Origin: a virus
IMG/VR virus record: IMGVR_UViG_3300042879_001150
Span: 1 to 30,705 of that record
Direction: 5' to 3' (one strand)
DNA: 30,705 bases
The notes beneath the pieces are model-generated. The model did not search any database. It was given only the letters and a program-made list of their open reading frames with translations, and was not told the DNA's origin. Position 1 is the stretch's first letter. Each line of letters opens with the position of its first letter. The translations under genes and the position numbers were made by a program. Positions 1 through 30,705 of this stretch are shown here, in pieces.

Positions 1-427
1 TTGAGTCGATGACCGTCCAAGTCGCATCATACCCGCTCTCGGCCAAGTCTTGCATAATGACTCCAAGTCCCGATCCAAGGAGATCGTAAACATTTTCAAT
101 GATGATGTATTTTGGGGAAGATTCACGAATAACTCGCAAGTAGTGCTTCCACAGTCCGCTTCTCTCTCCATGAATTCCAAGTTTATTTTTGTTTGTGTTT
201 GCTCTTGAGATATCTTGGCAGGGAAAACCCCCTGTGATAACCCAAGGAGAAAACTCTGGTTTGAATGATGTGATGTCTCCATGAATTTTTGATTGTTTGA
301 AGTTTTTTCTTAACACCGCTTGAAGGCGGGGTTCGTATTCTACAAATGTATGGTCAAATTCTCCGGCCATTGATAGGCCCAACGCAAATCCTCCGATTCC
401 AGAAAATAAGTCTAAGTGTGTTTTCAT
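1..427 (-). CDS. DNA (cytosine-5) methyltransferase, C-terminus cut by window edge
   Basis: The protein transfers a methyl group from S-adenosylmethionine to carbon 5 of cytosine in DNA. The visible 142 residues start MKTHLDLFSGIGGFALGL, which is the SAM-binding motif I of this family. The catalytic Pro-Cys loop GGFPCQDIS is at residues 66-74 (Cys70) and the ENV motif VI is at 111-113. Together these are diagnostic. The target-recognition domain lies beyond the window. The ATG at 427 is separated by one base from a dispersed palindrome (429-444), which is immediately preceded by the stop codon of the upstream gene on the same strand. It is probably the third gene of a leftward early operon with the initiator-like gene. 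A phage methyltransferase may protect the DNA from host restriction, but no cognate nuclease is visible here. Confidence 0.93.
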   Translation of the reverse strand, partial: MKTHLDLFSGIGGFALGLSMAGEFDHTFVEYEPRLQAVLRKNFKQSKIHGDITSFKPEFSPWVITGGFPCQDISRANTNKNKLGIHGERSGLWKHYLRVIRESSPKYIIIENVYDLLGSGLGVIMQDLAESGYDATWTVIDS

Positions 428-428
428 T

Positions 429-444
429 TTATCGGTAACGATAA
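429..444. promoter_or_regulatory. Dispersed palindrome, site 1 (operator candidate)
   Basis: TTATCGGTAACGATAA. On the minus strand it follows directly after the TAA stop (447-445) of the initiator-like gene and ends one base before the methyltransferase ATG, so it is essentially the whole gap between the two genes. Confidence 0.75.
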
Positions 445-1359
445 TTACTCGTTTGGTTTCACATTGGCCCAGTATTTGCCAGCGGCTACCGGGTCTAGTT
501 TCTCGTCGGGGATTTCTGGGGCTGGCGGGAACATGGCACGGGCCTTGTCGATCTCACCAGCCCAGTTGTTAAGCAAGGTAAGCATGGAGCGGCGTGTGAA
601 GACATCCTTCTCCCCGCGCTTGGCGTAGAGCTTTTCGAGCAGCTTCCAGTCCTCCTCGCAGGTTTGGAAGTGAGGCTTGGCAGCGCGTAATTCGGCGGCA
701 GACCATGCCGTAGCATCGCGGCGACCGAGCAGGCGGTTGGCTCGCGCCTTGAAATCGGCGGAGGTTATAGTTGATTGCAGAGAGCGCGAATCCATTGATG
801 AGCGTTCGGCAATCTGTGGGTTGGACGGTTTGGGAACATTGGAATCAACCGTAGGGAACAAATCAGTAGCCATGGTTTTCGGAGCGTCAGCGACAAAACC
901 ATCTGATGGTTCTTTTGATGGTTCCTTATGATGGTTCATATAAGGGAGACTAACGCGCGTTACCCCCACCCCCCGATAACCCGTGTTACCCCCTCCCCCA
1001 CTAACGCGTGTTACCCCCTCCCTAGCCACCAATCTGCTTTTCGGCGTAACCCATTCCATGATATCGCGGGTAATTTTATCATCGCCAATCTGGTCAACCA
1101 TGATCGTGTAGTAGTTCGATGTTTGCCTGCCAGACTGATCTTCTCTTTCTTCGCGTCTAACGACGCCGACCTCTATCAGAGCATTCAGATACTTCTTTGC
1201 TATCGGCTCGGACAAGTTGGCTTTCTCTGCAATTTTCCGAATGGAAGGCCAACAGGCACCATCGTCATTCGCACAATCGGCAAGGCTCAAAAGCACCAGC
1301 CGCGCATTACCCTCTGTCTTGCTCCGCTCAAAGACATCGGACATAATTTTGACACTCAT
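445..1359 (-). CDS. Replication-initiator-like protein with N-terminal winged helix
   Basis: This 304-aa protein has an N-terminal helix-turn-helix of the HTH_36/replication-initiator type at about residues 13-75 (RLVLLSLADCANDDGACWPS, then IRKIAEKANLSEP and KKYLNALIEVGVV). A low-complexity linker rich in Gly, Pro and Ser follows, then a charged, Trp-containing C-terminus. This is the layout of phage O-like initiators: a DNA-binding N-terminus, a linker, and a C-terminus that contacts the helicase or its loader. Two families of direct repeats lie inside its gene (905-937 and 952-1024), as the origin lies inside lambda O. The start is uncertain. ATG 1359 is chosen because the helix-turn-helix follows closely; ATG 1344 is possible, and an upstream ATG at 1443 would add residues that look untranslated. 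No Shine-Dalgarno is visible. The initiator role is inferred from architecture and context; a plain transcription factor is the alternative. Confidence 0.75.
   Translation of the reverse strand: MSVKIMSDVFERSKTEGNARLVLLSLADCANDDGACWPSIRKIAEKANLSEPIAKKYLNALIEVGVVRREEREDQSGRQTSNYYTIMVDQIGDDKITRDIMEWVTPKSRLVAREGVTRVSGGGGNTGYRGVGVTRVSLPYMNHHKEPSKEPSDGFVADAPKTMATDLFPTVDSNVPKPSNPQIAERSSMDSRSLQSTITSADFKARANRLLGRRDATAWSAAELRAAKPHFQTCEEDWKLLEKLYAKRGEKDVFTRRSMLTLLNNWAGEIDKARAMFPPAPEIPDEKLDPVAAGKYWANVKPNE
905..937. repeat. Three direct 8-bp repeats GATGGTTC (origin candidate, part 1)
   Basis: GATGGTTC occurs exactly at 905-912, 917-924 and 930-937, with starts 12 and 13 bp apart. The repeats lie inside the initiator-like gene and encode its Glu-Pro-Ser repeats on the minus strand. 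They sit beside the longer repeats at 952-1024. Together the two sets look like initiator or accessory-protein binding sites. Confidence 0.6.
952..1024. repeat. Three direct 25-26-bp iteron-like repeats (origin candidate, part 2)
   Basis: Copies begin at 952, 978 and 1003 and share AACnCGnGTTACCCCC followed by a C-rich stretch. The first copy contains the perfect palindrome AACGCGCGTT. The spacing (26 and 25 bp), the position in the middle of a winged-helix initiator-like gene, and the second repeat set next to it match the organisation of the lambda origin inside O. The DNA also encodes a Gly-Val-Thr-Arg-Val-Ser repeat, so protein-level duplication is an alternative. Confidence 0.6.
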
Positions 1360-1366
1360 AAGTGAA

Positions 1367-1381
1367 AAGGGGCGACCCCTT
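1367..1381 (-). terminator. Weak hairpin before the initiator-like gene, possible attenuator
   Basis: AAGGGG-CGA-CCCCTT forms a perfect 6-bp stem. On the minus strand it is followed by only a short T run (four Ts including stem bases), 7 bases before the ATG at 1359. It could reduce readthrough from the upstream leftward gene. A second hairpin, GTGGTG-AAAC-CACCAC, lies at 1418-1433 in the same 183-bp gap. I see nothing else in that gap. Confidence 0.3.
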
Positions 1382-1542
1382 GCGGTGGCGAGCAGAAGCG
1401 GCAACTGACGCATGAGAGTGGTGAAACCACCACAAGGGATCATATATTATTGTTTACTTAATTCTGCTCTGTTTACTTCGGCTCTCACCCCGAAGGCGCG
1501 TTCTCACGCACATGGGCACACTAGCGGGCGCGAGTTTTCATG

Positions 1543-1926
1543 TCAAGCCAATTTCTCGCCGATCACAATCTTTTCTACTTTCCCCTGCGCCCAGTCATCA
1601 ATCTCGTCCATCATGTCTACCCAGAAAGCCTCGGCATCCTCCTTGTTCTGTAGTTCCAGCACGGAGAGTTTGCGCTCGTAGTTGCTCGCCTCATCGTTGA
1701 TGTAGACCTCCAGCATGTAGACCTTCTGGGCGACTCCAAGGAAAGTAGCGAGGAGGGCGTGACCGGACGGGCGGCAGGCTAGGACGATCTCCTTGTCCAC
1801 TTGGGCGGGGATATCGTAGCTCATCACGATGCCCTCACCGAGTAGCTTGGAGAAGGCGAGGTTGGAGATGATGATGCTCGTCTGCGCGGCGGTCGCGATG
1901 AATCGGCCTACTTCTTCGTCATTCAT
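1543..1926 (-). CDS. Unknown 127-aa early protein
   Basis: I do not recognise this family. The 127-aa product is acidic in its C-terminal half (DDWAQ-type segment) and begins MNDEEVGRFIATAAQ. There is no signal peptide, metal motif or clear membrane segment. The ATG at 1926-1924 is chosen over the much longer upstream extension. The extension is Arg/Ser/Pro-rich, antisense to the XRE regulator, and looks untranslated. With this start, the first A of the ATG is the last base of the dispersed palindrome at 1926-1941, so the start codon overlaps the site. It is the first gene of the leftward operon and diverges from the XRE regulator, the position where phages often encode an early regulatory or anti-host protein. 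That role is inference only. Confidence 0.7.
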   Translation of the reverse strand: MNDEEVGRFIATAAQTSIIISNLAFSKLLGEGIVMSYDIPAQVDKEIVLACRPSGHALLATFLGVAQKVYMLEVYINDEASNYERKLSVLELQNKEDAEAFWVDMMDEIDDWAQGKVEKIVIGEKLA

Positions 1927-1941
1927 TATCGGTAACGATAA
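1926..1941. promoter_or_regulatory. Dispersed palindrome, site 2, in the divergent control region
   Basis: TTATCGGTAACGATAA. It overlaps the ATG of the leftward gene (1926) and lies 11 bp upstream of the -35-like box of the XRE regulator gene. This is where an autoregulatory operator would be expected. Confidence 0.75.
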
Positions 1942-1964
1942 CGAATCTGCGCTTGACTTGTCAA
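1935..1964 (-). promoter_or_regulatory. Possible leftward promoter
   Basis: On the minus strand, TTGACA (1964-1959) is followed after 18 bp by TATCGT (1940-1935), which matches four of six -10 consensus bases and lies inside the palindrome. Transcription would then start almost at the ATG at 1926. Its -35 box abuts the rightward one, forming TTGACTTGTCAA. Confidence 0.35.
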
Positions 1965-1980
1965 TAAAAGTTTCTATACT
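1953..1980 (+). promoter_or_regulatory. Promoter of the XRE regulator gene, possibly leaderless
   Basis: TTGACT (1953-1958), a 16-bp spacer and TATACT (1975-1980) form a good sigma70-type promoter. The expected start, at about 1986-1988, almost coincides with the ATG at 1989, so the mRNA would have little or no leader, as for lambda cI made from PRM. Confidence 0.55.
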
Positions 1981-1988
1981 CCCCCGCG

Positions 1989-2303
1989 ATGGATCACCCA
2001 CTACTAGGAGCCTACGAAGCCTGCATGGAAGCCTACGAGAGAAGTCGGATGTTGCGGCAGGCCGGGAGGGCCGTATTCGGCAAAGAGTTGAAGTTGGCGA
2101 GGAAAAATCTCGGCATGACCGTGAGGGAGATGGGCAGCGTGGTGGGGACAACAGGAGCGTTAATCAACCAGATCGAGACCAGCAGCCGATCTATCTTGAA
2201 GCTGGATCAGGTCAAGAAAATCGTGGAGCTATGCTTAAACGGAAAACACCAATCAGAGCAAAAAGCGGATTCAAGAAGCGAGGGGGAAGGCTACGAGCGG
2301 TAA
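1989..2303 (+). CDS. XRE-family helix-turn-helix transcriptional regulator
   Basis: This 104-aa protein has a Cro/CI-type helix-turn-helix at about residues 30-75: FGKELKLARKNLGMTVREMG, then VVGTTGALINQIETSSRSI, then a third helical segment (LDQVKKIVELCL). There is no C-terminal peptidase domain of the LexA/CI type, so it would not be self-cleaving. The gene follows a recognisable promoter and diverges from the leftward early operon, with a copy of the dispersed palindrome between them. It is therefore the best candidate in the window for the protein that binds that palindrome, but there is no direct evidence. Its 3' end overlaps the HNH gene by about 70 bases. A Cro-like, repressor or antitoxin-like role are all possible. 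Confidence 0.85.
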   Translation: MDHPLLGAYEACMEAYERSRMLRQAGRAVFGKELKLARKNLGMTVREMGSVVGTTGALINQIETSSRSILKLDQVKKIVELCLNGKHQSEQKADSRSEGEGYER

Positions 2304-2548
2304 GCAAGAGTCGGGCGAAGGTGAACGAGATTTACCGAGCCGCGAAGCAGATGTATATGTTTGAACATCCTAACTGCGAGATATGCGGGAAAGTGGCACA
2401 CGATCTTCACCACAAATGCGGGCGCGGGAAGAATCTCTGTAACATGAACACATTCATGGCCCTTTGCCGTTTGTGTCACGATAGCGTCCACCATAATGTA
2501 GCTTGGGCCAGAGAGCGCGGCTACATTCAATACGATTACAAACCATGA
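2231..2548 (+). CDS. HNH endonuclease
   Basis: This is a 105-aa nuclease-type protein. A very basic N-terminus (MLKRKTPIRAKSGFKKRGGR) is followed by a CxxC pair at 49-52 (CEICGK), LHH at 59-61, an Asn-containing middle (NMNTFMALC) and a second CxxC with downstream His residues (CRLCHDSVHH, 79-88). These are the zinc-binding and betabeta-alpha-metal elements of the HNH family. The enzyme would nick or cut double-stranded DNA. In many phages a small HNH protein works with terminase at packaging ends, but here the large terminase is 2 kb away on the other strand. ATG 2231 is chosen because the homologous region begins there. It overlaps the XRE gene by 73 bases, and its stop overlaps the next ATG (ATGA). 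Confidence 0.85.
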   Translation: MLKRKTPIRAKSGFKKRGGRLRAVSKSRAKVNEIYRAAKQMYMFEHPNCEICGKVAHDLHHKCGRGKNLCNMNTFMALCRLCHDSVHHNVAWARERGYIQYDYKP

Positions 2549-2775
2549 GCTACAACCAACCATTCGAGTCCCTAGTCAAAGTGCGCGGGTATATCTGCGC
2601 GGAGAACCCATATAAGATTCGCTTCATGCAGACCTACAACGACTGCTGGATCAAGCGGAAAGATATTACGAACATCGAGCGCGTGGAGAAGACCAGCGAA
2701 GGCTACTGGCTATCCTTCCTCACAGTCCGCGAAGAAGTGGCGAACGAGCTTGAGCTTGACGGGGAGCTTGCTTAA
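2545..2775 (+). CDS. Unknown 76-aa protein
   Basis: I do not recognise this family. The product has alternating hydrophobic and aromatic residues (KVRGYICAENPYKIRFMQTY, then WIKRKDITNIERVE and EGYWLSFLTVREEVANELEL), consistent with a small beta-rich fold. It has no signal peptide or obvious catalytic motif. The ATG at 2545 overlaps the stop of the HNH gene (ATGA), indicating translational coupling, and is preferred over an upstream in-frame ATG at 2503. It is the last gene of the short rightward cluster that begins with the XRE regulator. One base after its TAA comes a copy of the dispersed palindrome. Confidence 0.7.
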   Translation: MSYNQPFESLVKVRGYICAENPYKIRFMQTYNDCWIKRKDITNIERVEKTSEGYWLSFLTVREEVANELELDGELA

Positions 2776-2776
2776 A

Positions 2777-2792
2777 TTATCGTTACCGATAA
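2777..2792. promoter_or_regulatory. Dispersed palindrome, site 3
   Basis: TTATCGTTACCGATAA, one base after the stop of the 76-aa gene and 46 bp before the ATG at 2839. It separates the regulatory cluster from the first structural genes. A TTGACG box lies at 2756-2761. Confidence 0.7.
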
Positions 2793-2801
2793 ATTGTGCT
2801 T

Positions 2802-2819
2802 GCGGAATTAATTTTCCGC
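2802..2819. repeat. Inverted repeat in the leader of the 2839 gene
   Basis: GCGGAA-TTAATT-TTCCGC is a perfect 6-bp inverted repeat with a 6-base centre, 19 bp before the ATG. There is no T-tract, so it is not a terminator. It could be a protein site or a small leader hairpin. Confidence 0.4.
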
Positions 2820-2838
2820 GAGAATAGTGTAAAGAACT

Positions 2839-3471
2839 ATGGCTTCTCCAGACAGACATTTCGCAAACGCGGCGATCTTCACGCACAGCACGGGACTCAC
2901 TCCGAACAGCGGAGACGCGGCACTCTACATTAAGAGTGACAACAAGGCCTACATCAAAGATTCTGCTGGCACGGAAGCTGCTGTGGGTGGTGGTGGCACG
3001 AAGACCTACGCCGTCTTCAACGCTAACGACAACCAACCTCCCGCCACAAACTTTGCCACGCTGGATACCCGCAATAGCATCGCCATCCTCGACTTTGACG
3101 ATACCACCGATGAAAGCGCAATCTTTCTTGGCATCATCCCAGAGGCGGCAGTCCTTGGAAGCGGACTCAAGATTCGCCTCATCTGGACAGCAACCACCGC
3201 CACCTCTGGAGACTGCGTGTGGGACGCTGCATTAGAGAGGATGAATACTGACATCGACACGGATAGCTTCGACACCGCAGCCAGCGTGACTACTACGACC
3301 AACGGAACCAGCGGAGTGCCGAACTACTCGGAGATCACCTTGACCACCATCGACTCCGTCGTCGCAGGCGACGGCTTCCGACTCAAAATCACACGCGACG
3401 CAAACAATGCGAGCGACACCATGACAGGCGATGCCGAGTTGATTGCTGTCGAAGTAAGGAGCGCGGCGTAA
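2839..3471 (+). CDS. Beta-rich virion structural protein, probable head or tail decoration
   Basis: This 210-aa protein has a composition typical of phage surface proteins: rich in Thr, Ala, Asp and Ser, low in Lys, with alternating beta-strand patterns and no membrane segment. The N-terminus (NSGDAALYIKSDNKAYIKDSAGTE) resembles the short head-binding motif seen in several phage fibre and appendage proteins. The C-terminal half (LGSGLKIRLIWTATTATSGD, and later VVAGDGFRLKITRDANNASD) looks like a jelly-roll or beta-sandwich. The gene is the first of a three-gene block. Its TAA shares a base with the next ATG. Codon use is strongly C-ending, like the capsid gene, consistent with high expression. 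The structural role is inferred; the exact location in the virion is unknown. Confidence 0.6.
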   Translation: MASPDRHFANAAIFTHSTGLTPNSGDAALYIKSDNKAYIKDSAGTEAAVGGGGTKTYAVFNANDNQPPATNFATLDTRNSIAILDFDDTTDESAIFLGIIPEAAVLGSGLKIRLIWTATTATSGDCVWDAALERMNTDIDTDSFDTAASVTTTTNGTSGVPNYSEITLTTIDSVVAGDGFRLKITRDANNASDTMTGDAELIAVEVRSAA

Positions 3472-4121
3472 TGGCTTACGATTTCACGGCAGCGAGCAGT
3501 CAGTTTCTTTCTGTAGCATCAGCACCAGCAACAGTCGCACCGTTAACAATGGCCTGCTGGTTTCGCTCTGCAACAGTCACAACTGCGTATGGTTTGATTT
3601 GTTTAAATTCGACCACCGCAACGGATCGGCACGCTCTATTGTTGAGGGGAGACTTATCTGGAGATCCTGTTTCTTTTTTTTCTGCCGCAGGTGCATCAAA
3701 TGCGGCCGCGAATAGCACAACCTCATTTAGTGCTAACACTTGGTCTCATGCTTGTGGGGTTCTTTCATCGAGCGCAAGCAGGTCTGTTTATCTGAATGCG
3801 GGGGGGGTGGCTACAGAAACAACAAACTTGGCAACAACTGGACTAACCCAAACCTCTATCGGTGCTCAACGATTTTCAACATTTCCTTCAGGAGCGAGTT
3901 TTATGGGCGGTCAAATCGCAGAAGTCGGCATCTGGAACGCAGCCCTAACCGCCGCCGAAATCGCCTCCCTCGCAGCAGGCATGACCTGCGACAAAATCCG
4001 CCCGCAAAATCTCGTTTTCTACGCCCCACTCGTCCGCGACCTCAACGACCAAAAAGGCGGCTTGACCATCACCAACAACAACGCCGCCACCGTCGCCAAC
4101 CACCCAAGAGTTTATGCCTAA
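3471..4121 (+). CDS. LamG/concanavalin-like domain protein, probable adhesin or appendage
   Basis: This 216-aa protein has a single LamG-like beta-sandwich. It begins MAYDFTAASSQFLSVASAPA, then FTAxWxR-type strands (LTMACWFRSATV), the NTWSHACGVL strand, a later GGQIAEVGIWNAALTAAEIA strand-helix that is characteristic of LamG_3 domains, and a C-terminal LVFYAPLVRDLNDQKGG. Such domains bind carbohydrates or proteins and are common on phage particles. The start shares one base with the previous stop. The gene contains a run of eight G residues at 3800-3807, a potential slippage site that would truncate the protein. Its 3' end overlaps the next gene by 8 bases. Confidence 0.75.
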   Translation: MAYDFTAASSQFLSVASAPATVAPLTMACWFRSATVTTAYGLICLNSTTATDRHALLLRGDLSGDPVSFFSAAGASNAAANSTTSFSANTWSHACGVLSSSASRSVYLNAGGVATETTNLATTGLTQTSIGAQRFSTFPSGASFMGGQIAEVGIWNAALTAAEIASLAAGMTCDKIRPQNLVFYAPLVRDLNDQKGGLTITNNNAATVANHPRVYA

Positions 4122-4533
4122 TTATTATAATAAGACCACCTTTGAGCGCAAAGACATCGCGCAGGAACTGATTGATCTCTGGACCGAGACGAGCAACCCC
4201 AAGCTCGGCGAGTATGAGTTAACCCCACCCGCCCCATCACCAGATGCGGTATGGGACAATGGGCAATGGGTCATCCCTCCTCCTCCGACATACACCGCAG
4301 AGCAATGGCTCGCCAAAGAAGGCTACGGCCCCACTCAGTTGGTTACATTGCTTGATCTATTCGCAGAGCTTACCGCTGCCGCCAAGGTATCGCCCAAGCT
4401 CGATGAGGTGAAGGCATGGACGAACGCTATCCTCGGAGAGTATGTGCAGAGCAACCAGCCCAAAGAAGACTGGGGTGCCGCGCCATTTGGATTCAACGAG
4501 ACGGTGATCGAAGCCTACGGGTTGCTCGCCTAA
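4114..4533 (+). CDS. Unknown 139-aa protein, possibly an appendage assembly protein
   Basis: I do not recognise a specific family. The sequence has a Trp/Pro segment at about residues 46-57 (WDNGQWVIPPPP), followed by EQWLAKEGYGPTQLVTLLDL and an amphipathic helical C-terminus. Small Trp- and Pro-containing proteins encoded right after a fibre gene are often fibre-assembly chaperones, and the 8-base overlap with the LamG gene suggests translational coupling. That function is inference. The gene converges with terminase, and the two stop codons overlap by four bases (4530-4533), leaving no room for a terminator between them. Confidence 0.65.
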   Translation: MPNYYNKTTFERKDIAQELIDLWTETSNPKLGEYELTPPAPSPDAVWDNGQWVIPPPPTYTAEQWLAKEGYGPTQLVTLLDLFAELTAAAKVSPKLDEVKAWTNAILGEYVQSNQPKEDWGAAPFGFNETVIEAYGLLA

Positions 4534-6371
4534 TCCTCGCCCCACGAATCTGAGGAGTAGGCATCCTCTTCGCTATCGGGTTGAATCTTATTTTCGGGTC
4601 TAGCCCAGAAGCGGTCGGTAGGCACAGTTTTATCGGTTCCGATAAAAACAAGTCCGTAGCGGCGAGCCATCTCGACCATATAGATGAAGCTGTCGGAAAG
4701 GTCTGGAGAGTAACCAGTTCTGCCCTTGAGGTCATCCTTTGTTTCGATGGACATCTTCTTATTCTTGGTGCGCCACCTACGCAGGCATAGCTCGCGTCCG
4801 AGATCGCTAGCCGGGTCCAGCCCATAGATCACCTTGGCCTTCAAACCGTGGTAGACAGAAAAGAAGTATTCCGAGACAAGGCGATCATAGACCTCATTAC
4901 AAGGTCGCTTATCCACATCCGCCGCGATTCGGTCGGTAGGCTTACCCATAGAAGAGATAAGAGCGATAGAGTGCCCATTGGGATCAAAGCGCAGCCATTC
5001 GCGGATGATCGCTTGGCCCACGCGCCCACCATCTCCGCTCACATCCATACCAAAGCGTTTCGGTTCCACCCCATATCTGCGGCAAATATCGACCACTTTC
5101 TCCGCAAGCTGGACATCAAACTCTTGGGCTGCGTTGGCAGAGAGTTGGATCACTTCTTGGTGCTGGAGGTAGAGAACCCTCGCGCTCGTTCCCCTGACAT
5201 TACCGAGCTTACCGATAGAGAGAACACAGCGATCCCCGCCTACAGTAAAGGCGGTATCAAAGCCAGCTACCTTCACAAACCCATCGGCAGACCAGATAGG
5301 TTCTTCAAGAGTATCGGCATTTCTGATCACATCGGAGGTGAGAATCGTCTGATTGAAGCCAGACTTCGGCCACCAGCCGATAGCATTGCGAACATAGTCC
5401 ACAGCATTCTCATCGCCGTAAGACATCTTAAGCATATCGGCCTGCTTCTGGCGATCCATGAGGAACGGGAATGGAGGAGGCTCGCTGGCAGGAGCGTCGA
5501 AGTTGGGAGACTTGTTGCCATTGTAGAAGAGGCAGATACCCGTCTCCGTCTCCCATTGGAGCATATCGGCATTCACAGTATCAAAGGTCGAGGCACCTTT
5601 GGGCATACACCAGCGGGTATGAGGATTGTCGCCAGTAGAAGGGTTGCCGATTCCAATAAAGACCTTATCGTTGTTGGAGGAAAGGTTCTGTCTGGCACTT
5701 AGCGCACCCATCTCCATTTCCGGCAACTCATCCATAGCAAGACGGATGCGCTTATTCTTACGACCACGCGTAGTGTCGATGGCTTTTTGCCCCTCATTAC
5801 CTTGAGGAAAGGCCAAGGCTTTGATAGCATTTTGGTATTCTTTTTCATCTTGTCCACTTGCTCCACCCCACACGATCATGTGGCGATAGTCGATTAGGTT
5901 TCCAATTCTATGTCTGGCACACTTGTAGAGTTTCGAGATGATACCCCAGATACGATCCTCCGAAGCACCGAGGGTAGTAGTCGCCACCCAAGAGGAAGTG
6001 CAATGAGGAGCCGCGCACCAGTCGAGGTAAATCCAGACAGAGACAGGGAACGACTTGCCAGCAGACGCCGCGCCAGCCAGCACCACATCGTCATTATTGC
6101 ACAGAGACTCAAAGGTGCGGAGCATTGAATGGTTGGTATACCCGCGATTCTTGATAATGACATCGGTCGGCCATTGGAGTTGGACGGCTTTGATAAAATG
6201 CTCAAATGGGGACATGAGTTTGAACTGCGAGAGATCGACATTCTTCTCGATGCAGAGCGTCTTGCCATACTGCCCGCGAGTGAGGGCGTAGCAGTATAGC
6301 TCAATCTGAAGATCGTCCATGTTATCGGGGAATAACATGCCGTAGCGTTGTATACCTTTTTTGCTTGACAT
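4530..6371 (-). CDS. terL: Terminase large subunit (packaging ATPase and nuclease)
   Basis: This 613-aa motor protein uses ATP hydrolysis to pump DNA into the procapsid and cuts the concatemer. Visible motifs are Walker A GAASAGKS at about residues 100-107, Walker B IRLAMDE at 209-215, and the RNase H-like nuclease acidic residues in VAGFDTAF (Asp at about 372), FGMDVSGDGG (about 443) and SPDLSDSF (about 560). The length is within the usual 450-650 range. ATG 6371 is chosen; ATG 6407 would overlap the divergent gene more deeply. It is oriented against all other packaging and capsid genes, an unusual arrangement. A copy of the dispersed palindrome lies inside the gene at 4630-4645. No small terminase is recognisable; the gene at 6410 is the nearest candidate. 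Confidence 0.95.
   Translation of the reverse strand: MSSKKGIQRYGMLFPDNMDDLQIELYCYALTRGQYGKTLCIEKNVDLSQFKLMSPFEHFIKAVQLQWPTDVIIKNRGYTNHSMLRTFESLCNNDDVVLAGAASAGKSFPVSVWIYLDWCAAPHCTSSWVATTTLGASEDRIWGIISKLYKCARHRIGNLIDYRHMIVWGGASGQDEKEYQNAIKALAFPQGNEGQKAIDTTRGRKNKRIRLAMDELPEMEMGALSARQNLSSNNDKVFIGIGNPSTGDNPHTRWCMPKGASTFDTVNADMLQWETETGICLFYNGNKSPNFDAPASEPPPFPFLMDRQKQADMLKMSYGDENAVDYVRNAIGWWPKSGFNQTILTSDVIRNADTLEEPIWSADGFVKVAGFDTAFTVGGDRCVLSIGKLGNVRGTSARVLYLQHQEVIQLSANAAQEFDVQLAEKVVDICRRYGVEPKRFGMDVSGDGGRVGQAIIREWLRFDPNGHSIALISSMGKPTDRIAADVDKRPCNEVYDRLVSEYFFSVYHGLKAKVIYGLDPASDLGRELCLRRWRTKNKKMSIETKDDLKGRTGYSPDLSDSFIYMVEMARRYGLVFIGTDKTVPTDRFWARPENKIQPDSEEDAYSSDSWGED
4630..4645. promoter_or_regulatory. 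Dispersed palindrome, site 4, inside terL
   Basis: TTATCGGTTCCGATAA, near the 3' end of terL. The coding strand reads through it as Ile-Gly-Thr-Asp-Lys. Confidence 0.6.
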
Positions 6372-6409
6372 CCGATATAGAAGACCACATCTTCTTGCCC
6401 AGATCAAGC

Positions 6410-6781
6410 ATGAAACTTAAAGATCGAAACAGAGCGCCTGTGGGCGGGTTCAAGTATCGTTATACGATACATCGCTTCAATCTAGACTTCCCCGCCACAG
6501 TCTACGGGGATTCGTGGACCCGTCTCATAGCGAATATTAAAAAGGACATGGTTAGCAACGCGCATCCTGTTCCCAATGATCTTGAGTATCAGGTGGAACA
6601 ACAAATCTGTGCGAGCCAACCCGCCGACCGATGCTGGCAACAAAGCGGTGATGTTACCGCAAATCTTATCCACGGCGCAGCTAGACTCATCGACAGTATC
6701 GCAGGGACAAGGCTGGAGAAGAAGGCAAAGGGATGTCTGTCTTGCGGGAAGCGCAGGGAAAAGATGAACAAAATTCTTTGA
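6410..6781 (+). CDS. Unknown 123-aa protein divergent from terL
   Basis: I do not recognise this family. The product is basic and begins MKLKDRNRAPVGGFKYRYTI, then has an aromatic, probably alpha/beta region (RFNLDFPATVYGDSWTRL). A Cys/Gln-rich stretch (QQICASQPADRCWQ) follows, and it ends in a CxxC segment rich in Lys and Arg (CLSCGKRREKMNKIL), which could bind zinc or nucleic acid. It starts 38 bp from the divergent terL start. The position between terL and portal is where a small terminase could lie, but neither length nor motifs establish this. It contains a variant palindrome with a 5-bp centre at 6454-6470. Its TGA is part of the TTGACG box of the portal promoter. Confidence 0.65.
   Translation: MKLKDRNRAPVGGFKYRYTIHRFNLDFPATVYGDSWTRLIANIKKDMVSNAHPVPNDLEYQVEQQICASQPADRCWQQSGDVTANLIHGAARLIDSIAGTRLEKKAKGCLSCGKRREKMNKIL
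6454..6470. repeat. Variant palindrome with 5-bp spacer
   Basis: GTATCGTTATACGATAC is a perfect 7-bp inverted repeat around TAT. The half-sites are those of the dispersed palindrome (TATCG and CGATA) but with five rather than four bases between them. It lies 44 bp inside the 6410 gene. Confidence 0.4.
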
Positions 6782-6806
6782 CGGAATGACTATCGTTAAC
6801 GATAAT
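6778..6806 (+). promoter_or_regulatory. Promoter of the portal gene, overlapped by the palindrome
   Basis: TTGACG (6778-6783), a 17-bp spacer and GATAAT (6801-6806) form a near-consensus sigma70 promoter. The palindrome at 6790-6805 covers most of the spacer and the -10 box, so a bound protein would exclude polymerase. The expected start is about 1-2 bases before the portal ATG at 6815. Confidence 0.5.
6790..6805. promoter_or_regulatory. Dispersed palindrome, site 5, before portal
   Basis: CTATCGTTAACGATAA, ending 9 bp before the portal ATG and overlapping its predicted -10 box. Confidence 0.75.
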
Positions 6807-6814
6807 ACCGAACT

Positions 6815-9325
6815 ATGATCGACGCTGGCTCTGATAATTTTACGCTCGCAACTCTTGGTCCCGATGGGGAAGTGCCAGCAACGAGGATAGGTTCAGCGAA
6901 CGTCGCTTGGAATATTGCCGATCAGCTAGCTAGAGATAACGTGGGTCGCGAGCAAAAGCGCATCCGAATCTTCAAGCAATACAATCGGTTTCCGCCGACC
7001 GAGTATAGCAAGCTCGCGCAGAAGACACTTCCTTTTAGCTCCAACGTGTGTTGGGGCCAGCTAGAATTTATTGTAAACAACCAGAAGTCTTCATATTATG
7101 ACGTCATTACAGAACGCCAAGCGTGTGCGGAAATCAAAACCAAATTCGGGAACGAAAGGGAAAGACTCGTTCACTCGGAAAACATCACGAAAGCGTTCGA
7201 CCACGCAATCCGCGAATGGCCCGGTTACCTTTATAATAAAGAGCAAGACATCACGTCGATGCTGCTATACGGAAAAGGAATCGGTATGTGGACAAGCCCG
7301 CTTGGGTGGATGCCAGAAGCCGTGCCGCTTTCCGACCTGCTTTTTCCATCAAATACGAAAGTGGACTTCTCTAATCTGGAAGAGTTTGTGCGGCGAGTTC
7401 GACTCACCCCCTACCAACTCTACAAGGTCATCAAGAATCGGGAAGCCGCCGAAGCACTTGGGTGGAATGTTGATGCAGTCATAGATGCGATTAGGTTCCA
7501 GAGGAGCTTCCTTGAGACCAACAAAACCCGCGAAGAATTCTACCGCACGATCAGCGAGGCTAGCTTCAACTGGAACCTCTCGGTCAACCAGACTATCGAC
7601 CTCTACGAGATTTACTGGCAGGAGTTCGACGGCAAGATCAGCAAGGCAGTCGTGTTGCAAGACTACACACCGATTGTCAGCAATATCAAAAGCAAGTTGC
7701 GCGGAGCGGAGAAGATCACCGATGCCGAAGTCCGCGACCAGCATGGGTTCATGCAACTCAACATCGGGTTGTTCGATAGCTGGGATCAGATTCTCTACAT
7801 GGTTACAGACTCAGTTGGGTCGGGACTCTTCCACGACATCAAGAGCCAAGCGGAGGCGTGTTTCGTTGCGTGTCGCCAGTATGACTTCACGATGAATAGC
7901 CTTGTCGATGCGGTGCGGCTCAACTCCATGCTACTCTTGGAAGGCCAAGCCCCCGATGCTACTAAGACGCTCAAGCAGATGGAATGGCTCCCAATGAGCA
8001 TCATGCCAGACGGGGCCAAGTTCAGCCAGAACCGTATTACCCTGCCCGTCCAAGAGAGCATGGCATTCATGCAATTCTACATGGGCGATCTCTATCGCGG
8101 GATGGGGCAGTATCGCATCAACGCTCCCACCAGCGGAGGAGCGCAACGCACCCGAGGAGAAGCAGAGTTGGATGCCGCCGAGTCCGCCAAGCTATCTGGC
8201 ACACAAATTAGACGGTTCAACGAGTGCGAAACGCTATACTTCCGCGAACTCTACCGACGCTTTGTTTCAGCTACTCGCAATGATGATGGGTATCAGTATG
8301 TCAAACGATTCTACGAAATTCTTGAGGAGCTTGGAACGCCGAAGGAGGCTGCTTCCTTTAAGAACATCACCTCAATCCGAAGCAATCTCATCAACGGGGC
8401 GGGAAGCCCGAGCTTCAAGCTCATTACTGCGGAGAGGCTGGTCAACCTTACGAGCATTACTCCCGCGAACGAAGGGCAGGAAAATGCAGTCAAAGACGCC
8501 ATCGCCGCGCTAGCAGGCCGAGATAACGTGGAGCGGTATCGCAACACCAAGGTAGCGAAGATTGACGATACAGATCGTATCATCGGTTTCGAGAACGCAG
8601 GCATGACCGATGTGTTCGTCAACCCGCAGAACTTCCCTGTACTGCCCACCGATCCTCATATAGAACACGCGACTGGTCACTTCAACGACCTCATGTTGCA
8701 GATTCAGACCAACATGCAAGCGATCCAGATGGGTCAGCCCGATGTCAACGAGCTTGCCAAGGCAGTTCGCTCCATCCAGTTCAAGGGTGGGCACATCATG
8801 GCGCACGTCGAATTCATCGCCAAGGACGAAGGCAAAAAAGATTTCCTCAAGCAGTTCATGCAAGGAATGGGCGAAGCGGGCAAGATGGGCGACCAAATCG
8901 CGCAGGTCTACCAAGAGATGGTGCAAGCCCAGCAGCAACAAGGTGGTCAAGGTATGAGCGAAGAGGACATCAAGCTCCAATACCTCGCAGCCAAGTCTGG
9001 TATCGAGATCGACACCAAGCAGAAGCTCGCCGACATCTCCATTGGCAAGGCTTCGATCAGCCACGCTCAACGCACCGAGCAACGCGAGAAGCAAGGCATC
9101 ACACAACTCGCCTTGCAGAAAGCCAAAGCCCGCGCCGAGATTCAGAAGCAGATGGCAAAGGCAAAGCCCATGCAACAGGCTCCAGAAATGGAAGAAGAAG
9201 AGGAAGAGATCGAAGTCGAGGAAGAAGAGACTCCAGAAGAGGAAGCGCAAGAAGAACTTATGGAGGAACAGATGGAGCAGAATACCCGAGCGGGAATGCA
9301 GAACACAACACAACCAACTGAATGA
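6815..9325 (+). CDS. Portal (head-tail connector) protein
   Basis: The 836-aa portal forms the dodecameric ring at one capsid vertex through which DNA enters and leaves. The assignment rests on length, position directly before scaffold and capsid genes, and family-like features. These are an N-terminal helical region with the surface-exposed PPTEYSKLAQKTLPFSSNVC segment, a central GKGIGMWTSP region, and a long helical C-terminus with Gln-rich segments. The C-terminus (about 785-836) is a highly acidic Glu-rich tail, which may interact with scaffold or terminase. It is larger than T7-type portals (about 540 aa) and closer to P22-type ones (about 725 aa). The start lies just after a promoter and palindrome, and its stop overlaps the next ATG (ATGA). 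No Shine-Dalgarno is visible. Confidence 0.85.
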   Translation: MIDAGSDNFTLATLGPDGEVPATRIGSANVAWNIADQLARDNVGREQKRIRIFKQYNRFPPTEYSKLAQKTLPFSSNVCWGQLEFIVNNQKSSYYDVITERQACAEIKTKFGNERERLVHSENITKAFDHAIREWPGYLYNKEQDITSMLLYGKGIGMWTSPLGWMPEAVPLSDLLFPSNTKVDFSNLEEFVRRVRLTPYQLYKVIKNREAAEALGWNVDAVIDAIRFQRSFLETNKTREEFYRTISEASFNWNLSVNQTIDLYEIYWQEFDGKISKAVVLQDYTPIVSNIKSKLRGAEKITDAEVRDQHGFMQLNIGLFDSWDQILYMVTDSVGSGLFHDIKSQAEACFVACRQYDFTMNSLVDAVRLNSMLLLEGQAPDATKTLKQMEWLPMSIMPDGAKFSQNRITLPVQESMAFMQFYMGDLYRGMGQYRINAPTSGGAQRTRGEAELDAAESAKLSGTQIRRFNECETLYFRELYRRFVSATRNDDGYQYVKRFYEILEELGTPKEAASFKNITSIRSNLINGAGSPSFKLITAERLVNLTSITPANEGQENAVKDAIAALAGRDNVERYRNTKVAKIDDTDRIIGFENAGMTDVFVNPQNFPVLPTDPHIEHATGHFNDLMLQIQTNMQAIQMGQPDVNELAKAVRSIQFKGGHIMAHVEFIAKDEGKKDFLKQFMQGMGEAGKMGDQIAQVYQEMVQAQQQQGGQGMSEEDIKLQYLAAKSGIEIDTKQKLADISIGKASISHAQRTEQREKQGITQLALQKAKARAEIQKQMAKAKPMQQAPEMEEEEEEIEVEEEETPEEEAQEELMEEQMEQNTRAGMQNTTQPTE

Positions 9326-9567
9326 TAGACTCAAATAAACTCAAGAGTCTTTGTGGATCAATAGCTAACCACGAAGACTGGAACGCGCTACAAGCCTACT
9401 TGTTACTGACAGCCCAGCCCTCTTCGGGTATAGAGGCTGTGAGGCATATCTTAAACTCAATTAGCTCACTCGGAGAAGATGTGCCTAAACAGTTTAAGAA
9501 AACCAAGCAAGGCGTCACCCAAGTGGCGATTGACCCGAACGAAGACCCTGACCTTAAAGAATTATGA
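9322..9567 (+). CDS. Unknown 81-aa protein between portal and scaffold
   Basis: I do not recognise this family. The small product has a helical N-terminal part (LKSLCGSIANHEDWNALQAY and a following LLLTAQ), a second helix (GIEAVRHILNSISSLGE) and an acidic end (DPNEDPDLKEL). No membrane or catalytic motif is seen. The ATG overlaps the portal stop and its own TGA overlaps the scaffold ATG, so the three genes are translationally coupled. Small proteins in this position are sometimes head-assembly factors or connector accessories, but nothing in the sequence proves that. Confidence 0.75.
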   Translation: MIDSNKLKSLCGSIANHEDWNALQAYLLLTAQPSSGIEAVRHILNSISSLGEDVPKQFKKTKQGVTQVAIDPNEDPDLKEL

Positions 9568-10856
9568 GCGACACCAACAACGAAACAGCGGAGATCATTA
9601 ACGATCTCAAAGCCAAAGCAAGCATCCCGATCAAGGGAAACACGGCAGACTTCCTTGCGAAGTTCACGCAAAAGCAAACCGACGAAGGTAAGCCTAGCGC
9701 GGATAACATCAACGATCCTATGTTGGGTCGCCAGCAAGAGGAGGTATCAAATGATACTGAGGAAGAAATTATCGGTAACGATAACGAAGAGAAGAAGCCC
9801 TTGATCAGCGTTGAAAAGAAAAAGCCGGGTTTCGTGCAGAAACAGATTGAGGAGAACAAACGCCTCAAGGAAGAGTTGGAAAAGTTCAAGACTGACGAAG
9901 TTCCTAAGTATACCCAGAAGATTGCCGAGCTTGAGCAACTGGTAAAGAACAGCCAGACCACGGCGGAAGCCAACCACTACCAAGAGCAGCTTAATAAAGC
10001 CAACGAGGCTAAAGTTGAATTAGAGTCCCAGCTATCAAAGGAAATCGCAGACCTTAAGAGTAAGGTGGAGTTCTACGACATCACGGCTAGCGAAGACTTT
10101 CAGCGCACCTATGTTGCTCCCATCCAAGAAAGCTACAATGAAGCTAAGAAGATTCTTGGGAATGACCAGCAACTCCAAGCATTGTTCGGAAGGGCGATTG
10201 CAGCGAACGCGGCGGCATACAACCACACCAACGAAGCAGATAGACAGCAATCATTTCAAGAACGAGATGAAGCATTGGATGAATTGACCAACCAACTTAA
10301 TACTTTCAAGCAGGTCCGTTTCGCCGACCAGTTGAACAGCTATCTCAAAGCGATTGATAACCACGCTAACGCCCTCTACAACTACCAAGCCACCAAGCAG
10401 GAAATCTCCCGCAAGGCGAAAGAGAAAGAGCTAAAAACTCGCACAGAGTTCTTGAGCACATGGCGCAACAGCTACAAGGAGCAAGCGCAAGCGGTGGAGA
10501 GCGAGATTCAGATCACCGAAGACATCGCCGAATATATGAAAGAGAAAGGCATCAAGTTCGATACTAGCCGAGATGATGCCATCGCCCTCGCCGCTACTCA
10601 ACAAAGTGACGAGGTAGCCAGCGTGGATGAGATGAATCGTCTTATCAATCAGGGCCGCAGTTATAAAAAACTACAGGCACTTGTAAAAGCGCAGGCAGAG
10701 ATGTTGAAAGAAAAAGACGATTATATCAACAAGCTCAAGGGTGCATCTAAGACCACCTCGGCTCCCGCCACCACAGAGACCAAGCAACGAGTGAGCATCC
10801 CAGAAGGTTTGGCTGCAAAGCTGGCTAAGTTCGGACCACGGTTGGCTACTGTCTGA
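9564..10856 (+). CDS. Scaffolding-like protein
   Basis: This 430-aa, very charged and helix-rich protein contains long predicted coiled coils, notably at about 85-175 (KQIEENKRLKEELEKFKTDE, then KIAELEQLVKNSQTTAEANH, then KVELESQLSKEIADLKSKV). It has a low-complexity acidic N-terminus and a basic Pro/Thr-containing C-terminus ending in IPEGLAAKLAKFGPRL, a likely capsid-binding tail. Its position between portal and the putative capsid gene matches a scaffold that directs procapsid assembly and is later lost. It is coupled to the previous gene by ATGA. A dispersed palindrome lies inside the gene at 9769-9784. A strong terminator follows the stop. The role is inferred from architecture and synteny. 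Confidence 0.8.
   Translation: MSDTNNETAEIINDLKAKASIPIKGNTADFLAKFTQKQTDEGKPSADNINDPMLGRQQEEVSNDTEEEIIGNDNEEKKPLISVEKKKPGFVQKQIEENKRLKEELEKFKTDEVPKYTQKIAELEQLVKNSQTTAEANHYQEQLNKANEAKVELESQLSKEIADLKSKVEFYDITASEDFQRTYVAPIQESYNEAKKILGNDQQLQALFGRAIAANAAAYNHTNEADRQQSFQERDEALDELTNQLNTFKQVRFADQLNSYLKAIDNHANALYNYQATKQEISRKAKEKELKTRTEFLSTWRNSYKEQAQAVESEIQITEDIAEYMKEKGIKFDTSRDDAIALAATQQSDEVASVDEMNRLINQGRSYKKLQALVKAQAEMLKEKDDYINKLKGASKTTSAPATTETKQRVSIPEGLAAKLAKFGPRLATV
9769..9784. promoter_or_regulatory. Dispersed palindrome, site 6, inside the scaffold gene
   Basis: TTATCGGTAACGATAA, identical to sites 1 and 2. It is read as Ile-Ile-Gly-Asn-Asp-Asn. A weaker inverted repeat, GTATCAAATGATAC, lies just upstream at 9744-9757. 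Confidence 0.6.
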
Positions 10857-10874
10857 TTCCCATCCCACACCATG

Positions 10875-10910
10875 AAAGGGGAGGAGTGTAAAAGCTCCTC
10901 CTCTTTTTTT
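10875..10910 (+). terminator. Rho-independent terminator after the scaffold gene
   Basis: A GGGGAGGAG stem (10878-10886) pairs with CTCCTCCTC (10895-10903), with one G-T pair and an 8-base loop. It is followed by a run of seven T (10904-10910). The upstream AAA can extend the stem into the T tract. It separates the portal-scaffold unit from the capsid gene. Confidence 0.9.
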
Positions 10911-11167
10911 GTAAAAAAACATTTGACAGCATTTGCGTGAGGATTAAGTTGCGAGCATAGGGATATCCGAAAGCGCGAGCAATTAGGGATTCAGTCGCAT
11001 CCTGACTGGCGAGTAACAGCACTCGCATGAAAAGCTGTTTCCGGACTGGGCGCAAGCCAAAGAGGGGTAGAATCCGGCCTCAGAGAACCAAGCACTCGCT
11101 TGGCGGTCCTCTGGGTTGCCACGCGGGTTTAACAAAACCAAAAATTAAACCTAACTAAATCAATCAT
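10911..11167 (+). ncRNA. Structured leader of the major capsid gene, candidate RNA element
   Basis: This 257-bp non-coding stretch lies between the terminator and the capsid ATG. It contains several perfect hairpins: CAGTC/GACTG (10992-11008), GCGAGT/ACTCGC (11009-11026), CCGGA/TCCGG enclosing a GGC-GCAA-GCC hairpin (11041-11077), and CCAAGC-ACTC-GCTTGG (11088-11103) inside CAGAG/CTCTG (11081-11113). The loop AACAGC of the second hairpin is complementary to GCTGTT at 11034-11039, allowing a pseudoknot. The last 40 bases are A-rich and unstructured. A TTGACA at 10923-10928 could be a -35 box, but no good -10 is seen. It may control capsid translation or mRNA stability. I do not recognise a known family. 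Confidence 0.55.
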
Positions 11168-12565
11168 ATGTCACAAATCATCTTCAATTCCTGTGAAGAG
11201 ATCGACAGCTTTTTCCGCGAAGGTCGTGAGTATTTCAACGATCTCTATGTGAAGAAGCTCGTCACTAACAGCGTTTATTTCCAACGCTTCGAAGAGCAGC
11301 CTTGGCCGCTCAATCACACCACCGAGCAAAAAGCCTTCCGCTTTGGCCGTGGGTTCTACGATCCCTGCACCCCCTTCAACAAGATCACGGACACCTACTG
11401 CGAAACCGATAGCTGCGCTACGAACAGCACCCTCATCCAACGCCCCGGCACCGAGAGCTACACTTTCGAGCTTCTGCGTAAAGAGATGCATACCGACTGG
11501 ATTTGCGTGGAGAGCCTTCTCTATCGCTTGTTCCCAGCCGAAGAGATTCTTCAGTTCGAGGAGTCCAACGCCCGCATCACCAAGAACGTCCATGAAGAGT
11601 TCCTTCGTGCGAACTACATTGGTCAAGCTGGCCACAAATGGGTTGGTCTTACCACCGATGACGGAACCTACTGCGGTCTCCTTGACGATCAAGCGTGGTT
11701 CATCCCGCAGCACAGCGAAGGCTCTACTGCTGGTTACGACCTCTGCCAAGTTAAAGTGAAGGTTGCACCCGCCGATCTCGTTAAGATCGCCTACCTCTCG
11801 CTCGACATGTTGGATGACGCTCTTATCGAGCTTCAGAACGAAGACGATGCCTTCCGCCTCGACATCAACGAAGCAACTGGCATGCAGCTTCTCGACATTG
11901 TTATCCCTGATCCTCGCGTGGGCCGCGCCCTTTACTTCCAAGCGAAGCGCAACAACGGCTACTGGGATGCCAACACCGACTTCGACGCCCGCCTCTCCAG
12001 CCTCAAGCTCGGAGTCAACCGCGTCATCGGCGACTACGCCTTCGGGTATGACATCAATGCGGCTCGTTTCAACGCGTCTCCTGATCAACCCGCTGGTCCC
12101 TTCAGCCCGTCCGACCCCGACACTTGGGCCGTGCTTGTGCGCGTTCCTCGCTACGTCAAAGTTGTGCAGGAGAACGGTTGCTCGTATGTCCCGAACAAGG
12201 ACTACCAGAACGCCGACTTCGCCATCTCTGTCGCTATGGTCAACAAAGCCATGGTCAAATGGACAATGCCTTCCGCTACTGGATACGGCAAAGCCCAGCA
12301 GATGGCCCAGAACTACGCTGGTGACTGGGAGTGGAAGAACCCCGATTGGGAGTGCAACCGCTGGCGCAAGATGGGCTACTATCAGGCCCAATTCCGCCTC
12401 GCCGCGCAGGTTAAAGACCCGACCCTGATCCACGTCTTCCTGCATCGTCTGCCCCGCACCAAGAACCTCTACGGTTCCTGCTGCCCGCTGAACGAATACA
12501 CCCCGCCTGTCGATCCTACGGATTGCTACAACTGCGAAGGTGTTGGTGACATCCCCGGCGCTTAA
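11168..12565 (+). CDS. Major capsid protein
   Basis: The 465-aa protein is the likely main shell protein. Evidence is position right after scaffold, its own terminator-isolated unit with a structured leader, and the most biased codon use in the window (almost all C-ending: AAC, TTC, CTC, ATC), as expected for the most abundant phage protein. It has no signal peptide, and its alternating alpha/beta pattern fits an HK97-type fold, but no motif proves it. It is unusually rich in Cys (13), including SCC and CYNC near the C-terminus. The start has no Shine-Dalgarno. A long antisense open frame on the other strand is a codon-bias shadow. A strong hairpin follows the stop. Confidence 0.82.
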   Translation: MSQIIFNSCEEIDSFFREGREYFNDLYVKKLVTNSVYFQRFEEQPWPLNHTTEQKAFRFGRGFYDPCTPFNKITDTYCETDSCATNSTLIQRPGTESYTFELLRKEMHTDWICVESLLYRLFPAEEILQFEESNARITKNVHEEFLRANYIGQAGHKWVGLTTDDGTYCGLLDDQAWFIPQHSEGSTAGYDLCQVKVKVAPADLVKIAYLSLDMLDDALIELQNEDDAFRLDINEATGMQLLDIVIPDPRVGRALYFQAKRNNGYWDANTDFDARLSSLKLGVNRVIGDYAFGYDINAARFNASPDQPAGPFSPSDPDTWAVLVRVPRYVKVVQENGCSYVPNKDYQNADFAISVAMVNKAMVKWTMPSATGYGKAQQMAQNYAGDWEWKNPDWECNRWRKMGYYQAQFRLAAQVKDPTLIHVFLHRLPRTKNLYGSCCPLNEYTPPVDPTDCYNCEGVGDIPGA

Positions 12566-12580
12566 GCCAAACGCTCCAAA

Positions 12581-12608
12581 GGAGGAGTCGGGACACCCCG
12601 GCTCCTCC
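12581..12608 (+). other. Strong hairpin without T-tract after the capsid gene
   Basis: GGAGGAGTCGGG (12581-12592) pairs with CCCGGCTCCTCC (12597-12608) across an ACAC loop: 12 pairs with one G-T. No T-run follows, so complete termination is unlikely. It more likely protects the capsid mRNA 3' end or partly attenuates transcription into the fibre genes. Confidence 0.65.
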
Positions 12609-12634
12609 AAGCGGGGCAAACCAGAATAAAATCT

Positions 12635-12919
12635 ATGGCTTGTTTCACCGATCTGCCCTACTCAAACTGGAGCTATCAATTGCTCCAAACCCTCTATGCA
12701 GCGGCAGGAGAAAACGCAGTCACGGTTTCCTTGGGATGCTACCAAGCAATGCCCAGAGCAAACCAGATGTATCAGTTCTATGTGAACTTACATTATATCG
12801 GCGGCTCCATACAACCAATTTCAGAAAACTGCTATGTCCAAATGACCGAGGATATGCAATGGTATCATTTGAACGAGGCATTAGAGTATTCCTACAACCC
12901 CGTTTACCCACCAATTTAA
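12635..12919 (+). CDS. Small fibre-region protein, unknown
   Basis: This 94-aa protein is not a family I recognise. It begins MACFTDLPYSNWSYQLLQTL, followed by YAAAGENAVTV, and is rich in Tyr, Asn and Gln with likely beta strands (NQMYQFYVNLHYIGGSIQ). The early Cys and the short helical segment resemble the N-terminal regions of the neighbouring fibre proteins, so it may be a short fibre-base or adaptor protein. The gene lies between the capsid hairpin and a dispersed palindrome that begins two bases after its stop codon. The start has a CT-ATG context without Shine-Dalgarno. Confidence 0.65.
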   Translation: MACFTDLPYSNWSYQLLQTLYAAAGENAVTVSLGCYQAMPRANQMYQFYVNLHYIGGSIQPISENCYVQMTEDMQWYHLNEALEYSYNPVYPPI

Positions 12920-12920
12920 A

Positions 12921-12936
12921 TTATCGGAACCGATAA
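12921..12936. promoter_or_regulatory. Dispersed palindrome, site 7, before the first collagen-like gene
   Basis: TTATCGGAACCGATAA, one base after the previous stop (12919) and four bases before the next ATG (12941). Confidence 0.75.
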
Positions 12937-12940
12937 AACC

Positions 12941-14362
12941 ATGAACTGCTCCTGTTTTACAAATCAAACGCCAGAACAGCAACGCTATTCCATCTACAGC
13001 ACATTGATGGACGCTGCGTTGCAAGAAAAAATCTCCGCAAGTTGCTTTGTCGTATTAAGCGAATCAGAGCAAGTCTGCCTTATAAACGATGCTCTAAACA
13101 AAGTATTTGAATTTGGAAACTTTGGCGGAGAAGGATTGCCCGGACTACCCGGCCCAGAAGGAGATCAAGGCCCTACCGGCCCTCCGGGGCCTCCGGGGAA
13201 TGACGGAGAACAAGGGATACAGGGTGAAATAGGTATTCCGGGACCGCAAGGAGGCGTTGGACCGGGCATTGATTTCCAAGGAACAGTTGCTAATCCAGCA
13301 GCACTCCCTACCCCATCCACGCAAGGTTTTGCCTATTTCGTTACAAGCACAAGCTCAATCTGGATTTACAATGCAGCAGGAGTATGGGTTAATGGTGGCG
13401 TCATTCAAGGACCACCCGGCATTGAAGGTCCAGAAGGGGACCAAGGCCCTCCCGGCCCCCCCGGCCCTACCGGCCCTCCGGGTCCTCCCGGCCCTCCCGG
13501 AACTCCCGGAGCTACTGGGCCAGCAGGCGAAGGCTTCTCTGCTGCAAACATTGTAATCGCAAGGCGCGGAGATAACTTAATTACAAAGTATGCTGAAGCA
13601 GTTGCGTTGGTCCCAGCCCCATCAGTTACAAATCGCTGCTTCCTAATCATTCTGCCCGGAGAATACACAATCGGCTCAACGCTGAATGTGAACACAGATT
13701 TCGTAGATGTGATCTGCATGGAAGATCAAGAAAACACGCAGTATGCAATCATCAATGGAAGCATCAATGTTACTGCGACTAATGTAAAAGTCTCTGGCCT
13801 TAATGTAACTGGATCACTCAATTGCAGCGGTGCGGCAACACAAATTTTCGCCAACTGCAAGGCGGGAGCGAATAGCTTTGGATATTCTACATCTGCACTA
13901 ACAGTAAACAGCAAGTTCATCAATTGCACGGCAGGCAATAACAGTTTTGGTTCCTCAACCAATACGATTGCCACGACGAGCGCAGAGTTTACCAACTGCA
14001 CTAGCGGGACGAATAGTTTCGGATACGGAACGAGCGGAACGGTTGCCGGAACATTCACAAACTGCACGGCAGGCGTGAACAGTTTCGGTCATGGAACTAG
14101 CGGAGTCATTACTGCAAGCGGAACATTCCGCGACTGCACAAGCGGAACCGCCAGCTTTGGTGGATCGACCAATGGTGTTGCAAGTGGATCGTTCTACGAT
14201 TGCACCGGAGGTGAATATAGCTTCGGTGGAAATACTGGAGGCTCACTCACAGGTTTAGTCGCGTGGTGCAAAACCACTACTGGGGGATACGCGAACCAGA
14301 CTGGCGCAGGTCGGGTCCGTATGTCCTTGGATGCTACTAATACAATCATAAACATTCCTTAA
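12941..14362 (+). CDS. Collagen-like fibre protein 1
   Basis: This is a 473-aa trimeric fibre candidate. Domains in order: a Cys-containing N-terminal region ([14 protein letters not shown], about 1-62); a Gly-X-Y collagen segment at 65-109; a small globular insert ([20 protein letters not shown] and following, about 111-155); a second Gly-X-Y segment at 157-198; a linker with [20 protein letters not shown]; then six repeats of about 20-24 residues with a Cys and SFG (NCTAGxNSFG type, about 300-450), which suggest a beta-solenoid receptor-binding tip. It ends with [16 protein letters not shown]. The collagen helix would give a stiff trimeric stalk. It is a paralogue of the next gene, which starts two bases downstream. 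The palindrome just before its ATG may regulate both. Confidence 0.85.
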
Positions 14363-14364
14363 AA

Positions 14365-15813
14365 ATGTCAAACTGCACATGCCCTCCCACGGTAGAAGAT
14401 CAGGAGTATGAGATTTATAAGACACTAAATACTGTCGCTGAAAACGCAGAGTTTTTTTCAAGCGCATGCTGGAAGAATTTGAGCGATGATCAGAAGCTGT
14501 GTTTGGTCACTCGCTCCTTCATTGATGTAGTAGATACTGTAGGCGGAAGAGGGCCGCGAGGCCCACAGGGGCCAGAAGGCCCAATCGGAGACGAGGGTCC
14601 ACAAGGTCCGGCGGGATTGCAAGGCTTGCAAGGCATTCGTGGCATTCAAGGCATCGAAGGAGTTGAGGGTCCAGCAGTAGATTTTCGTGGAGCAGTTCCA
14701 AATGCCGCTGCGCTTCCAATACCATCGACTGCTGGCTACTGCTATTTTGTAGAAGGAGAAGGATCGTATTATGTATACGATGGCTCTGCTTGGACAGGAT
14801 ATGGGCCACTTCAAGGACAACCGGGTCCGCAAGGCCCTCCCGGAGTAGATGGCCCTCCCGGAGTAAGTGGCCCTCCCGGCCCAGTCGGACCAGATGGGAG
14901 TGCTGGAATACCCGGAACGCCCGGTCTACCGGGACCTTCGGGAGGTTTCCAAGCTAGCAATATTATTACAGCAAAAGTCGGTGATAATCTTGCGACTAAA
15001 TATGCCCAAGCCGTTTCGCTTGCTACATCCATTGGAGCTACGGCAACAAACCGCGTGGCATTGGTTATCATGCCGGGAAACTATTCCTTATCTACACAAT
15101 GGAATATAAACACTGAATTTGTTGATGTGATTGGGTTGGGTTCAAGCCCCAAAAATCCTAAAGTAATAATAACAAGTAGCGCAACAACAGGTATAAATGT
15201 TACAGCAAACGATGTAAGAATAATCGGTTTGCAAGTTTCCGCCGGGTCTTTCCCAATAGAAATAGCAACAAATAAACCTCTTCAATATTTTCAAAACTGC
15301 ACAGCAAATGGAACTGGATTTGGACGAGCTACTATATCCGGTCAAATATACAATGGAACATTTGTAAATTGCGTTGCCACAAATGGATTTGGTTATAGCA
15401 CAAACGGATCAAGACCAACAGCAGCTGGCACTTATATTAACTGCGCTGTTACAAATGGATTTGGATATTCGTTTACCGCTGGTTCTGGAACAAGAGCAGC
15501 AAATGCATCTGGAACTTTTATAAAATGCAATGCAACCAATGGATTTGCCGGGAGTGCAGGCGCATTTAACTCCGGAGGATTTTCAATTGCGTCTGGAACA
15601 TTTATTGATTGCACCGCATCAGTATTCGCAAGAGATGATTTTACAGGAGTGGCAAAAAACTGCGTTGCTGGAGCAGACTCATTTGGCCCAAGAGTAAATA
15701 CAGGCCAAATCATCAAATGCAAAAAAACTTCTGGGGCGTTTCCAACACTAACTGGAAGCGGCTTCATAAGATTCTCGCTTGACGGGAGCAACAACATCGT
15801 AAACCTTGGGTAA
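14365..15813 (+). CDS. Collagen-like fibre protein 2 (paralogue)
   Basis: This 482-aa protein is colinear with the preceding one. It has a Cys-containing N-terminus ([20 protein letters not shown]), collagen segments at about 60-104 and 150-194, the same insert ([20 protein letters not shown]), the same post-collagen linker (ANIxxAKxGDNLxTKYAxAV type) and a similar end ([16 protein letters not shown]). The C-terminal solenoid repeats are diverged (NCxATNGFG type, six units) and this DNA is visibly more AT-rich than the rest of the gene. That suggests the tip region was exchanged or is evolving fast. Having two fibres with the same stalk but different tips would broaden receptor range; this is inference. 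Confidence 0.85.
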
Positions 15814-15814
15814 A

Positions 15815-15830
15815 CTATCGGAACCGATAA
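15815..15830. promoter_or_regulatory. Dispersed palindrome, site 8, after the collagen-like pair
   Basis: CTATCGGAACCGATAA, one base after the stop of collagen-like protein 2 and six bases before the next ATG (15837). With site 7 it brackets the two-gene collagen cassette with the same inner sequence, GGAACC. Confidence 0.75.
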
Positions 15831-15836
15831 AACACT

Positions 15837-16124
15837 ATGTTATCTGAAAACTGTTTCAAAGAAAGCACACCTGATGTGCAGAACTGGGAAATCCTCCAGC
15901 AACTAGGGGCCATCGAGGCCGCAGTTGAAGCGGAGGGCGGATTCCCGATTCCTACTTACGACTTCATCGACCTCAACTATATTGGTTCGACAAACAATAT
16001 CGGAACTGTTATCTTCAAAGAAGGAGGTTCTGGAGGAACTACAGTCGGCACACTTACGCTTACTTATGTGGGTGGAGTGCCAACTGATGACGATGCTTTG
16101 CTCGACACCGTAACTTTGACATAA
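15837..16124 (+). CDS. Small beta-rich structural protein
   Basis: This 95-aa protein begins MLSENCFKESTPDVQNWEIL, followed by a helix (QQLGAIEAAVEAEGG). Then comes a beta-rich region, YDFIDLNYIGSTNNIGTVIF and the strand pair VGTLTLTYVGGVPTDDD. This short strand-rich pattern is common in phage fibre or neck proteins of unknown function. It has the early Cys shared with its fibre neighbours. It ends one base before the next gene, a large fibre, so the two are probably translated together. The role is not proven. Confidence 0.65.
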   Translation: MLSENCFKESTPDVQNWEILQQLGAIEAAVEAEGGFPIPTYDFIDLNYIGSTNNIGTVIFKEGGSGGTTVGTLTLTYVGGVPTDDDALLDTVTLT

Positions 16125-16125
16125 G

Positions 16126-18411
16126 ATGCCTTACAAATTCAATCCATTCACAGGTAAGCTCGACAACGCGCCGGGTGCGCCAGTCTTCAATGACAGCAAG
16201 TTCCGTATTTTCGATAACGGAAATAATACGAAACGCTTTCAGTTTGAAGCGAGCGCGATCAGTGCGGCGACTACTAGGACGCTGAATATCCAAGACGTCA
16301 GCGGGCCTGTTGCGATTGGATTTGGCACAGCAAGCCAATACATCCGAGGAGATGCCACGATTGCGAACTTCCCTGTGGCAGCGGGTGGAGGAAGCTCACT
16401 CAGCTACTACTTCAACGGAAGTGTAAGCCAAGGCACGATCCTTGGGAATCCGTATTACGAGATCAACAAGATTCCAGCGGGTGGAGCGCAGACCAACTTC
16501 ACGATCAACGCTGGCAATACAACCGCCTACTTCATCACGGATGCTGGCGATCCAAATCGGATTCTGATACCGCAAGGTAACTTCACCTTCCAGCTTTACT
16601 GCCTTACCTCCAGCGGAAACCCGCAATTGGCGGTGGAACTCTACAAGTATGACGGAGCCACCTTCACGCAGATCGGCGCGACCAGCCCTGCGGTCACGAT
16701 TTCTAATACTACTTCGGACATCCACTTGCTCACGGTAGCCGTGCCTGCCTCTACGACTCTTGCACTCACCGACCGCTTGGCTGTGCGCGTGATTGGCAGT
16801 AGCTTGGGTGGGCACACAATCACTTTCAATACGGAAGGCAATACCGATAGCCAAATCATTACGACATTCTCGACTGGGTTGGCGGCACTCAATGGCTTGA
16901 CCGACCAGATTCAGTTCTTCTCTACTGGGACTACTGGCACCGACTTCAACATTGCCAGCAGCGCAGCCACCCACACCTTCAACATCCCTACAGCTAGTGC
17001 AGCCAATCGCGGTGCGCTCTCTAGTGCAGACTGGACTACCTTTAACAACAAGATCGGCGCAGGGCTGTATACTGCGACTACTGGTCTGACGATGAACACC
17101 GCCCGCCTGCTTGGTAGAACCACCACAGGAGTCGGCGCAGCAGAAGAGATTACCGTAGGCACAGGCTTGTCGCTTACTTCCGGAACCCTTACAGCCGCAG
17201 GAGTCACCTCCGTCACCGCTACCGCCCCGCTCACAAGCTCTGGAGGCACGACACCCGACATCTCGACCAGCATCGCTACCAACCGCATCGTAGGCCGCAG
17301 CACCGCAGGCACGGGTGTAATGGAAGAGCTTACCCCTGTCGGCATCACAGTCTCTGGCGGGAACATCACAGGCATCGGCGGCACTCTTGGCACTGTGGAT
17401 AACGCAGTCCCCCGCGCAGATGGCACGGGTGGGTTTACTGTGCAGGGAAGCAACATTATCATTGACGACGCGACTACCTCGACCCAGAACAATGTCGCCC
17501 TCCGCAACGACCATACTGGGCAGACCAACTCCGCGCTCGTCCTCACGCCGAAAGGCACGGGGGCATTCATCCTCGGGCCGAAGCCGGACGGCACGGCGGT
17601 TGGCGGAAATGCGAGGGGGGCAAGAGCTATTGACATCCAACTTTCCAGATCATCTGCGGCACAAGTTGCTAACGGTGCGGGAAGTGTTGCAATTGGTCAG
17701 AACAATACTGCATCTGATCCTGAGTTTGGAAGTATTTCAATAGGATACCAAAATACCACAGACAACGGCGGTTCAGTTGCTATTGGTTCTGTAAATACTG
17801 CAACAAACACAGGAGGTTATGGGGCAGTTGCGTTAGGGCACACTAATTCTTCAACACTTGGCGGCATCACTCTTGGCGGATCAAATTCAGCCAGCGCATC
17901 AAGGGCCATTGCAATAGGCCAAACAAATACATCTAACGCCTCATACGCTTCTGCAATTGGCTTTAATGCCAGAGGAGACAGGCTTGGCATGCACGCCCAC
18001 TCCGTAGGCCAATTCGCAGCCAGCGGCGATGCCCAACGCGTCCGCTTCGTCCTTCGCTGCAAGACTACTACCAACGCTGCCGTGGAGATGGCACTGGATG
18101 GCAGCACGACATATCTCACGATTCCGAACAACAAGGCGATCTTTATGAACATCAAGGTTGTTGGAGTTCGGGATAATGGTGCAGAGGTTGCGACCTACGA
18201 GCGTCAATACGCCGTGAAGAATGTTTCCCTTACCAGCAGCCAAATCTACGCACCAGTCACAGTTGGAACCGATAACGCAGCAGGAACAGTTCTCGATATC
18301 ACCACCCAAGATGTCGGAGATTATGTCTCAATCAGAGTAACGGGTATTGCTGCACAAACATGGCGTTGGGTGGCCAGCGTAGATGCGGTAGAAGTTGAAC
18401 GAGGAACATAA
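16126..18411 (+). CDS. Tail fibre with YadA-head-like repeat region
   Basis: This 761-aa fibre has an N-terminal head- or tail-binding segment (MPYKFNPFTGKLDN), a long beta-rich Thr/Ser/Ala-rich shaft with typical phage motifs (ALSSADWTTFNNKI, and VTATAPLTSSGGTTPDISTS), then at about 515-610 a run of SVAIG, SISIG, AVALG, AIAIG repeats spaced by 12-20 residues, as in the left-handed beta-roll of YadA-type adhesin heads. A C-terminal domain follows (about 640-761: RFVLRCKTTTNAAVEMALDG, then a beta-sandwich ending WRWVASVDAVEVERGT). The YadA-like part is more AT-rich than flanking DNA, suggesting a swapped module. Such fibres trimerise. A large antisense frame here is a shadow. Confidence 0.85.
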   Translation: MPYKFNPFTGKLDNAPGAPVFNDSKFRIFDNGNNTKRFQFEASAISAATTRTLNIQDVSGPVAIGFGTASQYIRGDATIANFPVAAGGGSSLSYYFNGSVSQGTILGNPYYEINKIPAGGAQTNFTINAGNTTAYFITDAGDPNRILIPQGNFTFQLYCLTSSGNPQLAVELYKYDGATFTQIGATSPAVTISNTTSDIHLLTVAVPASTTLALTDRLAVRVIGSSLGGHTITFNTEGNTDSQIITTFSTGLAALNGLTDQIQFFSTGTTGTDFNIASSAATHTFNIPTASAANRGALSSADWTTFNNKIGAGLYTATTGLTMNTARLLGRTTTGVGAAEEITVGTGLSLTSGTLTAAGVTSVTATAPLTSSGGTTPDISTSIATNRIVGRSTAGTGVMEELTPVGITVSGGNITGIGGTLGTVDNAVPRADGTGGFTVQGSNIIIDDATTSTQNNVALRNDHTGQTNSALVLTPKGTGAFILGPKPDGTAVGGNARGARAIDIQLSRSSAAQVANGAGSVAIGQNNTASDPEFGSISIGYQNTTDNGGSVAIGSVNTATNTGGYGAVALGHTNSSTLGGITLGGSNSASASRAIAIGQTNTSNASYASAIGFNARGDRLGMHAHSVGQFAASGDAQRVRFVLRCKTTTNAAVEMALDGSTTYLTIPNNKAIFMNIKVVGVRDNGAEVATYERQYAVKNVSLTSSQIYAPVTVGTDNAAGTVLDITTQDVGDYVSIRVTGIAAQTWRWVASVDAVEVERGT

Positions 18412-18416
18412 AATTT

Positions 18417-18653
18417 ATGAAAACTTACGGACTCATATTTCCAGACGGGTGCAAAGAACTCGCCAGCGTGGTGCTGGACGACGAAGGAAACCCGCGCATT
18501 GATACGATTCGGCCCTATCCTGTGCCGGAAGACTGGGTTGATCCGCGCCTTGTAGAAGTGGTGAAGATCGAGAAGCCCGCAGAAGGCGAGTGGGAGCCAG
18601 TCGTGGTGTGGTTTGAAGATCGCGTGGAAAGACAATGGGAGCCGATTGCATGA
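18417..18653 (+). CDS. Unknown 78-aa protein, possibly fibre-associated
   Basis: I do not recognise this family. The product begins MKTYGLIFPDGCKELASVVL and is acidic, with a Trp- and Pro-containing C-terminus (EWEPVVVWFEDRVERQWEPI). It has no membrane segment. It starts five bases after the fibre stop and overlaps the first holin-like gene (ATGA), so it links the fibre and lysis genes. It could be a fibre chaperone, but there is no motif to support that. Confidence 0.65.
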   Translation: MKTYGLIFPDGCKELASVVLDDEGNPRIDTIRPYPVPEDWVDPRLVEVVKIEKPAEGEWEPVVVWFEDRVERQWEPIA

Positions 18654-18826
18654 ACGACCATCCTACACTCACAGGTATTCTTGGGACAGCTACTAGTCTA
18701 TCAGGTGTGCTGGTGAGCATGCTGCCACACCTTGAGACTGGGCTACGCATTGGTGGAGCTTTCGTCGGCCTCATCGCAGGCTGCTTGACATGTGTGTATA
18801 TGTGGAAGAAGATAGAAAAATTATGA
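18650..18826 (+). CDS. Holin-like small membrane protein 1
   Basis: This 58-aa protein has two hydrophobic segments, at about residues 8-25 (TGILGTATSLSGVLVSML) and 32-50 (RIGGAFVGLIAGCLTCVYMW), followed by a basic tail (KKIEKL). This is the size and topology of phage holins that permeabilise the inner membrane to release the endolysin. The ATG overlaps the previous stop, and its own stop overlaps the next ATG. It may act as a holin/antiholin pair with the next gene. The family is not recognised, so the call rests on topology and cassette position. Confidence 0.7.
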   Translation: MNDHPTLTGILGTATSLSGVLVSMLPHLETGLRIGGAFVGLIAGCLTCVYMWKKIEKL

Positions 18827-18996
18827 ACATTCTAAATACCATTCTCAAGAAACTGAAAGAGAAATCCACATGGGCTGGGCTTGGAACGCTTATTGCGCTG
18901 GCTGGGCTGAAGCTCGACCCCGAGCAATTCACCGCGATCAGCACAGCAGTCATCGGATTGATCGGAGCCTACGAAGTATTCCGCAAGGAGAAATGA
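18823..18996 (+). CDS. Holin-like small membrane protein 2
   Basis: This 57-aa protein has a basic amphipathic N-terminus (MNILNTILKKLKEKSTW), then two hydrophobic segments separated by LDPEQ (WAGLGTLIALAGLKL at about 17-31 and FTAISTAVIGLIGAYEVF at about 36-53), and ends RKEK. This pattern, with a mid-loop Asp-Pro-Glu and a final charged tail, recurs in small phage membrane proteins annotated as holins. It is coupled to both neighbours by ATGA overlaps. Which of the two membrane proteins is holin and which, if any, is antiholin cannot be decided from sequence. Confidence 0.75.
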   Translation: MNILNTILKKLKEKSTWAGLGTLIALAGLKLDPEQFTAISTAVIGLIGAYEVFRKEK

Positions 18997-19142
18997 ACGA
19001 CCGCGCACTCATAGCACTCTGTGCATTATGTATGTTGGTCATATTATTGCTGACTGGCTGCGAAACCTTACGAATAGGTCTCGCGACAGACTACGGGACA
19101 TTCAGCTACGAAATCCCGACACGGACACTCGGCGACAAGTGA
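18993..19142 (+). CDS. Small lipoprotein, possible outer-membrane spanin subunit
   Basis: This is a 49-aa protein with a classic lipoprotein signal: a charged start (MNDRALIALC), a hydrophobic core and the lipobox LLTGC, so Cys23 would be lipidated and the mature part is only about 27 residues. Position in the lysis cassette suggests an outer-membrane spanin subunit (Rz1-type), but the usual Pro-rich tail is absent and no inner-membrane partner is seen. It overlaps the previous gene (ATGA), and its stop overlaps a GTG that starts the amidase gene. A lipobox is consistent with a Gram-negative host. Confidence 0.75.
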   Translation: MNDRALIALCALCMLVILLLTGCETLRIGLATDYGTFSYEIPTRTLGDK

Positions 19143-19618
19143 AGCCAAAGTATAAAGAAGTTAGTCGGCAAACCCCTAACTTCTCTAGGGGAAGGATACT
19201 CACCCCCAAGGCTGTAGTCCTCCACCACACATCAGGGAGCTACGCAGGGAGTGTCGATTGGTGCACACGTCCAGAGAGCATGGTCAGCTACCATGTGATC
19301 ATCGCAGAGAATGGAGAACGCACGGTGCTAGCAGGAGACAACCAGAGGACATGGCATGCAGGGAGGAGCTTCTGGAGGGGCAAGCCAGACTTGAATAGCT
19401 GGAGCCTCGGAGTCGCTTTCGCCGGGGATACCTACGAAAAGCCACTAACGAAAGAACAGATTGAATCCGCCATAGAGTATCTTCTCCCCAGAATGAAGAA
19501 ACTATCGTTAACGATAAAGGATGTGACTGACCACAGGACAGTCAGCCCGAATCGGAAAAACGACTTGAAACCGTCAGAATATGACAGGTTCATGCAAGAA
19601 TTGAAACTACACCTATGA
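19139..19618 (+). CDS. N-acetylmuramoyl-L-alanine amidase (endolysin, Amidase_2)
   Basis: The enzyme cuts the amide bond between N-acetylmuramic acid and L-alanine in peptidoglycan, releasing phage. The 159-aa sequence shows the Amidase_2/PGRP zinc-site motifs: VVLHHTSG (His29-His30), SYHVIIAENGE, WHAGRS (His73), NSWSLGVAFAG and DHRTVSPNRKNDL (His132 and Asp142). It is similar in length to T7 lysozyme. There is no signal peptide, so export depends on the holin. The GTG at 19139 is chosen because it overlaps the previous stop (GTGA) exactly as the other cassette junctions do; an in-frame ATG at 19028 would lie deep in the lipoprotein gene. A dispersed palindrome lies inside (19502-19517) and forces codons CTA-TCG-TTA. 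Confidence 0.92.
   Translation: MKPKYKEVSRQTPNFSRGRILTPKAVVLHHTSGSYAGSVDWCTRPESMVSYHVIIAENGERTVLAGDNQRTWHAGRSFWRGKPDLNSWSLGVAFAGDTYEKPLTKEQIESAIEYLLPRMKKLSLTIKDVTDHRTVSPNRKNDLKPSEYDRFMQELKLHL
19502..19517. promoter_or_regulatory. Dispersed palindrome, site 9, inside the amidase gene
   Basis: CTATCGTTAACGATAA, read as Leu-Ser-Leu-Thr-Ile-Lys, a different codon phase from sites 4, 6 and 11. Confidence 0.65.
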
Positions 19619-20490
19619 GCTGGAAATTCAGAGAATCGAGCAGGAATGTCCACATCTTCGATATTAACCTGCCCAAAGTCGGGGATGAGCAATGGTTCCT
19701 CCTGCAAAGTGATGTGCATTGGGACAACCCCAAGTGTGATCGGAAGAAGTTAAAGAAGCACCTAGACGAAGCGGTGAAGAAGAACGCGCCCATCCTAGAC
19801 TTCGGCGACTTCTTCTGCGCGATGCAGGGCAAGTATGATCGCAGGGCCAGCAAGAAGGACATTCGCCCCGAGCATCAGAACGATAGCTACCTAGACTCGC
19901 TGGTCACCACAGCGGCGGAATATCTTAAACCTTATGCTGAATTGCTCACGGTTCGCGGGACTGGCAATCACGAATCGGCCATCCACAAAAATCACGAAAC
20001 CGATTTAACCGAACGACTTGCAGAGAGGCTAAGAATCAACGGAAGCCCAGCAAGGCGGGGAGGCTACTCGGGCTATGTGAGATTCCATGTAAGAAACAAC
20101 ACCCGCCAGAACAACAGCATCAAGCTCTGGTATTTTCACGGTAGCGGAGGAGGAGGCCCGGTCACACGCGGAGTGATCCAGACCAACCGCCAAGCTGTGT
20201 ATGTGAGTGACGCAGATATCGTCGCCACGGGCCATGTCCACGAAAGCTGGCAGGTCGCCGTGCAGAGGATCAGACTCAACCAAGCCGACGAGGTGGTGCA
20301 GGAGAGGCAGACCCATGTAAAGATCGCAGGCTACAAAGAAGAATACGAAGATGGATACGGAGGGTGGCACATCGAGACAGGCAAACCACCGAAGCCCACA
20401 GGAGCGTGGTGGTTGCGAATCTACCAGCCGAGTGGAACGGTGAAGGGAAACATGTTCCCGGCGGAATACGAATTATTTGAGGCAAGGTAA
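19615..20490 (+). CDS. Calcineurin-like metallophosphoesterase
   Basis: This 291-aa enzyme has the full metal-site signature: DVH (Asp33, His35) in SDVHWDN, GD (Asp65) in DFGDFF, GNHE (117-120), a His in YFHG (175) and GHVHE (206-210). The family hydrolyses phosphomonoesters, phosphodiesters or nucleotides using two metal ions. The substrate here is unknown; DNA ends, nucleotides or a host signalling molecule are all possible. The ATG overlaps the amidase stop, so it is translated with the lysis genes, but the following sequence returns to tail fibres. It has no membrane segment or signal peptide. A palindrome lies 30 bases after its stop. Confidence 0.9.
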   Translation: MSWKFRESSRNVHIFDINLPKVGDEQWFLLQSDVHWDNPKCDRKKLKKHLDEAVKKNAPILDFGDFFCAMQGKYDRRASKKDIRPEHQNDSYLDSLVTTAAEYLKPYAELLTVRGTGNHESAIHKNHETDLTERLAERLRINGSPARRGGYSGYVRFHVRNNTRQNNSIKLWYFHGSGGGGPVTRGVIQTNRQAVYVSDADIVATGHVHESWQVAVQRIRLNQADEVVQERQTHVKIAGYKEEYEDGYGGWHIETGKPPKPTGAWWLRIYQPSGTVKGNMFPAEYELFEAR

Positions 20491-20519
20491 AAAATTACTT
20501 GCCACCAACTAAACTAAAC

Positions 20520-20535
20520 CTATCGTTAACGATAA
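20520..20535. promoter_or_regulatory. Dispersed palindrome, site 10, before the second fibre block
   Basis: CTATCGTTAACGATAA ends one base before the ATG at 20537. It separates the lysis and phosphoesterase genes from the second fibre block. Confidence 0.75.
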
Positions 20536-20536
20536 T

Positions 20537-21298
20537 ATGTCAAACTGCGGATGCTCACCTAACGGATACCCGAAGCCAAACAATGAATGCTGCACGGATG
20601 TTCCAGAATATACAAGATTTGCTTATAGCTCGGCGCAGTCTGCTTTTGCAAATGCCCAGAACGCGCAGCAATCCGCAGAGGACGCGTTAGCTGCGCTATC
20701 AAGTTTTGTTGAAAAAACTGGAGACACAATGACGGGAGGATTGGTCATTGATGTAGATTCTCCCAATACCGCTTTGCGCGTAACACAACAAGGAACCGGA
20801 ATTTCTTTTGTTGTAGAAGACAGTCTTCATCCAGATGTCACGCCATTCCAAATTGACGCTGCGGGAAATGTAAGCATTGGGACAAATACCACAGCAGAAA
20901 AACTTACAATAATTGGAGGCATTCAGGCGTCTGGCACAATCCGCACAAGCAGTCCATCTTTTGGGATAGGATATTCTGTTGGAGCAGGCGGAACAGTTAC
21001 TCAAATAACAAATAAAGCAACAGCAGTAACATTAAACCGACCTTGCGGCCAGATAACAATGGACGCTGCAATCTTAAACGCAAACACAGATGTCCCATTT
21101 ATATTTTACAATACGTGCATCAATGCTGGAGACATTATTGTGTTAAATCATATTTCTGGTGGAACTGCTGGGGCATATACATTAAATGCTCAATCATCTT
21201 CTGGAAGTGCATTGATTAATGTGCGAAATTTAACAGCAGGAAACCTTAGCGAAGCAATCGTAATTGCTTTCGCAGTCATTAAAGCCGTAACTACATAA
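20537..21298 (+). CDS. Short tail fibre-like protein
   Basis: This 253-aa protein has a Cys-rich N-terminus (MSNCGCSPNGYPKPNNECC), an Ala/Ser/Gln-rich coiled-coil segment (about 30-55), the widespread phage-fibre motif KTGDTMTGGL (about 60-69), then a beta-rich domain with LNRPCGQITMDAAILNANTD and a C-terminal strand-rich part. These features place it among trimeric tail fibre or adaptor fibres. The N-terminal Cys pattern is shared with the collagen-like fibres. DNA is more AT-rich than the surrounding core genes. The ATG lies just after a palindrome. No Shine-Dalgarno is present. Confidence 0.75.
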   Translation: MSNCGCSPNGYPKPNNECCTDVPEYTRFAYSSAQSAFANAQNAQQSAEDALAALSSFVEKTGDTMTGGLVIDVDSPNTALRVTQQGTGISFVVEDSLHPDVTPFQIDAAGNVSIGTNTTAEKLTIIGGIQASGTIRTSSPSFGIGYSVGAGGTVTQITNKATAVTLNRPCGQITMDAAILNANTDVPFIFYNTCINAGDIIVLNHISGGTAGAYTLNAQSSSGSALINVRNLTAGNLSEAIVIAFAVIKAVTT

Positions 21299-21302
21299 TC
21301 CT

Positions 21303-22259
21303 ATGCCTTGCGAACCAGCACCTCCTTGCGAACCAAATTTTCCGCTTTTCTGCGATCCTCTTCCAACTACAAATAATGGTCAAAGACTTGTAGTTGAAGA
21401 CGAGGCTTCTTGTCAAAAAACTCTAGTTAAGACAAATGACCCATCTTTGCTTTATCAAACAAATGCTGGGAACATTCAATTTTCAACTGGATCAGATAGC
21501 CAGCTTATCAAACTTCCACAAATGGCGGAACATCAAGCATCTCAAGCACCAAAGATTGTAGTGCTTCTTGCAGATGGAACAATAAAAGCATGGGAACCAT
21601 CAAATACGGGAGATAATTTCTTTGCTTATTGGGATGGCGCATCTTGGAAACTTGGTCCAACCTCAACAGTATTTCCTTCAGGCGATGGAGTTCTTATAAA
21701 AAACACAATAGGAACACTTTCATTTGTAAATGGAGTCGCCGGAGAAACATTGCAGTATGTTGGAACAAATATTCAATTTGCTCCACAGGCCGTGATTCCG
21801 CCATTTCCTACTGGCTTTATTCTTCCATACGCCGCCAACGCGCCGATTCCTTTGCCATCTGGATACCTTGAGTGCGATGGCTCTGTTATAGCGCAAGCAT
21901 TATACACAAATCTATTCGCTGTTATCGGAAGCACCTATAATACTGGCGGCGAGGGGCCAAGCAACTTCCGCCTCCCAGACCTGCGCGGATACTTCATACG
22001 CGGCTTTGGAACCAATAGCGATGCAACTGCATCCGCTGCGTTTGGCGTGAAACAAGCGGATGCCTTCCAAGGGCACCAACATACAGTTGTAATCGGAGAT
22101 TTAGGACTTCAAAATTTGTCCGCCTTTACAGGAATAAACAATGTCTTAGCCCCATCAACTACTACAGCAATTGTAACAGATGGAACAAACGGCACCCCAC
22201 GCACGGCATCCGAAACCCGACCCGCCAACATCGCAATGCGGTATCTCATCAAGACCTGA
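21303..22259 (+). CDS. Tail-collar domain fibre protein
   Basis: This is a 318-aa fibre with a Cys/Pro-rich start (MPCEPAPPCEPNFPLFCDPL), a beta-rich linker, and a typical tail-collar domain at about 180-240 (PLPSGYLECDGSVIAQALYT, then GSTYNTGGEGPSNFRLPDLR and GYFIRGFG). It ends in a His-containing tip (AFQGHQHTVVIGD) and RPANIAMRYLIKT, the standard phage collar C-terminus. These proteins form the receptor-facing end of short fibres; GHxH-type His residues often bind metal along the trimer axis. Its TGA shares a base with the next ATG. DNA is AT-rich in the first half, consistent with a swapped fibre module. Confidence 0.88.
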   Translation: MPCEPAPPCEPNFPLFCDPLPTTNNGQRLVVEDEASCQKTLVKTNDPSLLYQTNAGNIQFSTGSDSQLIKLPQMAEHQASQAPKIVVLLADGTIKAWEPSNTGDNFFAYWDGASWKLGPTSTVFPSGDGVLIKNTIGTLSFVNGVAGETLQYVGTNIQFAPQAVIPPFPTGFILPYAANAPIPLPSGYLECDGSVIAQALYTNLFAVIGSTYNTGGEGPSNFRLPDLRGYFIRGFGTNSDATASAAFGVKQADAFQGHQHTVVIGDLGLQNLSAFTGINNVLAPSTTTAIVTDGTNGTPRTASETRPANIAMRYLIKT

Positions 22260-24256
22260 TGGCAACTGAGGGATCAGTATTCGATGGTTTTCTTTCTGTA
22301 GTCGCCCAAGATGCCGCTACACATCCATCGTATTTGCCTGAGTTCTTTGTCAGCGAATCGGTCAATCGCACATTCCGTGGGGGCATCAATCGCACTAGGC
22401 CAAGCATTCGCCAGCTAAGATTGTTGGCAGGAGAGAACCAATCGGCCACTATCGTTAACGATATTGAGCGTGGAAACTTTCAGGGCGCATATCCATATCG
22501 CAGGACAAAATATAACTCCGCTGATGGCATCTTGATGTCGGTGTCTGGGGTTATCTACTTTCTGAAGATCGTAAACAACCAAGCATTCGCCTACAAACTC
22601 ATTGAAGGGAATGACCCCAGCATGATGCACACATGGTTCGTGCAGGCAGAGGATCGGGTGTATATCCAGAATGGCTACCAGAACGCAATAGCGTGGGGAG
22701 GAGAGCTTGGCACCACAGAAGCAACCAACCTTATAGTTGGCGAGACATACGAGATTGTAACGGTAGGAACGACAAACTTCACTTTAATCGGCGCATCGTC
22801 CAACGCAGTAGGAACAAAGTTTATCGCCACAGGAATAGGGACAGGGACAGGAGTAGCCAAGGCAATAGCATATAGGCTCAATCCGTTTCTTAACAAGATG
22901 CCGATTGGCACGATCATGGAGTATGCGTTTGGCCGAGTATTCGTGAGCGACAAGTTCAACCAAATCTACGCTTCGGATATTATCTACGGAGCAGGGTTCA
23001 CCAACACGCTGAATACAGAGAACTTTACAGAAATCACCTACTGGGCAGAGGGCGGCGCGTTCTCAACTCCATCCATGATGGGGAATATTACAGGAATGAA
23101 GGTGATGCCTGATTTGGGAGATAATCTTCGCGGCCAAGGTTCACTTGTGGTATTGTGTGGAGGCGGTGCATTCTCAATGGATGTTTCTATACCAAGAAGC
23201 CAATGGAATACATCAAACATTCAACGCATCTCATTGCTTGGGCGAGGATGCACAAGTCCATACTTGGCATTGGTAAACTCGGAGCTTTGGTTTAGATCAC
23301 ACGATGGTTGGGCGTTCTATTCAAATAGCCAAGCCGAATTCTACCGCTACTTCTCCATGAGAAAGCTCTCTAGGGAAGTAAACAAGTGGGTAGATAGAGA
23401 TACACCGTGGCTGAAACAGTTCGCAAGCACGATGTATTTTGACAACTACCTGATCAGCACAGTCTCTCCAGAAACTAAAAGAACAGACGCGCCGGGATTG
23501 AACAGATACCATAGAGGAATGGTTGTTCTCGACCTAGACCAAGGCTCCAGCCCTGCGCCAGACGCACAACTTACATTTCGCTGGAATGGGCTATGGACTG
23601 GCATCCGCCCTACTCATCTGCTCACGGCGCAAATCAACGGAGAGAAGAGGGCATTCGCATTCAGCTTTGACAATGACAACAAGAACCGCTTCTATGAAGT
23701 GACAAGCAAGTTCGGGGACGATTATGGGCAGAATGGGACTGTGCCAATCAAAAGTTTCTTTACAACTGGAAGGTATGACTTCAGCAAATCACAACAGACA
23801 AACAGATTCCTACGCAAAAGAATCTCTGGAGGAGAAATGTGGTTGAGCGAAATACCTAGCAATGTATCATCCTATGTTGAATATAGGGCCGATAGCAATC
23901 CATGTTGGTCGGAGTTAAAGCCGGAAACCACCTACGGATGCCCTCCATGCTCTCCAGTTCTCAAGGCAGAATGCACCCCTCGATTGGGAGGCAACCTTTA
24001 CAAACGCTACAAGTTTACAACTCCTGATCCATCTGAATGCAACGAGATCACAGAGATACCTTCAATTGAAGGAAGCGAGTTCCAGATCAAAGTATCATTG
24101 GAAGGTGTTGCCACAGTAGATCGCGTGAGGTTGATGGCCAACATTAAGAACAATGAAGACAGTCCGATAGGGGATTGTCCAGAAGATCAATATGAATGCC
24201 CAACAAATTTGTGTTGCCAAGAAAGATATTGGGACTACTCTATTGCCACATCGTAA
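22259..24256 (+). CDS. Tail nozzle/stabilisation-like protein with inserted domain
   Basis: This 665-aa protein resembles podovirus tail nozzle proteins. It has an N-terminal RPSIRQLRLLAGENQ region, repeated strand-rich blades (GVIYFLKIVNNQAFAYKLIE, ISLLGRGCTSPYLALVNSEL and LWFRSHDGWAFYSNSQAE) and SMRKLSREVNKWVDRDT, consistent with a beta-propeller body. At about residues 150-200 a compact NLIVGETYEIVTVGTTNFTL unit interrupts the frame between IAWGGE and AYRLNPFLNK, as an inserted module. The C-terminus has a CPPC and a terminal run of Cys residues. A dispersed palindrome lies near the 5' end (22449-22464). The ATG shares a base with the previous stop. The nozzle role is inferred from synteny with adaptor and ejection genes. 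Confidence 0.75.
   Translation: MATEGSVFDGFLSVVAQDAATHPSYLPEFFVSESVNRTFRGGINRTRPSIRQLRLLAGENQSATIVNDIERGNFQGAYPYRRTKYNSADGILMSVSGVIYFLKIVNNQAFAYKLIEGNDPSMMHTWFVQAEDRVYIQNGYQNAIAWGGELGTTEATNLIVGETYEIVTVGTTNFTLIGASSNAVGTKFIATGIGTGTGVAKAIAYRLNPFLNKMPIGTIMEYAFGRVFVSDKFNQIYASDIIYGAGFTNTLNTENFTEITYWAEGGAFSTPSMMGNITGMKVMPDLGDNLRGQGSLVVLCGGGAFSMDVSIPRSQWNTSNIQRISLLGRGCTSPYLALVNSELWFRSHDGWAFYSNSQAEFYRYFSMRKLSREVNKWVDRDTPWLKQFASTMYFDNYLISTVSPETKRTDAPGLNRYHRGMVVLDLDQGSSPAPDAQLTFRWNGLWTGIRPTHLLTAQINGEKRAFAFSFDNDNKNRFYEVTSKFGDDYGQNGTVPIKSFFTTGRYDFSKSQQTNRFLRKRISGGEMWLSEIPSNVSSYVEYRADSNPCWSELKPETTYGCPPCSPVLKAECTPRLGGNLYKRYKFTTPDPSECNEITEIPSIEGSEFQIKVSLEGVATVDRVRLMANIKNNEDSPIGDCPEDQYECPTNLCCQERYWDYSIATS
22449..22464. 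promoter_or_regulatory. Dispersed palindrome, site 11, inside the nozzle gene
   Basis: CTATCGTTAACGATAT, about 190 bp after the ATG, read as Thr-Ile-Val-Asn-Asp-Ile. The last base deviates, but the TATCG-N4-CGATA core is intact. Confidence 0.6.
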
Positions 24257-24259
24257 GCT

Positions 24260-24736
24260 ATGGACAATCAATCAAGCAGCCCTCAAATTATCTTTCCAAA
24301 TGTTCCAGATGACTTCTGCCCTGCTGGAAATTGGACTGAAGTGCTGCAAACATTTATTGACGAAGTTCTTTCAAATGGAACTATCAATGTGCCGGGGTTG
24401 GGGGATGTCACTCCGCAAGAAATCCAAGCCATTAACGGCGAGCTTACTTCGCTTCAGAATCAGATTAATGCGCTTGAGCTTCGCCCGACAATCACGGTTC
24501 GCACGGGGACAATCGCTGTGGCCGCTGGAAACAGCACACTCAATGTGACTTTCACCGCTCTTCCCGGCACCAACTACGGTGTCAGTATTACTCCTGTCGG
24601 AACATCGACCAGCAGGGCTACCATGGGAAGCTATGTTTTGCAGGCTGGGCAAACAACCACAGGATTTGATATCCTTGTGGAAGACAATCCAGCAACCGTC
24701 ACAAACTTGAGGTGGACGGCAATACACACCTCGTAA
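24260..24736 (+). CDS. Small beta-sandwich virion protein
   Basis: This 158-aa protein begins with a Pro/Asn-rich stretch (MDNQSSSPQIIFPNVPDDFC), then a short helical coiled-coil-like segment (EIQAINGELTSLQNQINALE, about 53-72), then a beta-sandwich at about 75-158 (TVRTGTIAVAAGNSTLNVTF through a terminal WTAIHTS). The layout, stalk plus a small beta domain, is like a short trimeric appendage. It starts three bases after the nozzle stop with CT-ATG context, so it is likely co-translated with the nozzle. The family is not recognised. Confidence 0.7.
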   Translation: MDNQSSSPQIIFPNVPDDFCPAGNWTEVLQTFIDEVLSNGTINVPGLGDVTPQEIQAINGELTSLQNQINALELRPTITVRTGTIAVAAGNSTLNVTFTALPGTNYGVSITPVGTSTSRATMGSYVLQAGQTTTGFDILVEDNPATVTNLRWTAIHTS

Positions 24737-24751
24737 ACCAAAACCAAAACT

Positions 24752-24931
24752 ATGACACCACTAAACGGAACAGACCCAAAATTGATCAGCGGCGGGGCTA
24801 GCACTCGCGGCACTATTCGTGAAGGCATGGGCAATAAGCCCAATCTTGGCGCGAAGTCACCCAAAGCCTTCTCCTCCGCCCCTCTTCCGACTGTCGGCAA
24901 GATGGTCAGCAAAGTCGGCGGACCTCACTAA
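24752..24931 (+). CDS. Unrecognised 59-aa basic protein
   Basis: This small gene begins ATG 24752 in the CT-ATG context used by other genes here and ends TAA 24931. The product starts MTPLNGTDPKLISGGASTRG and is basic and Gly/Ser/Lys-rich, with no membrane segment. Support is the A-rich leader (AAACCAAAACCAAAACT), GC-rich third positions like its neighbours, and position in a gap that would otherwise be empty. The stop is followed directly by the palindrome that leads into the next ATG. Function unknown; a minor virion protein is plausible. Confidence 0.6.
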   Translation: MTPLNGTDPKLISGGASTRGTIREGMGNKPNLGAKSPKAFSSAPLPTVGKMVSKVGGPH

Positions 24932-24947
24932 TTATCGTTAACGATAA
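24932..24947. promoter_or_regulatory. Dispersed palindrome, site 12, filling the whole gap
   Basis: TTATCGTTAACGATAA is a perfect palindrome. It starts at the base after the TAA at 24929-24931, and its final A is the first base of the ATG at 24947. It is the most complete copy. Confidence 0.8.
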
Positions 24948-25906
24948 TGCCATCTACCTTTTTAGAGATGGCCGAGGCCGTTCGCGGATTTGTCGGCGAT
25001 AGTGGATCGTGCAACATTGAGAGGGCAAAGAAAGCCGTCAATGCTGCGCGTGAGCTATTGTGGGACAAGCGAGGGTGGCTATCCACGGCAGAATATTTCC
25101 GCGTGTGTTGTGCGAACAACTGCTTCACTCTGCCAAATCGCTACGAGCAGATCAAGCTAGCGTGGTATGGGAAGCACAACATTAGTTTAGCCGATGAATG
25201 GTTCACGGCGACCGATGCGTATGCTAATACCCAAGACCAATCCTGCCACCGTCTGATTACAGAGGCTGGCGGGAGACATGTTATATTCCAAGACTACACG
25301 AAAGCACCATACCAGATTGCTGTGATGGTTGAACATTTTGATGATGTTGGGGTGGAGCTAGCATTCCAAGCGCAGGACGAGTATTCAACATACCACACAG
25401 TCCCTATCACAACAGTTATGCCTCCGAACAGAGCGTTCTCCAGCATCCGAGTTAAAGGACTCCGCGCTGTGAGCAAGCCAAGAACCAAAGGCAGGGTAAG
25501 GGTGTATGCTTACAACCCAGACATCAACTCAAGTCTGCTGCTCGCAATCTACCAACCACAGGATATCAATCCGTGGTTCCGCCGCTTCCGTCTGCCACGG
25601 CAATGCAACTACATGACGATCTATGCCAGCCTCAAGTATTTCGATCTTGAGGATGATAGTGATCTGGTGGAGTTCAAGAAGGACAGCATGATCTTTGCTG
25701 TGCTGGCACTCAACTCGCGTGAGAACCGGAAGGCACAAGAGTTCTTGACCAACCTTGGGCTGGCAATATCGGAAGAGGAGAAGGCAATTGAGGACGCAGA
25801 GATACCAACGGCAAGCCCGATCAAGTTCGTTGACTCTCGCAGGCCCGAGAATCTGATCGACAGGCAAGCCCTCTTTGGAGCGCAAGATTATTATTTCTGG
25901 CCATGA
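24947..25906 (+). CDS. Head-tail adaptor-like protein
   Basis: This 319-aa protein is placed between nozzle and ejection genes, where podoviruses encode the adaptor ring between portal and nozzle. The N-terminus is helical (TFLEMAEAVRGFVGDSGSCN, followed by ERAKKAVNAARELLWDKRGW), like the helical adaptor of T7 gp11 and P22 gp4, and is followed by a strand-rich middle. A helical C-terminal region (KDSMIFAVLALNSRENRKAQ, then LGLAISEEEKAIEDAE) ends in a Phe/Tyr/Trp-rich tail (ALFGAQDYYFWP). The length is greater than T7 gp11 (196 aa), so the call is from synteny and helical pattern rather than motif. It overlaps the next ATG (ATGA). Confidence 0.65.
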   Translation: MPSTFLEMAEAVRGFVGDSGSCNIERAKKAVNAARELLWDKRGWLSTAEYFRVCCANNCFTLPNRYEQIKLAWYGKHNISLADEWFTATDAYANTQDQSCHRLITEAGGRHVIFQDYTKAPYQIAVMVEHFDDVGVELAFQAQDEYSTYHTVPITTVMPPNRAFSSIRVKGLRAVSKPRTKGRVRVYAYNPDINSSLLLAIYQPQDINPWFRRFRLPRQCNYMTIYASLKYFDLEDDSDLVEFKKDSMIFAVLALNSRENRKAQEFLTNLGLAISEEEKAIEDAEIPTASPIKFVDSRRPENLIDRQALFGAQDYYFWP

Positions 25907-26400
25907 CCCTTACCATACAGAATAAGATTGATGCACACAGCGTTGAAGGATTCGGCGATCCTGATGACTTCTTGAACCAATGCGATGTGGCGATACTGAG
26001 TATGCCACCGCGAGAATGCCCGGTGGTTCATAGGTTCACGCCGGGTCTGTATATCCGCGAGATTCACATGCCAAAGGAAACGATCCTTACGAGCTTAATG
26101 CACTTGACCACCCATCCATTCTTTGTTCTTAAAGGAGAGTTCTCTGTATGGCATAGGGGGATTGAGGTTCAACGAATCAAAGCTCCATACACGGGCATTA
26201 CGGAAGCAGGAACGCGCCGCTTGCTTTACATCCACGAAGACACGATCTTTACAACTTGTCATGTTACAGACTTGACAGACCCAGATGAAGTTATTGAATC
26301 AATTACTTCAAATGATTTTAATCCTTTAGTGGACAAATCCAATCCGAGATTGAATACTTGGAGATACAACCGAAACCAAATTAAGGATTCAAAATGTTAG
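25903..26400 (+). CDS. Cupin-like virion-associated protein
   Basis: This 165-aa protein has the beta-rich core of a cupin-like fold: GLYIREIHMPKETILTSLMH, then HLTTHPFFVLKGEFSVWHRG, then a Thr/Ala-rich strand and ending strands (RRLLYIHEDTIFTTCHVTDL). The spaced His residues could bind metal, though the classic motif spacing is not complete. Proteins like this occur in podovirus tail regions with unknown function. It overlaps both neighbours: ATGA at the 5' end, and the stop overlaps the next start by seven bases. Function remains unproven. Confidence 0.7.
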   Translation: MTLTIQNKIDAHSVEGFGDPDDFLNQCDVAILSMPPRECPVVHRFTPGLYIREIHMPKETILTSLMHLTTHPFFVLKGEFSVWHRGIEVQRIKAPYTGITEAGTRRLLYIHEDTIFTTCHVTDLTDPDEVIESITSNDFNPLVDKSNPRLNTWRYNRNQIKDSKC

Positions 26401-27440
26401 ACATACCTATTGAGAAAAGATACAGCAAAGAAAACCGCATGTTTCATAGCAGCGGTTTCGCCATTGCCGCTGGTGTGGTCGCGGTGGGTGCTGCCGCTGG
26501 GTCTGCGGCTATTAGCATGTCTGCCGCTGACAGGGCCGCTAAAGCGCGAGCTGGGGCTGGCAGGAAATACAATAAACAACTCGCCCGAGCCACAGGGACA
26601 TTCAACGAGCAGCAACAAAAACTTAAGAAACAATTGCAGAAGATGAATGTGGAGATTGATATTCCAGAATACAATCTTCAGAATGCAACCATTGAAGGGA
26701 TTGAGGCTGCGAACCGAGTGACAGCGAATACATTGCAGCAGCTTGAGACTGTCGCGCCGGGATCGGCTCAAGCCCGCCAGCAAGTTGGTCAGATTATTAA
26801 TAGCTATCTTGCAGGAGAAGTCCCACAAGACGTCCAAGAACAGATTACTCGAATGACGGCAGAGCGGGCAGGCGCAGGGTTTCGCCCAACGCAACCGGGC
26901 ATGATGGGGCCATCTGGTTTCCAAGCTTCACAAGGGCAGTTGGCTCGCAACTTAGGACTGACTTCGCTTGATTTGCAACAGACTGGAGCCAACATGGCAT
27001 CGTCTTGGCAACAAGCAGCAACATCATTCATCCAATCTCCCACGCAGATGATGGCACTTGGGTTGCAAGGTAGAGGTCAAGACATTGATGTGGCCCAAGC
27101 CAATATCCGCAATCGTATGGCGCAAATTGAGATGATCGGCAATATTAATATGGGCCAATACAATGCAGCCACAGGGCAAGCGCAAACTGGTTACGGCGTG
27201 GCGCAACAAGGCATTGAGGCTACACTCGCATCTCGCCAAGCTGTGGCGCAAGGTGTGCAAAGTATCGGCTCTGCTACGGCTGGTGCGTTGAGCGGGATGG
27301 GTTCAGCTTATGGTCAGTTGGCTGCTGCGGGGCCAGCAACCTATGGATCGGCTGCTGCGGCTCAACAAGCCGCTCCGTATGCGGCTGGAGTAAGCAAAGT
27401 GTATGGAATGGGATATGTCCCAAGAGCATCAGCAGTATAA
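26394..27440 (+). CDS. Ejection-type internal virion protein 1
   Basis: This 348-aa protein has an Ala/Gly-rich hydrophobic segment near the N-terminus (FAIAAGVVAVGAAAGSAAIS, about residues 22-41), then a long helical, Gln/Ala-rich region with few strands, ending in an Ala/Tyr/Gly-rich tail (AGPATYGSAAAAQQAAPYAA). This composition and order (after nozzle and adaptor, before larger Ala/Gln-rich proteins) match podovirus ejection proteins, which are injected with DNA to form a trans-envelope channel. The start may be ATG 26394 or ATG 26439 (MFHSSGF); both are possible. No motif is diagnostic. Confidence 0.75.
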   Translation: MLDIPIEKRYSKENRMFHSSGFAIAAGVVAVGAAAGSAAISMSAADRAAKARAGAGRKYNKQLARATGTFNEQQQKLKKQLQKMNVEIDIPEYNLQNATIEGIEAANRVTANTLQQLETVAPGSAQARQQVGQIINSYLAGEVPQDVQEQITRMTAERAGAGFRPTQPGMMGPSGFQASQGQLARNLGLTSLDLQQTGANMASSWQQAATSFIQSPTQMMALGLQGRGQDIDVAQANIRNRMAQIEMIGNINMGQYNAATGQAQTGYGVAQQGIEATLASRQAVAQGVQSIGSATAGALSGMGSAYGQLAAAGPATYGSAAAAQQAAPYAAGVSKVYGMGYVPRASAV

Positions 27441-27444
27441 TATT

Positions 27445-28770
27445 ATGGCACTACCCGCAATGATCACAGATTTTGGAGCGCAGCAAGCAAACTACGGTGC
27501 TGCGGTTGGTCAGTCGTTGGCGCAACTTGGTCAGCAGGTTGGCCAGCAGCTAGCCATGCGTGAGTATCAGAAGCAAGCTGCCGCTGCGTTACCTGCCATG
27601 CAAGCGTCCTACAAGAGTGCGTTCGACAAGATGGGGCAAGGCAAATATGCCGATGGCTACATGGAGTTGCTCAACACCAATCTTCAGTTCGGGGCTACGA
27701 CGAATCCTTTCATCGCGCAGTTCGCAGAGCAAGCCAACCAGACTGCCAAGCAGATGGAGAGTGCGCTGTGGCGGGAGGCACAATATAATAGAACAACTCC
27801 AAGAGGGCCAATTCCTGCAATGGGGCCATCTGGAGCAGCTACGGCAATGGGTCGCTTGTATGGCAATGCGCCTATGGAGACTACTGAAACAGTCACAACA
27901 GATACCGTGACTACAAGCAATCCGCCCGGACAGCCAACCGCCACGCTTCTTCCTCCCGGCGCCCCAATAGTAGAACCAGACAGCATGCCTGAAGGGGATA
28001 CCGGTGCGGACTTCAATCAGCCTGTTGGTGAAATGGTTGGCGTTGGAGAAGAGGGTCCAGACGAAGTTCAGATTGATGCAGCTAATGCCGCAGCACAAGC
28101 CGTTGACGCAACTCCAGAAATGCAAACCAAGGCTGTTAATGCGTTGGTTGCTGATCCAAAGGATAGCAAAATCCAATGGCAGAACGATAAAGTCGAAGGG
28201 CTTTCCGCACTATTCCCAAAATCAAACCTTACAGATAACATCGCAATCGCTCCAGTTGGATCAACTGTTGAGTATAGCGAAACATGGTCTGGCGATACAA
28301 ACAAGGCTGGTGCTAGGTTCTCTGGAAACAAGCAAGTTAAGGTTGATGACGCATTGAACAAGAAGGCAGTAGAATATGCTGGTAAACTTCAAGAGTCTGT
28401 TAGCAAACTTTACAACACCGGACCCGCTGATACTGATCAGACATGGGCAGATGTTATTAAGGATGCTGGTGGTATCCAGAATTTAATCCCTGCCTCTGCT
28501 GGTGCTGACGACTTCAGCATCCGAATCAAAGGCAAAAAATCGCTCCCAGTTAACAAAGATACCTTTGAGGCTTTTGAACGGGTCAAAGGGTTCTCTGCGT
28601 TTGCATCTCGCACAGGAATCAAGGTTATGCGTGAGGGCGGTGAGGCTACCGCTGATCTTCGTTCCCGCAGGTTTGGTTCTGTTGAAGAAGCAGACGCTTC
28701 AGGATTGCCAAAGGGAACAATCGTGTATATCCTTCGTGACGGGAAATACAAGAAAGCTCGCATTGACTAA
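27445..28770 (+). CDS. Ejection-type internal virion protein 2
   Basis: This 441-aa protein has a helical Gln/Ala-rich N-terminal third (MALPAMITDFGAQQANYGAA, then QSLAQLGQQVGQQLAMREYQ), a Pro/Thr-rich linker (TVTTDTVTTSNPPGQPTATL) and a mixed alpha/beta C-terminal half (SALFPKSNLTDNIAIAPVGS, then KARFSGNKQ-like and later IKGKKSLPVNKDTFEAFERV). The N-terminus resembles other injected virion proteins. ATG 27445 is chosen because it begins right after the previous stop (TAATATTATG) and starts the conserved-looking sequence. Its TAA shares a base with the next ATG. Function is inferred from position and composition. Confidence 0.7.
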   Translation: MALPAMITDFGAQQANYGAAVGQSLAQLGQQVGQQLAMREYQKQAAAALPAMQASYKSAFDKMGQGKYADGYMELLNTNLQFGATTNPFIAQFAEQANQTAKQMESALWREAQYNRTTPRGPIPAMGPSGAATAMGRLYGNAPMETTETVTTDTVTTSNPPGQPTATLLPPGAPIVEPDSMPEGDTGADFNQPVGEMVGVGEEGPDEVQIDAANAAAQAVDATPEMQTKAVNALVADPKDSKIQWQNDKVEGLSALFPKSNLTDNIAIAPVGSTVEYSETWSGDTNKAGARFSGNKQVKVDDALNKKAVEYAGKLQESVSKLYNTGPADTDQTWADVIKDAGGIQNLIPASAGADDFSIRIKGKKSLPVNKDTFEAFERVKGFSAFASRTGIKVMREGGEATADLRSRRFGSVEEADASGLPKGTIVYILRDGKYKKARID

Positions 28771-30705
28771 TGGCAATCACATTTTTAGACGAAGAGGAAA
28801 TCACAACGCAAACATCACCAAGGAAAATTACATTTCTTGATGAGGAAGAAGTTGTTGATCAACAGACAGAAATAGAAAAAGGCACATCATTCAGCCAAGA
28901 GGTTGCTCAACTCGGCTCTGCCTTTACGGAATCACTTGGTCGCCCGCTTGAGAATATGGGCGAAGGCTTTGAGGTGGTCGGCTTCCAAGGCGTGGCTAAC
29001 GCTCTTAAAGGTGCAGTCACAGAGCCAGAGAACTATGTCTCCGCAGCCCAAAGGTTCATGGAGCCAGATCCGGGTGAGTCGCAGTTCTTGGGATTCGCGT
29101 GGCAGTATGCACCCCGTGCTGCGGTCGAGCAGACAGGCCAAGCCTTGGCTGCGATTGGTGGCAGGGCTGCTGGAGCTTTAGTTGGCGGTGCTGTAGCTGG
29201 TCCTCCCGGCGCAATTGCAGGTGGATTGCTCGGCCCCGCTATCATCGGAGCAGCCCAAGTCATCGGCCCAGTAGCCAAGGAACGCGCTCGCAATAACGGA
29301 CGCGAGATTCCAAACAACCAAGATTTGGCTGGGGCCACGCTCACCGCCCTCGGGTCTGGTGCGCTGGATGCTATTGGAGCAAAGTATCTACCCGGTGGGG
29401 AAAAGGCGACTGGAAAGTTCTTCAAGCGAGTCGCTTCTGGCTTTGTTGGTCAAGCTGGGACAGAAGCTCCACAATCTATTGTTGAACAAGCAGGCGGAAC
29501 GCTTGGAACGGAAACTGGGCTGAACATCAACGCCAAGCAAGCCATTGGCGAAGGGCTTATCGGTGGCACAACTGGCGCAGGGCTGAGTGCAGTTACCTAC
29601 CCATTCACCAAAGACCCAGAGAAGCAAACCATTCGCACTCCCGAGGAAGCCAAGGAACTAGACATCGACGCCAAGTCCAACGAGGAAGCGGTGAGTTTGA
29701 TGGGCCAACCCGGCGATGACCAGAACGCCGAACTCCGCACGACTGTTAAAGAGATCGAACGTGAGATTGCCAACAACGAGACGCTGATTAGTGGGCTTGA
29801 GCCTAACGATCCCGAGCGCACTAGGCTTGAGCTACAGAACGCCGAAGCCAAGAAGGTGGCCGCAAGAGTGAGGGGCGAGCTAGAGCAAACTGTTGGTCTT
29901 ACCCCCGCAGAAACCGAGCAAGCCCGACTCGCCAGAGAGATTGCCGCGCCTGCCGCTATCACTCCCGCGCCCACAGCAGAAGCTCCCGCAGTAACGCCTG
30001 CCCCAGTATCGGCAACGATAACGCCCGCTGGAGAGGCCGCACCCGTAACGCCAGCGCCAGCAGAAGCTCCCGCTATCACGCCTGCTCCTGTAGAGGAATC
30101 CGAGTTCGCTGAACTAAAGAACTTGATGGAAAGGCGAGGACAAGCGCAAAGTAAAGTGAAGGGCGTTAAGTTCTCTAAAAAAGATGAGGCACGATACAAT
30201 GAGTTATTGCCAAAGTATCGCTCCCGACTTTTTGAAACAATAACTCCAGAAGCCGATCCTGTTGTATGGAAGGATATAGAGGGTAATGATATTAAGGTTT
30301 CACAGAAAGGAACATTCTACACAGTAGAAAATGGCAGAGTTAGAACAGGTCCAGCGTTCCAATCTGAAGGATTTATTAAAGATGTAAGCCCTCAACCAGT
30401 ATCTGCCGTAGTCGTAGAATCTAATAATGTCCCACTCCCCGAAGGCTACACCAAGCAAGGCGACTTGTATGTCTACCAACCCGCCGCACCAACCGCACCC
30501 ACTCCAGAAGCCGCGCCTGCTCCAGAGGTTCCAGCGGAGATTGCAGTAGGAAGCCGCATCAAGCTAGGCCGCTCACCGCAGACCTATGTGGTAGAGGAAG
30601 CCATCCCGCAGACAGAGCGAGAGATTGAATTGGGTGAGCAGTATTACAATGTAAAGAACGAGAGAACTGGAGAAGTCCAGACGGTAGAGGCTATGGATAT
30701 GAAGC
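28770..30705 (+). CDS. Large internal virion or polyvalent protein, 3' end beyond window
   Basis: At least 645 aa are visible. It starts with a duplicated acidic motif: ITFLDEEE at residues 3-10 and again at 20-27. A helical region follows with a Gly/Ala-rich hydrophobic segment at about 125-160 (AAIGGRAAGALVGGAVAGPP and following), which could cross the membrane, then a Glu-rich helical region (about 305-380), a Pro/Ala/Thr-rich repeat linker (ITPAP, EAPA, VTPAP units, about 393-448), and charged regions separated by a second Pro-rich linker (about 568-590). The architecture is that of very large ejected or polyvalent phage proteins carrying enzymatic domains further downstream, none of which is in the window. 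The palindrome at 30006-30021 lies inside. Confidence 0.72.
   Translation, partial: MAITFLDEEEITTQTSPRKITFLDEEEVVDQQTEIEKGTSFSQEVAQLGSAFTESLGRPLENMGEGFEVVGFQGVANALKGAVTEPENYVSAAQRFMEPDPGESQFLGFAWQYAPRAAVEQTGQALAAIGGRAAGALVGGAVAGPPGAIAGGLLGPAIIGAAQVIGPVAKERARNNGREIPNNQDLAGATLTALGSGALDAIGAKYLPGGEKATGKFFKRVASGFVGQAGTEAPQSIVEQAGGTLGTETGLNINAKQAIGEGLIGGTTGAGLSAVTYPFTKDPEKQTIRTPEEAKELDIDAKSNEEAVSLMGQPGDDQNAELRTTVKEIEREIANNETLISGLEPNDPERTRLELQNAEAKKVAARVRGELEQTVGLTPAETEQARLAREIAAPAAITPAPTAEAPAVTPAPVSATITPAGEAAPVTPAPAEAPAITPAPVEESEFAELKNLMERRGQAQSKVKGVKFSKKDEARYNELLPKYRSRLFETITPEADPVVWKDIEGNDIKVSQKGTFYTVENGRVRTGPAFQSEGFIKDVSPQPVSAVVVESNNVPLPEGYTKQGDLYVYQPAAPTAPTPEAAPAPEVPAEIAVGSRIKLGRSPQTYVVEEAIPQTEREIELGEQYYNVKNERTGEVQTVEAMDMK
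30006..30021. promoter_or_regulatory. Dispersed palindrome, site 13, inside the large virion protein gene
   Basis: GTATCGGCAACGATAA keeps the TATCG-N4-CGATA core with flanking and central changes. It is read as Val-Ser-Ala-Thr-Ile-Thr, the same codon phase as site 9. Confidence 0.5.

Follow-up and report, generated by a model that had tools for sequence, protein, structure and literature searches.

The genome-wide arrays of binding sites described in phages belong to temperate ones, which use a lysogeny repressor. The Cluster A mycobacteriophages L5 and Bxb1 carry 20–30 repressor sites per ~50-kb genome in short gaps between genes (PMC6550527, PMC9283540), and in the SPbeta prophage the SPBRE site, read by the regulator MrpR, recurs across the genome (PMC10516654). 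Among chromosome-organising proteins, Noc binds through a helix-turn-helix (HTH) to 16-bp palindromes (NBS) at ~70 sites around the chromosome (PMC4331003, PMC8429893), and KorB of plasmid RK2 uses a ParB-family DNA-binding domain for long-range gene silencing (PMC11790492). The target of the regulator LmbU is also palindromic, CGCCGGCG (PMC6510168). Here, we describe an array in an uncultivated phage family without detected lysogeny genes, which is evenly spaced, is strongly selected inside coding sequence and, as predicted folds suggest, is probably read by a protein of the chromosome-organisation superfamily.

The window, that is, the whole stretch of 30,705 bases analysed, contains 13 exact copies of TATCGNNNNCGATA (TATCG-N4-CGATA), against a mean of 0.01 copies and a maximum of 1 in 100 dinucleotide shuffles of the window, and the reversed pattern has 0 copies in it. 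When up to three mismatches are allowed, few intermediates appear in the window, and sites are either near-perfect or absent. Five of the 13 sites are intragenic (4630, 9769, 19502, 22449 and 30006) and went unmentioned in the original prediction. The sites and the genes that bear on them are listed here, with strands given for genes.

429 to 444: site TTATCGGTAACGATAA, flanked by the stop codon of the O-like initiator gene (minus strand) and the ATG of the cytosine-methyltransferase-like gene (minus strand)
1543 to 1926, minus strand: 127-aa gene divergent from the XRE gene, its ATG sharing the end base of site 1926
1926 to 1941: site TTATCGGTAACGATAA, divergent control region of the 127-aa gene (minus strand) and the XRE gene (plus strand)
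1989 to 2303, plus strand: XRE-type HTH protein of 104 aa scoring above the cut-off of Pfam HTH_31, a competing candidate binder
2777 to 2792: site TTATCGTTACCGATAA, one nt past a stop codon
4630 to 4645: intragenic site TTATCGGTTCCGATAA, terminase-like gene, at offset 1726/1738 in most genomes
6790 to 6805: site CTATCGTTAACGATAA, 9 nt ahead of the 836-aa gene
6815 to 9325, plus strand: 836-aa gene, probably portal, an assignment from size and position alone, without a match in Pfam or PHROG
9769 to 9784: intragenic site TTATCGGTAACGATAA, 430-aa gene
12921 to 12936: site TTATCGGAACCGATAA, one nt past a stop codon
15815 to 15830: site CTATCGGAACCGATAA, one nt past a stop codon and 6 nt ahead of an ATG
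19502 to 19517: intragenic site CTATCGTTAACGATAA, endolysin-like gene
20520 to 20535: site CTATCGTTAACGATAA, one nt ahead of an ATG
22449 to 22464: intragenic site CTATCGTTAACGATAT, 665-aa gene, at offset 190 in 11/12 genomes
24752 to 24931, plus strand: 59-aa ORF (cluster 8), whose stop TAA precedes the focal site, found in 12/12 genomes
24932 to 24947: focal palindrome TTATCGTTAACGATAA, between TAA (24929–24931) and ATG (24947)
24947 to 25906, plus strand: 319-aa ORF (cluster 9), its ATG sharing an A with the focal site, common to the distant relative G018
30006 to 30021: intragenic site GTATCGGCAACGATAA, long ORF running off the window end

The cytosine-methyltransferase-like ORF (2–427, minus strand) occupies the slot beside the O-like initiator gene that holds a DnaB helicase gene in the relative G001, and although the neighbour differs, the palindrome at 429 stays at the end of the initiator gene. 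Inside that gene, three ~23-bp repeats (ACTAACGCGCGTTACCCCCACCC and variants) lie at 949–1022, which may be compared with the lambda-type origin within an initiator gene. The terminase-like gene (4530–6371, minus strand) encodes a Walker A-like GAASAGKS, has no significant Pfam or PHROG match, and lies on the opposite strand to the probable portal gene that follows it. Collagen-like Gly-X-Y repeats are found in two adjacent tail-fibre-like genes (13131–13510 and 14821–14943).

We recruited the family with the 836-aa gene as query, which gave 78 virus loci at 74–100% identity, all 78 of them with the motif. Eleven near-complete or long relatives carry 10–27 sites each, main-family records of at least 46 kb carry 17–27, and three relatives of 52.0–53.3 kb look complete, given their terminal redundancy of 123–127 bp. 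The GC content of the family phages ranges from 42 to 54%. Since ~105 of the ~115 virus stretches that hold the exact 16-mer encode family proteins, this sequence comes near to being a signature of the family and can serve as an almost specific marker of its members in metagenome data. We found no cultured relatives by tblastn with six proteins, no match to the family among plasmids and no relative in ~85,000 cellular genomes searched with the 836-aa protein; cellular genome contigs scanned with an 18-mer gave scattered single matches only. Models for integrase, resolvase and ParA (PF00589, PF00239, PF13614) detected none in 12 records, with positive controls, and two complete relatives contain no tRNAs. 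The family is uncultivated and apparently virulent. One Lake Erken MAG assigned to Cellvibrio includes a 3.6-kb phage contig (L256) with a gene for a protein 85% identical to the family, a weak link, perhaps due to mis-binning, and too weak for naming a host. Bacteroidota-type promoters (TAnnTTTG) are not enriched, and neither are Shine–Dalgarno-like sequences before starts (15% versus 12% random in 17 genomes); the latter, together with TTGACA-type promoter elements in the 17 genomes, would suit an unusual host or leaderless or coupled translation. No paper found in the literature describes the motif or the family, with dispersed phage motifs lightly covered.

The gap at 24929–24949 is filled entirely, as the original prediction had it: TAA at 24929–24931 is followed directly by TTATCGTTAACGATAA at 24932–24947, whose final A is the first base of the ATG at 24947. 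The similar fits that it had pointed out elsewhere are also there, on the minus strand at 447–425 (TAA 447–445, site 444–429, the single base 428, ATG 427–425), at site 1926, whose end base belongs to the ATG of the minus-strand gene 1926–1543, and at sites 2777, 12921 and 15815, which begin two bases past the stop ends at 2775, 12919 and 15813. Across the family the junction of 59-aa stop, site and 319-aa start persists while the middle bases of the site vary, with the site adjoining the stop directly (0 nt) in 11 of 12 genomes and 1 nt away in the other, and the ATG sharing the last A of the site in 8 of 12 and lying 3–5 nt further on in 4. We looked for relatives with the same gene pair but no palindrome and found none: all 14 junctions in loci not fetched via the motif carry the site, and so do 30 of 30 when the motif-fetched loci, a biased set, are included. 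Stop-to-site distances peak at 0 nt (n = 32) and 1 nt (n = 12) among 143 distinct gap sites. The proposal that position as well as sequence is under selection is supported by the presence of the focal stop–site junction in 12/12 genomes.

Packing into gaps is only part of the picture. Our own hexamer-based gene calls for 17 genomes place 152 distinct sites inside genes and 143 in gaps (~293–295 in total, depending on edge handling); non-coding sequence makes up 13.6%, so gaps are favoured ~3.6-fold but are not the rule. Fourteen of the 143 gap sites share a base with a start codon. The sites abut stops and starts because their ends, ...TAA|TTAT and ATAA|TG, fit a gene border without coding cost, and inside genes a 16-bp box would be compatible with two reading phases out of three: phase 1 is used 108 times, phase 0 51 times and phase 2, which would read TAA at the site end, once. 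Within the 665-aa gene, identity at third codon positions is 0.83–1.0 in the core versus 0.39 outside, and across all mapped intragenic pairs the core is kept in 62% at 56% flank identity, compared with a neutral expectation of 0.3%. Both the third-position identity and the core retention above neutral indicate that intragenic sites are under DNA-level selection, with retention incomplete and both gains and losses among genomes. Hence, the earlier reading of the tight packing holds for selection on position but not for gap-packing as the governing rule, given that intragenic positions are equally conserved (offset 190 in the 665-aa gene in 11/12 genomes).

The sites are also evenly spread. Spacing in the three complete circular genomes has a coefficient of variation (CV) of 0.52–0.54 versus 0.93–0.94 for random placement (P 0.0008–0.0016), with sites ~2.3 kb apart. 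The 11 relatives and the window are all more even than random (P < 0.03), in tests that are non-independent because the genomes share ancestry, and in the distant relative G018 the spacing of its nine sites is not even (CV 0.89). In B. subtilis, Noc molecules are estimated to be enough for oligomers of 1–2 kb per site (PMC4331003); by analogy, sites every 2.3 kb could tile the phage genome.

G018 is very divergent (TerL 33%, portal 23%), a search for its close relatives returned only itself, and its nine sites obey the same K/M rule at the variable site positions. As this near-complete genome has sites and no XRE gene was found in it, attention was drawn to another protein, encoded past the right end of the window.

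36572 to 37534 of G001 (rotated coordinates): cluster 13 protein, ~320 aa, near exonuclease and other DNA-metabolism genes

The cluster 13 protein occurs in 16/16 long motif-bearing genomes, and of the contigs recruited with it 59/59 carry the motif, holding 469 sites in 1,069 kb (2 and 0 for control patterns). G018 and the nine other genomes that reach 46 kb have only five proteins in common (terminase, portal, the 319-aa protein, a 123-aa protein and cluster 13), and cluster 13 is the sole predicted DNA-binding regulator among them; shared ancestry confounds this association of protein with motif, and the deep test relies on a single genome, G018. The protein is laid out as an N-terminal domain, a predicted central HTH domain of ParB/Noc/LmbU type and a C-terminal domain, and Y, T, V, S and R of its recognition helix, SYSTVS...R, are the same in all homologues, that of G018 among them. 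Its nearest NCBIfam family is LmbU (E 1e-9), with 30.8 and 38.6 bits far below the NF038070 cut-off of 125 bits, and its profile gave no match to the sequences of solved structures. In AlphaFold2 models (mean pLDDT 79 for G001 and 78 for G018), residues 142–261 of the G001 protein match Spo0J–parS at Z 9.2 and Noc–NBS at Z 8.7, and the separately modelled G018 homologue matches the same complexes at Z 8.6 and 8.4; ParB domains match both models, and the G018 model also matches KorB and SopB domains. The top Foldseek matches are Noc and Spo0J, with weak E-values (0.05–0.3). Z scores of 8–9 are moderate, and since Raf1, a Rubisco factor, reaches 8.5 too, the fold match is no proof by itself. Overall, there is moderate evidence, of predicted fold only, that cluster 13 has a ParB-type HTH DNA-binding domain. 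The CTPase domain, which drives the clamps of ParB and Noc, was not detected by Pfam, and the N-terminal model region, lightly probed, gave no ParB-N match, so ParB-like spreading or clamping is unsupported by the anatomy. Three ~200-aa uncultured-phage proteins in BFVD (A0A6J5MDD7, A0A6J5NPK0 and A0A6J5SUX0) have a predicted fold like that of cluster 13 (Foldseek probability 1.00), and their genomes may hold other dispersed palindromes.

The sites themselves suggest how they are read. The extended half-site is D-TTATCGKT, with T/G at position 7 and A/C at position 10, and in 372 distinct contexts the pairs TA (170), TC (86), GA (71) and GC (27) combine freely (chi-square P = 0.34). This pattern fits a symmetric protein dimer that would read each half-site separately. 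It also excludes an RNA hairpin in practice, since pairing would disfavour GA and TC. Palindromes are able to pair, and many of these lie at gene ends, where hairpins might serve as terminators or processing sites between genes, but with positions 7 and 10 independent just 56% of sites can pair there, the hairpin taken alone has a median energy of −3.2 kcal/mol, T-rich tails are rare, half of the sites are intragenic and there is no Rfam match, which makes RNA elements a most improbable account. Intrinsic terminators in particular, which call for a paired stem with compensatory changes and a U-tract, are rejected on independent half-sites and weak folding, and at the focal site we found neither promoter nor terminator. 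That the sites are promoters or core promoter elements of downstream genes, possibly of leaderless transcripts, is very unlikely. A few do overlie the −10 position 22–25 nt after TTGACA (1926 on the minus strand of the window; 9709 in G003), gap sites are enriched 5–22 nt before TTGACA, and the Shine–Dalgarno figures (15% versus 12%) would suit leaderless messages; however, only a minority of sites have a nearby promoter, the focal site has none, and 152/293 are intragenic.

Among protein readers, the XRE repressor (1989–2303) could bind the sites as operators or stoperators in an immunity or pseudolysogeny switch. It is an HTH_31 protein that adjoins a site in a divergent promoter region and is found in most genomes, yet it is absent from G018, which demotes it as the binder; its recognition helix varies (TGALINQIE, TGSFINQIE, TGQLISQIE) while the core site is constant, and neither the 12 records without integrase, resolvase or ParA nor the ~85,000 cellular genomes without a relative speak for lysogeny. 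We therefore consider the XRE switch unlikely. A 70-aa HTH gene (cluster 29) was likewise demoted as a binder, as it was not found in G008, G009, G020, G022 and G024. Less probable still, by our judgement, is that the sites mark the DNA for packaging, replication or recombination and are read by a different phage protein or a host protein. Even genome-wide spacing and the presence of TerL among the five common proteins would agree with such marks, but no small terminase was identified among the common proteins, a host binder would need constancy across phages of 42–54% GC, and we found no cellular genome in which the motif is concentrated.

We consider it probable that the palindrome is the site of a symmetric phage-encoded binder, cluster 13 being the likeliest, and that the sites form a roughly even genome-wide array of operators at promoters and scaffold or roadblock elements elsewhere; the array, its conservation, the way the half-sites behave and the occurrence of cluster 13 with its predicted fold are observed, and both the binding of cluster 13 to the palindromes and the effect of binding are what we infer. 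A symmetric DNA-binding protein would contact the two half-sites independently, at a roughly even array of 17–27 sites in each family genome. Sites placed at promoters, such as 1926, would be operators. There the site overlies the −10 region of a minus-strand promoter-like sequence with TTGACA 23 nt upstream, one of the back-to-back TTGACA-like boxes that serve the divergent 127-aa and XRE genes, and binding should therefore shut the minus-strand promoter. Other gap sites lie 5–22 nt upstream of TTGACA, and several follow terminator-like sequences. Away from promoters the sites must act otherwise, and might block the passage of RNA polymerase along the DNA or nucleate a nucleoprotein scaffold over the whole genome.

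Compared with known systems, the array resembles L5 stoperators in number, with 17–27 dispersed sites in main-family records of at least 46 kb versus 20–30. The likeness to L5 drawn in the original prediction goes no further: L5 stoperators are asymmetric 13-bp sites whose orientation matters, each bound by a monomer and lying in a short intergenic space (PMC9283540, PMC6550527), whereas here 16-bp palindromes have equivalent half-sites and half are intragenic. L5 and Bxb1 are also temperate, with integrase or parABS, and no such genes were found in 12 records, so membership of the L5 type fails on asymmetry, intergenic placement and temperate genes. SPBRE differs as well, with ~ten 15-bp promoter-region sites and a recombinase-like repressor in a lysogen. 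LmbU is the closest sequence family to cluster 13 and has the same N-terminal, central DNA-binding and C-terminal layout, but its members are actinomycete antibiotic-cluster activators with few promoter targets, and the phage proteins score far below the family cut-off. KorB, a structural match to cluster 13 at Z 5–6, has a CTP-binding domain and acts with KorA; on RK2 it has fewer operators, of a different sequence. Noc and ParB–parS differ in that the phage protein has no detected CTPase domain, no ParA was found, the site sequence is another one and the genome is that of a virus, but the 16-bp length and symmetry of the target agree, as does the predicted fold of the central domain. Tentatively, then, and as a possibility that we hold to be rather less likely than the binding array itself, a virulent lineage may organise or silence its whole genome via a CTPase-less ParB/Noc-like protein at ~20 even 16-bp palindromes, selected even inside structural genes, as a phage counterpart of Noc and KorB arrays.
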